Origin: Sphaerimonospora thailandensis | Lineage (GTDB): Bacteria > Actinomycetota > Actinomycetes > Streptosporangiales > Streptosporangiaceae | Length of the DNA: 64,000 nucleotides | Direction of reading: 5' to 3' | NCBI RefSeq assembly: GCF_016863115.1 | Contig: NZ_BOOG01000007.1 | Location: 124,001 to 188,000, forward strand | Part shown: piece by piece, positions 1 to 64,000 of the stretch | How the letters are laid out: each line of letters starts with the position of its first letter | Position numbering within the stretch: the stretch's first letter is position 1 | Notes under the pieces: model-generated | Databases searched by the model: none | Seen by the model: only the letters and a program-made list of their open reading frames with translations | What the model was told of the DNA's origin: nothing | Position numbers and translations under genes: made by a program

Positions 1-234
1 GACGACCACGTTGGGATGGGTGAGCCGACCGGCGGCGCGGGCCTCCCGCATGGTCCGGCGGTTGAGATCGCTCAGCTCGTCGCCCATGGCGCTGTCGAAG
101 CGGACCTCCTTGACCGCGACCTCGCGATCCAGCAGCTCGTCGTGGGCCCGCCACACGACACCCATGCCACCCCGGCCGATCTGCTCCACCAGGTGGTACC
201 GGCCCCCCACGAGCCGGCCTTGCGCTTGCGCCAT
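1..234 (-). CDS. Serine/threonine protein kinase, N-terminal 78 residues (runs off window)
   Basis: Only the N-terminus of a Hanks-type kinase lies here; the gene continues beyond base 1. The glycine loop GRGGMGVV is at residues 20-27 and the VAVK lysine at residue 42. The helix-C glutamate (MREARAA) is at about residue 64, followed by the L-HPNVV segment typical of PknB-like kinases. These residues bind ATP and are all intact. No transmembrane or sensor part is visible, so the signal and substrates are unknown. The ATG at 232-234 is the natural start because the kinase fold begins about ten residues later. It is divergent from the aromatic-pathway gene to its right. Confidence 0.93.
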   Translation of the reverse strand, partial: MAQAQGRLVGGRYHLVEQIGRGGMGVVWRAHDELLDREVAVKEVRFDSAMGDELSDLNRRTMREARAAGRLTHPNVVV

Positions 235-371
235 CTAATCCCCTCCCGGACGGAAGAATCGTCCCACGGATGGCAAAGGGATCAACTCGGGCGAATCGCT
301 ACCGATCCACCTATTCCGGCATATGAGACAGATCGTTTCGGGTCCGCCGACGTGGTGCTAAGGTCGAAGAC

Positions 372-431
372 ATGGCTCAGTGCTTCACGTTTACGCAGCC
401 GGCTCCGGGAGGGCCGGTCGCGCGATCGTGA
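372..431 (+). CDS. Putative 19-residue leader peptide ahead of the DAHPS/chorismate mutase gene
   Basis: A short frame, MAQCFTFTQPAPGGPVARS, starts at ATG 372 with AAGG at 360-363 as a possible Shine-Dalgarno, and stops at 429-431. It overlaps the 5' arm of a long hairpin and lies just before an intrinsic terminator. That is the arrangement of a translated attenuator. It has two Phe codons but no Trp or Tyr, so the case for ribosome stalling on an aromatic codon is weak. It may not be translated at all. Confidence 0.33.
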   Translation: MAQCFTFTQPAPGGPVARS

Positions 432-485
432 GTTAGCGACCATCCGGAGCCGGCTGAAGGCAGAGACGCCCGTCTCTGCCTTTTT
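396..485 (+). terminator. Attenuator-like leader: long hairpin plus intrinsic terminator
   Basis: Two stacked structures precede the gene at 532. First, 13 bases at 396-408 (CAGCCGGCTCCGG) are perfectly complementary to 444-456. Second, GGCAGAGACG at 459-468 pairs with 471-480 and is followed directly by TTTTT at 481-485, a textbook Rho-independent terminator. A further copy of CAGCCGGCT at 495-503 could compete for the 3' arm at 448-456. GCCGGC at 497-502 can also pair with 509-514 just upstream of the ribosome binding site. The terminator lies between promoter and coding region, which argues for regulated read-through rather than the end of an upstream gene, since the kinase is divergent. 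Confidence 0.72.
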
Positions 486-531
486 GGTTTGACTCAGCCG
501 GCTCGTGGGCCGGCCTGACAGTGGAGGCCAT

Positions 532-1530
532 ATGTCGAACGCAGTCCAACTCGACCGCCGAGCCGTACGGGGCCGAGCCGTACGAGTGGGAGATCTGACC
601 ATCGGCGAAGGCATGCCCGTCGCCGTGATCGGCGGGCAGGACGCCCGATGGCTGAGTCTGCGCGGCCATCATGGCGGGATCCCGGCTGACGAGGTGATCC
701 GCCGGGCTCGGGCGGGCTGGGATGGGCCGCTCCTGGTCGAGCCGTTCTCGGCGGCGGATCTGGACGCGATCGCGCGGCATGCCGACGGAGTGGTGGTCGG
801 CGCGGCGTGGATGCAGGACTTCGCCCTGGTCCGGGCGGTGGCGCGGCTCGGCCTGCCGGTGATCGTGCAGCGCGGCCGGGCCGCCACGTTGGAGGAGTGG
901 CTGGCCATCGTGGACTACTGCGTCGCCGAGGGCAACGACCTGGTGGTGCTCTGCGAGAGCGGCAGCCGTACGCCTCTGGAGGGGGTGCCGCTCGACCTCA
1001 CGCTGATGCGGGCGGCACGGGAGCGATCGGGCCGTCCCGTGATCGCTTCGATCGGCGGCGGGGACTGCGGCGGGGACGGCGGCGCGGATGCCGGTGTGCT
1101 CGCCGCCGCGGCGGTGGCGGCCGGGGCCGACGGCCTGCTGCTCGATCCCGGGGCCCCTTCCGCCGTGGTGACCGCGGCGCACGAGGCCGCGACGGTGCTG
1201 GCCCCCCTCATCCGGCCCGAGGCGCCCGCCACGCTGGCCGAGGCGAGGGCGGCGATCGACCGGGTCGACGCCGCGCTCGCGACGCTCCTCGAACGCCGGG
1301 TGGCACTGGCCGGGACCATTCAACGTCTCAAGCCCGTCGGCGGCTTCCAGGGGCGGGACATGGAGCGTGAGCGCCGGCTGGTCGCCGCGATGGCTCGCCG
1401 CGCGCCCCGGCTGGGCGAGGAGCGGCTCGCACCGGTGATGAACGCCGTGATCGAGGCCGGACTGCGGCTCGCCGAAGCGGAACGCGGGGATGCGCGACTC
1501 CGGTCCCACGGGTCCCCGGATCACGCGTAG
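532..1530 (+). CDS. Fusion of a degenerate DAHP-synthase-like domain and chorismate mutase
   Basis: The 332-residue protein has two parts. Residues 26-212 align by pattern with type I-beta DAHP synthases: VGAAWMQDF matches the family IGARNMQNF, and ATLEEWL, AEGN and LCESGSRT follow in order. The metal and PEP ligands are lost. The PCSVE cysteine segment is absent, the KRG lysine is Gln (QRG, 113-115), and the DPSH histidine region reads SIGGGDC. Residues 234-316 are an AroQ-type chorismate mutase with LLERRVALAGTIQRLK intact. The start at ATG 532 is chosen for its GGAGG at 523-527 rather than a GTG 27 bases upstream. I infer a chorismate mutase with a regulatory or structural pseudo-DAHPS domain. 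An attenuator-like leader precedes it. Confidence 0.8.
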   Translation: MSNAVQLDRRAVRGRAVRVGDLTIGEGMPVAVIGGQDARWLSLRGHHGGIPADEVIRRARAGWDGPLLVEPFSAADLDAIARHADGVVVGAAWMQDFALVRAVARLGLPVIVQRGRAATLEEWLAIVDYCVAEGNDLVVLCESGSRTPLEGVPLDLTLMRAARERSGRPVIASIGGGDCGGDGGADAGVLAAAAVAAGADGLLLDPGAPSAVVTAAHEAATVLAPLIRPEAPATLAEARAAIDRVDAALATLLERRVALAGTIQRLKPVGGFQGRDMERERRLVAAMARRAPRLGEERLAPVMNAVIEAGLRLAEAERGDARLRSHGSPDHA

Positions 1531-1599
1531 GCTCTGACGCGCGGGGCGCGCGGCATGCGTCGGGCGGCCCGGAGGGCGGCGCGGCGAGTTGGGGGTCCC

Positions 1600-4500
1600 A
1601 TGGGTGATTCGTTTGTTCATCTGCACGTTCACACCGAGTACTCGATGCTGGACGGGGCGGCCCGGCTCAAGCAGATGTTCAAAGTCGTGGGCGAGCTGGG
1701 CATGCCCGCGATCGCGATCACCGACCACGGCAACATGCACGGGGCGTACGACTTCTACAAGCAGGCGACCGCCGCCGGGGTGAAGCCGATCCTCGGCATC
1801 GAGGCGTACGTGGCGCCCGAGTCGCGGCTGCACAAGAAGCCGGTCCGGTGGGGCGAGCCGCACCAGAAGGGCGACGACGTCTCGGGCAGCGGTCACTACA
1901 CCCACATGACGATCTGGGCCCGGAACAAAGCGGGCATGCACAACCTGATGAAGCTCTCCTCCCGGGCCTACACCGAGGGCTTCGTACGCAAATGGGCCCG
2001 GATGGACGCCGAGATCCTCGCGGAGCACTCCGAGGGTCTGATGGCGACCACCGGCTGTCCTTCCGGCGAGGTGCAGACGCGCCTGCGGCTGGGGCAGTAC
2101 GACGAGGCGCTCAAGGCGGCCGCGAAGTTCCAGGAGATCTTCGGGAAGGACGACTACTACCTGGAGGTCATGGATCACGGGCTCGACATCGAGCGCCGGG
2201 TCCGGGACGGGCTCATCCGGATCAGCCGGGAGCTGGACATCCCGCCGCTGGTCACCAACGACTCGCACTACACCTATGAGTCCGACGCCTCCGGCCACGA
2301 CGCGCTGCTGTGCATCCAGACCGGCAAGCAGCTCAGCGACACCGACAGGTTCCGGTTCGACGGCACCGGCTACTACCTCAAGTCGGCCGACGAGATGCGG
2401 ACCGTCGACTCCTCCGAGCTGTGGCAGGAGGGCTGCCGCAACACGCTGCTGGTCGCCGAGAAGGTCGATCCCTCCGGGTTCTTCGAGTTCAAGAACCTGA
2501 TGCCGACCTTCCCGATCCCGGACGGCATGACCGAGGAGGAGTACTTCCGGCAGCAGATCTGGGCGGGGATGGAGCGCCGTTTCCCCGGCGGGGTGGACTC
2601 CGAGCACCGCGCCTGGGTCGAGAACGAGATCGGCGTCATCCTGCAGATGGGCTTCCCGAGCTACTTCCTCGTGGTCGCCGACTTCATCATGTGGGCCAAG
2701 AACAACGGCATCCGGGTGGGGCCGGGCCGTGGTTCGGCCGCCGGGTCGCTGGTCGCGTACGCGCTCGGCATCACCGACCTCGACCCGATCCCGCACGGGC
2801 TGATCTTCGAGCGCTTCCTCAACCCCGAGCGCGTGTCCATGCCCGACATCGACATCGACTTCGACGAGCGCAGGCGGGCCGACGTGATCCGCTACGTCAC
2901 GGAGAAGTGGGGCGCGGACAAGGTGGCGATGATCGCTACCTTCGGCACCATCAAGGCGAAAGCCGCCATCAAGGACGCCGCCCGTGTCCTGGGATACCCG
3001 TACGCGCTGGGCGACCGCGTGTCCAAGGCGTTCCCCCCGGCCGTGATGGGCAAGGACATCCCGCTTTCTGGCATCTTCGACTCCGAGCACCCGCGCTACA
3101 ACGAGGCGGGTGAGCTGCGCAAGCTGTACGACGAGGACGTCGACGTCAAGGCGGCGATCGAGCTCGGCAAGGGCCTGGAGGGGCTGATCCGGCAGACCGG
3201 CGTGCACGCCGCCGGCGTGATCATGTCGGCCGAGCCGCTGACCGACTACATCCCGATCATGCGCCGCGACTCCGACGGCGCGATCATCACGCAGTTCGAC
3301 TACCCGACCTGCGAGACGCTCGGCCTGCTCAAGATGGACTTCCTGGGCCTGCGCAACCTCACGATCATCGACGACTGCCTGAAGATGATCGAGGCGAACA
3401 CCGGGAACATGATCGATCTGCTGGAGCTCCCGCTCGAGAACGCCAAGGCGTACGAGCTGCTGGCCAGGGGCGACACGCTCGGCATCTTCCAGCTCGACGG
3501 CGGTGGCATGCGCACCCTGCTGCGACTGATGAAGCCCGACAACTTCGAGGACATCTCCGCCGCCCTCGCGCTCTACCGGCCCGGCCCGATGGGCGCCAAC
3601 TCCCACACGAACTACGCGCTGCGCAAGAACGGCCAGCAGGAGATCACCCCGATCCATCCGGAGTTGGCGGAACCGCTCAAGGACATCCTCGACACGACCT
3701 ACGGCCTGATCGTCTATCAGGAGCAGGTCATGGCCATCGCGCAGAAGGTGGCCAACTACACGCTCGGCGGCGCCGACCTGCTCCGTCGCGCGATGGGCAA
3801 GAAGAAGAAGTCCGAGCTGGACAAGCAGTTCGAGTTCTTCGAGAAGGGCATGAAGGAGAACGGCTTCTCCGATGCCGCGATCAAGGCGCTGTGGGACATC
3901 CTGCTGCCCTTCTCCGACTACGCCTTCAACAAGGCCCACACGGCCGGGTACGGCCTGGTTTCGTACTGGACCGCCTACCTCAAGGCCAACTACCCCGCCG
4001 AGTACATGGCCGCCCTGCTGACGTCCGTCAAGGACGACAAGGACAAGAGCGCCCTCTATCTGAACGAATGCCGCCGCATGGGCATCAAGGTGCTCCCGCC
4101 GGACGTCAACGACTCCGACTTCGACTTCACCCCGCGCGGCACCGACGTCCGCTTCGGCCTGTCGGCCGTACGGAACGTCGGCGGCAACGTGGTCGACGGG
4201 GTCATCGCCGCGCGCCGGGACAAGAGCAGGTTCGCCGACTTCAAGGACTTCCTGCGCAAGGTCCCGGCCGTCGCCTGCAACAAGCGGGTCATCGAGTCGC
4301 TGATCAAGGCGGGGGCGTTCGACTCGCTCGGGCACGTGCGCAAGGGCCTGATCATGGTCCACGAGCAGGCCGTCGACGCGATCATCGATATCAAGAAGAA
4401 CGAGGCCATCGGCCAGGACTCGCTGTTCGGCGCGGCCGACGGCGGCGAGGACCAGACCTTCGACGTGCAGATCCCGCCGGGGGAGTGGGACAAGACCACG

Positions 4501-5121
4501 TTGCTGCAGTTCGAGCGCGAGATGCTCGGCCTGTACGTCTCGGATCACCCGCTGCTCGGCGTGGAGCACATCCTCGCCTCGGGCGCCGACTGCTCGATCG
4601 CCGCCCTCCAGGACGAGAGCCGTCCGGACGGTCAGATCATCACGGTCGGCGGCATCCTGTCGGGCCTGCAGCGCAAGGTCACCAAGAAGGGGGACACCTG
4701 GGTTCTCACCGAACTGGAGGACCTGGAGGGCTCCATCGAGGTGATGATCTTCCCGTCGGCGTACCAGTTGTGCGCCACGATCCTGGCCGAGGACGCGATC
4801 GTCTTCGTCAAGGGCAGGCTCGACAAGCGGGAGGACGTCGCGAAGATCATCGCGATGGAGGTGACCGCCCCGGACCTCACGACCGAGTCGGGTGGGCCGC
4901 TGGTGGTCAGCCTGCCGGTCGCCCGGTGCACCCCGCCGGTGGTCGGCCGCCTCAAGGAGGTGCTGACCACCCATCCGGGCACCACCGAGGTCCATCTCCA
5001 ACTCCACAACGGGCCGCGCACGACGGTCATGCGCCTTGACGACCGGCTCAGGGTGACGCCCTCACCCGCGCTCATGGGAGACCTCAAGCAGCTCCTCGGC
5101 CCCGCCTGTCTGGGTGCCTGA
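1600..5121 (+). CDS. dnaE: DNA polymerase III alpha subunit
   Basis: This is the replicative polymerase catalytic subunit (1173 residues, usual for DnaE1). The N-terminal PHP domain begins [14 protein letters not shown] and keeps ITDHGNMHG and TNDSHY. In mycobacterial DnaE1 this domain is the proofreading 3'-5' exonuclease. The catalytic aspartates are D416 and D418 (PDIDIDF) and D580 (LKMDFLGL). A QDSLF sequence at 939-943 fits the internal beta-clamp-binding motif, and an OB-fold region follows. The ATG at 1600 is preferred over an in-frame start at 1555 because the PHP domain starts seven residues in. The 3' end overlaps the convergent penicillin-binding protein gene by 38 bases. Confidence 0.97.
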
Positions 5122-7819
5122 CGTCTGGGCGCCTGGCCGCTGGGCGCCTGGCCGCTGGGCGCTCGGCACCCCGGTGCTTGACCCGGCTCCTGTTCTGCTT
5201 GGGCTGTTTCCTGGCCTCGGCGGGCCTGACCTCGGCCGGCTTGGTGCGGGTCGGCTTGGTGCGGGGCTTGGTCTTGACGGACTTGGTGCCGGTCGGTCGA
5301 GTATGGGCGGGCTGGGTGGCTGTCCGGCGGCCGCGCGCCACCCGGTCGGCCTGTCGTCGGGGCCGCGGTGAGGACCGGCCTGAGCCGGGGGAGGTCCGGC
5401 TCGTCCCGGAAGCCCTCTGAGCCCCGACCCCCGTGCTGTTCCGCGTCCCATGTGTCCGGGTCTCATGTGTCCGGGTCTCATGTGTCCGGGTCTCATGCGT
5501 CCGGGTCCCGCGGGTTCGGGTCACCTTGGCGGCCTGTGCTCCGTGAGCCTGGGCGTTCGTCCGGGCGACAGGGTTCGCCTCGCCGGTCTGCACGGTGCCG
5601 GTCTGCACGGTGCCGGTCTGGGTCTCCCTCGTCTGGGTCTCTCCGGTCTGGGTGGCGTTGGTCTGCTGCTCGTCGTGCCGTCTCTCGCGGCGCTCGGCCT
5701 CCCGCTTGCGCTTCTTCTTCTCCTTCTCGACGAACTCCTTCAACCCAGGCGTGAAACCGCCGCCGAACCGATCCATGTCGGGCGGGACGAAGTCGTACGC
5801 CGGGGTGCCCCGCAGGGCCTGCCGCATCGAGTCCCCCCAGATCGGACCGGGCAGGGACGCCCCCTGAACGGCGCCGTAGTAGCGCCCGCCGATGGTCACG
5901 CCGGTGAGCGGGTGGCGGTAGGAGCCCCGGATGTCGCCGATGCTGACCGCGGCGGCGAGCGTTGGGGTGTAACCGGCGAACCAGGCGGAGGTGTACCCGT
6001 TGTTCGTGCCCGTCTTGCCCGCCTGCGGACGTCCGATGGACTGCCCGCGCATCGTCCCCCTGGTGAAGACCCCGCTCAGCACGTGGTTGACGGCGTCGGC
6101 GACCTCGGGCTCGAGCGCGGTCACACAGTCCGGCGGCACCTGCTTGCGACTGCCGTCCTTCTCCACGACGGCGGTGATCGCCATGGGCCGGCAGTAGCGT
6201 CCCCGCGCCGCGAACGCCGCGAAAGCGGCGGCCACCGTCGTCGGGTCCATCTCGTTGGCGCCGAGGGTGAACGTGGGCACCTCGTGCAGCGGTCGGCCGT
6301 CGGCCCGCGCGATTCCGAGCGCCTGTGCGGTCCTGACCACGTTGCACAGGCCGACATGGCGCTCCAACTCCATGAAGAAGATGTTCACCGAGTTCCAGGT
6401 GCCCATCTCCAGGCTGAGCGGCCCGCCCCGGCCCTCACCGCCCGCGTTGTGGATCGTCGTCCTGGGGTCGTTGACGGCCTTGCCCGAGCAGTCCCGGTAG
6501 CCGCCGGCCGGGACGAAAGCCCCGGGGATCTGGAACCCGTCGCCGAACCGCATGCCCTGCGACAGCGCGGTGGCCAGCGTGAACGCCTTGAACGTCGATC
6601 CCGCCTGCAGGCCGAGTCCGCCGCCGTGCGCCTGATCGGCGGCCAGGTTGTAGGTGGTGCGCGCCCCGAGGCTCCGGTTCTTCGGGTTGCGCCCGTACCG
6701 CTTGCTGACCGCCATCGCCCGGATGAACCCGGTGCCCGGCTCGATCATGCTCTCGGCGGCCACCTGGGTGTCCCGGGGGTGTACCCGGGCCGAGATGGCC
6801 CGCTCGGCCGCCCGCTGCGCCACCGGGTCGACCGTGGTCCACAGCGTGAGCCCGCCCCGCTGGAGGCGCCGCTCACGCTCGGCCCGCGTGCTCCCGAACG
6901 CGGGATTGGTCAGCACCTCCTGCTGCACGTACACGCAGAAGAACGGGTATGCGCTCGCTCCGCAGCCGCCGGGCTCCGCCCGCATGCGCAGCCCCAGCGG
7001 CATGCCCTGTGCCGTTCGTGCCGCGACCCGGCCTATCATCCGCAACTCGGCCATCCGGCCGAGCACCAGGTTACGCCGGTCGAGCAGCCGGGCCCGCTGC
7101 TCGGCGCCGATCGACGGATCGGTGTCGTACGGCGCCCGCACCGCCCCGGCGAGCGCGGCCGCCTGGGGGAGCGTCAGGTCGGCGGCGTCGACGCCGAAGA
7201 ACCGCTGGGCGGCGGCCTGCACCCCGAACGCGCCGGCGCCGAAATAGGCGATGTTGAGGTATCGCTCCAGGATCTCGTCCTTGGTGTACTTCTGCTCCAG
7301 CGCCAGCGCGTAGCGCAACTCGGTGATCTTGCGGTGGATGTTCCGTACCCGGGCCAGGGCGCGCTCGTGGGGGGTCTCCGCCTGGGTGACCATGATGTTC
7401 TTCACGAGCTGCTGGGTGATCGACGAGCCGCCCTGTCGGATGCCGCCCGCCCTGGTGTTGGCGATGAGCGCCCGCAGCGTGCCCTTGACGTCGAGCCCGC
7501 CGTGCTCGTAGAACCGGGAGTCCTCGATGGCCACGATCGCCTGCCGCATGGCCGGGGCGACCCGGTCGAGCGGCACGGACTGCCGGTTCTGGTAGTAGAA
7601 CTGCGCGATCTGCCTGCCGTTCCGGTCCAGCAGCCGGGTCATCTCGGGCAGACGGTCCTCGCTGGGCGGCGGCGGCAGGCGCGTGAACATGGACGTGGCG
7701 TTCCTGGCGGCCAGGCCGGCCCCGCTCACCAGCGGCATGGCCAGACCGGCGACCAGGATTCCCCCGGCCGCGCCTGCCAAGCCCAACGCGGCGACAGCGC
7801 CGAGTAGACGAGAGGTCAC
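5084..7819 (-). CDS. Class A penicillin-binding protein (transglycosylase/transpeptidase)
   Basis: A bifunctional peptidoglycan synthase of 911 residues. A signal anchor is at about 5-35. The GT51 domain carries [10 protein letters not shown] (catalytic Glu99), QGGSSITQQ and LNIAYFG. The transpeptidase has its Ser408-x-x-Lys411 (GSTFK), SVN at 477-479 and KTG at 602-604, so both activities look intact. From about residue 697 to the end is a low-complexity cytoplasmic- or wall-facing tail of about 215 residues made of Thr/Gln, Thr/Arg/His and Arg/Ala repeats encoded by 15-bp tandem units. The tail is far longer than the enzymatic part needs and overlaps the end of dnaE. It starts at GTG with no clear Shine-Dalgarno. 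Divergent neighbours are absent; murA lies just upstream on the same strand. Confidence 0.95.
5110..5169 (+). repeat. 15-bp tandem repeat array spanning the dnaE stop codon
   Basis: Four imperfect 15-bp units based on CTGGGCGCCTGGCCG (5110, 5125, 5140, 5155). On the minus strand they encode the arginine/alanine-rich end of the penicillin-binding protein (AARRP-type units). The first unit contains the last codons and TGA of dnaE on the plus strand. Confidence 0.8.
5446..5520 (+). repeat. 15-bp tandem repeat encoding RTHET units
   Basis: Five consecutive 15-bp units (TCTCATGTGTCCGGG and variants) inside the penicillin-binding protein tail. Units two and three are identical. Being a multiple of three, gain or loss of units would only lengthen or shorten the tail. 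Confidence 0.9.
5583..5657 (+). repeat. 15-bp tandem repeat encoding [10 protein letters not shown] units
   Basis: Two identical CCGGTCTGCACGGTG units followed by three diverged ones, in phase with the reading frame of the penicillin-binding protein tail on the minus strand. They give a Thr/Gln-rich stretch. Confidence 0.85.
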
Positions 7820-7872
7820 GGAAATATCAGTGCGACCCCGGGATCAGGTCCAAACGCGATCCGGCGAAAGCT

Positions 7873-9210
7873 TTACATCGGCCTGCTGATCTTCAACCCG
7901 AGTGAGGTGAACTGCTCGAAAGGCCGGTGGTATCCCCGTTCGATGTGGTTCACCCCGCGCAACGTGGAGGTCCCCTCCGCCACCGCCGCGGCCAGCACCG
8001 CCGAGAAGCCTGCCCGGATGTCCGGCAGCGTGACGTCGGCCCCGCGCAGCTTCGACACCCCGTGCACCACAGCCGAGTGCTTGGCGTTGGTGTCGTGGTA
8101 ACGGCAGGCCGGGCCGCCCAGGCACTGTGCGAACACCTCGATCTCGCAGCCCAGCTTCTGCAGGGCCGGCACGTACACGAGCCGGTTCTCGAAGACCGTC
8201 TCATGCAGCACCGACATGCCCTCGGCCCGGGTGAACAGCACCATCAGCGGCGTCTGCCAGTCCGTCATGAACCCGGGATGGGTGTCGGTCTGCACGGCGG
8301 CCGCCCGCAGCCCGTCGGCGGCCGAGGCGCACAGCCACTCGTCGGTGATCTCGAACCGCGCGCCCATCCTGGCGAGTGTGGTGATGGCGGTGACCAGGCG
8401 GTCCTGCGGGCAGCCGTGCACCCGCACCTCGCCCCCGGTGACGAGCCCCGCCACCAGGTAGGAGAACGCCTCGATGCGGTCGCCGGCCAACCAGGTGGAG
8501 GCCCCGTGCAGCCGCTCCACGCCCTCGATGACGATGCGCCGGTCCGGGCTGAGCTCGATCATCGCGCCCATCCGCTGCAGGAACAGCGCGAGCTCCACCA
8601 CCTCCGGCTCCATCGCGGCGCCCTTGATGACTGTTTTTCCCTCGGCGAGCACGGCCGACATCAGGATCGTCTCGGTGGCGCCGACGCTGGGATAGGGCAG
8701 CGTGATGCGGCTGCCGCGCAGCCGGGTCGCCTTGGCGGTGATCCCGTTGTCGCCGACCTCGATCTCCGCGCCCAGCGACCGCAGCGCCTCGACGTGGTAG
8801 TTGACCGGCCGCCGCCCGATCGGGTCGCCGCCCACGAGGGGGACGAACGCCTCACCGGCCAGGTGCAGCAGCGGGCCGAGCATCAGGATCGGGATGCGGT
8901 TGAGGCCCGTGTACTCCTCCGGGACGCGGGGCCTGATGTCGGTGCCCCGCTCGACGGTGATCTCGCCCGGGGTGATCTCCACATGGATGCCGAGGGCCTC
9001 CAGCATCGCCGCCGTCAGCCCCACCTCGCCGACCTCGGGGGCGTTGTGCAGGGTGCTCGGGCCGGTGCCCAGCATGGCCGCGACCATGTGCTTGGACACC
9101 GCGTTCTTCGATCCGCGGACCTCGACGTCCCCCCGTAGCGGGCCCGACGGGTCGATCTGCCACACCTCTTCCCTGCTGTGCCTGTTGACTCGCTCGCTCT
9201 GCTCGCTCAC
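7873..9210 (-). CDS. murA: UDP-N-acetylglucosamine 1-carboxyvinyltransferase (MurA family, Cys-to-Asp)
   Basis: MurA transfers enolpyruvate from PEP to UDP-GlcNAc, the first committed step of peptidoglycan synthesis, in the cytoplasm. The 445-residue protein keeps the Lys-Asn pair (GSKNA, K35/N36), the PSVGATE loop, the TDWQ aspartate and the DIRAG arginine. The catalytic-loop cysteine of the usual GGCAIG motif is aspartate here (GGDPIG, D129). Asp at this place is known from mycobacterial, chlamydial and Borrelia MurA and gives intrinsic fosfomycin resistance. The GTG at 9208-9210 is chosen because GGAGA lies just upstream; an earlier start at 9264 has no such support. It lies upstream of the penicillin-binding protein gene, a cell-wall pairing. 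Confidence 0.93.
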   Translation of the reverse strand: MSEQSERVNRHSREEVWQIDPSGPLRGDVEVRGSKNAVSKHMVAAMLGTGPSTLHNAPEVGEVGLTAAMLEALGIHVEITPGEITVERGTDIRPRVPEEYTGLNRIPILMLGPLLHLAGEAFVPLVGGDPIGRRPVNYHVEALRSLGAEIEVGDNGITAKATRLRGSRITLPYPSVGATETILMSAVLAEGKTVIKGAAMEPEVVELALFLQRMGAMIELSPDRRIVIEGVERLHGASTWLAGDRIEAFSYLVAGLVTGGEVRVHGCPQDRLVTAITTLARMGARFEITDEWLCASAADGLRAAAVQTDTHPGFMTDWQTPLMVLFTRAEGMSVLHETVFENRLVYVPALQKLGCEIEVFAQCLGGPACRYHDTNAKHSAVVHGVSKLRGADVTLPDIRAGFSAVLAAAVAEGTSTLRGVNHIERGYHRPFEQFTSLGLKISRPM

Positions 9211-9299
9211 GTTGTCTCCTCGAGTGCGCAGGTGAACCAAGAGTAACCGGCTGGATCGGATCAACAGGTAGCAGGTGGGACCTAGGTACTATCTGGACG

Positions 9300-9797
9300 G
9301 TGCGGTATCTGAGGGGCAATTCGCAGGTGGCGGCGCTTACCGTCCTCGTCCTGGCACCGCTCGGCGTGGTGGCCGGATTCATATGGTCGGCGGTGGCGCC
9401 GGCCTCGCGGTTCGTCGTGACCGACGCGGGCCCGATGCTCGCCGATCCCGTGGCGCAGACCCTGATAGAGGCCGACGGCTGGTTCGCCGTCATCACCGGC
9501 GGGTTCGGCCTGCTCTGCGGCATCGCGGGGTACGCTCTGGCCCGTCGGCGGCCCGTCCAGGCACTGGTGGGCCTCGCGGGCGGCGGCCTGCTCGCCGGTC
9601 ACCTCGCGCTCCTGGTCGGCGGAACGGCGAAGGGAACGATCCGGGCGGCCGCCCCCGGCGGCTTCACCACGACCACCTCACTCGGCGTGACCGCGAACGG
9701 CGTGCTGTTCGCCTGGCCGATCCTGGCCACCGCCGCCTTCTGGATCATCGAGTTCGTGGTCTTCTCGCAGGAGCGCCGCGAGGTGCGCGGGAGCTGA
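9300..9797 (+). CDS. Small membrane protein, DUF2567-like
   Basis: A 165-residue protein with four predicted membrane helices at roughly 8-30, 62-80, 88-104 and 137-157. The external loop VVTDAGPMLADP...EADGWF resembles DUF2567 proteins of actinomycetes, whose role is unknown. It begins at GTG 9300 with no Shine-Dalgarno. A TAGGTACTAT segment a few bases upstream suggests a leaderless message. It is divergent from murA and convergent with the amidase gene, six bases away. Confidence 0.72.
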   Translation: MRYLRGNSQVAALTVLVLAPLGVVAGFIWSAVAPASRFVVTDAGPMLADPVAQTLIEADGWFAVITGGFGLLCGIAGYALARRRPVQALVGLAGGGLLAGHLALLVGGTAKGTIRAAAPGGFTTTTSLGVTANGVLFAWPILATAAFWIIEFVVFSQERREVRGS

Positions 9798-9803
9798 TCC
9801 GGC

Positions 9804-11198
9804 TCAGGAGCGGGCGGGATGCCTGCGCCAGTGTTCGGTCGCCCGCTCGAAGGCGTACCCGAGCCGCAGCACCTCCGCGTCCGCCCACGGCCTGCCGACG
9901 ACCTGCACGCCGACCGGCAGGCCGCCCGAGGTGAACCCGCACGGCACCGACAGCGCGGGCGCGTGCAGCACGCTGATCCAGTAGCAGGAGCGCATCCACG
10001 CCAGATAGTCGGGCATCGGCTGCCCGGCGACCTCCGTGACGTACGGATCGTCCACCGGGAACGGCGGCACCTGGCTGACCGGCGCCACCAGAAAGTCGTA
10101 GTCGTCGAAGAACGCGCGCATCCGGTGGAACAGCCCGGTGCGCAGCCGCTCGGCCCGGGCGAGGTCGGCCCCGGTGACCTCCCGCCCCCGCTCGATGTTC
10201 CACGCCACGTTGGGGCCGACGCCGGGGATGCCGTCGAAGTTGAGCGCGTAATACCACGCCCGGTAGATCCGGAAGGCGTCCTCGGCGTCCGACAGGTCGA
10301 GATCCACCTGCTCGACCTTGGCCCCCAGGCCCGCCAGCACCGCCGCGGCCTCCGCCGTCGCCCTCGCCGTCTCCGGATCGACCGGCAGCCCGCCGAGGTC
10401 CGGGCTGAACGCGATCCGGACCCCTGTGACGTCGCTCTCCAGTGGGGGCGCGAATGCCGAGCCGTCCTCCCTGATCGAGTACGGCGAGGCCGGGTCGAAA
10501 CCGGCGATGGCCGACATGAACAGCGCGAGGTCGCCCACCGTCCGGGCCATCGGCCCCGAGACCGGCAGCGTCAACCACGCGGCCGTGGCCGATCTGGACG
10601 GCACCCGTCCCGGCGTCGGCCGCAGCCCGGCCACGTTGCAGAACGACGCGGGGTTGCGCAGCGAGCCGCCCATGTCCGAGCCGTCGGCCAGCGGCACCAT
10701 CCGGGTCGCGAGGGCCGCCGCGGCGCCGCCGCTGCTGCCGCCGGCGCTTCTGGACAGGTCATAGGGGTTGCGCGTCGCGCCGAACACCTCGTTCACCGTG
10801 TGCGAGCCGGTGCCGAACTCCGGGGTGTTGGTCTTGCCGATCATGATGCCGCCGGCCTCGCGGATCCGCCGTACGAGCGGGTCGTCCTCGGTGGGGACGT
10901 GGTCGGCGAACGCGCGCGAGCCGTACGTCGTGCGGACCCCGGCCGTGTCGGCGAGGTCCTTGTGGGCGACGGGCAGCCCGTGCAGCGGGCCGCGCCAGTG
11001 GCCGCGCGCCAGGTCGGCGTCGGCCTGCCGGGCCCGGTCGAGCGCCCGGTCGGCCACCAGCGTCACGATGGCGTTGACCTCGCCGTTCACCTCGTCGATC
11101 CGCCGCAGGCACGCCTCGGCCAGCTCCACCGCGCTCACCTTCCGGGTGCGCAGCAGCTCGGACATCTCGATCGCGGTGAGGTCGTGCAACTCGGTCAT
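9804..11198 (-). CDS. Amidase signature family hydrolase
   Basis: A 464-residue amidase-signature enzyme with the Ser-cisSer-Lys triad: Lys80 (VAHKDLAD), cis-Ser in GGSSGGAA (about 155-156) and nucleophile Ser179 (DMGGSLRNPA). It hydrolyses an amide bond, but the family spans GatA, nicotinamidase-like and aryl-acylamidases and the substrate cannot be read from the sequence. It is not flanked by gatB/gatC, so a role in the tRNA amidotransferase is unlikely. The ATG at 11196-11198 has a GGGGGG ribosome binding site; an in-frame start seven codons earlier has none. Confidence 0.9.
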   Translation of the reverse strand: MTELHDLTAIEMSELLRTRKVSAVELAEACLRRIDEVNGEVNAIVTLVADRALDRARQADADLARGHWRGPLHGLPVAHKDLADTAGVRTTYGSRAFADHVPTEDDPLVRRIREAGGIMIGKTNTPEFGTGSHTVNEVFGATRNPYDLSRSAGGSSGGAAAALATRMVPLADGSDMGGSLRNPASFCNVAGLRPTPGRVPSRSATAAWLTLPVSGPMARTVGDLALFMSAIAGFDPASPYSIREDGSAFAPPLESDVTGVRIAFSPDLGGLPVDPETARATAEAAAVLAGLGAKVEQVDLDLSDAEDAFRIYRAWYYALNFDGIPGVGPNVAWNIERGREVTGADLARAERLRTGLFHRMRAFFDDYDFLVAPVSQVPPFPVDDPYVTEVAGQPMPDYLAWMRSCYWISVLHAPALSVPCGFTSGGLPVGVQVVGRPWADAEVLRLGYAFERATEHWRRHPARS

Positions 11199-11330
11199 CG
11201 ACAATCCCCCCAAGAGCATGCGTCCGGCCGGCTCGTACGGCTGTCACCTCCGAGTCTCCCCGACCCGCTCCGCCTCCCGCGATGTCAACACTCGCCGATC
11301 AACCTCGGTCAGTTTTGCCGATCACCCTAC

Positions 11331-11362
11331 GCATGCAAGCTGCATGCTAGTATGCAGGCATG
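11331..11362 (+). promoter_or_regulatory. Inverted-repeat operator of the first PIN toxin-antitoxin pair
   Basis: GCATGC AAGCT GCATGC (11331-11347) is followed by further TATGCA/GCATG half sites up to the start codon. The segment TAGTAT (11348-11353) seven bases before ATG 11360 could be the -10 box of a leaderless promoter buried in the operator. This fits autoregulation by the ribbon-helix-helix antitoxin. Confidence 0.65.
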
Positions 11363-11584
11363 GGAACAATTCAGATTCGCGATGTCCCCGATGTGACTGA
11401 GCGGACACTCAAGGCGCGGGCCGAGCGAGAGGGTAAGTCGCTGACGGCCTACGTGCGCGACCTGCTGAACGAGGAGGCGGCCACTCCTGCGCTGGACGAG
11501 GTGATGGCCAAGATCGCTACTGATGAGCCGGTGCCGTACGACCCCGACTTCGTGCGCGAGACGATGCGTGAGGGCCGCCGGTGA
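11360..11584 (+). CDS. Ribbon-helix-helix antitoxin (FitA/VapB-like)
   Basis: A 74-residue protein. The N-terminal half (MGTIQIRDVPDVTERTLK... then GKSLTAYVRDLL) is a typical ribbon-helix-helix DNA-binding domain of FitA/VapB antitoxins. The C-terminal tail, with DPDFVRETMREGRR, would wrap the toxin. The stop overlaps the toxin start (GTGA at 11581-11584), so the two are translationally coupled. The start codon sits inside a row of inverted repeats, consistent with the complex repressing its own promoter. Confidence 0.88.
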   Translation: MGTIQIRDVPDVTERTLKARAEREGKSLTAYVRDLLNEEAATPALDEVMAKIATDEPVPYDPDFVRETMREGRR

Positions 11585-12018
11585 CCATGGTCGTCGACGC
11601 CTCGATCGTTTTCCGCCTGCTGGCCAACGTGAAAGGCGACGATCTCCTTCGGCGACGGTTGACCCGGAAGCTGCACGCACCGGCGCTGATCGACGTCGAG
11701 ATCGCGTCCGTGGTGCGTGGACATGTGATCACCAGTAAACCGGAGGTGCGCATCTCAGCGGATCGGGCCGCAACCATGCTGGAACGCTACGCGCAGCTTA
11801 AGATCGTCCGGCATTCCATGTTGCCCTTGCAGCCACGAGTGCTGGAGCTTCGGAACAATCTCACCGCCTATGACGGCATGTATGTCGCCCTCGCGGAACT
11901 ACTCGGGGTGCCGCTGCTCACCGACGACGCGAAGTTCGCAGGTTCGACCGGACACCGCGCGGAGATTCACCGCTATCCGCCGCCATGGCAGGCCGATCAG
12001 CCGCCCGAGGGCGGTTAG
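11581..12018 (+). CDS. PIN-domain ribonuclease toxin (VapC-like)
   Basis: A 145-residue PIN-fold RNase partner of the preceding antitoxin. The acidic metal site is complete: Asp6 (VVDASIV), Glu40 (DVEIAS), Asp98 (AYDGMYVALAE) and Asp115/116 (LLTDDAKFA). Relatives cut tRNA or rRNA in a Mg-dependent way; the target here cannot be inferred. The GTG start overlaps the antitoxin stop; an ATG two codons later is the alternative. It is convergent with metH, 34 bases away. Confidence 0.9.
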   Translation: MTMVVDASIVFRLLANVKGDDLLRRRLTRKLHAPALIDVEIASVVRGHVITSKPEVRISADRAATMLERYAQLKIVRHSMLPLQPRVLELRNNLTAYDGMYVALAELLGVPLLTDDAKFAGSTGHRAEIHRYPPPWQADQPPEGG

Positions 12019-12052
12019 ACCGTTCGGCCCGGCAGGCGGCGGACGCCGACGG

Positions 12053-15709
<3,657 letters not shown>

Positions 15710-15713
15710 CGGT

Positions 15714-15802
15714 CGCCTCCCGGTTCTCGGGAGGCGCCCTTGACGAAACGTCGCCCGGCCGAGCGTGGCGGGCGTCAGCCCGTTGCAGCGCCTCTCGACC
15801 GG
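15714..15802 (-). ncRNA. S-adenosylhomocysteine (SAH) riboswitch with ribosome-binding-site expression platform
   Basis: Read on the minus strand toward metH. P1 is CCGGTCGAG (15802-15794) pairing with CTCGGCCGG. The internal segment AGGCGCTGCAAC matches the conserved core of the SAH class (GAGCGCUGC-AAC). A P2 stem CGGGC/GCCCG is followed by GCCACGCTCGG, near the family GCCAGGCUCGG. AGGCGC (15793-15788) can form the defining pseudoknot with GCGCCT (15737-15732). Next comes CGCCTCCCG (15736-15728), complementary to CGGGAGGCG (15722-15714), which holds the Shine-Dalgarno. The pseudoknot and the anti-Shine-Dalgarno hairpin share bases, so SAH binding should free the ribosome site and switch metH on. 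SAH riboswitches are known ahead of metH and ahcY. Confidence 0.8.
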
Positions 15803-15893
15803 GACCTCAACCGTACCGAAAGGTGACCAGAAAAATCTACTTCGTTAATGGGGAATCGAAAGCGCTGGGCACCGGTGCCCTACGCTTCGAGGC

Positions 15894-16397
15894 GTGGGCA
15901 AGAACAACAAGAGCAGGGGTGGCCAGGGCACTCCGGCGACGGTGGCGCTGACCAAGGCGGGCGCAGACTTCACCCTCCACACCTATGAGCACGATCCGAA
16001 CGCGCAGGCGTACGGCGAGGAGGCCGCCGACGCGCTCGGCCTGCCGTACGAGCGGATCTTCAAGACTCTCGTGGCCGAGACCGAACGCGGGATGGCCGTC
16101 GCGGTCGTCCCGGTTGCGGGCAAGCTCGACCTGAAGGCGTTCGCCTCCGCCCTGCACGGCAAGCGCGCGACGATGGCCGAGGCCGCCAAGGTGGAGCGGA
16201 CCACCGGCTACGTCGTCGGCGGCATCAGCCCGCTCGGCCAGCGCAAGCAGTTGCCCACGGTCGTCGACGAGTCCGCGCTCGGCTTCGAGACCATCTACTT
16301 CTCGGCCGGACGGCGCGGCCTGCAGATCGAGACGACTCCCGCCACCCTCGTCGAGCTCACCGGCGCCTTCGTCGCCTCGATCTCCAGAACCGACTGA
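15894..16397 (+). CDS. ybaK: YbaK-type Cys-tRNA(Pro) deacylase
   Basis: A 167-residue protein of the YbaK/EbsC trans-editing family, which hydrolyses mischarged Cys-tRNA(Pro). The essential lysine is in RIFKTLV (Lys57). The conserved VVPVAGKLDLKAFA and GYVVGGISPLGQRK segments follow, with the family's usual length. Start is GTG 15894 without a Shine-Dalgarno; TACGCT at 15881-15886 looks like a -10 box placed for a leaderless transcript. It is divergent from metH, sharing the intergenic stretch with the riboswitch. Confidence 0.93.
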   Translation: MGKNNKSRGGQGTPATVALTKAGADFTLHTYEHDPNAQAYGEEAADALGLPYERIFKTLVAETERGMAVAVVPVAGKLDLKAFASALHGKRATMAEAAKVERTTGYVVGGISPLGQRKQLPTVVDESALGFETIYFSAGRRGLQIETTPATLVELTGAFVASISRTD

Positions 16398-16406
16398 GGG
16401 GGCTCT

Positions 16407-16556
16407 GTGGGAGCTGTGGTCGCGCCGCGCGGGCGGCTGCTGCTCGTCCTGCGGTTCGCCTTCGACGGCGAGCGCATCAGCGCCATCGACGTCACCGGCG
16501 ACCCCGCCCACCTGCGCCGGACCTGGATCGGCGTCATCCGAGGTCCGCTGGAATGA
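16407..16556 (+). pseudogene. Remnant of an ECF sigma factor C-terminal (SnoaL-like) domain
   Basis: An open 49-codon stretch encodes LLLVLRFAFDGERISAIDV followed by TGDPAHLR. This resembles the last part of SigJ/ECF41-type sigma factors, whose SnoaL-like extension ends in a beta strand plus (x)DPxxL. No sigma-2 or sigma-4 domain is present upstream, because YbaK ends ten bases before. I read it as the 3' leftover of a deleted gene rather than a working protein. The 3' end overlaps the convergent PIN toxin gene by 23 bases. Confidence 0.55.
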
Positions 16557-16968
16557 GCCGGAAGCTGGGGGTCTGGCTGTGTAGGGGGCGAATAACGCGA
16601 AAGTGACGATGGTCGAGAGTGAGGATGGAATCGGTTCGATAGCGGTCTGCGAGAATGACGTTGATCGCGTCGGTGAGGCCGATGTTGAGGTCGGCGTACT
16701 TGGCCAGCAGGGGACGGGCTGCGAGTAGGTCTTCTTCACCGATGGTGGGGATTTCGAAGCCGCCGTTGGTGAGGGCGTCGATGGCCTGGAGTGATCCGGC
16801 GGCCCCCAGGCGGCTGGCCAGCATGTAGTCGACCTCGGCCAGGACCAGGGGAGAGACGACGGGTGGCTCGTCGGCTTCGGCCAGTGCGCTGCGCACCTTG
16901 TGATGTGCGGGATGCTTGGCGGCCATTCCGGCGAGCAGTCCGGAGGTGTCAGCGATCAGACGTGGCAT
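16534..16968 (-). CDS. PIN-domain ribonuclease toxin (VapC-like), second pair
   Basis: A 144-residue PIN protein with the acidic site Asp7 (LIADTSGLL), Glu45 (LAEVDYML), Asp100 (LTDAINVILAD) and Asp119 (LTLDHRHFR), all intact. It is encoded downstream of its own antitoxin with a 20-base overlap, the usual coupling in such pairs. Its 3' end runs into the sigma-factor remnant, suggesting insertion or deletion at that point. Confidence 0.9.
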   Translation of the reverse strand: MPRLIADTSGLLAGMAAKHPAHHKVRSALAEADEPPVVSPLVLAEVDYMLASRLGAAGSLQAIDALTNGGFEIPTIGEEDLLAARPLLAKYADLNIGLTDAINVILADRYRTDSILTLDHRHFRVIRPLHSQTPSFRLIPADLG

Positions 16969-17230
16969 CGCTGTCCTCTAGATCGCTCCATGAGAAGCCG
17001 TCGGCACCGAACCCCGCGGCGAGTTCCTCCTCCACGCGATCAGGCAACGAGGCGTCCAGGGCGTCGAAGACGGGCAAGGTGGCTGTGGGCCTGGCGGGCT
17101 CGTCTGCGAGCAGACGGTCGATTGCTTCTCGGATCAACTCTGCCTCACTACGGTGGCGACGGCGAGCCGCCTGAGACAGGCGATGCTTCGCGTCAGAGGA
17201 CAGATAGACCGTAGTACGCATCATACTCAT
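16949..17230 (-). CDS. Ribbon-helix-helix antitoxin, second pair
   Basis: A 93-residue protein. Residues 1-45 (MRTTVYLSSDAKHRLSQAAR then SEAELIREAIDRLL) are a CopG/ribbon-helix-helix domain with the R-T-T-V-Y-L strand that contacts DNA. The acidic tail, including FSWSDLEDSD, is the likely toxin-neutralising arm. Start could be ATG 17230 or the internal ATG at 17224. An A/T-rich CATATAT segment lies only a few bases upstream, fitting a leaderless, self-repressed promoter. Confidence 0.85.
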   Translation of the reverse strand: MSMMRTTVYLSSDAKHRLSQAARRRHRSEAELIREAIDRLLADEPARPTATLPVFDALDASLPDRVEEELAAGFGADGFSWSDLEDSDATSDR

Positions 17231-17771
17231 GACATATATGGTACCTGCGGACCTCAGCCTGAAAAAGGCCAGTCCTCAGCGGAAGAATTCCTCTTCTGAT
17301 CGTTTGACGGGGGGCGGGGAGACTCGGATACGACAGCGTCCGTTTGGTGGGACCTCCGACCGGGACCAGGCCGAGGACTGTGCCGTACGGCGTCAGGGAT
17401 CAGGGGGAGACCGTCCGGATGCGGAGGATCTTGGCGAGGAACATGACGCCGGTGACGAACAGTACGGGTCCGATGAGCTGCCCGACCAGGTAGAGGCCTT
17501 CGGCCGGAAGCGGCGCCACACGTTTGATCGGACTTTGTCAGTCGATGGCGGGAGTGTGCCGGGAGAGAAGGATCACATGCGGGTGGTCGCCGATGGTGCC
17601 AGGGGGGTCGTCGGCGGGCAAGTCTGCCTGTTCGGCGGGCTGGCCGTGTGCGTCGCCCTGCGGCCGGAGGGTCTGGGCGCCAACCACGGCATGAGCTGCT
17701 ACGGCCGGTCGAGGTCGCGCGACGATAGCAAAATTGTGTTTTACTCGTCACCCTGAGTCACAGGCTATGCT
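17231..17771. other. Intergenic stretch between two toxin-antitoxin loci
   Basis: About 540 bases with no convincing full-length gene. Long frames on both strands exist (17229-17756 plus, 17254-17751 minus), but their translations are low-complexity, Arg/Gly/Pro-rich and unlike any family I know. The only fragment with protein-like character is a one-helix frame on the minus strand at 17400-17519, listed separately. The stretch probably holds debris from gene gain and loss. Confidence 0.5.
17400..17519 (-). CDS. Possible 39-residue single-helix membrane protein
   Basis: A GTG-started frame encodes a hydrophobic helix LYLVGQLIGPVLFVTGVMFL flanked by a short N-terminus and a basic end KILRIRTVSP, the positive-inside pattern of a small membrane peptide. 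There is no clear ribosome binding site and no family I recognise. It could equally be the 3' end of a lost membrane-protein gene. Confidence 0.3.
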   Translation of the reverse strand: MAPLPAEGLYLVGQLIGPVLFVTGVMFLAKILRIRTVSP

Positions 17772-17797
17772 ATAGATGCATAGTACTATGCATCTAT
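17772..17797. promoter_or_regulatory. Perfect 26-bp palindromic operator over the MNT/wHTH start codon
   Basis: Bases 17772-17797 are a perfect palindrome (each arm 13 bp, centred between 17784 and 17785; arm ATAGATGCATAGT). The last two bases fall in the ATG at 17796. TACTAT at 17784-17789 is positioned as a -10 box. A dimer of the encoded winged-helix protein binding here would block its own leaderless promoter. Confidence 0.8.
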
Positions 17798-18392
17798 GCG
17801 GGAGCCGTCACCCATGCTGCTGCCCCTGCTTCGCTCCAGAGCGGTGGGCGAGTTGCTCGCTTGGCTCTATCTCCATCCGGAGGGCGAGTACTCAACGACC
17901 GATCTTGCCGCACGAACGGGTACGTCGCAGTCGACAGTGAGCCGTGAGGTAGACCGGTTCACCAGTGCTGGGCTGACGGTCGAAAGGCGGCATGGCAACC
18001 TCCGTCTTATCCGCGCCAACAACGACACGATCGTCGCGAAACCGCTCACTGATCTGTTGGCGGTGACTTTCGGTCCTGCCGCGGTCCTGCCGCCCCTCCT
18101 CCAACCGCTCTCGGGCATCGACGAGGCGTACATCTACGGTTCCTGGGCCGCCCGCTACGCGAACCAGGCCGGGCCTCCCCCTCGGGACGTCGACGTCCTC
18201 ATCGTCGGTACCGCAGACGACGACGAACTTTACGACGCGGCGCGAATCGCTGAGGGCATCCTCGGTCGTGAAGTGAACATCAGCCGAATCTCGCGGGCAT
18301 CATGGATCGAAGACGTCGACAACCCGTTCGTGAAGTCCCTGCGGAGCAGACCTCTCTATCCCCTCCAAATTGCGAAAAGGGCCGCGTCATGA
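17796..18392 (+). CDS. Winged-helix / MNT-type nucleotidyltransferase protein (HEPN antitoxin-like)
   Basis: A 198-residue protein. Residues about 10-70 are a MarR/ArsR-like winged helix (TTDLAARTGTSQSTVSREVDRF is the recognition region). Residues 108-165 are a minimal nucleotidyltransferase with GS at 115-116 and Asp131-x-Asp133 (RDVDVLIVG). MNT proteins act as antitoxins for HEPN RNases, some by AMPylating the toxin. The gene starts inside a perfect palindrome and its stop overlaps the ATG of a HEPN gene (ATGA), so this was a two-gene operon. The HEPN partner is now broken, leaving this protein as an orphan regulator or antitoxin. Confidence 0.85.
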   Translation: MREPSPMLLPLLRSRAVGELLAWLYLHPEGEYSTTDLAARTGTSQSTVSREVDRFTSAGLTVERRHGNLRLIRANNDTIVAKPLTDLLAVTFGPAAVLPPLLQPLSGIDEAYIYGSWAARYANQAGPPPRDVDVLIVGTADDDELYDAARIAEGILGREVNISRISRASWIEDVDNPFVKSLRSRPLYPLQIAKRAAS

Positions 18393-18609
18393 GATGGACG
18401 CAAGGGCGCGACAAGATCGACGCGATGCTGGCTTCGGGACAGATGGAACGCGTGCCCCCAAGCCGAGAGCACGCCGAAACCCTGCTCGACCAGGGCACCG
18501 GTCCGACACTCCAGAGATCACCTACGACGATGTCGTACAGGACCTGGCAAGGGCTGAGGAGTTCCTGGCGCTCGCCGTGAAAGTTCTGGACCAGATGAGC
18601 CCATATTGA
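18389..18609 (+). pseudogene. HEPN-domain toxin with internal deletion and frameshift
   Basis: The first 35 codons (MRWTQGRDKIDAMLASGQ, then VPPSREHAETLLDQ) are the N-terminus of a HEPN protein. The frame then turns into nonsense and would stop at 18580. A different frame resumes with SDTPEITYDDVVQDLARAEE and FLALAVKVLDQMSPY, the normal C-terminus, ending at 18609. The middle of the domain, including the RX4-6H catalytic motif and roughly 75-80 residues by comparison with intact family members, is missing. The product cannot be an active RNase. The ATG overlaps the stop of the MNT gene. Confidence 0.8.
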
Positions 18610-18642
18610 GTTGAGGGCTTGCTGCTGGATGGTCCCCAATAG

Positions 18643-21781
<3,139 letters not shown>

Positions 21782-21782
<1 letters not shown>

Positions 21783-21934
21783 TGACCTTCGCCTCGGTCG
21801 GAATGATCTTCGTCGGCCTCTTCCTGGTCGGCGGGGTCATCTCCGGGCTGCGGCAGGGAATCAAGCCGCTGGCGGTGCTGTCCGGTGTGGGAGCTGTGCT
21901 GGCGATCACCGCGGGGGTGATGTGGTGGGAGTGA
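21782..21934 (+). CDS. Small two-helix membrane protein inside the his operon
   Basis: A 50-codon frame starts at ATG 21782, sharing one base with the hisB TGA, and ends at 21934 where hisH begins. It has a helix at about 7-21 ([15 protein letters not shown]), a short basic loop LRQGIKP and a second helix ending VMWWE. The tight junctions on both sides and clean hydrophobic pattern argue for a real gene. Small membrane ORFs at this place occur in other actinomycete his operons as I recall. Function unknown. Confidence 0.7.
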
Positions 21935-22563
21935 GAAAGCGCGTGGTCGTGCTCGACTACGGCTCGGGCAACCTCCGCTCGGCCGAGCGGGCGCTGGCGC
22001 GGGCGGGCGCCGACGTGACGGTGACCGCCGACTTCGACGTGGCGCTCGACGCCGACGGCCTCGTGGTCCCCGGCGTCGGCGCGTTCTCCGCGTGCATGGA
22101 GGGACTGCGGCGGGTGCGCGGCGAGCAGATCATCGGCCGCCGCCTGGCCGGCGGACGTCCCGTGCTCGGCATCTGCGTCGGCATGCAGATCCTGTTCGAG
22201 AAGGGCGTCGAGCACGGCGTCCACACTCCCGGCTGCGGCGAGTGGCCCGGGGTCGTCGAGCGGCTCGATGCCCCCGTGCTGCCCCACATGGGCTGGAACA
22301 CGGTGGCGGCTCCCGCCGGCTGCGCCCTGTTCCGCGGCCTTGACGCCGGCACCCGCTTCTACTTCGTGCACTCCTACGGGGTGCGGGAGTGGCGCCTGGA
22401 GGCGGGCCCCGGCTTCGCCGAACCCCTCGTCGCATGGACCGAGCACGGGGGGCCGTTCGTGGCCGCCGTCGAGAACGGGCCGCTCATGGCGACCCAGTTC
22501 CATCCGGAGAAGTCCGGAGACGCGGGAGCCGTCCTTCTGTCGAACTGGCTCGGCACGCTGTGA
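21931..22563 (+). CDS. hisH: Imidazole glycerol phosphate synthase, glutaminase subunit
   Basis: Class I glutamine amidotransferase that feeds ammonia to HisF. Catalytic Cys82 (GICVGMQ) and the C-terminal His-x-Glu (FHPEKSG) are present, with VPGVGAF near the N-terminus as the P-loop-like Gly motif. I place the start at GTG 21931, overlapping the previous stop in GTGA. GTG codons at 21922 and 21925 in the same frame are alternatives that add up to three residues. 210 residues. Confidence 0.94.
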
Positions 22564-22677
22564 CCCTGTTTCCTGAACCCATGCTGTGAACCTGTACCTG
22601 GCGGTGCCCGTCCTAATCGTAGGGTCCGCTGATCCCGGTGCTCGGCACCATCGTCTCTGACCGGAGGTCGTGTTCCA

Positions 22678-23403
22678 ATGTCGCTCGTATTGCTCCCAGC
22701 CGTGGACGTCGCGGACGGCCAGGCCGTCCGCCTGGTGCAGGGGGAGGCGGGGACGGAGACCTCGTACGGGGATCCGCTGGCCGCCGCGCTCGCCTGGCAG
22801 GAGGCCGGCGCGGAGTGGATCCATCTGGTCGACCTGGACGCGGCGTTCGGCCGGGGCGGCAACCGTGAACTGCTCGCCTCGGTGGTCGGGCGGCTGGACG
22901 TGGACGTCGAGCTGTCCGGCGGCATCCGCGACGACGAGTCGCTGGCCGCCGCGCTGGCCACCGGCTGCCGCCGGGTCAACATCGGCACCGCCGCGCTGGA
23001 GGATCCGGCCTGGTGCGCCAAGATCATCGCAGAGCACGGCGACCGCGTCGCGGTGGGCCTGGACGTCCGGGGGACCACGCTGGCCGCCCGCGGCTGGACG
23101 CAGGAGGGCGGCGACCTGTGGGAGGTGCTCGACCGGCTGGAGTCCGAGGGCTGCCCGCGCTACGTGGTCACCGACGTCACCAAGGACGGCACGCTCCGCG
23201 GCCCGAACATCGACCTGCTGCGGCAGGTCTGCGCCAGGACCGAGCGGCCGGTGATCGCGAGTGGCGGCGTGTCGTCGCTGGACGACCTGCGCGCGCTCGC
23301 GACGCTCGTACCGGAGGGCATCGAGGGCGCGATCGTCGGCAAGGCGCTGTACGCCCAGGCGTTCACGCTGGAAGAGGCGCTGGCGGCGGTGAGCGCCCGA
23401 TGA
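22678..23403 (+). CDS. priA: Bifunctional phosphoribosyl isomerase A (HisA/TrpF)
   Basis: A (beta/alpha)8 isomerase of 241 residues. In actinomycetes it converts both ProFAR (histidine) and phosphoribosyl anthranilate (tryptophan). Asp10 ([10 protein letters not shown]) and the Asp of TDVTKDGT form the acid/base pair. Phosphate-binding ELSGGIRD and ASGGVSS are present. No trpF is found beside trpC-trpB-trpA at 32-35 kb, in keeping with PriA doing both jobs. ATG 22678 has GGAGG at about 22661. A 114-base gap from hisH, holding a TAATCGTAGGGT element, could house an internal promoter. Confidence 0.95.
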
Positions 23404-23819
23404 GCGGTGATGCCGACGCGCACGGCCGCATCTTCTCGGGAGGCCCCTGGGAGGACCGGTACGGCTACGCCCGCGCCGTCGTCGCCGGGCCGTACGTGCT
23501 GGTGTCGGGCTGCACCGCCACCGTCGGAGGCGAGGTCCAGCACGTGGGCGACGCCTTCAACCAGACCCTCACCGCCATCTCCATCGCGCTCGACGCGGTC
23601 GAGAAGGCGGGCGTCTCGATCGACGACGTCGTCCGCACCCGGATGTTCGTGGTGAACGCCGCCGACTTCGACGAGGTCGGGCGGGCGCACGGCCAGGTGT
23701 TCGGCGCGGTACGGCCCGCCTGCACGAGCGTGCAGGTCGCCGGGCTGGTCGACCCCCGGATGCTGGTCGAGGTGGAGGTCGAGGCATATCGGGTCGATCG
23801 AGGAGAGGAAACGCGATGA
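23400..23819 (+). CDS. RidA-family protein in the his operon
   Basis: A 139-residue YjgF/YER057c/RidA-family protein, the enamine/imine deaminase fold. It has the [30 protein letters not shown] and [25 protein letters not shown] blocks in part. The conserved Arg of the RPACTSV segment is where RidA enzymes bind the carboxylate. Start and stop overlap hisA and hisF by ATGA junctions. A role in clearing reactive intermediates made during amino-acid synthesis is inferred from the family, not shown. Confidence 0.87.
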
Positions 23820-24586
23820 CGGTCGCCGTTCGGGTCATTCCCTGTCTCGACGTCGACGGAGGCCGGGTCGTCAAAGGGGTCAACTTCGAGAACCTCCGCG
23901 ACGCCGGTGACCCGGTCGAACTGGCCCGGCGCTACGACGCCGAGGGGGCCGACGAGCTGACGTTCCTGGACATCACCGCCTCGTCCGGGGAGCGGGAGAC
24001 CATGCTGGAGGCGGTCCGCCGTACGGCCGAGCAGGTCTTCATCCCGCTGACGGTCGGCGGGGGCGTGCGCACGGTCGAGGACGTGGACCGGCTGCTGCGC
24101 GCCGGGGCCGACAAGGTCGGGATCAACACGGCCGCCATCGCCCGGCCCGAGCTGCTGACCGAGGCGTCCCGCCGGTTCGGGGCCCAGTGCATCGTGCTGT
24201 CCGTGGACGCCCGCAGGGTCGTCGACGGGCCGCCCACCCCGTCGGGGTTCGAGGTGACGACCCACGGAGGCCGCCGGGGCACGGGCATCGACGCGGTCGA
24301 GTGGGCGGCGCGGGCCGAGGAGCTCGGCGTGGGGGAGATCCTGCTCAACTCGATGGACGGCGACGGCACGAAGTCGGGATACGATCTGGAGATGATCCGG
24401 GCCGTCCGCGCCGCCGTCTCCGTGCCGGTGATCGCATCCGGCGGCGCCGGCAGCCTGGCGGACTTCCCGCCCGCGATCGAGGCCGGCGCCGACGCCGTGC
24501 TGGCGGCATCGGTGTTCCACTTCGGCCAGCTCAAGATCCAAGAGGTCAAGGACGCACTGCGGTCCGCCGGCCACCCCGTCCGCTGA
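23816..24586 (+). CDS. hisF: Imidazole glycerol phosphate synthase, cyclase subunit
   Basis: Cyclase of 256 residues that combines PRFAR with ammonia from HisH to give IGP and AICAR. Asp12 ([14 protein letters not shown]) and the Asp in SVDARR are the acid/base pair. [20 protein letters not shown] and ASGGAGS are the phosphate and substrate loops. It is the last gene of the operon; a large inverted repeat lies 21 bases downstream. Confidence 0.97.
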
Positions 24587-24606
24587 CCCCCTTCGCACAC
24601 CCCTTG

Positions 24607-24718
24607 CCGTGATCTTGCGATAACTCGCACGTGGGTGCCATGAGCAGGCATTTCTCGTTCCATGGTCTTGATCTGCGCAGGTCAGGAAGCCGCGTTGCGA
24701 GAATTCGCAAGATCACGG
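24607..24718. repeat. Inverted copies of a dispersed 21-bp element downstream of hisF
   Basis: CCGTGATCTTGCGA at 24607-24620 is exactly complementary to 24705-24718. The right copy (minus strand 24716-24696) is a 21-mer beginning GTGATCTTGCGA and ending TTCTCGCA. It is identical to one at 49353-49373 on the plus strand. The left copy differs at three bases. Each copy has a small internal TGCGA/TCGCA hairpin. Together they could fold into a large structure ending the his transcript. Confidence 0.75.
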
Positions 24719-24790
24719 GGGTTGGGGGGATGGAGTGGCCGGGTGATGGAGGGATGACGGGGCCGGACGCGGAACCTGCTGACGTCTCGT

Positions 24791-24832
24791 AGAGTCTGAG
24801 ATGATCACCGAATCGCCATCTCAGGAGACTCT
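24791..24832 (+). promoter_or_regulatory. Hairpin enclosing the chorismate mutase ribosome binding site
   Basis: AGAGTCTGAGATG (24791-24803) pairs with CATCTC (24817-24822) and AGACTCT (24826-24832). The only unpaired interruption is the bulge AGG at 24823-24825, which is the start of the AGGAG Shine-Dalgarno. The ATG follows at 24836. Such a structure could limit translation. Confidence 0.6.
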
Positions 24833-24835
24833 CGA

Positions 24836-25177
24836 ATGTCCGAACCCCTGGCGCAACCGGCCTCGCTCGAGGAGGTCCGCGGCCGGATCGACGAGATCGA
24901 CGCGCGGCTGACCACCCTGCTGGCGGACCGTCAGCTACTGGTCCGGGCGGCGGCGGCCTTCAAGCGGGACGAGCGAGCCGTCCGCGCACCCGACCGGGTC
25001 GAGCGCGTGGTGGCGGCCGCGCGTGAGCGGGCCGCCCGCGGCGGACTTTCCCCCGATGTCGCGGAGGCGGTGTGGCGGGCGATGATCGGCGCCTTCATCG
25101 ATTACGAACTCGCCGAGCACCGCGGTCGCCCTGATCAGGACGGCGGGCCGGCCGACATCATCCCAGCACCGAGGTGA
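24836..25177 (+). CDS. AroQ-type chorismate mutase (free-standing)
   Basis: A 113-residue all-helical chorismate mutase, converting chorismate to prephenate for Phe and Tyr. The pattern LEEVRGRIDEIDARLTTLLADR, then AAAAFKRDE with the catalytic lysine, then RVERVVAAARERAA and WRAMIGAFIDYE, is that of the AroQ fold. It is the second chorismate mutase in the window, beside the fused one at 532-1530. Its ribosome binding site lies in a hairpin. The 3' end overlaps a small convergent gene by 20 bases. Confidence 0.9.
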   Translation: MSEPLAQPASLEEVRGRIDEIDARLTTLLADRQLLVRAAAAFKRDERAVRAPDRVERVVAAARERAARGGLSPDVAEAVWRAMIGAFIDYELAEHRGRPDQDGGPADIIPAPR

Positions 25178-25319
25178 AGAACGTCGCCAATCGCGACGCA
25201 CCGGTGTTGACCGTCTCGAAGACGCCCTTCACGGCGGCCGCGGCCGCGTGCGGCTGGCTGTAGAGGTAGAAGCACACGAACGCGATGGCCGCGTACGTAA
25301 GAACCTTCTTGACCTGCAT
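25158..25319 (-). CDS. Small single-helix membrane protein, copy 1 of a tandem pair
   Basis: A 53-residue protein, MQVKKVLTYAAIAFVCFYLY at the N-terminus, forming a basic start and one hydrophobic helix. It then has the conserved SQPHAAAAAVKGVFETVNTG and a C-terminal amphipathic stretch ending FFTSVLG. ATG 25319 has GGAGG about eight bases upstream. It is clearly paralogous to the gene at 25413-25577 (shared KKVLTY, QP-AAAAVKGVF, TGA-RL, FFTS). Function unknown; the Sec-type helix without a cleavage motif suggests a membrane-anchored peptide. Confidence 0.8.
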   Translation of the reverse strand: MQVKKVLTYAAIAFVCFYLYSQPHAAAAAVKGVFETVNTGASRLATFFTSVLG

Positions 25320-25412
25320 TGGGGAGCCTCCTGCAGTCAGTTTCCCGGCTGTTTGTACCCGGCGACTGAAATGATCATAACTAGCCGCGAGGACATGAGG
25401 CTCTACCGCCCC

Positions 25413-25577
25413 TCATTTCGCAACGAGAGAGGTGAAGAACGCCCCGAGGCGCTCGGCTCCCGTGGTGATGCCGCCGAACACGCCCTTCACCGCCGCGGCG
25501 GCATTGGCCGGCTGGGTGAACAGATAGAAGATCACAAAGGCGACGGCCAGGTAGGTCAGCACTTTCTTGGTGTTCAT
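25413..25577 (-). CDS. Small single-helix membrane protein, copy 2 of a tandem pair
   Basis: A 54-residue paralogue of the gene at 25158-25319. It has the same layout: MNTKKVLTYLAVAFVIFYLF helix, TQPANAAAAVKGVFGG, then TGAERLGAFFTSLVAK. ATG 25577 has GGAG eight bases upstream. A longer frame from 25619 lacks support. Both copies point the same way, 93 bases apart, which implies a local duplication. An inverted repeat (GGCTCCA/TGGAGCC) lies just upstream. I do not recognise a named family. Confidence 0.82.
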   Translation of the reverse strand: MNTKKVLTYLAVAFVIFYLFTQPANAAAAVKGVFGGITTGAERLGAFFTSLVAK

Positions 25578-25675
25578 CCGGGGCTCCAACCATGATGCGT
25601 TGACCACATGCTGCCTCATGGAGCCAGGGCGATGTGGCTGATTCGCCTACCCGTGCGCGCGTGTCGGGTGAGTCG

Positions 25676-26323
25676 TCACATACCGAAACGGGTCCGCCGC
25701 AGGAGGTCCACCGCGGCGGCGTCGCCCGAGTAGGAGACCTCGGCATGCTCGCCGCGCCCGAAGGCGAACAGCGTGAGCTCGGCCGGCTCCCCGCTGACGA
25801 CCACGGCGGGCTCGGCCCGCCTGCCCGCCGTCTTCTCCCCGTTCGTCCGGCCCTCACTCGTCCGGTGCAGCACGACGCCGACGGGGGAGCGGCGCAGCAG
25901 CAGCCGGGCGCCGGAGCGCAGCCGCTTCCACAGCAGGTCCTGCAGGTCCGCCGGGAGCGTGCGCCGCGTCCATCCGGGCTGGGCGCGGCGGACGTCCTCG
26001 TGGTGGATGAACAGCTCCACCGTGCCGATCAGCTCGTCGAGGCCGGGCAACCCGTACGGGGACCACGCCGGCGGCCCCTGCCGTACGAGATCGACGAGCT
26101 CGGGGTAGGGGTGCCGGGACGTGAGCCGTTCCTGTACGGATCGGGTGTAATCGGACAGGAACCGGATCGCGATGCCCGGAACGGCGTCGAGACGGCGCTC
26201 GCGGAGCGCGAGATGGGCGGCGAGGTCCTCGGTGGTCCAGCCCTCGCACAGCGTAGGGGCGCCGGGGCCGAGCCGGTCCAGCAGTTCGCAGAGCGCGGCG
26301 CGCTCCCGTCGGGCATGCGTCAC
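25676..26323 (-). CDS. TIGR03085-family protein (DinB/mycothiol-dependent isomerase-like fold)
   Basis: A 215-residue protein of the TIGR03085 family, related to the four-helix DinB_2/maleylpyruvate-isomerase N-terminal fold. The opening RAALCELLDRLGPGAPTLCEGW and DLAAHLALRERR, then ELFIHHEDVRR, supply the histidines that bind metal in this superfamily. No substrate is known for the family. GTG start at 26321-26323. Confidence 0.82.
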   Translation of the reverse strand: MTHARRERAALCELLDRLGPGAPTLCEGWTTEDLAAHLALRERRLDAVPGIAIRFLSDYTRSVQERLTSRHPYPELVDLVRQGPPAWSPYGLPGLDELIGTVELFIHHEDVRRAQPGWTRRTLPADLQDLLWKRLRSGARLLLRRSPVGVVLHRTSEGRTNGEKTAGRRAEPAVVVSGEPAELTLFAFGRGEHAEVSYSGDAAAVDLLRRTRFGM

Positions 26324-26507
26324 GCGATCAGCCTAACTCTCCGCCGGAATAACCGATTGATCGCCGTGATTGGGAGGGACTAGGACCAAGGGCTGGGCGC
26401 CTGTCCGGCTGAGGGCCGATCCGCACACCGTCCCCGCGTGTGTAACGTCCCCTCCGTGGGCGCGTGAGCGCCCGGGTCTTTCCCCCGATCGAGAGGAAGC
26501 ACGCCGC

Positions 26508-28400
26508 GTGACCGCAGAGTCCACAGAGTCCGAGGAGTCGAGAGCGTCGGCCCGCTCTGTCATGCTCCAGGGCCTTCGGGTGATCTGGGTGGCCGTCAGG
26601 GCGGAGCCGGGCGTGTTCACCGGCGCGGTTCTCGCCAGCGCGCTGTACGGTGCGATGACCGTGGCCTCCTCCTGGGCGCTGGGCTGGGCGACCGACCACG
26701 CCGTGCTGCCCGCGTTCGGCGGGGATGGCGGTGACGGCGGTGACGGCGGAGGGGCGGCCACGGGAGCGCTGCTTCTCGCCGCACTGTTCATCGTCGGCGT
26801 GGCCGTGTTCAAGGCGGCCGGCGTCATGGGACGGCGCATCCTCGCCGGGATCATGCAGTACCGCATGCAGGCGCGTTCCAGGCGTGAGGTGACCCGGCAG
26901 TACCTGCGGCTGCCGCTCTCCTGGCACCACAGGCATCCCACCGGTCAACTCCTGTCCAACGCCAACTCCGACGTGGAGGCGGCCTGGGGCCCGCTGGCGC
27001 CGCTGCCCATGGCCGTCGGAGTGATTGTGATGCTCGTGACGGCCGCCGTGGCGATCGTGCTCGTCGACCCCGTCCTCGCGCTCGTCGGATTCCTGATCTT
27101 CCCTGCGGTCGCCCTGCTCAACCTGGTCTACCAGCGCAGGCTGTCCCCGCTGGCGATGCGGGCCCAGCAGCTCAGGGCCGAGGTGAGCGAGGTCGCGCAC
27201 GAGAGCTTCGACGGGGCGCTGGTGGTCAAGACGCTCGGTCGGGAGGACGCCGAGACCACGCGCTTCCAGGCGCGGGCCGACGAGTTGCGCGACGCGAACA
27301 TCGCCGTCGGGCGGGTGCGCGGACTGTTCGACCCACTGCTGGAGGCGCTGCCCACACTCGGCGTGCTCGCCGTGCTGCTCGTCGGCGCGGCCCGCCTGAA
27401 GGCCGGCAGCGTGGCCACCGGCGACCTGGTCCAGGTGGCCTACCTCTTCACGCTGCTCGCCTGGCCGATCCGCGCGCTCGGCTGGGTGCTGGCCGAGCTG
27501 CCACGTAGTGTCGTCGGCTGGAGCCGGGTGCGCGAGGTGCTCGACGCCACCGGTTCCATGACGTACGGCGCGGCCGCGCTCGACGGCGACGGTCCCGCAC
27601 GGGTGACGGCCGAGAACGTGCGGTACGGCTACGACCCCGCCTCGCCCGTGCTGAAGGGCGTGTCCTTCCGGATCGAGCCGGGGCGTACGACAGCCGTCGT
27701 CGGGCAGACCGGTTCGGGCAAGTCCACGCTCACCCAGCTCCTGGCCCGCCTGATCGACCCCGACCACGGCGCGATGCGGATCGACGGGACCGACCTGCGC
27801 GAGGTGGCCAGGGGCGGGGTGAGCGGCGCGGTGGCGCTGGTCCCCCAGCAGACGTTCCTCTTCGACGACACCGTGCGCGGCAACATCACGCTCGGCCTCG
27901 ACGTGCCGGACGAGAAGATCTGGGCGGCGCTGCGGCTGGCCCAGGCCGAGGGGTTCGTCAGCGCGTTGCCGTCCGGGCTGGACACCCGTGTCGGCGAGCG
28001 CGGCGCGACGCTCTCCGGCGGCCAGCGGCAGCGTCTCGCGCTGGCCCGGGCGCTCGTACGGGAGCCGCGGCTGCTCATCCTCGACGACGCCACCTCCAGC
28101 GTGGACCCTCAGGTCGAGAAGCGGATCCTGCACGGCCTGCGGGAGGAGTCGGCCGAGTCGACCGTGGTCGTGGTCGCGTACCGGATGGCGACGATCGCGC
28201 TGGCCGACGAGGTCGCCTACCTGGAACACGGCACGGTGGCCGATCACGGGCCGCACGATGAACTGCTGGCACGGTGCGAGGGCTACCGCGCGCTGGTGAC
28301 GGCCTACCAGCGCGAGGAGGCCGAACGGTCCGCGCTCGACGAAGCCGTCGCTGAGGCCGTCGACGAGGCCGTCGACACTGACGAGGAGGTTGTGGCGTGA
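26508..28400 (+). CDS. ABC exporter half-transporter with degenerate ATPase site (subunit 1)
   Basis: A 630-residue transmembrane-ATPase fusion: six helices in the first ~330 residues, then an ATPase domain with Walker A VVGQTGSGKST and signature LSGGQRQR. The Walker B aspartate is followed by Asp rather than the catalytic Glu (LLILDDATSSVD), and the switch histidine is Tyr (VVAYRM). This is the non-hydrolytic half of a heterodimeric exporter of the TM287/288 type. Start GTG 26508 follows a GAGAGGAAG site. The stop overlaps the partner gene in GTGA. Substrate unknown; an acidic C-terminal tail is present. Confidence 0.92.
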   Translation: MTAESTESEESRASARSVMLQGLRVIWVAVRAEPGVFTGAVLASALYGAMTVASSWALGWATDHAVLPAFGGDGGDGGDGGGAATGALLLAALFIVGVAVFKAAGVMGRRILAGIMQYRMQARSRREVTRQYLRLPLSWHHRHPTGQLLSNANSDVEAAWGPLAPLPMAVGVIVMLVTAAVAIVLVDPVLALVGFLIFPAVALLNLVYQRRLSPLAMRAQQLRAEVSEVAHESFDGALVVKTLGREDAETTRFQARADELRDANIAVGRVRGLFDPLLEALPTLGVLAVLLVGAARLKAGSVATGDLVQVAYLFTLLAWPIRALGWVLAELPRSVVGWSRVREVLDATGSMTYGAAALDGDGPARVTAENVRYGYDPASPVLKGVSFRIEPGRTTAVVGQTGSGKSTLTQLLARLIDPDHGAMRIDGTDLREVARGGVSGAVALVPQQTFLFDDTVRGNITLGLDVPDEKIWAALRLAQAEGFVSALPSGLDTRVGERGATLSGGQRQRLALARALVREPRLLILDDATSSVDPQVEKRILHGLREESAESTVVVVAYRMATIALADEVAYLEHGTVADHGPHDELLARCEGYRALVTAYQREEAERSALDEAVAEAVDEAVDTDEEVVA

Positions 28401-30190
28401 CCGCCGTGGATGAGACCGGAGGGGAGACCCTGCGGGCGGCCGAGCGGACCGCGGTGGAGACCATCCGCCATGGCCTGCGCCTGTCGCCGGAGTTCCGGCG
28501 CGGGCTGGCCGGGACCCTGGCGCTGGCCGTGCTGGCCACGATCGGGAAGATCATCGTGCCGGTCGCGGTCCAGCAGGTGATCGACCGGGGGCTGCGCGGC
28601 GGAACGCCCGACGTGCCGTTCATCAGGAACGCCGTCCTCCTGTGCGCGCTGGCCGTACTGCTGACCGCGCTGTGCGGCTACCTGATGAACGTCAGGCTCT
28701 ACCGATCCACCGAGTCGGGGCTGGCCACGCTGCGCGGCAAGGGTTTCCGCCACGTGCACGACCTTTCCGTGCTGACGCAGAACACCGAGCGGCGCGGGGC
28801 CCTGGTGTCGCGGGTGACCGGTGACGTCGACCAGATCAGCGCGTTCATGCAGTGGGGCGGCCTGACAGTCATCATCGCGCTCGGGCAGCTCGTCGTCGCG
28901 ACCGTGCTGATGGCCGTCTACTCCTGGCAGCTCACGCTGCTGGTCTGGGTGTGCTTCCTGCCGGTGATGTTCGCACTGCCCAGGTTCCAGCGCATGGTCT
29001 CGCGGGCGTACACGAAGGTGCGTGAGCGGGCCGGCGACGTCCTGGCCGCCGTGAGCGAGTCGGTCGTCGGCAGCGCCGTCATCCGGGCGTACGGCTCGGA
29101 GGACCGTACGGCCGAGCGGATCGACAGGGCGGTGAACGGCCAGCGCAGGGCGCAGACCCGGGCTCAGATGATCATCGGGTTCACGTTCCCGACCACGGAA
29201 CTGGTCGCGGCCGTCGCCATCGCCGCGGTGATCATCCTCGGCGTCCACCTGGGCGTGGCCGGTTCGATCACGCAGGGGCGGCTCATCGCGTTCCTGTTCC
29301 TGATCACGCTGTTCATCAGCCCGCTGCAGACCGCGACCGAGGTGCTGAACGAGGCGCAGAACGCGATCGCGGGATGGCGGCGGGTCCTGGGCGTGCTCGA
29401 CACGCCGGCCGACGTGGCCGACCCCGCCGACGGCGTGACGCTCCCGCGCGGCCCGATCTCGGTCGCCTTCGAGCGCGTCGGTTTCGCCTATCCCGGCGGA
29501 CCGCCCGTGCTGCACGACGTCTCGGTGGAGCTCACGCCGGGTACGCGGATGGCGGTCGTCGGGGAGACCGGCTCGGGCAAGACGACGTTCGCCAAGCTGC
29601 TCACCCGGCTCATGGACCCCACATCGGGCCGCATCCTCGTCGACGGCGTCGACCTGCGCGAGGTCAGGTTCTCCTCACTGAGGGAGCGGATCGTCATGGT
29701 GCCGCAGGACGGCTTCCTGTTCGACGCGTCGCTGGCCGACAACATCCGGTTCGGCCGGCCGTCGGCGTCGGACGAGGAGATCAGGCTCGCCCTGACCGAA
29801 CTCGGCCTGGCCGACTGGCTCGAGGGCCTCCCGGCCGGTCTGGGCACCCCGGTGGGGCAGCGCGGCGAGTCGCTGTCGGCGGGGGAGCGGCAGCTCGTCG
29901 CGCTCGCCCGCGCCTACCTCGCCGATCCCGACCTGCTGCTGCTCGACGAGGCGACCTCGGCCGTGGACCCCGCCACCGAGGTACGGCTCGCGCGGGCGCT
30001 CGACGGGGTCACCCGGGGTCGGACCGCCGTGTCGATCGCGCACCGGCTGTCCACCGCCGAGGCGGCCGACGAGGTCCTGGTGTTCCAGCACGGCCGGATC
30101 GTTCAACGCGGCCCGCATGCCGAGCTGGTCGAGCAGGACGGCGTCTACGCCGACCTCCACGCCTCCTGGGCCTCCGCCATCGGCTCCTGA
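28397..30190 (+). CDS. ABC exporter half-transporter with consensus ATPase site (subunit 2)
   Basis: A 597-residue partner of the preceding gene. Walker A is [11 protein letters not shown] and Walker B is followed by the catalytic Glu ([12 protein letters not shown]). The switch histidine is present (SIAHRLST). The signature reads LSAGERQ. With the degenerate first subunit it should form an asymmetric exporter in which only one composite site hydrolyses ATP well. GTGA coupling at 28397-28400. Confidence 0.93.
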
Positions 30191-30252
30191 TCCCCGTACG
30201 CGCCGTCCCCCGGCGTGGTGGGACGGTCGGCCGGCTGCGGCAGAATTGGCCC

Positions 30253-30633
30253 ATGGCCCTCGACCCGAAGATCGCCGAACGGCTCAAGCGCACGCCCGAC
30301 GGGCTGGTGCCCGCCATCGTCCAGCAGCACGACACCGGCGAGGTGCTCATGCTCGCCTGGATGGACGACGAGGCGCTGCACCGTACGCTCACGACGGGCC
30401 GGGCGACCTACTGGTCGCGCAGCCGGGGCGAATACTGGGTGAAGGGCGACACCTCAGGGCACGTCCAGTGGGTCAGGCATGTGGCGCTCGACTGCGACGG
30501 CGACACGATCCTGCTCAAGGTCGACCAGGTGGGGGCCGCCTGCCATACCGGCGACCGCACGTGCTTCGATGCCGATGTGCTCAAGTCGACCATGCCCGCG
30601 GTGAACGCTCCCGGCCCGGACCCGAGCACGTGA
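30253..30633 (+). CDS. hisI: Phosphoribosyl-AMP cyclohydrolase
   Basis: Zinc enzyme of 126 residues that opens the purine ring of phosphoribosyl-AMP. It has [11 protein letters not shown], the [18 protein letters not shown] segment, and the cysteines of [13 protein letters not shown] and [10 protein letters not shown] that bind Zn and Mg. It is monofunctional; the hisE partner is not in this window. It sits 5.7 kb from the his operon, at the head of a group leading to trpC-trpB-trpA. The stop overlaps the next start. Confidence 0.96.
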
Positions 30634-31253
30634 CGGGTTCCGACACGGCGGCGGCCCGTACGGCCCGGCGCTCACTGGTGATCTGGCTCGCCGTCTGCGC
30701 GGCGGGCGCCGGCCTCGTGCTGCTGGCGGCCGGCCGCACCTGGGTCACGGCCGTGTACGGCTCGGAACTCGGCCAGATCGGCTCGGGCAGGGTCGACCTC
30801 ACCGGAGGCGATCTCGTGGCCTGGCTCACACCCGCCGCCCCGGCGGCGCTCGCGGCCACGGTGGCCGTGCTCGCGACCCGCGGCCTCGCCCGGCGGGTGA
30901 TCGGCGTGACGATCGCCCTCTTCGGTGTCGCGATCGCCGCCGCCGCCTGGGAAGGGACCCGGGAGCAGACGATCGCCGACGCGGCCCGTGAGCACATCAC
31001 GACGGCCCTGGTGTCCACCGGTTCCTACGCCATCGAGGGGCAGGCATGGCCGGCGGTCGCGGCGGCGGGCGGGCTCATCCTGGTGGCCGGGGGAGTGGCG
31101 ACGGCGCTCAGAGGCGGGCGCTGGCCCGGAATGTCCGGCCGGTACGACCGTCCCGGAGGCGGGAGCCGTACCGCGGCGGGCGGCGGGGGGAAGACCGGCG
31201 AGCGGGCGATGTGGGACGCCCTCGACGAGGGCATCGACCCCACGTCTTCGTGA
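30630..31253 (+). CDS. Trp-operon-associated membrane protein (TIGR02234)
   Basis: A 207-residue protein with about four helices: two pairs separated by an external loop starting RTWVTAVYG, which is typical of TIGR02234, a family normally encoded with trp genes in actinomycetes. The C-terminus is polar and Gly-rich, ending in a conserved [12 protein letters not shown]. Its role is unknown. The usual neighbour trpE is not between it and hisI here. The GTG start overlaps the hisI stop. Confidence 0.85.
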
Positions 31254-31473
31254 GTCTCTGACTTTCTGTGACTTTTGACTTACAGACGGGCCGCGATGTC
31301 GTATAACCGAAAAAAGCAGCCCAGCAGTGCCGTCTGGAAGTTTATGCGGGACCGGCTTTTGGGGTTCTCAACATTTAGGTCACAAGTCGCCCACAGAATG
31401 CGGTTTTATTCACGATTGCGGCTTGATGTCGCTAAACTTCCGGCCGTCCTCAATGATCGCACAGGAGCCGGCC
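31254..31473 (+). other. A/T-richer intergenic stretch with probable promoter
   Basis: Lower GC than its surroundings. It holds three close TGACTT repeats (about 31258-31280), the last being TTGACT, and a TATAAC at 31302-31307. The 21-base spacing between those hexamers is too long for a standard promoter, so which is used is unclear. A frame from 31275 exists but its product has no recognisable features and the region is better read as regulatory. Confidence 0.4.
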
Positions 31474-31560
31474 ATGGGTAACGAATATCTGCCGAGCGGC
31501 CCCGGAGACCTCGGTGTCCGGCCGCCCGGCGGCCAGTCTTCAGGCGGTTTCGCGGGCTAG
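31474..31560 (+). CDS. Possible 28-residue peptide ahead of the dispanin gene
   Basis: MGNEYLPSGPGDLGVRPPGG is followed by eight more small polar residues. AGGAG at 31463-31467 is ideally spaced before ATG 31474. The ribosome site is better than most in the window. The product is short, Gly/Pro-rich and unlike any family I know. It lies 50 bases before the dispanin gene. Confidence 0.4.
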   Translation: MGNEYLPSGPGDLGVRPPGGQSSGGFAG

Positions 31561-31610
31561 CCCCGACCCGGGTTTCACCCGATCACCCCCCTTAGAACAG
31601 GAGCTCAGCA

Positions 31611-31961
31611 ATGGCATATGACAACAACCCGGGCTACCCCCCGCCTCCGCCCGGCGCCTTCCCTCCGCCTCCGCCCGGCGGTCCCTTCGGCCCGACACCG
31701 CCCAACAACCACCTGGTCATGGCGATCGTCACCACGGTCCTGTGCTGTCTGCCGCTGGGTGTCGTGTCCATCGTCTACGCGACCCAGGTGAACTCGAAGT
31801 GGGCCGCCGGCGACTACCAGGGCGCCATGGCCGCCTCCGAGTCGGCCAAGAAGTGGTGGTTGGCCTCGCTGCTGACCGCGCTCGTGCTGTTCGTGCTCTA
31901 CATCATCTTCGTGGTCGTACTCGGCGCGATCAGCTTCAGCACCTCCGCCTCGCTGGACTGA
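31611..31961 (+). CDS. CD225/dispanin-family membrane protein
   Basis: A 116-residue protein. It has a Pro/Gly-rich cytoplasmic N-terminus (GYPPPPPGAFPPPPPGG), then the CD225 core: helix MAIVTTVLCCLPLGVVSIVY, the loop ATQVNSKWAAGDYQGA with the conserved small amphipathic stretch, ASESAKKWW, and a second helix. Bacterial dispanins are of unknown function. AGGAG precedes the ATG. The stop shares a base with the next start. Confidence 0.9.
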   Translation: MAYDNNPGYPPPPPGAFPPPPPGGPFGPTPPNNHLVMAIVTTVLCCLPLGVVSIVYATQVNSKWAAGDYQGAMAASESAKKWWLASLLTALVLFVLYIIFVVVLGAISFSTSASLD

Positions 31962-32392
31962 TGACATCGAACGTCTACGCGCGGCGCGGCATGGACCGGG
32001 TGCGGTCCGTGCTCGCGCCGTTCGGCGTGGCGGCGGTCACCACGGCTGCCTTCGTCTACGTCGCATCCGTGGATCCGAACCAGCCCGGGCACTATCCCAC
32101 CTGTCCGTTCCTTTTCCTCACCGGGCTGTTCTGCCCGGGGTGCGGCACGCTGCGCGCGATGCACGCGCTGGGACACGCCGACGTGATCGCCGCGATCGGG
32201 TTGAATCCGCTCGCCGTCGCCACGGCGCCGTTCCTCGCTTTCTGGTGGGCCCGCTGGACATTGCGATCATGGCAGGGACGGCCGGCGCGGACGAGCCTCG
32301 CGCATCCCGCGTACCTGTGGGCGTTCCTCGCCGCCGTGATCGTGTTCTGGGTCGTGCGGAACCTGCCCTTCGGGCGCTTCCTCGCCCCCTGA
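31961..32392 (+). CDS. DUF2752 membrane protein
   Basis: A 143-residue protein with the DUF2752 signature [20 protein letters not shown], in which three cysteines lie beside a membrane helix, and three to four helices in all. DUF2752 genes often accompany dispanin genes in actinomycetes. Function unknown. Start ATG 31961 is coupled to the dispanin stop. Confidence 0.88.
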
Positions 32393-32398
32393 GAGCCG

Positions 32399-32415
32399 CC
32401 CAAGGGCCCCTTGGG
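32399..32415 (+). terminator. Hairpin between DUF2752 and trpC
   Basis: CCCAAGG (32399-32405) pairs with CCTTGGG (32409-32415) seven bases after the DUF2752 stop. No T tract follows, so termination would be partial or protein-assisted. It separates the membrane-protein pair from the trp genes. Confidence 0.4.
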
Positions 32416-32519
32416 GCTTCTTGAAGGGTCCCGGAACGACCCGGTGGCCGAGCGGCGGGCCGCAGACCGATACCATCGCAGGGCAGGACAGAGCAGTCGA
32501 CCGGAGGGACCCTTACGCC

Positions 32520-33332
32520 GTGAGCGTTCTCGAGGACATCATCCTGGGCGTCCGGGAGGATCTCGAAGACCGGCAGAAGATCGTGCCGCTCGACGAGCTC
32601 AAGGAGCGAGCGGCGCGTGCCCCGCAGCCCCGGGACGCCTACGCCGCGCTCGGCGGCGACCGGGTCTCGGTGATCGCCGAGGTGAAACGATCGAGCCCGT
32701 CGAAGGGCGCGCTGGCCGCGATCGCCGACCCTGCGGCGCTGGCGGCCGACTACGAGGCGGGCGGCGCCCACGTCATCAGCGTGCTGACCGAACGGCGCAG
32801 GTTCGCGGGCACGCTGAGCGACCTCGCGGCCGTGCGTGCCGTCGTCGACGTGCCGATTCTGCGCAAAGACTTCATCGTCACCTCCTACCAGCTCTGGGAG
32901 GCCCGCGCACACGGCGCGGACCTCGCCCTGCTGATCGTGGCGGCCCTCGAACAGCCCGCGCTGGTCTCGCTGATCGAGCGGGCCGAATCGATCGGCCTGG
33001 CCCCGCTGGTGGAGGTGCACACCGAGGAGGAACTGGACCGGGCGGTCGACGCCGGGGCGAAGATCATCGGTGTCAACGCGCGGAACCTCAAGACGCTCGA
33101 GGTGGACCGCGACGTGTTCGCCAAGCTCGCACCCAAGATCCCGGAGGGCGTCATCAAGATCGCCGAGTCGGGGGTGCGTGGCCCGCACGACCTGCTGGCC
33201 TACGCGCGCGCCGGGGCCGACGCGGTGCTCGTCGGCGAGAGCCTGGTCACCGGCAGGGACCCCAGGGCGGCGGTCAACGACCTGGTGACCGCCGGCGCCC
33301 ATCCGGCCTCCCGCCAGGACAGCGGACACTAA
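32520..33332 (+). CDS. trpC: Indole-3-glycerol phosphate synthase
   Basis: A 270-residue (beta/alpha)8 enzyme. The catalytic lysines are in [13 protein letters not shown] and ILRKDF, and glutamates in [10 protein letters not shown] and KIAESGV. It closes the indole ring from CdRP. GTG 32520 has GGAGGG at 32503-32508. First of trpC-trpB-trpA. Confidence 0.96.
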
Positions 33333-33363
33333 AAGGGACACGAGAAGCAGGCGTAACGAGAGC

Positions 33364-33396
33364 GCCGCTCCGCCGTACGGCACCGGGCGGAGCGGC
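33364..33396 (+). promoter_or_regulatory. 11-bp hairpin between trpC and trpB
   Basis: GCCGCTCCGCC (33364-33374) pairs with GGCGGAGCGGC (33386-33396), loop 11 bases, without a T tract. It lies in the 100-base trpC-trpB gap upstream of an AAGGAGG site. It may modulate read-through or protect a processed trpB message. I find no convincing trpM-like ORF in the gap. Confidence 0.5.
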
Positions 33397-33432
33397 CGCG
33401 TCAGGCGGAAGACGCACAGGCAAGGAGGCCAT

Positions 33433-34704
33433 GTGACCGCGACGGAAGACACCTTGCGAACTTCCGCCAGTCTGGCGGAGGGGCTCACGCCCGCCGATTC
33501 GGCGGCGGGCGGGGCCCGCGGTGATGATCCGGACGCCCGCGGCAAGTTCGGCGTCTTCGGCGGCCGATTCGTGCCAGAGGCGCTCATCCCGGCATTGGAC
33601 GAGGTGGCCGCCGAGTACGAGAAGGCCAGGAACGACCCCGCCTTCATCAGCGAGTTCGATCACCTGCTGCGGACCTACGCCGGCCGGCCGACCACGCTGA
33701 CCGAGGTCCCGAGGTTCGCCGAGCACGCCGGCGGCGCGCGGATCGTGCTCAAGCGCGAGGACCTGACGCACACCGGCGCCCACAAGATCAACAACGTGCT
33801 CGGCCAGGCGCTGCTCACCAAGCGGCTCGGCAAGACCCGGGTGGTCGCGGAGACCGGCGCCGGCCAGCACGGGGTGGCCACCGCCACCGCCGCCGCCCTC
33901 ATGGGCCTGGAGTGCGTCATCTACATGGGCGCCGTCGACTGCGAGCGGCAGGCGCTCAACGTCGCCAGGATGAAGCTGCTGGGCGCCACCGTCGTCCCGG
34001 TCGCCAACGGCAGCCAGACCCTCAAGGACGCCATCAACGAGGCGTTCCGCGACTGGGTCACCAACGTCGACCGCACGCACTACCTGTTCGGCACGGTCGC
34101 CGGCCCGCACCCGTTCCCCGAGATCGTCCGCGACTTCGCCCGGATCATCGGCGTCGAGGCGCGCCGCCAGATCCAGGAGCTCACCGGCCGGCTGCCCGAC
34201 GCGGTCGCCGCGGCGGTCGGCGGCGGTTCCAACGCCATCGGCATCTTCCACGCCTTCGTCGAGGACGAGGGCGTCCAACTCCACGGGTACGAGGCCGGCG
34301 GACGCGGGGCGGACACCGACGAGCACGCCCTGACCCTGACCACGGGCAGCATCGGCGTGCTGCACGGCTCGCGCACGTACGTCCTGCAGGACGACGAGGG
34401 CCAGACGATCGAGTCGCACTCGATCTCGGCGGGGCTTGACTACCCCGGCGTGGGTCCCGAGCACGCGTGGCTGAAGGACTCCGGGCGGGCCACCTACCAC
34501 GGCGTGACCGACGACGAGGCGATGGAGGCGTTCGCGCTGCTCGCCCGCACCGAGGGCATCATCCCCGCCCTGGAGTCGTCGCACGCGCTCGCGGGCGCGC
34601 TGCGGCTCGGCCGCGAGCTCGGCCCGGAGGCGACCATCCTGGTCAACCTCTCCGGCCGCGGCGACAAGGACATGGGCACCGCGATGAAGTACTTCAACCT
34701 CTGA
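33433..34704 (+). CDS. trpB: Tryptophan synthase beta subunit
   Basis: PLP enzyme of 423 residues that joins indole to serine. PLP-binding Lys118 (HTGAHKINN) and the phosphate loop GGGSNAIG are present. It also has [19 protein letters not shown] and the C-terminal [11 protein letters not shown]. An N-terminal extension of about 35 variable residues precedes the conserved [16 protein letters not shown] 33433 has AAGGAGG at 33422-33428. Confidence 0.97.
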
Positions 34705-34732
34705 GCGATCAGAACCGACAAAGGCGTTTGCG

Positions 34733-35527
34733 ATGACGACTCTCCAAGCGGTGTTCGAGAAGGCGCGGGCCGAGGACCGGGCGGCCCTGGTCGGCTACCT
34801 GCCGGCCGGGTTCCCCACCAAGGACGGTGCGATCGCCGCCGCGACCGCGATGGTCGAGGCGGGCTGCGACGTGATCGAGATCGGTCTGCCGTACTCCGAT
34901 CCCCTGATGGACGGCCCGACCATCCAGGACGCGGTTCACCGGTCGCTGGCCAACGGCACCCGCATCGCGGATGTGCTGCGCACGGTCGAGGGCGTGGCCA
35001 GGACGGGCGCGGCGACCCTCGTCATGACGTACTGGAACCCGGTCGACCGCTACGGCGCCGAGCGTTTCGCACGCGACCTGGCCTCGGCCGGCGGGGTGGG
35101 CACGATCACCCCCGACCTCACGCCGGAGGAGGCCGGGCCGTGGATCGAGTCGAGCAAGGAGGCCGGGATCGACACGGTCTTCCTGGTCGCGCCCAGCTCG
35201 ACCGATGAGCGGATCGCCCGGGTCGCCGACTGCTGCACCGGGTTCGTCTACGCCGCCTCGCTGATGGGCGTGACCGGTGCCAGAGAGTCGGTCAGCGCCG
35301 CCGCGGAAGGTCTGGTGAAGCGGACCCGCTCGCACACCTCGCTGCCCGTCTGCGTCGGTCTCGGCGTCGGCAGCGGCGCCCAGGCGGCCGAGGTCGCGGC
35401 CTACGCCGACGGCGTGATCGTGGGCTCCGCCTTCATCCGCCGCATCCTCGACGCGCCGGACGAGGCGGCCGGCCTCGCCGCGGTGCGCGAGTTCGGCCGC
35501 GAACTCGCCGAAGGCGTACGACGCTGA
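34733..35527 (+). CDS. trpA: Tryptophan synthase alpha subunit
   Basis: A 264-residue TIM barrel that releases indole for TrpB. The catalytic residues Glu49 (VIEIGLPYSDP) and Asp60 (DPLMDGPTIQ) fall at the same numbers as in E. coli. The phosphate loops GVTGARE and GLGVGS are intact. The stop lies in a direct repeat TGAGCCGACGACG (two copies, 35525-35550). Confidence 0.96.
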   Translation: MTTLQAVFEKARAEDRAALVGYLPAGFPTKDGAIAAATAMVEAGCDVIEIGLPYSDPLMDGPTIQDAVHRSLANGTRIADVLRTVEGVARTGAATLVMTYWNPVDRYGAERFARDLASAGGVGTITPDLTPEEAGPWIESSKEAGIDTVFLVAPSSTDERIARVADCCTGFVYAASLMGVTGARESVSAAAEGLVKRTRSHTSLPVCVGLGVGSGAQAAEVAAYADGVIVGSAFIRRILDAPDEAAGLAAVREFGRELAEGVRR

Positions 35528-35705
35528 GCCGACGACGTTGAGCCGACGACGCCGAGCCCGGTCACGCCGGCCGGGCCGTCGTCCCAGATCGGGTACGACT
35601 TTCGCCTCCAGGTAAAGCCCCCGCTTACCACGCGCTTATCCGGCACATGGTGAGCTGGGCCCCGGTACTGTTCAGTGGGTGTTTGCCTAACGGGGCGAGG
35701 AGACC

Positions 35706-36308
35706 ATGGTTCAGTTGGCGTCCGACGCACACGCGTCTGATCGGTTGCCGTCCGCGCAGGGTCCGTTGCCGTGGGTGACGACCGCGGCCCGGCTGGTGCT
35801 GGGCGTCGTGCTGATCGTCGCCGGGGCGCTCAAGGTCGGTGCGCCCGCCACATCGGTGCAGGCGGTCCGTGCCTACGAGATGCTGCCCGAGAGCCTCGTC
35901 CAGATCGTGGGCCACGGGCTGCCGGCGGTCGAGATCGTCATCGGGGCGCTGCTGGTCCTCGGACTGCTCACCCGGGTGGTCGGGGTGATCTCCGGCCTGG
36001 TGATGGCCGCGTTCGTCGTCGGCATCGCCTCGGCCTGGGCGCGCGGACTGCGGATCGACTGCGGCTGCTTCGGCGGCGGCGGGCAACTCGCCGACGGGCA
36101 GGACCCGAACTACTTCTGGGATCTTCTGCGGGACTTCGGACTACTGGCATGCGCCGCCTGGATCGTGGCGAAGCCGCCGGGCCGGCTCGCGTTGGACTCC
36201 GCGCTCGGCCTCACGGGCTCGCCGGCGCCGGACGACGACGAGGACGACGGTTCCGCCGACGCGGACGATTCCAGCAGTGAGAACGGCAGGCAGGGAGAGA
36301 TTTCGTGA
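35706..36308 (+). CDS. MauE/DoxX-like redox membrane protein
   Basis: A 200-residue protein with four membrane helices. Between helices three and four is RIDCGCFGGGG with Cys119 and Cys121, the cysteine motif of MauE-type proteins. The family is thought to pass electrons for disulfide formation in place of DsbB/VKOR. The C-terminal 35 residues are strongly acidic. Its stop overlaps the start of a DsbA-like gene (GTGA), so the two probably work as oxidant pair in the cell envelope. Confidence 0.85.
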   Translation: MVQLASDAHASDRLPSAQGPLPWVTTAARLVLGVVLIVAGALKVGAPATSVQAVRAYEMLPESLVQIVGHGLPAVEIVIGALLVLGLLTRVVGVISGLVMAAFVVGIASAWARGLRIDCGCFGGGGQLADGQDPNYFWDLLRDFGLLACAAWIVAKPPGRLALDSALGLTGSPAPDDDEDDGSADADDSSSENGRQGEIS

Positions 36309-37054
36309 GCAAGCGGACGAGCGAGGCGGCCAGGGCGCGCATCGCGGCACAACGTGAGGCCTACCGCAAGCAGGAGCGGCGCAGGCGGCTCACCATGGTC
36401 GTGACGGTGGGCGTGGTCGCCGTGGTCGCCGTGGGCATCGGTTGGTGGTCCATCGCTCAGAGCAAGTCGGAGGAGGTCGCCGGGAACCTGTCACCGATCG
36501 GCCTGCAGTCGGACGGCACGGTCGTGATGGCCAAGCCCGGGGTCACGAGCCCGGTGGTCGACGTCTACGAGGACTTCCAGTGCCCGGCCTGCCGGCAGAT
36601 GGAGGAGACCAGCGGCCCGACGCTGAAGAACCTCGCGACGGAGGGCAAGGCCAAGGTCGTCTATCACATGATCACGATCTTCGGTCAGGAGCCGGCCAAG
36701 TCCAACTCGCTGCGCGCGTCCTCGGCCGCCCGGTGCATCCCCGACGGCGACAAGTGGCTTGCCTTCCATGAGAAGCTCTACGAGAACCAGCCGTCCGAGA
36801 CCGCGACCGGCTTCACCCTCGATCAGCTCGTGAAGTGGGGCAAGGAGGTCGGCGTCACCGACTCCGGGTTCGAGAGCTGCGTGCGGGAGCAGCGGAACGT
36901 CGCCGCGCACCAGGAGTTCAGCAACAAGATCCTGGGCGAGAAGAAGATTCAGGGAACGCCCACCGTGATGGTCAACGGCAAGCCGCTGGACTCCAACACC
37001 TCGTTCGTGCCGAGTGCTCTGCGGGACGCCATCGTCAACGCGGCCAAGGGCTGA
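36305..37054 (+). CDS. Membrane-anchored DsbA-family thiol-disulfide protein
   Basis: A 249-residue protein. It has a basic N-terminus, one signal-anchor helix (about 30-50), then an extracytoplasmic thioredoxin fold with Cys93-Pro-Ala-Cys96 (DFQCPACRQME) and the cis-Pro loop GTPTVMVNG. It has the DsbA_2/thioredoxin_4 helical insert with two more cysteines. Coupled to the MauE-like gene before it, it should oxidise or isomerise secreted proteins. Confidence 0.92.
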   Translation: MSKRTSEAARARIAAQREAYRKQERRRRLTMVVTVGVVAVVAVGIGWWSIAQSKSEEVAGNLSPIGLQSDGTVVMAKPGVTSPVVDVYEDFQCPACRQMEETSGPTLKNLATEGKAKVVYHMITIFGQEPAKSNSLRASSAARCIPDGDKWLAFHEKLYENQPSETATGFTLDQLVKWGKEVGVTDSGFESCVREQRNVAAHQEFSNKILGEKKIQGTPTVMVNGKPLDSNTSFVPSALRDAIVNAAKG

Positions 37055-37114
37055 TCCGCATGAGTGCCGTGGTACGCCACGAATCGGCTGCCTCTTACGG
37101 TAACGTCACCTGAC

Positions 37115-38134
37115 ATGCCCCTCCTCGCCTCGATTCCCAGCCCCTCGCAGGGGGTCTGGAATCTCGGACCCATACCGATCCGGGCCTACGCGCTGTGCAT
37201 CGTGCTCGGCGTCATCGTCGCCGTCTGGATCGGGGAACGCCGGTGGCGCGCCCGCGGTGGCGCGCCCGGCGCCATCACCGACCTCGCCGTGTGGGCGGTG
37301 CCGTTCGGACTCGTGGGCGGACGTCTCTACCACGTCATCACCGACTGGCAGATCTACTTCGGATCCGAAGCGCCCAAGCGGCCGATCGACGCCCTGTTCA
37401 TCTGGGAGGGCGGCCTCGGCATCTGGGGCGCGATCGCCCTCGGCGGGCTCGGTGTGTGGATCGCCTGCCGCCGTCGCGGCATGTCGTTCTCCGCCGTCGC
37501 CGACACCGTGGCCCCCGGCATCGCCGTCGCCCAGGGAATCGGCCGGCTGGGCAACTACTTCAACCAGGAACTGTTCGGCGGACCGACCGACCTGCCGTGG
37601 GGGCTGGAGATCGATCCGGGCCGTCCCGGGACGGTGCCCGGTGTGGCCACCTATCACCCCGCGTTCCTCTACGAGTTGCTGTGGGACCTCGCGCTCGCGG
37701 GGGTGCTGGTGCTGGTGGGCCGGCGGTTCGCCCTGCGGTACGGCCGCCTGTTCGCGCTGTACGTCGCCGGCTACACGCTGGGCAGGTTCTGGATCGAGGG
37801 ACTGCGGGTGGACCCCGCACACGAGATCCTCGGCCTGCGGCTGAACCAGTGGACCTCGGTGGTCGTCTTCGTCGCGGCCATCGCGTACTTCTGGCTGGCC
37901 CGGCGCCGGAGCGGCGAGGAGCCCCTGGGGGTGACCGAGATCGCCGAGGGGCCCGCGGACGGGTCCACCGCCGACCCTCCCGCCGACTCCGGAGACTCCG
38001 CCGACCAGGACGTCGCCGACCAGGACGTCGCCGGCACGGCGGGAAGCGATGCCGAACCGGACAGGACGGAGCCGGGGGACGGCGCGGGCGGCCGGGTGTC
38101 CACGACGGCGGATGGCGAGGCCGGTAAGCGATGA
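37115..38134 (+). CDS. lgt: Prolipoprotein diacylglyceryl transferase
   Basis: Attaches diacylglycerol to lipobox cysteines in the membrane. About seven helices. The Lgt signature GRLGNYFNQELFG contains the essential Arg and Asn, and GGRLYHVITDW carries the conserved His. The 339-residue length is due to a polar acidic tail of about 75 residues after the last helix, common in actinomycetes. ATG 37115 is chosen over a start 17 codons upstream because the conserved region begins at once. Confidence 0.95.
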   Translation: MPLLASIPSPSQGVWNLGPIPIRAYALCIVLGVIVAVWIGERRWRARGGAPGAITDLAVWAVPFGLVGGRLYHVITDWQIYFGSEAPKRPIDALFIWEGGLGIWGAIALGGLGVWIACRRRGMSFSAVADTVAPGIAVAQGIGRLGNYFNQELFGGPTDLPWGLEIDPGRPGTVPGVATYHPAFLYELLWDLALAGVLVLVGRRFALRYGRLFALYVAGYTLGRFWIEGLRVDPAHEILGLRLNQWTSVVVFVAAIAYFWLARRRSGEEPLGVTEIAEGPADGSTADPPADSGDSADQDVADQDVAGTAGSDAEPDRTEPGDGAGGRVSTTADGEAGKR

Positions 38135-38853
38135 TGACCGAAGCCGGCGTGGGGGCGCGGGCCGAGGTGCACCACCAGCACCGTGACGTGACCGGAGGCT
38201 GGTTACGTCCCGCGGTCTTCGGCGCGATGGACGGTCTGGTCTCCAACTTCGCCCTCATCGCGGGTGTGGCCGGCGGCACCGCCGACACCAAGATCGTCGC
38301 GTTGGCCGGTGTGGCCGGACTGGCCGCGGGGGCGTTCTCCATGGCCGGCGGCGAATACGTGTCGGTGGCCAGCCAGCGGGAGCTGGCTCTGGCCGAGCTG
38401 GACGTCGAACGCCGGGAGCTGGAGCGGCATCCCGAGGCCGAGGAGGACGAGCTCGCGCTGCACTACCAGGCGCGCGGCGTGGACCCGGAGACGGCCAGGG
38501 AGGTCGCCAGGCAGATCTCCCGTGACCCGGAGCAGGCGCTGGCGGTGCACGCCCGGGCCGAGCTGGGCATCGACCCGCACGACCTGCCCTCACCGGTCCT
38601 CGCCGCGGTCTCCTCGTTCCTCGCGTTCGCCGGGGGCGCGCTGATCCCGCTCCTGCCGTACCTGCTGGGTGTCCACGGCCTGTGGATCCCGGCCGCCGTC
38701 TCGATGGCGGCGCTGTTCGGCGCCGGGGTGCTGGTCTCCCGCGTGACCGCACGGAGCTGGTGGTTCAGCGGGCTGCGCCAGCTCGTCGTCGGCGGCGTCG
38801 CGGCAGCCCTCACCTGGGGGCTCGGCACGCTCATCGGGGCCGCCGCCCTATGA
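38131..38853 (+). CDS. VIT1/CCC1-family metal transporter
   Basis: A 240-residue protein of the vacuolar iron transporter family. Two helices precede a cytoplasmic three-helix segment rich in Glu (LDVERRELERHPEAEEDELA), which binds metal in plant VIT1, and three more helices follow. GAMDGLVSNFALIAGVAGG and AGAFSMAGGEYVSVASQ are the family motifs. Fe(II)/Mn(II) export is the family role; the substrate here is inferred. ATG overlaps the lgt stop. Confidence 0.92.
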   Translation: MMTEAGVGARAEVHHQHRDVTGGWLRPAVFGAMDGLVSNFALIAGVAGGTADTKIVALAGVAGLAAGAFSMAGGEYVSVASQRELALAELDVERRELERHPEAEEDELALHYQARGVDPETAREVARQISRDPEQALAVHARAELGIDPHDLPSPVLAAVSSFLAFAGGALIPLLPYLLGVHGLWIPAAVSMAALFGAGVLVSRVTARSWWFSGLRQLVVGGVAAALTWGLGTLIGAAAL

Positions 38854-39713
38854 CGAAGCGTAAGCGCCGGTCGTCCGCGCCGGCGGAGCGGTGGGGCCTC
38901 CTCGCGGAACTGGGGCTCACCGTCGGACAGCAGCGGATGGTGCTCTGGGGTGGTTTCGTCGTGGGGGTGCTGTTCGCGGCGCTGCTGCTCACCCTGATGA
39001 TCGACAAAGTGGCCGGCGGTGAGAGCCTGCCGGTCCGGGGAGCGGGAAGCCTCCTGGGCGAGGGGCGGCCGGAGAGCTACCAGGCATGGCCGTCTCCCAA
39101 GGAGTTCCGGCCGATCGCGGACCGGCAGGCCGACACCGCGCCGCTCACCACGAAAGAGGTCTTCGGCGCGCGTACGCTCACGGCCGGCAAGGTCACCCTG
39201 AAAAGGGTGGCGAGCCAGGCGGACCCCGGCTGCTCGGGCACGGTCTGGGGTGGCGACCTGACCGATCTGCTGGCCAAGTCCGGCTGCAGGCAGGCCGTCC
39301 GCGGTCTCTATCGGAGCGCTGACGGCGCCTACGTGGCCCAGTACACGCTGCTCGATCTGGCCGACGTGCGTGCGGCCAACGGAGTGGTCGACGAACTGGA
39401 GTCGATGCATCTGGGCGGCTGGACGCTGCCGCTGGAGCAGGGCCGGCAGGCCTTCCAGGGATACAGCGAGGCGAGCGGCCACGCGATGGGGCACTACGCG
39501 GGTCTGGTGTGGGTCGCCAGAGCCGACGGCGCCGAGCCGGGGGAACGCGACGACTTCGTCATGCTCGGCCTGGCCGTACGGGGCGTGGAGAAGGCGCTCT
39601 ATCGACGGATCGTCGCCGTCGCCGGGCTGCCCTCGGAGGCGCCGGGCCCAGGCTCGGCCGACGACAGGCCCCAGCCGCCCGAGCCCACCCCCACCGACCC
39701 GCCACCCCAATAA
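38850..39713 (+). CDS. Membrane-anchored hypothetical protein
   Basis: A 287-residue protein. It has a basic N-terminus, one helix at about 30-50 (LWGGFVVGVLFAALLLTLMI), then an extracytoplasmic domain with two cysteines (GCSGTVWGG, SGCRQAVRG) that may form a disulfide. The end is Pro-rich. I recognise no family. ATGA overlap with the VIT1-like gene places it at the end of the lgt group, next to thiol-oxidation genes. Confidence 0.8.
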   Translation: MTKRKRRSSAPAERWGLLAELGLTVGQQRMVLWGGFVVGVLFAALLLTLMIDKVAGGESLPVRGAGSLLGEGRPESYQAWPSPKEFRPIADRQADTAPLTTKEVFGARTLTAGKVTLKRVASQADPGCSGTVWGGDLTDLLAKSGCRQAVRGLYRSADGAYVAQYTLLDLADVRAANGVVDELESMHLGGWTLPLEQGRQAFQGYSEASGHAMGHYAGLVWVARADGAEPGERDDFVMLGLAVRGVEKALYRRIVAVAGLPSEAPGPGSADDRPQPPEPTPTDPPPQ

Positions 39714-39728
39714 CCCCGTGATCTTTGC

Positions 39729-41321
39729 CTAGCCCAGATGAGCGGCGGCCTCCAGCGTGTGGGAGACGGCGGCGGGGAGGGCGGCGACGCGGTGCAGCGG
39801 CGCCTCCAGGAGGGTGAGGTCGGCGGCCCAGGGGGCGGCCTCCTCGATCACGGTCCTGGCCTGCCTCTTGGTGAGCGAGGTGGCGCCCGTCAGCGCCTCC
39901 CGCCACACATTGGCGATCTTGCCGTGCGCGCTGTCCATGATCCGCCGGATGATCGCGTCGGCGCCGCCCGCCGCAGGCGCGAGCCGTACGGCGTCGAGCA
40001 CGTGCGCGTCGCCGCTGAGGCGTCGGGTGGTGAGGCCGTAGACGGGGGCGAGCAGCGCGGCGAGTGCGGGCCGGTCGTCCGGCGCGTGGGCGAGCAGCAC
40101 TCGCACGTGCCGCGCCCTGGTCGCGAGCAGCAGGCGGGGCAGCGCCGCCTCCAGCCCGGCCGGCACGGCGATCGCCACCCGCTCGGGATCGGCGGCGTAC
40201 GGCTTGGCCAGCAGCGTGGCGAGCCTCGTCCGGGGCGTCGCGAGGTCGCGCGGCCAGGCCCCGGCGAGCAGGCCCGGCTCGAACCCGTCCAGTGCCGCGG
40301 CGGCTCGCTCGGCGTCGTCCAGTTGTCCCGGCGCCGACTCGACGGCCTGGGGTCCCTGGGTGTAGATCGCGGTGGCGGTGTGATCCGCGGCCCGGTCGGT
40401 CAGCGCGGCGACGGCGGGCCAGGTCTTGGTGGTGGCCCTCAGGACGTAGAGATCCGCGGCACTGCCGATGGCTTCCGCCCCGTAATACCGGTTGAAATCC
40501 GGAAATAACGCTTCGTTTAGCAGATTTAGGGCAAGCAATGCCTTCTGCACTTTGAGTGCGAGCATGGGCGTCCGCTCGGACGCGCCGTACGCCACCAGAA
40601 TCCTGCCCTGCTCGCGATCGCGCAGCCCCTCGGCGGCCCGCGCGGCGAACAGTCCGATGCCCTCGGGCGTGTACGGCGGGTCGGTGATCGCCAGATCGGC
40701 CCAGCCGCGCAGCGACGGCGGCAGGCCGAGTCGCAGGTCGGCCCACCGGGTGCGGACGCCGAGCGCCTGCTCGTCGAGGTAGCCGAGGATCCGGTCGTCG
40801 ATGTCGGCCACCGCGACCTCCACCTCGGGGTGGAGCATCCGTACCGCCAGGGAGGTCAGGTCGTGGTCGCCGACACAGAGCAGGCGGGCCCCGGGCAGCC
40901 AGAACCGCTCGCCGAGCAGGAGCGCGCGGCGCAGCACGGTCTCGGCGGTCGCGGAGACGTGGTCGAGCACGTGCCGTCCCCGGGGGGCCTTGGCGATCAA
41001 CGTTTCCAGGCGTTCCAGGATGTCGCCATGTCGTTCCCTTAAGACCTCTATAGGCCAGTAGTCCGAAATGTCGCCAGATGTGGATGTATGATATTCTTTA
41101 AGTGAATTCACCGGATTGATACGGAAACGGTCGCCGCTGTGCTCGAGGGGGAGCGCACGCAGCAGCGTCTCGACCGTACGCCGCGACGTCGCGGTCTCCC
41201 GGACCAGATCGGCCAGGGTCCACCAGCGTCTGCCGGCCAGAAGCGCGACCGCCCTGCGGAGGCGGCGGCTGTCCACACCCGCCTTTGTCATCAGGTCGTC
41301 CAGCGCCTCGAATCCCGCCAT
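39729..41321 (-). CDS. BpsA/DUF43-like aminopropyl- or methyltransferase
   Basis: A 530-residue protein. Residues 20-60 form a winged helix. Residues 75-240 resemble branched-polyamine synthase (BpsA, DUF43): [50 protein letters not shown] and [10 protein letters not shown] at 213-222. BpsA of hyperthermophilic archaea makes N4-bis(aminopropyl)spermidine. Here the DPP motif continues with Tyr, as in amino-methyltransferases, where archaeal BpsA has Glu. The C-terminal ~230 residues are of no family I know. It may make a branched polyamine or methylate an amino group; the sequence does not decide. Divergent from gltB. Confidence 0.72.
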
Positions 41322-41507
41322 GCGGCAACTGTATCCGGGACGTCGCGAGTCGACGTTTCGCGAGTCGGCCTGGAAGGAATCTTCAAGTCGCGTGACCCTG
41401 AGGTGGCCGCCGGAAAACCGTGCGGTAGCCTCAACGCACTTTCACAACCGCAGCAGGGCCAACGTCGTCCCTCTGTTCCAGCAGAAGCAGACGACGGGAG
41501 TGACAAC

Positions 41508-46064
<4,557 letters not shown>

Positions 46065-46079
46065 GGAGGGCACACACCG

Positions 46080-47546
46080 ATGGCCGACCCGAAGGGTTTC
46101 CTGGCACACGGGCGCGAGCTGCCGGCCCGCCGCCCGGTCGACGTCCGCATCCGCGACTGGCGTGAGGTCTACGAGGACTTTCCCGCGGCCGCGCTGACCG
46201 CGCAGGCGTCCCGCTGCATGGACTGCGGCATCCCGTTCTGCCACAACGGCTGCCCGCTGGGGAACCTCATCCCCGAGTGGAACGATCTCGTCTACCGCGA
46301 CGACTGGCGCGAGGCGGCCGAGCGGCTGCACGCCACCAACAACTTCCCGGAGTTCACCGGCCGGCTGTGCCCGGCTCCGTGCGAGGCGGCGTGCGTCCTC
46401 GGCATCGACTCCGACCCGGTCACGATCAAGCGGGTCGAGGTCGAGATCATCGACCGGGCCTTCGCCGAGGGCTGGGTCACCCCGCGGCCGCCGGTCGTGA
46501 AGACCGGCCGCCGGGTGGCGGTGGTGGGCTCGGGCCCGGCCGGTCTGGCCGCCGCCCAGCAGCTCACCCGCGCCGGGCACGACGTGGTGGTGTTCGAGCG
46601 GGCCGACCGCGTCGGCGGCCTGCTCCGCTACGGCATCCCCGAGTTCAAGCTGGAAAAGCGCCACCTCGACCGCCGTCTCGCGCAGATGGCGGCCGAGGGC
46701 ACCCGGTTCCGCACCTCGGTCGACGTGGGAGTGGACGTCACCGCCGCGCGGCTCCGGGAGGAGTACGACGCCATCGTGCTCGCGGGCGGCGCCACGGCCT
46801 GGCGTGACCTGCCGGCGCCCGGGCGCGAGCTCGGAGGGATCCACCAGGCGATGGAGTACCTCCCGCCGGCCAACCGCGATCTGGACGCCTCGCCGATCTC
46901 CGCGTGCGGCAAGCACGTCGTGGTGATCGGAGGCGGCGACACCGGGGCCGACTGCGTCGGCACGGCGATCCGCCAGGGGGCCGCCTCGGTCACCCAGCTG
47001 GAGATCATGCCGGCGCCTCCGGCGTCCCGTACCGCCGGGCAGCCGTGGCCGACCTTCCCCATACTGTTCAAGATGGAGAGCGCGCACGAGGAGTTGGCGG
47101 CCGGCGGCGGCGAGCGGGTCTACGCCGTGTCCACCACCGAGTTCGTCGGCGACGCCGAAGGCGACGTCAGGGCGGTGCGCCTGGTCGGCGTCGAGGGCCC
47201 GGCCACCGGGTTCCGGCCGATCCCCGGCACCGAGCGGGAGATCCCGGCCGGGCTGGTCACGCTCGCCATGGGCTTCCTGGGCCCGGAGAAAGGGCCGCTG
47301 CTCACCGATCTGGCGGCGCTCACGCCGGGAGACTTCTTCGACGCGCGGGGTAATGTGGTCAGGGACGCCTCGTACGAAACCGCCGTCGAGGGCGTCTTCG
47401 TGGCGGGCGACATGGGCCGGGGGCAATCGTTGATCGTCTGGGCGATCGCGGAGGGCCGGTCGGCCGCCGCGGCCGTGGATCGGCGGCTCAGCGGTGGGAC
47501 CGTGCTGTCCGCCCCGATCCCGCCGACGGCCCGTCCACTGGTTTAG
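46080..47546 (+). CDS. gltD: Glutamate synthase small subunit
   Basis: A 488-residue flavoprotein that takes electrons from NADPH to GltB. Two cysteine clusters near the N-terminus (CMDCGIPFCHNGCP and CPAPCEAAC) bind 4Fe-4S centres. GSGPAGLAAAQQL binds FAD and GGGDTGADC binds NADPH. ATG 46080 has AAGGAGG, 15 bases after gltB. Confidence 0.97.
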   Translation: MADPKGFLAHGRELPARRPVDVRIRDWREVYEDFPAAALTAQASRCMDCGIPFCHNGCPLGNLIPEWNDLVYRDDWREAAERLHATNNFPEFTGRLCPAPCEAACVLGIDSDPVTIKRVEVEIIDRAFAEGWVTPRPPVVKTGRRVAVVGSGPAGLAAAQQLTRAGHDVVVFERADRVGGLLRYGIPEFKLEKRHLDRRLAQMAAEGTRFRTSVDVGVDVTAARLREEYDAIVLAGGATAWRDLPAPGRELGGIHQAMEYLPPANRDLDASPISACGKHVVVIGGGDTGADCVGTAIRQGAASVTQLEIMPAPPASRTAGQPWPTFPILFKMESAHEELAAGGGERVYAVSTTEFVGDAEGDVRAVRLVGVEGPATGFRPIPGTEREIPAGLVTLAMGFLGPEKGPLLTDLAALTPGDFFDARGNVVRDASYETAVEGVFVAGDMGRGQSLIVWAIAEGRSAAAAVDRRLSGGTVLSAPIPPTARPLV

Positions 47547-47572
47547 CCCTAGAAAATAGGACATATTCAGGA

Positions 47573-47602
47573 TCAGGCAGTCGGGGGGGTCCGGCTGCCT
47601 GA
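47573..47602 (+). terminator. Hairpin downstream of gltBD
   Basis: TCAGGCAG (47573-47580) pairs with CTGCCTGA (47595-47602) around a G-rich loop, 26 bases after the gltD stop. No T run follows. It is a plausible but weak terminator. Confidence 0.45.
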
Positions 47603-47632
47603 AGGGTGCCGGAGCCGAAACGGGGGGAATCG

Positions 47633-49339
47633 GTGAACGCGCGCAGACGCCTCGGTGGGATGGCCGTCTCGTTGACGCTGGTGGGCGCCGTCGGCGCGGC
47701 GGCCTGCGCTCCGTCTGACCAGGCGGATCGCATGGCGGGCGCGGCCCAGCCCTCCGCCGGTCCGTCAAGCACGTCCAGCGCGTCGGAGTCCGGCCCGGCC
47801 ACCCAGGCCCGCCGATACCTGGTGTTCTACGCGGGCGGCGGCAAGGACGCCGCGACCCGCGCCGTGACGGCCGCCGGAGGCACCGTCGAGGGCCAGGACG
47901 ACCGGCTCGGCTATCTGGTGGTGCGCACCGGCTCACCGGAGCGGATCGGGGCCGATCCGGCCGTCGTCGGCGTCTCACTCGACCGGCCCATCGGCAGGGT
48001 CTCCGACGTTCCGGCTGCGGCGCCGGCCGCGCGTTCCGCCGCGCGTTCCGCCGCGCGGCGGCCGGGCACGGGGGAGCCGCTGGCGGGCCGCCAGTGGGAC
48101 ATGAAGATGATGGGCGCCACCGCCGACGGGTCGTACGGCAAGGCCAAGGGCAGCCACAAGGTGCTGGTGGGCATCATCGACACCGGCGTCGACGGCAACC
48201 ACCCAGACATCGCCCCGAACTTCAACCGCGAGCTCAGCCGCAACTTCGTCATGGACGAGCCGAACGACCCGAACGGCAAGAAGCTCGACGGCCCGTGCGA
48301 ACATCAGGGCTGCAAGGACCCGGCCGACGCGGACGACGACGGGCACGGCACGCACGTCGCCAGCACCATCGGCTCGCCGCTCAACGGCATCGGTATCGGC
48401 GGGGTCGCCCCCGACGTGTCACTGGTCAACCTGAGGGCGGGCACCGACTCGGGCTTCTTCTTCCTCAAGCCGACCATGGACGCCCTGGCGTACGCCGGGG
48501 ACGTGGGCATCGACGTCGTCAACATGAGCTTCTACGTCGACCCGTGGGCGTTCAACTGCGCGAACAATCCGCAGGACTCGCCGGCTGAGCGCCTGGACCA
48601 GAAGGGCATCATCGAGGGCATGCGCCGGGCGGTCGCCTACGCCCGTTCGCGAAACGTGACGCTGATCACGGCGATCGGCAACAGCGGCACCGACCTCGGC
48701 AAGCCGCAGTCGGACGCGGGCAGCCCCAACTACCCCCTGGACAAGCAGCGCAACCGCAAGGTCGACAACACCTGCCTCAACGTCCCGGCAGAGCTCGACG
48801 GCGTCATCTCGGTCACGGCGGTCGGGCCGAGCGGCCGCAAGTCCGGCTTCTCCGACTACGGAATCGAGCAGGCCGACATCGCCGCGCCCGGCGGCGACCT
48901 GTTCGACGGCGGCACCGAGCTCAAGGGCGCGCGACGGGAGATCCTGGCCGCCGCCCCCGAAAGCGCGCTGCGGGCCAAGGGCTCGATCGGCAAGGACGGC
49001 CGGCCGAAGGACGCGTCCGTGATCCGCGACTGTCAGGGCGGCAAGTGCGCCTACTACCAGTACCTGGAGGGCACCTCGATGGCCGCCCCGCACGCCACCG
49101 GAGTGGCCGCGATCATCATCGGCCGGTTCGGCAAGCCGGGCAAGGGCGGGCTCCAGATGGACCCGGCGCAGGTCGAGAGGCTGCTGTACGCCTCGGCCGT
49201 ACAGCAGGCATGCCCGTCACCCCGGACCTACAAGTACGGCCCGGACGACACGCAGGTCTGCGAGGGGGACACCGCCAAGAACGGGTTCTTCGGCCACGGC
49301 GTGGTCAACGCCGCCCGCGCCGCCACCATCACCCAGTGA
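47633..49339 (+). CDS. Secreted subtilisin-family (S8) serine protease
   Basis: A 568-residue exported protease. The signal peptide at 1-25 ends in AAAC, a marginal lipobox. An I9-type propeptide (about 60-120, RYLVFYAGGG to VVGVSLDRPIG) follows. The catalytic domain has Asp183 (IIDTGVDGNH), His238 (DGHGTHVAS) and Ser482 (EGTSMAAPHATG), all intact. It lacks a C-terminal anchor. GTG 47633 follows a GGGGGG site. Substrates unknown. Confidence 0.94.
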   Translation: MNARRRLGGMAVSLTLVGAVGAAACAPSDQADRMAGAAQPSAGPSSTSSASESGPATQARRYLVFYAGGGKDAATRAVTAAGGTVEGQDDRLGYLVVRTGSPERIGADPAVVGVSLDRPIGRVSDVPAAAPAARSAARSAARRPGTGEPLAGRQWDMKMMGATADGSYGKAKGSHKVLVGIIDTGVDGNHPDIAPNFNRELSRNFVMDEPNDPNGKKLDGPCEHQGCKDPADADDDGHGTHVASTIGSPLNGIGIGGVAPDVSLVNLRAGTDSGFFFLKPTMDALAYAGDVGIDVVNMSFYVDPWAFNCANNPQDSPAERLDQKGIIEGMRRAVAYARSRNVTLITAIGNSGTDLGKPQSDAGSPNYPLDKQRNRKVDNTCLNVPAELDGVISVTAVGPSGRKSGFSDYGIEQADIAAPGGDLFDGGTELKGARREILAAAPESALRAKGSIGKDGRPKDASVIRDCQGGKCAYYQYLEGTSMAAPHATGVAAIIIGRFGKPGKGGLQMDPAQVERLLYASAVQQACPSPRTYKYGPDDTQVCEGDTAKNGFFGHGVVNAARAATITQ

Positions 49340-49352
49340 CAGCCCCCCACGC

Positions 49353-49373
49353 GTGATCTTGCGAATTCTCGCA
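49353..49373 (+). repeat. Plus-strand copy of the dispersed 21-bp element
   Basis: A 21-mer beginning GTGATCTTGCGA and ending TTCTCGCA, identical to the minus-strand copy at 24696-24716. It has an internal TGCGA-ATTC-TCGCA hairpin and lies 14 bases after the protease gene. Confidence 0.8.
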
Positions 49374-49462
49374 GCGGGGGAGGGGTGGGTGGGAGTGGGG
49401 AAAGCCCGGTGGGGGAGGACGGGGAGGAGTAGCGTGGTCATTGCAAGATGTGATGACGCCGC

Positions 49463-49506
49463 GCCGCCATTGGGCCGCCATTGGGCCGCCGCCGGGCCGC
49501 CATCGG
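49463..49506 (+). repeat. 11-bp tandem repeat upstream of pyk
   Basis: Four units of GCCGCCATTGG (49463, 49474, 49485, 49496; the first two identical, the others with one or two changes) in the protease-pyk gap. Purpose unknown; the unit length equals about one helical turn. Confidence 0.8.
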
Positions 49507-49604
49507 GCCGGATGGGTGAACTCCCTGGTGAAAGACCGTGAATACTCGGCGACGCCTGTGCCTGCTGTCACATGAAGTGGTCTGTACCAATTAGGGTAGT
49601 GCTT

Positions 49605-51035
49605 GTGAGTCGTCGAGCTAAGATCGTCTGTACCCTGGGCCCCGCATCCTCATCTCCCGAGCGCCTGCGCGAACTCATCCTCGCCGGCATGAATGTGGCC
49701 CGCTTCAACCTCTCACATGGCAGCCACGAGCTGCACAAGGAGGTTTTCGACCGGGTCAGGGCCGCCGCCGAGGAACTGGGACGCCCCGTCGGCGTCCTCG
49801 CCGACCTGCAGGGCCCCAAGATCCGCGTCGGCCGCTTCGCCTCCGGTCCGGTACGGCTCGGCTTCGGCGACGTCTTCACGATCACGACCGAGAGCGTGCC
49901 GGGGGACCGCGACATCGTCTCCACGACGTACGAGGGACTGCCCGGCGACGTCAGGCCCGGTGACACGGTGCTCGTCGACGACGGGCGCCTCAACCTGGAG
50001 GTGACCGCCGTGGACGGGCCGCGCGTGGTCACCCGAGTGATCATCGGTGGCATGATCTCCGACAACAAGGGCCTCAACCTTCCCGGGGTCGCCGTCAGCG
50101 CGCCCGCGCTCACCGAGAAGGACGAGACGGACCTGCGCTGGGCGCTGCGAACCGGGTTCGACCTGATCGCCCTGTCGTTCGTCCGGTCGCCGGACGACGC
50201 CCTGCTGGTCCAGAAGATCATGGATGAGGAGGGCGTCCGCCTGCCTCTCCTCGCCAAGATCGAGAAGCCGCAGGCCGTCGAGCACCTCGAGGAGATCGTC
50301 GACGCCTTCGACGGCGTCATGGTCGCGCGCGGCGACCTCGGTGTGGAGCTTCCGCTGGAACAGGTGCCGATCGTCCAGCGCCGGATCATCGAGCTGTGCC
50401 GTGAGAAGGCCCACCCGGTCATCGTGGCCACCCAGATGCTCGACTCGATGATGAACGCCCCGCGCCCGACCCGCGCCGAGGCCTCCGACGTCGCCTACGC
50501 CGTCATGGACGGCGCCGACGCGGTGATGCTGTCGGGTGAGACGTCGGTCGGCAACTACCCGGTCGACTCGGTGGCCACCATGCACCGCATCGCCATCGCA
50601 GCGGAGGGCACGACGCTGGAGGCCAAGCACACCCTGGAGCGCCTGCCGGAGACCACCGGCGGCGCGATCGCCCGCGCGGCCGCCGAGGTCGGCGCGATCG
50701 TCAAGGCCAAGGCCCTCGTGGCGTTCACCATGTCCGGTGAGACCGCCCGCCGCCTGGCCCGCTACCGCTCGCCGATCCCGCTGCTCGCGTTCACCTCCAA
50801 CCCGCAGGTGTGCGGCCAGCTCGCACTGACGTGGGGCGTGGAGACCTTCGAGGTCCCGTTCGTGCACCACACCGACGACATGGTCCGCCAGGTCGAGGCG
50901 TCGCTGCTGTCGCTCGGCCGCTGCGAGAAGGGCGACAAGGTGGTGATCGTCGCCGGCTCCCCGCCCGGCACGCACGGATCCACCAACGCCCTGCGGGTCC
51001 ACACCATCGGCTCGGCGGTCGCTCACCCCAGGTGA
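49605..51035 (+). CDS. pyk: Pyruvate kinase
   Basis: Converts PEP and ADP to pyruvate and ATP. The 476-residue protein has RRAKIVCTLGPASSS at the N-terminus, NLSHGSHE, DLQGPKIRVG, LLAKIEKPQAVEHL, VMVARGDLGVELP and the C-terminal allosteric domain. I place the start at GTG 49605. TAGGGT at 49592-49597 would be the -10 box of a leaderless transcript. An ATG at 49572 adds 11 residues not typical of the family. Confidence 0.95.
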   Translation: MSRRAKIVCTLGPASSSPERLRELILAGMNVARFNLSHGSHELHKEVFDRVRAAAEELGRPVGVLADLQGPKIRVGRFASGPVRLGFGDVFTITTESVPGDRDIVSTTYEGLPGDVRPGDTVLVDDGRLNLEVTAVDGPRVVTRVIIGGMISDNKGLNLPGVAVSAPALTEKDETDLRWALRTGFDLIALSFVRSPDDALLVQKIMDEEGVRLPLLAKIEKPQAVEHLEEIVDAFDGVMVARGDLGVELPLEQVPIVQRRIIELCREKAHPVIVATQMLDSMMNAPRPTRAEASDVAYAVMDGADAVMLSGETSVGNYPVDSVATMHRIAIAAEGTTLEAKHTLERLPETTGGAIARAAAEVGAIVKAKALVAFTMSGETARRLARYRSPIPLLAFTSNPQVCGQLALTWGVETFEVPFVHHTDDMVRQVEASLLSLGRCEKGDKVVIVAGSPPGTHGSTNALRVHTIGSAVAHPR

Positions 51036-51052
51036 ACACCATCAGGTAACTC

Positions 51053-51068
51053 CCAGGTAAACACCTGG
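51053..51068. promoter_or_regulatory. Inverted repeat upstream of the second ABC exporter
   Basis: CCAGGT AAAC ACCTGG is a perfect 6+6 inverted repeat 18 bases after pyk. CAGGT is also repeated directly at about 51029 and 51043. It could be an operator for the exporter genes or a weak terminator of pyk. Confidence 0.45.
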
Positions 51069-51176
51069 TATACCGAGCGGCGGAGGAAAACCTCTTGATG
51101 GTCGTCGTCTCCTGATAAAGCATGGCAGTGCCGGTTGTCCGATCCTGTCCATGCATTCGGGGGACGCTACGGGACG

Positions 51177-53033
51177 ATGCGCGAACAGCCCGGATCCAGA
51201 CCCGACGCTCGCCGCCTCTCGTGGCGCTCACTGTGGCGGTTACGGTCCTATCTGCGACCGTACGCCCGAATCCTGACCGTCTCGTGGATGGCCGCGTTCC
51301 TCGGCATCGCCGCCGGGACGGTCATCCCGCTGGTCGGCAAGGAGATCATCGACGGCCCGGTGGCGCATGGGGACCGCGGCGCGCTGCTCCCGCTCGGGCT
51401 GCTCGCGCTCGGCCTCGGCGTCGCCGAGGCCGTGCTCACCTTCGTACGCAGGTGGTCGCAGGCCGGGCCGGTGCTCGGCCTGGAGGCGGCGATCCGTGAC
51501 GATCTCTACCGCCATCTGCAGCGCCTGCCGATGAGCTTCCACGACGAGTGGCAGTCCGGGCAGCTCCTGTCGCGCGCGACGACGGACCTGTCCACCATCC
51601 GTCGCTTCCTGGGCTTCGGAGTGCTGTTCCTGATCATGAACATCCTCCAGCTCACCGCGGTCGTCATCGTGCTCCTTCGGACGTACTGGCCGCTCGGCCT
51701 GCTCGTCACGGCGTCGGCCGTGCCGGTCGTGGCGCTGTCGCTGCGGTTCGAGAAGCGGTACATCCGCGTCTCCCGCCAGGTGCAGGACCAGCAGGGCGAT
51801 CTGGCCACCCTGGTCGAGGAGGCGGCCGTCGGCATCCGCACGATCAAGGCGTTCGGCCGGCGCCGCCACCTGTACGGCGTGTTCGACGAGGCCGCGAGCG
51901 AGCTGCGCCGTACGGCACTGGGCAAGGTCCGGCTGTCATCACGATTCTTCACGTTCCTCGAGGTGATCCCCAACCTCACGCTGGCCATGGTGCTGCTGTT
52001 CGGCGCGGTGGCAGTGGGCGCGGGCGCCCTGACGCTCGGCACCCTCGTCGCGTTCACGACCTTCGTGCTGCAGCTCGTCTGGCCGGTCGCCTCGCTGGGC
52101 TACATCCTCGCGATGGGACAGGAGGCGATGACCGCGGCGGACCGAGTGACCGAGGTGCTGGACACCACCCCCGAAATCACCGACCCAGCGATCAGCGACC
52201 CGGCGATCACCGACACCCGCGTCGCGGGCGGGCCGTACGTCATCGAGCGGCAGGAGAAGCGGCGCCGGCGGCGATCTCGGGGGCGGGGACACCTGCGGTT
52301 CGAGGGGGTGGAGTTCCGGTTCCCCGGCGCCGACCGGTCCGTGCTGCGCGACGTCCGGCTCGAGGTGCGGCCGGGGGAGACCGTCGCCATCGTCGGGGCC
52401 ACCGGCTCGGGCAAGACGACGCTGACGTCCCTGGTGCCCAGGCTCCGCGACGTGACCGGCGGCCGGGTCACCATCGACGGGCGGGACGTGCGGGATCTGT
52501 CCCTCCCGACGCTGCGTGCGATGGTCGCCACCGCCTTCGAGGAGCCCACGCTGTTCTCGATGAGCGTGCGGGAGAACGTCACGCTGGGCCGCGCCGAAGC
52601 CACCGACCGGGAGATCCGGGAGGCCCTGGAGATCACCCAGGCCGCCTTCGTCCACGACCTGCCGTGGGGGCTCGACACCCGGATCGGCGAGCAGGGCATG
52701 TCGTTGTCGGGAGGCCAGCGACAGCGCCTGGCCCTGGCCCGGGCGATCCTCGCCGGGCCACGCGTCCTCGTGCTCGACGACACCCTGTCCGCGCTCGACG
52801 TGGAGACCGAGGCGCTGGTGGAGGAGGCGCTTCGGCGGGTCCTCGCCGACGCGACCGGCCTCATCGTCGCGCACCGGGCCTCGACCGTGCTGCTAGCCGA
52901 CCGGGTGGCGCTGCTCAGCGAGGGCGCCATCACCAGCGTGGGCCGGCACGCCGACCTGCTGTCGGCGGTGCCGGAGTATCGCGCGCTGCTGGCGCAGGAC
53001 GCCGATCTCGACCCCGAGGGGGTCCTGCGATGA
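51177..53033 (+). CDS. ABC exporter half-transporter with degenerate ATPase site
   Basis: A 618-residue transmembrane-ATPase fusion. Walker A VAIVGATGSGKTT and signature LSGGQRQR are consensus. The catalytic Glu is Asp (VLVLDDTLSALD), while the switch His remains (IVAHRAST). An unusual linker with repeated ITDPAISDPAITD and an Arg-rich run (EKRRRRRSRGRG) joins the two domains. It is the first half of a heterodimeric exporter. ATG 51177 is preferred to a TTG 42 bases upstream. Coupled by ATGA to its partner. Confidence 0.9.
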   Translation: MREQPGSRPDARRLSWRSLWRLRSYLRPYARILTVSWMAAFLGIAAGTVIPLVGKEIIDGPVAHGDRGALLPLGLLALGLGVAEAVLTFVRRWSQAGPVLGLEAAIRDDLYRHLQRLPMSFHDEWQSGQLLSRATTDLSTIRRFLGFGVLFLIMNILQLTAVVIVLLRTYWPLGLLVTASAVPVVALSLRFEKRYIRVSRQVQDQQGDLATLVEEAAVGIRTIKAFGRRRHLYGVFDEAASELRRTALGKVRLSSRFFTFLEVIPNLTLAMVLLFGAVAVGAGALTLGTLVAFTTFVLQLVWPVASLGYILAMGQEAMTAADRVTEVLDTTPEITDPAISDPAITDTRVAGGPYVIERQEKRRRRRSRGRGHLRFEGVEFRFPGADRSVLRDVRLEVRPGETVAIVGATGSGKTTLTSLVPRLRDVTGGRVTIDGRDVRDLSLPTLRAMVATAFEEPTLFSMSVRENVTLGRAEATDREIREALEITQAAFVHDLPWGLDTRIGEQGMSLSGGQRQRLALARAILAGPRVLVLDDTLSALDVETEALVEEALRRVLADATGLIVAHRASTVLLADRVALLSEGAITSVGRHADLLSAVPEYRALLAQDADLDPEGVLR

Positions 53034-54880
53034 GCGACTCCTGGCGGGGCGTGGCCGCCGAAGATCAGGACCAGGTGTCCGACAGCGTGACGCTGCTGCT
53101 GCGCACGCGGTCGCGGCGGCTGCTCGCCGACCTGCTGCGGCCGCATCGGAAGCGGATCGCGCTGCTGACCGCCGTGATCGTGCTGTCCAGCGCGGCCGGC
53201 CTGGCCCTGCCGTACCTGGTGAAGGCGGGCATCGACGACGGCATCCCCCCGGTGCTGGCCGGCCGCGGTCCGGGAACGCTGCTGACGATCATCGCGCTGG
53301 TCGTCGGGGCCGCGCTCGTCCAGGCGCTCACCCGGAAGGCGTTCCTCCAGATGTCCGGCCGGATCGGGCAGGACATCCTCCTGCAACTGCGCCGACGGGT
53401 CTTCGACCACTTCCAGCGGCTGTCACTGTCCTTCCACGAGAAGTACACATCGGGCCGGGTGATCTCCCGGCTCACCTCGGATGTCGAGGCGATCGGCGAG
53501 CTGCTCGACTCGGGCTTCGACGGCCTCGTCACCGCCGTGCTCACCCTGTGCGGCACCGCCGTCATGCTGCTCGTGCTCGACGTCCGCCTCGGCCTGGTGG
53601 CGCTGCTGCCGCTGCCGGTCCTGCTGCTGTTCACCCGATGGTTCCGGCGGCAGTCGAGCGTCGCCTATCGCAGGACCCGCCAGGCCGTGGCGCTGGTCAT
53701 CGTCCACTTCGTCGAGTCGATGACCGGCATCCGCGCCGTACAGGCGTTCCGCAGGGAGCCGCGCAACCAGGAGATCTTCGAACGGCTCAACGCCGACTAC
53801 CGCGACGCCAACACGCGCAGCGCCCGCCTGGTCGCCGTGTTCATGCCGGGCATCAAGCTCATCGGCAACGTCACGGTGGCGGCCGTGCTGCTGTACGGCG
53901 GATGGCTCGCTCTGAACGGCACGGTGACGGTCGGGGTGCTCGCCGCGTTCCTGCTCTACCTCCGGCAGTTCTACGAGCCGATGCAGGAGATCAGTCAGTT
54001 CTACAACGCGCTGCAGTCGGCCGGCGCCGCGTTGGAGAAGCTGTCCGGCGTGCTGGAGGAGCGGCCCGAGGTCGCCGAGCCGCCGGTGCCGGTGCCGTTG
54101 CCGGCGCCGCTCGGCGGCGATCGAGGTGGGATCCGCGGCGGGGCCCGGGGCGGCCTGCGGTTCGACGCCGTCGAGTTCGGCTACGACGGCGGCCGGGCCG
54201 TACTGCCCCGGCTGGAGCTGGAGATCCCCGCCGGGCAGACCGTCGCCGTGGTCGGCACGACCGGCGCGGGCAAGACCACGCTGGCCAAGCTCATCGCCAG
54301 GTTCTACGATCCGGTGGCCGGGCGGATCCTGCTCGACGGCGTGGACCTGCGTGATCTCGACGAGGCCGAGTTGCGCCGCCACGTCGTCATGGTGACACAG
54401 GAGAACTTCCTGTTCACCGGCACGATCGCCGACAACATCAGGTTCGGGCGGCCGGATGCGCCGGCGGCGGCGGTCGTCGAAGCGGCCGAGGCCATCGGCG
54501 CGCACGCCTTCGTCTCCGCGCTTCCCGAGGGGTACGGCACGCAGGTCGGCAAGCGCGGCGGCCGGATGTCGGCGGGGCAGCGGCAACTGGTCGCGTTCGC
54601 CCGGGCGTTTCTCGCCGATCCGGCGGTGCTGATCCTCGACGAGGCCACCTCGAGCCTCGACGTGCCCAGTGAACGGCTCGTGCAGCGGGCGCTGCGCACG
54701 GTGCTGGCCGATCGCACGGCGCTGATCATCGCGCATCGGCTGTCGACGGTGGAGATCGCCGACCGGGTCCTCGTGATGGACGCCGGGCGGATCGTCGAGG
54801 ACGGGCCGCCGGAGCGTCTCATCGCCCGCTCCGGCAGATTCGCCCGCCTCCACAAGGCGTGGCTCGACAGCCTCGCCTGA
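53030..54880 (+). CDS. ABC exporter half-transporter with consensus ATPase site
   Basis: A 616-residue partner. Walker A VVGTTGAGKTT, signature MSAGQRQ, Walker B with catalytic Glu (VLILDEATSSLD) and switch His (IIAHRLST). Six helices lie in the first ~330 residues, with the SFHEKYTSGRVISRLTSD intracellular loop. Substrate unknown; multidrug-type and lipid exporters share this form. It is convergent with the tRNA gene. Confidence 0.93.
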   Translation: MSDSWRGVAAEDQDQVSDSVTLLLRTRSRRLLADLLRPHRKRIALLTAVIVLSSAAGLALPYLVKAGIDDGIPPVLAGRGPGTLLTIIALVVGAALVQALTRKAFLQMSGRIGQDILLQLRRRVFDHFQRLSLSFHEKYTSGRVISRLTSDVEAIGELLDSGFDGLVTAVLTLCGTAVMLLVLDVRLGLVALLPLPVLLLFTRWFRRQSSVAYRRTRQAVALVIVHFVESMTGIRAVQAFRREPRNQEIFERLNADYRDANTRSARLVAVFMPGIKLIGNVTVAAVLLYGGWLALNGTVTVGVLAAFLLYLRQFYEPMQEISQFYNALQSAGAALEKLSGVLEERPEVAEPPVPVPLPAPLGGDRGGIRGGARGGLRFDAVEFGYDGGRAVLPRLELEIPAGQTVAVVGTTGAGKTTLAKLIARFYDPVAGRILLDGVDLRDLDEAELRRHVVMVTQENFLFTGTIADNIRFGRPDAPAAAVVEAAEAIGAHAFVSALPEGYGTQVGKRGGRMSAGQRQLVAFARAFLADPAVLILDEATSSLDVPSERLVQRALRTVLADRTALIIAHRLSTVEIADRVLVMDAGRIVEDGPPERLIARSGRFARLHKAWLDSLA

Positions 54881-54909
54881 TCAACGCCGCGACTGATCGA
54901 GGCGAAAAG

Positions 54910-54984
54910 TGCCCCGGGTGGGACTCGAACCCACACTGTACGGGTTTTGAATCCGCTCCCTCATGCCAATTGGGGTACCGGGGC
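54910..54984 (-). tRNA. tRNA with CAA anticodon (Leu codon) and short variable arm
   Basis: Read on the minus strand, the acceptor GCCCCGG pairs perfectly with CCGGGGC before discriminator A. The T arm is GTGGG-TTCGAGT-CCCAC. The D arm CCCC...GAGGG has a loop with GG and only three good pairs. The anticodon loop TTCAAAA gives anticodon CAA, reading UUG leucine. The anticodon stem has a G-U and an A-C mismatch (GCGGA/CCCGT). The variable region is only five bases, whereas bacterial tRNA-Leu has a long arm. No CCA is encoded. It is certainly tRNA-like; its amino-acid identity is less sure. Confidence 0.82.
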
Positions 54985-54996
54985 TTCAATCCAGAC

Positions 54997-55002
54997 TTTA
55001 TA
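54997..55002 (-). promoter_or_regulatory. -10 box of the tRNA gene
   Basis: TATAAA on the minus strand, 13 bases upstream of the tRNA 5' end. It lies inside an inverted repeat ATCCAGA (54989-54995) / TCTGGAT (55009-55015). No clear -35 hexamer is seen. Confidence 0.5.
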
Positions 55003-55104
55003 TGGTCATCTGGATCCCGTCGCTTCGGAGCCTAGCGGATCGTTGATCGTCCGCACGACCCCTCGCGTGGTCCTAATCTAGCGGACATCGGTAACCTCTT
55101 GTGC

Positions 55105-55719
55105 GTGAGTACGCAGCGACGAGTGGTGATCGCGGAAGACGAGGCGCTGATCCGCCTCGACCTGAAGGAGATGCTCGAAGAGGACGGCTACGCCGTGGTG
55201 GGCGAGGCCGGTGACGGGGAGACCGCGGTCAAGCTGGCCACGGAGCTGCGCCCCGACCTGGTGGTCCTGGACGTGAAGATGCCGGTCCTCGACGGCATCT
55301 CGGCCGCCGAGCGGATCGTCGCCGAGCGGATCGCGCCGTGTCTGATCCTGACCGCGTTCTCCCAGCGCGACCTGGTGGAACGGGCCAGGGACGCGGGGGC
55401 GATGGCGTACCTGGTGAAGCCCTTCACCAAGGGGGACCTGGTTCCGGCGATCGAGATGGCGATCAGCCGCCATGAGGAGATCACGGCGCTGGAGAAGGAG
55501 GTCTCCACCCTCTCGGGGCGGCTGGAGACCAGGAAGCTCGTGGACCGGGCGAAGGGCCTGCTGATGGCCCAGCACGGGTGGACCGAGCCGCAGGCGTTCC
55601 GGTGGATCCAGAAGGCGTCCATGGACCGACGTATCGGTATGCGGCAGGTGGCGCAGATCGTGATCGCCGAGGCCGCGCCGCAGGAGCCCCAGCCCACATC
55701 GGAGAGCCCGCAGAGCTGA
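55105..55719 (+). CDS. pdtaR: ANTAR-domain response regulator (PdtaR-like)
   Basis: A 204-residue protein. The receiver domain has Asp12 (IAEDEA), phospho-acceptor Asp56 (VVLDVKMP) and the Lys of LVKPF. A coiled linker (about 115-140) leads to the ANTAR domain, DRAKGLLMAQHGWTEPQAFR to RQVAQIVI, which binds paired hexaloop RNA hairpins and prevents termination. PdtaS-PdtaR is the conserved actinobacterial system; no kinase gene is adjacent. GTG 55105 is preceded by TAACCT at 55092-55097, fitting a leaderless start. Confidence 0.93.
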   Translation: MSTQRRVVIAEDEALIRLDLKEMLEEDGYAVVGEAGDGETAVKLATELRPDLVVLDVKMPVLDGISAAERIVAERIAPCLILTAFSQRDLVERARDAGAMAYLVKPFTKGDLVPAIEMAISRHEEITALEKEVSTLSGRLETRKLVDRAKGLLMAQHGWTEPQAFRWIQKASMDRRIGMRQVAQIVIAEAAPQEPQPTSESPQS

Positions 55720-55996
55720 CCACCCATCAGGGCCGGCCACCCCGTCAGGGCGAAAAGACATGATAAGCCGATGCATGGGGCCAGCGACCAGGGCCAAAGG
55801 AATTTTTTCTATTTCCGTTACATGTTGATTACTAAACGAAGAGGACAGACATAACAAAGCCATAACCGTGATGACCTCTGTACCGACCTGTGACTTCCCG
55901 TGGTTGTACTACCGGTCACGACCCCTCGGCTGACCGCTGGATGGGGCGGATGCGTATCCGATCCTCGGAAGGGGATCCAGCGAAAGGAAGGCAACC

Positions 55997-57193
55997 TTGC
56001 GATCCAAGATCGCTCGCCTTGGCGGCATTGTCGCGGTCGGTACAGCGCTGACCCTCGGTCTCGCGGCGTGTGGTAGCGGCTCCGGCGACAGCTCTGCGTC
56101 CGATGGCCAGGGCGGTGGCGACGGCGCCACCACCCTCAAGATCGGTTTCATGGGCGACCTGACCGGTGAGAACTCGGCGCTCATGATCCCGCCGTCTCAG
56201 GGCGCGCAGCTCGCGGTGGACGAGTTCAACGCGAAGTCGACCGGCGTCAAGGTCGAACTGGTGAAGTACGACAGCCAGGGCAACCCCGACCAGGCTGTCC
56301 CGCTGGCCCAGAAGGCCGTCACCGAAGACAAGATTGTGGCCATGGTGGGCCCGGGCTTCTCCGGCGAGTCGCGCAACGTGGGCCCGATCCTGGAGGAGGG
56401 CAAGATCCCGAGCGTCACGGGCTCGGCGACCAACCCCGCACTGGCCGACAACGGCTGGAAGTTCTGGCACCGCGTGGTCGCCAACGACGCCATCCAGGGC
56501 CCGGCCATCGCCGACTTCCTGGTCAAGGCCAAGTCGGCGAAGAAGGCGTTCGTCGTCGACGACGCGCAGGAGTACGGCGCCGGCCTCGCCGACGCGGTGG
56601 CCAAGGAGTTCGAGGCCCAGGGCGTCGCGGTCGAGCGTGACAAGATCGACCCGAACGGCTCGGACTACTCCTCCACCGTCACCAAGGTGAAGGCCGCCTC
56701 GCCCGATGTCATCTACTACGGCGGCTACTACGCCCAGCTCGGCCGGCTGCTCAAGCAGCTCCGTGACGGCGGCGTGACCGCGACCGTGGTCTCCGGCGAC
56801 GGAGCGGTGGACAAGGAGCTCGTCAACGCCGCCGGCAAGGAGGCCGCGGAGGGTGCGGTGCTCGGCTGCCCCTGCCTCATCCCGTTCGGCTCCGACGTGC
56901 CGGAGCTGAAGGAGTTCAGCGAGAAGTACAAGGCGAAGTTCGGCGGCGACCCGCTGATCTACGCCACCGAGGGCTACGACGCGGCCACGGCCATCCTGAA
57001 GGCGATCGAGGCCGGCAACACCACCCCGGAGAAGATCAACGACTTCCTCGCGACGGTCGACTTCAAGGGCGTCTCGAAGCAGATCAAGTTCGGTCCGAAC
57101 GGTGACATCGCGGCGAACGTCATCCACGTCTACCAGATCAAGGACGGCAACCTCGACTGGCTGGGCGACACCTCGCAGGCGCAGCTCGGCTGA
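55997..57193 (+). CDS. livK: Branched-chain amino-acid ABC transporter, substrate-binding lipoprotein
   Basis: A 398-residue exported lipoprotein. The signal peptide ends in lipobox L22-A-A-Cys25, so Lgt from this window would modify it. The periplasmic-binding fold of the LivK type follows (IGFMGDLTGENSALM, AMVGPGFSGES, YATEGYDAATAILKA). It starts at TTG 55997 with AAAGGAAGG upstream. It heads a five-gene transporter operon; the 277-base gap before it is A/T-rich with a GTGAC/GTCAC inverted repeat at about 55889-55920. Confidence 0.94.
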   Translation: MRSKIARLGGIVAVGTALTLGLAACGSGSGDSSASDGQGGGDGATTLKIGFMGDLTGENSALMIPPSQGAQLAVDEFNAKSTGVKVELVKYDSQGNPDQAVPLAQKAVTEDKIVAMVGPGFSGESRNVGPILEEGKIPSVTGSATNPALADNGWKFWHRVVANDAIQGPAIADFLVKAKSAKKAFVVDDAQEYGAGLADAVAKEFEAQGVAVERDKIDPNGSDYSSTVTKVKAASPDVIYYGGYYAQLGRLLKQLRDGGVTATVVSGDGAVDKELVNAAGKEAAEGAVLGCPCLIPFGSDVPELKEFSEKYKAKFGGDPLIYATEGYDAATAILKAIEAGNTTPEKINDFLATVDFKGVSKQIKFGPNGDIAANVIHVYQIKDGNLDWLGDTSQAQLG

Positions 57194-57296
57194 CGCGTCC
57201 GGATCGATCTGAGAACGCTGAGGAGCGGGAGCATACCGATGCTCCCGCTCCCTACCGCCCGGCGACTACCGTCGCCCCGGTTCGAAAGCGACCCCC

Positions 57297-58265
57297 GTGC
57301 TCAACGACTTCATCAATCAGGTCGGCCCCTCCACCGTGGGAGGCCTGGCCAGTGGCGCCATCTACGCGCTGATCGCCCTCGGTTACACGATGGTGTACGG
57401 CGTGCTGCGCCTCATCAACTTCGCACATTCCGAGATCTTCATGATCGGCGCCTTCGCCGCGCTGTTCGTGGTCCTGCACCTCGGAGTGACCACCCCCCTC
57501 ACCGGGGTGGCGTTGGTCGGTGTGCTGCTCCTGCTGATGCTGGTGGCCATGGCCGCCTCGGGCGGCGCCGCCGTCGTGCTGGAACGGGTGGCCTACCGGC
57601 CGCTGCGCAGGCACGGCGCCGGTCGGCTCGCGGCGCTCATCTCCGCGATCGGCGCCTCCATCTTCCTCCAGGAGCTGTTCGCCCTCGTGATCATCCCCGA
57701 GGTGTTCGACCGCCCCTCTCAGGGACGCATCCAGGTCCCGGTGCCGCGGCTCCTCGATCGTGAGACGGTCGTCACGATCGGGAACACCGATATCCGGAAC
57801 GACCACCTGATCATCGTCGGCGCCGCAGTGATCATGATGATCCTGCTCGACGTCTTCGTGAGCCGCACCAGGATCGGCCGCGGCATCCGAGCCACATCCC
57901 AGGACCCCGAGACCGCCACGCTCATGGGCGTGGACATCAACAAGGTGATCCGCACCACCTTCTTCGTGGGTGGTGCGATGGCGGGGGTGGCGGCCCTGCT
58001 GTACGCCATGGAGTTCGAGAATCTCCGCTACAACGTCGGCTTCCTGCTCGGCGTCAAGGCGTTCACCGCCGCGGTGCTCGGCGGCATCGGCAACCTCCGC
58101 GGCGCACTCCTCGGCGGACTCGCGCTCGGACTGATCGAGAACTGGGGCTCGATCTTCTTCGGCTCAGAATGGAAGGACGTCATCGCCTTCACCGTCCTCG
58201 TCCTCGTCCTCCTGTTCCGTCCCACCGGCATCCTCGGTGAATCCCTCCAGCGAGCGCGCGCATGA
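57297..58265 (+). CDS. livH: Branched-chain amino-acid ABC transporter permease (LivH-type)
   Basis: A 322-residue permease with about eight helices. GGLASGAIYALIALGYTMVYG at the start, and the EAA-like cytoplasmic loop GRGIRATSQDPETATLMGVD that contacts the ATPases, mark LivH. AVLGGIGNLRGALLGG is the family C-terminal motif. GTG 57297. Stop overlaps livM by ATGA. Confidence 0.93.
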   Translation: MLNDFINQVGPSTVGGLASGAIYALIALGYTMVYGVLRLINFAHSEIFMIGAFAALFVVLHLGVTTPLTGVALVGVLLLLMLVAMAASGGAAVVLERVAYRPLRRHGAGRLAALISAIGASIFLQELFALVIIPEVFDRPSQGRIQVPVPRLLDRETVVTIGNTDIRNDHLIIVGAAVIMMILLDVFVSRTRIGRGIRATSQDPETATLMGVDINKVIRTTFFVGGAMAGVAALLYAMEFENLRYNVGFLLGVKAFTAAVLGGIGNLRGALLGGLALGLIENWGSIFFGSEWKDVIAFTVLVLVLLFRPTGILGESLQRARA

Positions 58266-59395
58266 ACGCAAACTCCAACATTCGCAGCGGCAATCCGCTG
58301 ACGTCGCTCCGGCGCGCGGTCGGCGGTTTCAGCGACGGGGTGCGCGACTGGTGGGCGGCGGCGCCACGCTGGACGCGCTGGACCGTCTACGGCCTGCTGA
58401 TCGCCCTGGTGATCGTCGCCCCGCACCCGGCCATCGGGTCGTTCATGTCCCCGTACTCGCACTGGCCGTCGCTGCTGTTCAGCCCGATCGGCACGTTCGT
58501 GCTGCTGGCCGTGGGCCTGAACGTGGTGGTCGGTCAGGCGGGCCTGCTCGACCTCGGCTTCGTCGCCTTCTACGCCATCGGCGCCTACACCATGGCGGTC
58601 TTCGCCACCAAGTTCGGCTGGAACTTCTGGGGAATCCTGGTAATCGCGATCTTCATGACCGCGGTGTCCGGCATCGTCCTGGGCTCGCCGACGCTGCGGC
58701 TGCGCGGAGACTACCTGGCGATCGTCACGCTGGGGTTCGGGGAGATCGTCCGGATCACCGCGCAGAACACCGACTACATCGGCGGCGCGCGCGGCATCAC
58801 CAACATCCCCCACCCGCCGACGATCTTCGGGGTGGACTTCGCGCTCGATCCGCTGCCGTACTACTACCTGCTGGTGGCGGCCATCGTGCTGGTCGTGATC
58901 TTCGCCAAACGCCTGGAGCGGAGCCGGGTCGGCCGAGCCTGGGAGGCCATCCGGGAGGATGAGGACGCCGCCGAACTGATGGGCGTGCCCACCTTCCGGT
59001 TCAAGCTGCTGGCCTTCTTCGTGGGCGCCATGATCGGCGGTCTGACCGGGGCCATCTGGGCCAGCAAGGTCATCGCGATCCAGCACAACAACTTCCCGTT
59101 CATCCTGTCGGCCACCATCCTGGCGGCCGTGGTGCTGGGCGGCTCCGGCAACCTGCCCGGCGTCATCATCGGGGCATTCCTGATCGCCTGGCTTCCCGAG
59201 CGGTTCCGCGGCTTCCAGGACTACCGCATCCTCATCTTCGGCGGTGCGCTCGTGCTGATGATGGCGCTGCGTCCGGAGGGGCTGCTGCCCGCGCGCCGGC
59301 GCCGTGCCGTCTCCGGCAACGGCGGCGAATCGGGTGACACGGAACCGGGCGCCACGGAGGCCGGCGGTCAGGCGGCAGAGGAGGTGGCCAAGTGA
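58262..59395 (+). CDS. livM: Branched-chain amino-acid ABC transporter permease (LivM-type)
   Basis: A 377-residue permease. The LivM core (LNVVVGQAGLLDLGFVAFYAIGAY, LTLRLRGDYLAIVTLGFGEI in part, SRVGRAWEAIREDEDAAELMG) is intact. Both ends are extended by polar residues. It pairs with LivH to form the channel. Coupled to neighbours by overlapping start and stop codons. Confidence 0.93.
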   Translation: MNANSNIRSGNPLTSLRRAVGGFSDGVRDWWAAAPRWTRWTVYGLLIALVIVAPHPAIGSFMSPYSHWPSLLFSPIGTFVLLAVGLNVVVGQAGLLDLGFVAFYAIGAYTMAVFATKFGWNFWGILVIAIFMTAVSGIVLGSPTLRLRGDYLAIVTLGFGEIVRITAQNTDYIGGARGITNIPHPPTIFGVDFALDPLPYYYLLVAAIVLVVIFAKRLERSRVGRAWEAIREDEDAAELMGVPTFRFKLLAFFVGAMIGGLTGAIWASKVIAIQHNNFPFILSATILAAVVLGGSGNLPGVIIGAFLIAWLPERFRGFQDYRILIFGGALVLMMALRPEGLLPARRRRAVSGNGGESGDTEPGATEAGGQAAEEVAK

Positions 59396-60174
59396 GCGAG
59401 CCGAAGGCGTTGCTCGAGCTCAACGCCGTCACGATGCGCTTCGGCGGCGTGCAGGCCCTCGGCGGGGTCGACCTCACCATCAGGGAGGGGGAGATCTTCG
59501 CGCTGATCGGCCCGAACGGCGCGGGCAAGACGACGGTGTTCAACGTGATCACCGGTGTCTACCGGCCGACCTCCGGCGAGGTGCGCTTCGAAGGCGGGAA
59601 GATCAGCGGTCTGAAGCGATTCACGATCACCAAGCGCGGCGTCGCCCGCACCTTCCAGAACATCCGGCTGTTCCACAGCATGTCGGCGCTGGAGAACGTC
59701 CTCGTCGGCTTCGACGCGCACAACCGGACCGGCGCGGTCGGCGCCGCTCTCGGCCTGCCGTGGCACCGGCACGCCGAGCGCCGCGGGCGGGAGCGTGCGA
59801 TGGAGTTGCTGGAGTTCGCCGGCATCGCGCACCGGGCGGACGAGACCGCCAAGAACCTGCCGTACGGCGACCAGCGCAGGCTGGAGATCGTGCGGGCCCT
59901 GGCGACCGACCCCAAGCTCCTGCTGCTCGACGAGCCGGCAGCCGGCATGAACCCGGCGGAGAAGATCGAACTCCAGGAGCTGATCAGGAAGATCCGTGAC
60001 GCGGGCCGTACGATCCTGCTGATCGAGCACGACATGGCCCTGGTCATGGGAATCAGCGACCGCATCGCCGTGGTGGACTTCGGGCAGAAGATCGCTGAGG
60101 GTCTCCCGGCCGATGTGCAGAGCGACCCGAGGGTCATCGAGGCGTACTTGGGGGCACCCGCAGATGCTTCTTGA
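59392..60174 (+). CDS. livG: Branched-chain amino-acid ABC transporter ATPase (LivG-type)
   Basis: A 260-residue ATPase. Walker A is GPNGAGKTT, and the LivG-specific ARTFQNIRLF and YGDQRRLEIVRAL signature are present. Walker B is LLLLDEPAAGMN, with the EHDM switch His. GTG 59392 overlaps the livM stop; its 3' end overlaps livF by 11 bases. Confidence 0.95.
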   Translation: MSEPKALLELNAVTMRFGGVQALGGVDLTIREGEIFALIGPNGAGKTTVFNVITGVYRPTSGEVRFEGGKISGLKRFTITKRGVARTFQNIRLFHSMSALENVLVGFDAHNRTGAVGAALGLPWHRHAERRGRERAMELLEFAGIAHRADETAKNLPYGDQRRLEIVRALATDPKLLLLDEPAAGMNPAEKIELQELIRKIRDAGRTILLIEHDMALVMGISDRIAVVDFGQKIAEGLPADVQSDPRVIEAYLGAPADAS

Positions 60175-60880
60175 GATCAGGGACATCCACGTCCACTACG
60201 GCAAGATCGAGGCCCTCAAGGGGATCTCGCTCGACGTCGACGAGGGGGAGATCGTCACCCTCATCGGCGCGAACGGAGCGGGCAAGACCACCACGCTCAA
60301 GACGATCTCGGGCCTGCGTCCGCTGACGTCGGGCAGCATCGCCTTCGACGGCAAGGACATCAGCAGGCTGCCGGGTCACAAGCGGGTGCTGGTCGGCATC
60401 GGCCAGTCGCCGGAGGGCCGGGGCTGCTTCCCCGGCATGACGGTGATGGAGAACCTGCTCATGGGGGCCTACACCCGGTCAGGCGACTTCTCCAAGGACC
60501 TGGCGGAGGTCTTCGACCTGTTCCCGCGGCTGGCCGAGCGCAAGACCCAGGCGGCCGGCACCATGTCCGGCGGCGAGCAGCAGATGGTGGCCATCGGCAG
60601 GGCGCTGATGAGCAAGCCCAAGGTGCTCCTGCTGGACGAGCCGTCGATGGGCCTGGCGCCCATGCTCGTGGCTCAGATCTTCTCGATCATCAAGGAGATC
60701 AACAACCGGGGGACCACGGTCCTGCTCGTCGAGCAGAACGCCCAGCAGGCCCTCCAGATCGCCCACCGGGCGTACGTCCTGGAGACCGGCAAGGTGGTCA
60801 AGGCCGCGCCGGCCGCCGACCTGCTCGACGACCCGCAGGTCCGCGAGGCGTACCTGGGCGGCTCCCTGGGACAGCACTGA
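60164..60880 (+). CDS. livF: Branched-chain amino-acid ABC transporter ATPase (LivF-type)
   Basis: A 238-residue ATPase with Walker A GANGAGKTTT, the LivF SPEGRGCFPGMTVMENL segment, MSGGEQQM signature and Walker B LLLDEPSMGL. The ATG at 60164 lies in the end of livG, and a longer frame from 60113 is not needed. Last gene of the operon, followed by a strong hairpin. Confidence 0.95.
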   Translation: MLLEIRDIHVHYGKIEALKGISLDVDEGEIVTLIGANGAGKTTTLKTISGLRPLTSGSIAFDGKDISRLPGHKRVLVGIGQSPEGRGCFPGMTVMENLLMGAYTRSGDFSKDLAEVFDLFPRLAERKTQAAGTMSGGEQQMVAIGRALMSKPKVLLLDEPSMGLAPMLVAQIFSIIKEINNRGTTVLLVEQNAQQALQIAHRAYVLETGKVVKAAPAADLLDDPQVREAYLGGSLGQH

Positions 60881-60902
60881 CAGACCCGTACGCGACGAAG
60901 GA

Positions 60903-60936
60903 GAGGCCGGCCGGGGAGGCGTCCCCGGCCGGCCTC
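60903..60936 (+). terminator. 15-bp GC-rich hairpin after the liv operon
   Basis: GAGGCCGGCCGGGGA (60903-60917) pairs perfectly with 60922-60936 around a four-base loop, 22 bases after livF. There is no T run, as is common for actinomycete terminators. Confidence 0.75.
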
Positions 60937-61240
60937 GCGCGTCAGGCGTGTGGGAAGGGGCGTGTGACGATCACGGTGACCGCCGCGCGGCCGCCCCGGA
61001 AGATCCGGGCAGCCGTCAGGGCGGCACGGGAAGAGTGGCGAGCCCGTGGAGGACCTTTGGGTCCGTACACAGCTTCCCCGGCTCCGCACGTTGTCTACTC
61101 GGTCCCCACGGGCTCTGAGGGCACCACGCTAGCGACCTGAGGGGCAGGTGTGCAAAGAAAGTCGCAAGGTCGTTCTTTTATGGAGTAAATGAGCTGAACG
61201 TCCTTTTTGGGGGTGTGGTGGGAAACAGATGGCGCGAGGA
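60937..61240. other. Intergenic stretch between the liv operon and the thioesterase gene
   Basis: About 300 bases between two converging genes. Both strands have short frames only, none with a good ribosome site or a familiar product. A T-rich CCTTTTTGGGGG near 61202 may serve the end of the thioesterase message. Confidence 0.5.
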
Positions 61241-61660
61241 TCACTCGGCGTCGCGGAGCATGCAGGTCAGGCGCGAGGTGCACACCCGCCGCCCCCGGTC
61301 GTCGGTGATCTCGATGTCGTACGTCGCGAGAGTACGGCCGCCGTGCACGAGAGTGGCCACCGCGGTGATGTGACCGGAGGTGGCCGATCGGTGGTGTGCG
61401 GCGCTGATCTCGATCCCCATCGCGATCCGCCCGGGACCCGCGTGCAGTGCGGCGCCGATGGATCCCAGTGTCTCGGCCAGCACGCAGGACGCGCCGCCGT
61501 GGAGCAGGCCGTACGGCTGGGTGTTGCCCTCGACGGGCATGCGGCCGACCACCCGTTCGGGGCTCGCCTCCAGGATCTCGATGCCCATGCGCTCGTGCAG
61601 GTGGCCCTCGCCGGCCCCGTTGAGGGCGCTGAGGAACTCCTCGGGATCGGTGACAGTCAA
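61241..61660 (-). CDS. Hotdog-fold thioesterase (PaaI family)
   Basis: A 139-residue single hotdog domain. The active-site pattern is Asn46 (EGNTQPYGLLHGG), His54-Gly-Gly and Glu63 (VLAETLGS), as in PaaI/YdiI-type acyl-CoA thioesterases. The acyl substrate cannot be told from the sequence. Start is TTG at 61658-61660; GGAGG nine bases upstream supports it. Divergent from polA. Confidence 0.9.
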   Translation of the reverse strand: MTVTDPEEFLSALNGAGEGHLHERMGIEILEASPERVVGRMPVEGNTQPYGLLHGGASCVLAETLGSIGAALHAGPGRIAMGIEISAAHHRSATSGHITAVATLVHGGRTLATYDIEITDDRGRRVCTSRLTCMLRDAE

Positions 61661-61722
61661 GGGGGGGCCTCCTCCGGGAAGAGTCCGGGTTTTATGTCGT
61701 ACAGGGAGACTAGGCTGCGGGT

Positions 61723-64000
61723 GTGCCGAAGAGTGAAGCGACCCCCGACCGTCCGTGTCTGCTGCTCCTGGACGGGCATTCCCTTGCCTACCGCGCCTTC
61801 TACGCGCTCAAGGACGCCAATCTCATGACAACCGACGGCCAGCACACGGAGGCGGTCTACGGCTTCACCTCCATGCTGACCAACGTCCTGCGCGACGAGC
61901 GGCCGAGCCATGTCGCGGTCTGTTTCGACCGCAGCGAGCCGACCTTCCGGCACGAGGCGTACGACGGATACAAGGCGAACCGGGCGGAGACGCCGGAGGA
62001 CTTCCGCGGCCAGATGCAGCTCATCTTCGAACTGCTCGACGCCCTGCGTGTGCCGCGGATGTCACTGGCGGGGTTCGAGGCCGACGACCTGATCGCGACG
62101 CTGGCCACGCGCGCAGCCGGCGAGGGCATGAACGTGCTGATCGTCACCGGCGACCGCGACGCGCTGCAGCTCGTCGACGAGCGGATCACCGTGCTGATGA
62201 CCAGGCGCGGCATCAGCGACATGACGCGCTTCACGCCTGAGGCGGTCGCGGAGAAGTACGGCCTGACCCCGGTGCAGTACCCCGACTTCGCCGCGCTGCG
62301 CGGCGATCCGAGCGACAACCTTCCCAACATCCCCGGCGTGGGCGAGAAGACCGCCACCAAGTGGATCGTCGAGTACGGATCGCTCGACGAGCTGGTCAGG
62401 CGGGCCGACGAGGTGAAGGGGAAGGTCGGCGAGCGGCTGCGCGAGCACCTCGGCCAGGTGATCCACAACCGGATGCTGACCGAGCTGCGGCGGGACGTCG
62501 CGGTCGAGGCGGGCGTGGCCGATCTGACGATGGGGCAGTGGGACCGCGAGGAGGTCGACAAGCTGCTCGACGCCCTGCAGATCCGGGGTGAGCTGCGCGA
62601 ACGGCTGTTCAAGACCCTCGGCGCGGCCGGCACGGCCGAGCCGGAGGCGGAGGAGGGCTTCGAGCTCGAGGTGACCGTGCTGGAGCCGGGTCAGGTGGCC
62701 GGGTGGCTGTCCGCTCTGCCTGAGCCGGTTGAGCCGGGTGGGGGCCGGGCCGGCCTCGCGTTCCGCGGCGCGTACGGCAGCGGCACCGGCCGGCTGGACG
62801 GCATCGCCATCGCCACCGCGGCCGGCGCGGCCTACGTGGACCCGACGCGGCTCACCCCCGAGGACGAGGCGGCTCTCGGCGGGTGGCTGGCCGACGAGTC
62901 GCGGCCCAAGGCCGTGCACGACGCCAAGGGGTCGCTGCTCGCGCTGTGGGCGCACGGGCAGGACCTGCGCGGTCTCACCTGTGACACAGCCCTGGCGGCC
63001 TATCTGGCGCTACCGGGACAGCGGTCGTTCCCGCTCGACGACCTGGTGCTGCGCTACCTGCGCCGGGAGTTGCGGGCGGAGTCCGCGCCGGACGGCCAGA
63101 CCTCACTGTTCGACGACGTTGACGCCGGTGAGGCGCGTGATCTGGCCCTGCGTGCCCATGCCGTGCGCGACCTGGCCGACGCGCTGGAGGAGCATCTGTC
63201 GCGGCGCGGCGGCACTCGGCTGATCACCGAGGTGGAGTTGCCGCTGGTGCGGGTGCTGGCCGAGATGGAGGGGGCCGGGATCGGCGCCGACAGGCAGTAC
63301 TTCGCGGCGCTGGAAGCGGAGTTCGGCGCCGCCGTGAAGCAGGCCGTCGAGGCCGCACACGAGGTCGTGGGCGAGCAGTTCAACCTGAGCTCGCCCAAGC
63401 AGCTCCAGGAGATCCTGTTCGGCAAGCTGAGCCTGCCGAAGACCAAGAAGATCAAGACGGGGTACACGACGGATGCCGACGCGCTGGCGTGGCTGGCGAC
63501 GCAGACCGACAACGAGTTGCCGACGATCCTGCTCAGGCACCGCGACCAGATCAAGCTGCGCACCACGGTCGAGGGGCTGATCAAGGAGATCGCGGACGAC
63601 GGGCGCATCCACACCACGTTCAACCAGATCGTCGCGGCGACCGGGCGGTTGTCGAGCGAGAAGCCGAACCTGCAGAACATCCCGATCAGGACCGTCGAGG
63701 GCCGTCGCATCCGCAGGGGCTTCACGGTGGGCGAGGGCTACGAGACGCTGCTGACGGCGGACTACAGCCAGATCGAGCTGCGGATCATGGCGCATCTTTC
63801 GGGGGACGAGGCGCTGATCGCCGCCTTCGAGTCGGGCCACGACTTCCACCAGGCGACGGCCGCGCGGGTCTTCGACCTGCCGCCCGAGGAGGTGACCGCC
63901 GATCTGCGGGCCCGCATCAAGGCGATGAACTACGGCCTGGCCTACGGGCTGTCCGACTTCGGGCTGTCCGGCCAGCTCGGCATCGCCGTGGCCGAGGCGA
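61723..64000 (+). CDS. polA: DNA polymerase I (3' end beyond window)
   Basis: 759 codons of the polymerase are visible. The 5' nuclease domain starts LLLLDGHSLAYRAFYAL (Asp17) and keeps CFDRSEPTFRHE, FEADDLIAT, VTGDRDALQLV and GDPSDNLPNIPGVGEKTA. The middle domain has lost the proofreading acidic residues: the usual DxE segment reads LAFRGAYGSG. This is normal for actinobacterial Pol I. Polymerase motif A is TADYSQIELRI (Asp680), and motif B (RIKAMNYGLAYG) has Tyr where E. coli has Phe762. GTG 61723 is the start; the last part of the palm is cut off. Confidence 0.96.
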   Translation, partial: MPKSEATPDRPCLLLLDGHSLAYRAFYALKDANLMTTDGQHTEAVYGFTSMLTNVLRDERPSHVAVCFDRSEPTFRHEAYDGYKANRAETPEDFRGQMQLIFELLDALRVPRMSLAGFEADDLIATLATRAAGEGMNVLIVTGDRDALQLVDERITVLMTRRGISDMTRFTPEAVAEKYGLTPVQYPDFAALRGDPSDNLPNIPGVGEKTATKWIVEYGSLDELVRRADEVKGKVGERLREHLGQVIHNRMLTELRRDVAVEAGVADLTMGQWDREEVDKLLDALQIRGELRERLFKTLGAAGTAEPEAEEGFELEVTVLEPGQVAGWLSALPEPVEPGGGRAGLAFRGAYGSGTGRLDGIAIATAAGAAYVDPTRLTPEDEAALGGWLADESRPKAVHDAKGSLLALWAHGQDLRGLTCDTALAAYLALPGQRSFPLDDLVLRYLRRELRAESAPDGQTSLFDDVDAGEARDLALRAHAVRDLADALEEHLSRRGGTRLITEVELPLVRVLAEMEGAGIGADRQYFAALEAEFGAAVKQAVEAAHEVVGEQFNLSSPKQLQEILFGKLSLPKTKKIKTGYTTDADALAWLATQTDNELPTILLRHRDQIKLRTTVEGLIKEIADDGRIHTTFNQIVAATGRLSSEKPNLQNIPIRTVEGRRIRRGFTVGEGYETLLTADYSQIELRIMAHLSGDEALIAAFESGHDFHQATAARVFDLPPEEVTADLRARIKAMNYGLAYGLSDFGLSGQLGIAVAEA

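Follow-up and report, generated by a model that had tools for sequence, protein, structure and literature searches.

The SAH riboswitch (RF01057) is known from Wang et al. 2008, with a structure from Edwards et al. 2010 (PDB 3NPQ), both cited in PMC7057144, which also covers the class, its ligand and the activation of ahcY by SAH. The metH gene is listed as a target of SAH riboswitches in Comamonadaceae (PMC4239095), and PMC3766115 reports such riboswitches in Mycobacteriaceae. The latter belong to the same phylum and the same class as the element presented here; however, Streptosporangiaceae lie outside the coverage of that survey, and an overlap of the 3' pseudoknot strand (PK3) with an anti-Shine-Dalgarno (anti-SD) strand is undescribed in its accessible text. 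Other pseudoknot aptamers acting at the ribosome-binding site are the SAM/SAH (RF01727), SAM-II and SAM-V riboswitches. There, the SD sequence lies inside the ligand-bound pseudoknot and the switch is OFF (PMC10907184), whereas the bound pseudoknot of the element described below would free the SD.

The window, a stretch of 64,000 nucleotides from Sphaerimonospora thailandensis, was compared as a whole with Rfam by cmscan. Two matches exceeded their cut-offs, one tRNA and RF01057. The latter (15802-15725, minus strand) covers the full model length (1-78) and ends 15 bases ahead of the GTG of metH; it scores 39.4 bits against a gathering cut-off of 37, a margin of merely 2.4 bits, with an E-value of 8e-4 for 64 kb against 4,227 families. 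In the same scan RF01727 gave no above-cut-off match in the window and the SAM-II and SAM-V models left the element unmatched, and a whole-genome search returned no second RF01057 match, so the one in the window is the sole one. The fold energy of the leader beats all but one of 200 dinucleotide shuffles (z -3.1). An earlier sequence-only reading had assigned the leader to the SAH class, and the covariance model agrees; the core, P1, P2, the pseudoknot and the SD hairpin were all located in the minus-strand sequence 15830-15700 where that reading had placed them (Table 1). Its naming of the downstream gene was likewise borne out, by two equivalog models (NCBIfam PRK09490 with 1864 bits and TIGR02082 with 1556 bits, both above cut-off). 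The metH reading frame is intact and its SD, GGGAGG, stands six bases from the GTG. The sequence-level features expected of RF01057 are all found: the score, compensation in P1 and P2, a pseudoknot that links the strand joining P1 and P2 to a 3' strand, and a gene of the SAH cycle (ahcY, metH or metF) downstream. Judged by its sequence, the metH leader of this soil actinomycete genuinely belongs to the known SAH riboswitches, from which SAH would be expected as the ligand.

Table 1. Features of the metH leader and of metH, in window positions
Feature	Position	Strand	Basis or remark
Probable -10 promoter element TACGGT	15810..15815	-	TANNNT position across leaders
P1 5' strand CCCGGTCGAG	15794..15803	-	sequence; pairs 2-6 vary with compensation in 89 leaders
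Pseudoknot 5' strand (PK5) AGGCGC	15788..15793	-	pairs with 15732-15737
P2 hairpin CGGGC-UGAC-GCCCG	15769..15782	-	CGGGC 15782-15778, GCCCG 15773-15769; pair 4 G-C with A-U and G-U variants
Conserved core CCACG	15764..15768	-	anchor; belongs to CCACGCTCG core
P1 3' strand CTCGGCCGGG	15754..15763	-	covariation across 89 leaders
Linker hairpin GACG-UUU-CGUC	15742..15752	-	in L001, L010, L176
Pseudoknot 3' strand (PK3) GCGCCT, overlaps anti-SD strand	15732..15737	-	alignment of leaders
Anti-SD strand CGCCTCCCG	15728..15736	-	nine pairs with 15714-15722
SD strand CGGGAGGCG	15714..15722	-	SD GGGAGG at 15716-15721
metH, cobalamin (vitamin B12)-dependent methionine synthase, 1218 aa	12053..15709	-	GTG start 15709-15707

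The window element resembles RF01057 in P1, P2, the LL-type pseudoknot architecture, the core sequence, the metH target and the predicted activation by SAH. It differs in the letters of its key strands: the actinomycete form carries AGGCGC/GCGCCU and CCACG, where the Rfam consensus has GAGCGC/GCGCUC-like strands and CCAGG. In the actinomycete form PK3 runs directly into CCUCC and can therefore also act as a strong anti-SD. The one proteobacterial locus compared, a Burkholderia ahcY leader from a plasmid collection, offers a weak five-pair possibility for the equivalent overlap, as read by eye.

Comparative evidence was drawn from a search of 299 genomes of the same family with RF01057, of which 92 match at E <=0.01 and 48 above the cut-off, the best scores reaching 44.9 bits. 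Of 90 loci retrieved, 89 gave leaders that could be parsed in a single register. Between 84 and 89 of them retain P1 pairs 4-10, and pairs 2-6 show compensation (pair 5: G-C 67, A-T 4, C-G 3; pair 6: C-G 51, T-A 5, A-T 2). The sequence-only reading had given P1 nine base pairs; the helix stands, with ten possible pairs, one of them U-G. Compensatory variation in P2 is seen at pairs 4-5 (pair 4: G-C 70, A-T 10, G-T 9). Both strands of the proposed six-base pseudoknot AGGCGC/GCGCCT are present and nearly invariant (A-U, G-C, G-C, C-G, G-C, C-G): pairs 1-5 are kept in 89 of 89 leaders and pair 6 in 79, the sixth pair being lost in ten leaders (AAGGUCGCCU). Double changes are confined to L070 (GGACGC/GCGUCU) and L089 (AAGCGC/GCGCUU), and since the pseudoknot is almost invariant, its compensation evidence rests on few leaders. 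The linker hairpin is confined to the genus Sphaerimonospora, where the leader of a second genome and that of Sphaerimonospora mesophila are identical in reading (L010 and L176); in the linkers of other leaders it is not conserved.

In the window, the anti-SD strand would sequester the SD by nine perfect pairs (15736-15728 with 15722-15714) around the loop AGAAC, as had been proposed. PK3 and the bases following it can pair with a downstream strand in all 89 leaders (5-12 pairs, median 8; 12 pairs in L048), taking up 3-6 PK3 bases. In all but two of the leaders (87) the downstream strand of this helix is at the SD region; the SD placement in L089 and L090 is doubtful because of long loops. Pairing is kept with alternative letters, namely GCCUCUUCC/GGAGGAGGC in L071-L074 and L080 and GCGCCUUCCC/GGGAAGGUGU in L009, and in L070 PK5 (GGACGC), PK3 (GCGUCU) and the SD strand (GGAGACGC) are all altered consistently. 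Hairpin positions 4-8 are held nearly constant by the fixed SD and are uninformative either way. Position 9 belongs neither to the pseudoknot nor to the core of the SD; among 76-77 distinct leaders it is C-G in 52, G-C in 8 and T-A in 7. A second set of 44 leaders holds about one per genus, with a few genera entering twice for different genes; here the counts are C-G 19, T-A 10 and G-C 6. When partners were permuted among leaders, the own-partner duplex was better (-17.26 against -15.63 kcal/mol, sd 0.16, for 77 leaders; -17.46 against -15.66 kcal/mol, sd 0.24, for the 44), with 0 of 20,000 permutations as good in either set, a test that only partly removes the relatedness among leaders. An SD hairpin of eight or more pairs occurs in 29 of 44 riboswitch leaders, compared with 7 of 94 background SD sites from actinomycete DNA of the window and the retrieved loci. 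The sequence-only reading depended on compensatory substitutions in related leaders, and these were found in P1, P2, the pseudoknot and the SD hairpin. A chance resemblance to the class, born of high GC content and a strong hairpin in the leader, is refuted, despite the GC-rich genome and the long hairpins at a few ordinary SD sites, by the covariance-model match, the covariation, the permutation tests and a near-perfect tie to one type of MetH.

The tie to metH was followed in 121 sampled genomes of the family. Window-type MetH occurs in 40 of them (77-100% identical with an N-terminal query), and the riboswitch lies immediately upstream in 36. Among the remaining 81 genomes RF01057 matches in three, in none of them ahead of a window-type MetH. 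A loss of the switch from two thirds of the family genomes was considered and rejected: these genomes carry a second MetH type, about 35-42% identical, without the window type. The window genome itself has a second, distant MetH (G000:C37:60290-60997, L250; 39% identical over the N-terminal part); no riboswitch was found ahead of this gene, whose start looks leaderless. The four exceptions among the 40 are G108 and three members of a single genus whose leaders carry another motif (G024, G079, G105). In G108 the aptamer core of the metH leader (L246) has decayed, while its pseudoknot strands and its SD hairpin are intact; this switch may be on its way to being lost. At the level of the class, 42 of 395 genomes gave RF01057 matches.

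Of 83 leaders, 78 have a TANNNT element 10-14 nt ahead of the 5' end of P1, where the background rate is 0.07 per position; the full sigma-70 consensus is not matched upstream of the window leader. From this spacing, RNA would begin about at the aptamer, so that transcription is predicted to start near P1 and the leader of ~95 nt would be the switch itself.

Our main reading is that this SAH riboswitch is a translational ON switch of metH, in which SAH, by stabilising the pseudoknot, would expose the SD and so increase MetH; we hold it with a probability of roughly 0.88. When SAH is absent, CGCCUCCCG, including five of the six PK3 bases, would pair with CGGGAGGCG and block initiation. As SAH accumulates, it would bind between P1/P2 and the pseudoknot, and AGGCGC would capture GCGCCU. 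PK5 and the SD strand have AGGCG in common and would compete for one CGCCU. With the pseudoknot formed, the outer five blocking pairs would be lost and the remaining ones would weaken to some -5 kcal/mol, which would let ribosomes load. The extra MetH would remove homocysteine and so pull SAH hydrolysis forward. The overlap of PK3 with the anti-SD is consistent with ON action, and the prediction that high SAH raises MetH follows the ON behaviour published for the class with ahcY (PMC7057144). Overall, the switch is conserved across many actinomycete genera and is probably turned on by SAH, a by-product of methylation.

Modelling qualifies this picture. In the unconstrained window leader the SD is closed (modelled openness 0.001), and blocking both pseudoknot strands raises the openness to 0.34, not 1; a rise is modelled in 83 of 85 leaders. 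Pseudoknot and SD hairpin overlap at C2-U6 of PK3, and therefore a remnant of four pairs, CCCG/CGGG (-4.8 kcal/mol), can continue to pair with the leading G's of the SD, which keeps the ON-state openness from exceeding 0.34. Pseudoknot and sequestration, taken as mutually exclusive in the sequence-only reading, are so for the outer five hairpin pairs, but not for the inner four. A ribosome could, we infer, melt this remnant. Since the blocking hairpin (-18.4 kcal/mol) is much stabler than the pseudoknot stack (about -10 kcal/mol), kinetics, folding order or a strong ligand energy must decide the switching. The pseudoknot strand is transcribed ahead of the SD strand, which would favour a co-transcriptional decision.

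The best surviving alternative, an unlikely one, is that the aptamer works chiefly at the level of transcription and not of ribosome access, with the SD hairpin as the site of intrinsic or Rho-dependent termination. Among 26 ahcY leaders from other actinomycetes, 17 have a U-run after the PK3-overlapping hairpin, which speaks for it, as does the fact that blockage of a ribosome site can leave the RNA exposed to Rho. In the window, however, the hairpin is followed by ACCGGUGAAC, with no U-run and no terminator call, no intrinsic terminator was found after it, and just 2 of 44 metH leaders show a U-run; we infer translational rather than transcriptional action. Still less probable, and very doubtful in our judgement, is an aptamer that now recognises another ligand or no longer binds one, its conserved hairpin only setting a low basal rate of translation. 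The RF01057 score barely above cut-off and the broken core beside an intact pseudoknot and SD hairpin in G108 (L246) could be read in this way, but many actinomycete genera share the core strings AGGCGCUGCRACG and CCACGCUCG, and metH or ahcY lies downstream in at least 70 of at least 80 contigs, which fits SAH.

The distribution of the aptamer was followed further in a genome-wide pattern scan, in which the CCACGCTCG core was found in at least 80 genome contigs, nearly all of actinomycetes, with metH downstream of at least 45 of these loci and ahcY of at least 25. A match in Solimonas (L147) was rejected as a chance pattern match. Many of the ahcY leaders (L103-L179) have a U-run after the PK3-overlapping hairpin, resembling an SAH-controlled terminator. 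Read from these leaders, the same module seems to serve two types of platform, an SD mask for metH and a terminator for ahcY.

Further genes follow such leaders. An adenosine deaminase gene (PF00962) is preceded by an SAH riboswitch with the same pseudoknot and SD hairpin in the Streptosporangiaceae genus g25 (L029/L091, L079/L092) and in Micromonosporaceae (L100 and L119; L110, on a contig piece that stops short, is a probable further case). Since SAH hydrolysis also yields adenosine, a switch ahead of adenosine deaminase makes metabolic sense; a literature search of a limited collection found no paper pairing the two. Genes with a MOSC N-terminal domain (PF03476) follow SAH riboswitch-like leaders in Streptosporangiaceae (L051, L059, L076, L090), in Saccharopolyspora indica (L166) and in Saccharothrix tamanrassetensis (L171). 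Single SAH-like leaders precede a methyltransferase gene (PF13649) in Nocardia carnea (L132), an FMN-binding protein gene (PF04299; L070) and an APH-family gene (PF01636; L058).

A different motif was observed in metH leaders of genus g25 without the SAH switch (L247-L249, L254-L258). It reads CCUGGAG-GAUUUGA-GACAGCUUGGCGACCAGG-CAAAAACGCCUAAAGAGUC and also lies ahead of metF (L256). With 20.8 bits against SAM_alpha/SAM-II it falls below the cut-off of 36; by its sequence it is a candidate SAM-II-like riboswitch in actinomycetes.

In the literature found, the actinomycete platform, in which PK3 forms the anti-SD of metH and contributes to a likely ahcY terminator, appears little described, and the additional targets, among them adenosine deaminase and the MOSC genes, likewise appear so. 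A wider proposal, to which we give even odds, is that actinomycetes share a distinct and widespread form of the SAH riboswitch. In this form the shared strand CGCCUCC would take part in the pseudoknot, in the anti-SD for metH and in an anti-terminator/terminator for ahcY, an aptamer strand would imitate the SD, and the regulon would extend to adenosine deaminase and MOSC-domain proteins.

Actinomycetes are the main producers of methylated antibiotics, and SAH recycling limits methyltransferases. The present analysis provides an explicit, covariation-backed expression platform for actinomycete SAH riboswitches, in which one strand would do two jobs, as part of the aptamer pseudoknot and as a mask of the ribosome site. 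Such leaders, recurring as they do before adenosine deaminase and MOSC genes, would widen the SAH regulon and may offer a lead on the role of the MOSC proteins.

Follow-up and report, generated by a model that had tools for sequence, protein, structure and literature searches.

The window, i.e. the whole stretch of 64,000 nucleotides that was analysed, comes from Sphaerimonospora thailandensis, a soil actinomycete, and contains a gene for a 530-residue BpsA-like protein, here referred to as A-type, that diverges from gltB. The locus has the following features, in which counterparts are those in BpsA of Thermococcus kodakarensis (Tk-BpsA):

39729..41321, minus strand: whole open reading frame, A-type BpsA-like protein of 530 residues, ATG at 41321
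41322..41507: divergent intergenic region of 186 bp between the BpsA-like gene and gltB
41508..46064, plus strand: gltB, glutamate synthase large subunit, divergent neighbour
41097..41321, minus strand: winged-helix-like N-terminal domain, residues 1-75
40416..41036, minus strand: BpsA_C/class I methyltransferase core, residues 96-302, from PF01861 and Foldseek
40959..40964, minus strand: D120-H121, DH in 58/58 A-type sequences
40860..40871, minus strand: G151-D152-H153-D154 (GDHD), counterpart of the catalytic GDDD of BpsA
40671..40682, minus strand: D214-P-P-Y217 (DPPY), D214 being the counterpart of the amine-activating Asp225 (PMC12979288)
40485..40496, minus strand: F276-N-R-Y279, Y279 being the counterpart of Tyr290 in the amine site (PMC12979288)
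39732..40310, minus strand: C-terminal domain, residues 338-530, modelled as similar to the part of KsgA/Dim1 that runs from about strand beta3/4 into the C-terminal helical domain
39891..39926, minus strand: residues 466-477, the most conserved stretch (12 residues) of the C-terminal domain

A-type orthologues with 62-83% identity have the same start codon or one that is a few codons off, and dN/dS between the window protein and five relatives is ~0.3 along the entire chain, indicating purifying selection. Thus, the open reading frame at 39729-41321 is a real gene. The closest named relative of the protein is from Sphaerimonospora mesophila (82% identity). The mechanically called open reading frame of gltB opens at 41139, while the true start is likely the ATG at 41508; gltB lies, as noted earlier, beside the BpsA-like gene. 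On the other side, the plus strand at 38850-39710 encodes a 287-residue membrane-anchored protein without a Pfam match that is conserved in the space between the BpsA-like gene and the VIT/lgt block, where it is often present twice.

In 201 genomes of Streptosporangiaceae, a family studied for antibiotics, and with the type read from the profile-search table, 151 had profile matches, i.e. 140 had a full-length A-type protein and 11 had only a weaker, core-only type. In 397 genomes sampled from the phylum, full-length A-type proteins were seen outside this family in only G190 and G093, which both belong to a single other family (~37% identity). In a tree of the core, all A-type sequences lie on one side of a branch with 100/99 support and a long stem; the program flagged long branches. 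Both types are found together in G442 and G485, where speD adjoins the B-type copy (see below); A- and B-type therefore coexist and are not alternatives to each other. Some Microbispora orthologues (among L036, L037, L050 and L045) contain insertions of ~30-60 residues, and the Acrocarpospora pleiomorpha orthologue is probably frameshifted within its C-terminal domain.

The usual place of the A-type gene is between a trp-doxX-dsbA-lgt-VIT block and gltB-gltD. This synteny is present in Streptosporangium, Microbispora and Planobispora, and also in genera with only ~42% identity. In several members, however, the gene has been relocated and the gltB neighbourhood lost, and the new neighbours are unrelated. 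The earlier hint that gltB might provide amino nitrogen carries little weight, since the synteny is inherited and several members that keep the gene have lost it; for the same reasons, we rejected a functional link to gltB or to the other neighbours. The A-type gene behaves as a stand-alone gene, and its gltB neighbourhood mostly reflects inheritance.

BpsA branched-polyamine synthases come from heat-loving microbes. Residues 100-302 of the window protein matched PF01861 (BpsA_C, formerly DUF43) with 89.5 bits against a cut-off of 27 (E=2.7e-25), in agreement with the BpsA/DUF43-like core proposed in the earlier note. By sequence, the nearest solved structures in the PDB were P. furiosus 2QM3 (1.7e-13) and Tk-BpsA 5XNC (1.5e-11), and the A-type profile aligned residues 1-75 with the N-terminal domain of BpsA from both species. 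A structure comparison with Thermococcus BpsA, which had been suggested earlier, was made with a predicted whole-chain model (mean pLDDT 81.8); the best Foldseek match of this model was Tk-BpsA 5xnf (E=1e-9). The model has low confidence at loops 116-123 and 271-289; because these hold active-site motifs, no docking argument is made. BpsA_C was the sole Pfam family detected at E up to 10, and PF00398 (KsgA/Dim1) did not match anywhere on the chain; Pfam thus did not place the whole chain in a known methyltransferase family, an outcome that had been considered earlier. Similarly, PADLOC (anti-phage defence) and PHROGs (phage) profiles gave no match at E up to 1.

We aligned 58 A-type sequences with 10 B-type sequences (the speD-linked type of actinobacteria), 7 C-type sequences (shorter homologues; those that were checked are linked to speD or speE) and BpsA of P. 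furiosus and T. thermophilus (Pfu and Tt BpsA), anchoring the Tk-BpsA numbering on GDDD at 157-160 (chain offset 20). At the position of Asp159, all 58 A-type sequences have His (H153), whereas all 17 B- and C-type sequences have Asp, i.e. GDDD, and so do Pfu and Tt BpsA. Similarly, DH (H121) in the 58 A-type sequences stands in place of DQ in 17/17 B- and C-type sequences and in Pfu and Tt BpsA. In BpsA, Asp159 and Asp160 position and salt-bridge the aminopropyl group of dcSAM, while acidic residues at the C-terminus are the aminopropyl carriers (PMC12979288). Such an acidic tail is absent from A-type proteins, in which the chain runs into a folded domain and has no acidic cluster at its end. 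A-type proteins keep the counterparts of Asp160 (D154), Asp225 (D214) and Tyr290 (Y279); the counterpart of Glu259 depends on the alignment and is T251 by phmmer and E249 by multiple alignment. None of the SAM-site and DPPY residues varies among the 58 A-type sequences.

In the model, DPPY directly follows strand 210-213, the position of (D/N)PP(Y/F) at the end of beta4 in the class I fold. The earlier note had singled out DPPY as the key motif and as a mark of amino-methyltransferases rather than polyamine synthases. The motif is indeed present at 214-217; however, it does not have this diagnostic value because 10/10 B-type sequences share it (C-type sequences read DPPE). DPPY was therefore rejected as proof of methylation. 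The residues that tell A-type and the other BpsA homologues apart are H121 and H153.

BpsA requires dcSAM, which is the product of AdoMet decarboxylase (SpeD). In a profile search, neither speD (PF02675) nor speE for spermidine synthase (PF01564) was detected in the genome of the window (99.3% complete). Among the A-type genomes, 123/140 (88%) lack speD, while 9 of 11 genomes with the other type only have it (Fisher p=1.6e-6). An AdoMetDC-family gene does occur in 17 A-type genomes; among SpeD homologues, there are also decarboxylases of ornithine or arginine (PMC10407285). By contrast, speD lies ~0.3-0.9 kb from the GDDD-type gene in 10/10 genomes in which both were located. The genome of the window has one Orn/Lys/Arg decarboxylase, of family PF01276. 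Because AdoMet decarboxylase and spermidine synthase are both missing from this genome, the unusual branched polyamine suggested in the earlier note is an unlikely product.

In the actinomycetes L055 and L056 (Streptomyces-type), L118, L119, L122 and L123, a GDDD BpsA homologue adjoins speD, and a zinc-ribbon-like stretch and a GNAT acetyltransferase are fused or adjacent to it, followed in some by a HAD-type protein. Moreover, a contig labelled 'Bacteriophage sp.' from human faeces (MT839461.1; L184:1120-2787), which may be bacterial and not phage, has a single 555-residue open reading frame combining a BpsA-like core, in which DQ, GDDD and DPPY are present, with zinc-ribbon-like and SpeD-like parts, the SpeD part being assigned by eye. 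The actinomycete loci suggest that organisms other than thermophiles have a route to branched or acetylated polyamines, which would go against the idea that BpsA occurs in thermophiles alone.

The earlier note described ~230 extra C-terminal residues of no recognisable family, and this holds for sequence families in Pfam, NCBIfam and the PDB: the C-terminal ~190-230 residues had no match in Pfam, NCBIfam, PHROGs or PADLOC, and a PDB sequence-profile search with the domain gave nothing significant. In 247 genomes of the phylum, the single match to the domain outside A-type proteins was short and marginal (G123, E=2.7e-4, 37 positions). AlphaFold2 modelled the domain alone with a pLDDT of 96.6 and a pTM of 0.90. 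When this model was compared with the PDB using Foldseek, the first 23 matches were KsgA, Dim1, TFB1M and TFB2M or complexes containing them (best E=8.5e-5), and the KsgA-type matches were weak (TM-score 0.29-0.42, rmsd ~10-13 Å); a viral structure library gave no match under E=0.001.

Using hhalign, we compared the domain with a profile of 45 actinobacterial KsgA/Erm-type sequences, with 33 neighbour-gene families as controls. The alignment with KsgA was colinear over 146 columns from the NLPY strand to the C-terminus (P=0.0045, probability 8%, range 8-13%); for the whole domain, the best of the 33 controls reached P=0.0089 in an alignment of 20 columns. With only the helical part, KsgA scored P=0.013 and was surpassed by one control (P=0.0022, 22 columns). 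In the profile alignment, the NLPY position of KsgA reads AVPAG in the window protein, and residues 466-477 are placed on the FxQRRKTLRxAL helix of KsgA. The domain is without the SAM-binding half of KsgA, is only slightly basic and evolves faster than the core. These model and profile comparisons are only suggestive of a relation to KsgA/Dim1. If the relation is real, the domain, which is without the SAM half, would bind substrate, pointing to RNA. Self-duplication of the core as the source of the domain was unsupported (hhalign P=0.24). The genome also holds two full-length PF00398 proteins, an RsmA-like protein and an Erm-like paralogue (G000:C49:7025-7792 and G000:C69:13535-14275).

In total, the A-type is a real, conserved and undescribed subfamily; it is distinct from plain BpsA and falls into no known methyltransferase family. 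Among the papers searched, none turned up under the name 'bis-aminopropyl spermidine synthase'. The possible methyltransferase activity raised earlier is kept as the best reading, judging from the exchanges at H121 and H153 and from the missing speD and speE. With a rough probability of 0.5, we propose that A-type proteins are SAM-dependent amine N-methyltransferases of BpsA-like ancestry (descended from BpsA or from a common ancestor), for which structured RNA would be the likeliest substrate. Asp159, which pairs with the amino group of dcSAM in BpsA, would be expected to repel the carboxylate of SAM; its replacement by an invariant His would admit ordinary SAM, and the methyl group would be transferred. 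With the amine-positioning residues D214, Y279 and probably E249 retained, the acceptor would still be an amine. The KsgA/Dim1-like C-terminal domain would take the place of the acidic carrier tail and bring the enzyme to its substrate, for which the exocyclic amine of a base in structured RNA (rRNA or tRNA) is the most likely candidate. We regard the switch of donor from dcSAM to SAM as highly probable and methylation of an amine as likely, the latter partly by likeness to plant putrescine N-methyltransferase (PMT); that the substrate is RNA has somewhat short of an even chance.

Plant PMT arose from spermidine synthase (SPDS), and in D. stramonium SPDS1, replacement of the aminopropyl-holding Asp (D103I) together with helper changes leads to SAM use and methyl transfer (PMC3725402). 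By analogy, Asp159 to His in A-type would be an equivalent exchange, made in a different family at the site with the matching function. More tentatively, A-type could represent a new family of RNA N-methyltransferases that joins a BpsA-like catalytic half, switched from dcSAM to SAM, to a KsgA/Dim1-related RNA-binding half; A-type proteins occur in a large actinomycete family and one distant actinobacterial lineage.

A polyamine or diamine N-methyltransferase, which like plant PMT would use SAM to methylate a small aliphatic amine such as cadaverine or putrescine, would also fit the kept counterparts of Asp225, Tyr290 and probably Glu259, the PF01276 decarboxylase of the same genome and the descent of PMT from SPDS (PMC3725402). 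However, these amine-site residues would equally position a base amine, a small substrate needs no added 190-residue domain of KsgA-like fold, and the synteny shows no association with polyamine genes; we consider such an enzyme unlikely. That A-type is a BpsA for moderate temperature, i.e. an aminopropyltransferase making branched or modified polyamines, is very unlikely even though homology to BpsA spans the winged-helix domain and the core and the counterparts of Asp160, Asp225 and Tyr290 are retained: Asp159 is His in all members, the carrier tail is missing, speD and speE are absent from its own genome and speD from 88% of A-type genomes, and linkage or fusion to speD belongs to the GDDD type.

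DPPY or NPPY is also used by protein-glutamine methyltransferases of the HemK family. This shared motif, and a monocistronic gene with no RNA-related neighbours seen, would suit an N-methyltransferase of proteins (e.g. at a glutamine or lysine side chain) or of other small molecules, in which the C-terminal domain would serve docking or dimers; nothing positive points to a protein target, however, and the Foldseek neighbours of the domain are mostly RNA methyltransferases, which makes this rather improbable. Similarly, the winged-helix-like N-terminus and the precedent of KsgA relatives that turned into transcription factors (PMC2614427) are consistent with a catalytically dead SAM- or RNA-binding regulator resembling the KsgA-derived mitochondrial transcription factors; the invariance of the SAM-site and DPPY residues in 58/58 sequences argues for retained catalysis, and we hold a dead regulator to be very unlikely.

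If the reading as a SAM-dependent amine N-methyltransferase is true, A-type would give, in bacteria, a second example of a methyltransferase made from aminopropyltransferase-type machinery, with H153 as a simple switch residue, and if RNA is the substrate, Streptosporangiaceae would have an added RNA modification enzyme. Moreover, the PF01861 name 'branched-chain polyamine synthase' misleads for actinomycete proteins that seem unable to use the polyamine donor.

Compared with the N4-bis(aminopropyl)spermidine synthases (BpsA) of T. kodakarensis (5XNC/5XNF), P. furiosus (2QM3) and T. thermophilus (6J27), A-type has in common the winged-helix-like N-terminal domain, the BpsA_C Rossmann core and the positions D152, D154, D214, N277 and Y279; it differs by GDHD for GDDD, DH for DQ and DPPY for DPPE or DPVE, by the extra ~190-residue C-terminal domain in place of an acidic carrier tail, and by a host without speD. 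B-type proteins (Streptomyces-like L055/L056, L057 and L118-L124) are like A-type in the core and DPPY but keep DQ and GDDD and have a zinc-ribbon-like C-terminus, a GNAT domain in Streptomyces and an adjacent speD. KsgA/Dim1/RsmA resemble the A-type C-terminal domain from roughly beta3/4 as far as their C-terminal helical domain, as judged by structure search and a weak profile match; unlike them, A-type is without the SAM half, NLPY and PF00398, and catalysis would lie in the BpsA-like core. Plant PMT belongs to another family (SpeE, PF01564), and the likeness to it is functional, with no sequence relation claimed: in both, an aminopropyltransferase would have become a SAM methyltransferase through replacement of the Asp that holds the aminopropyl group.
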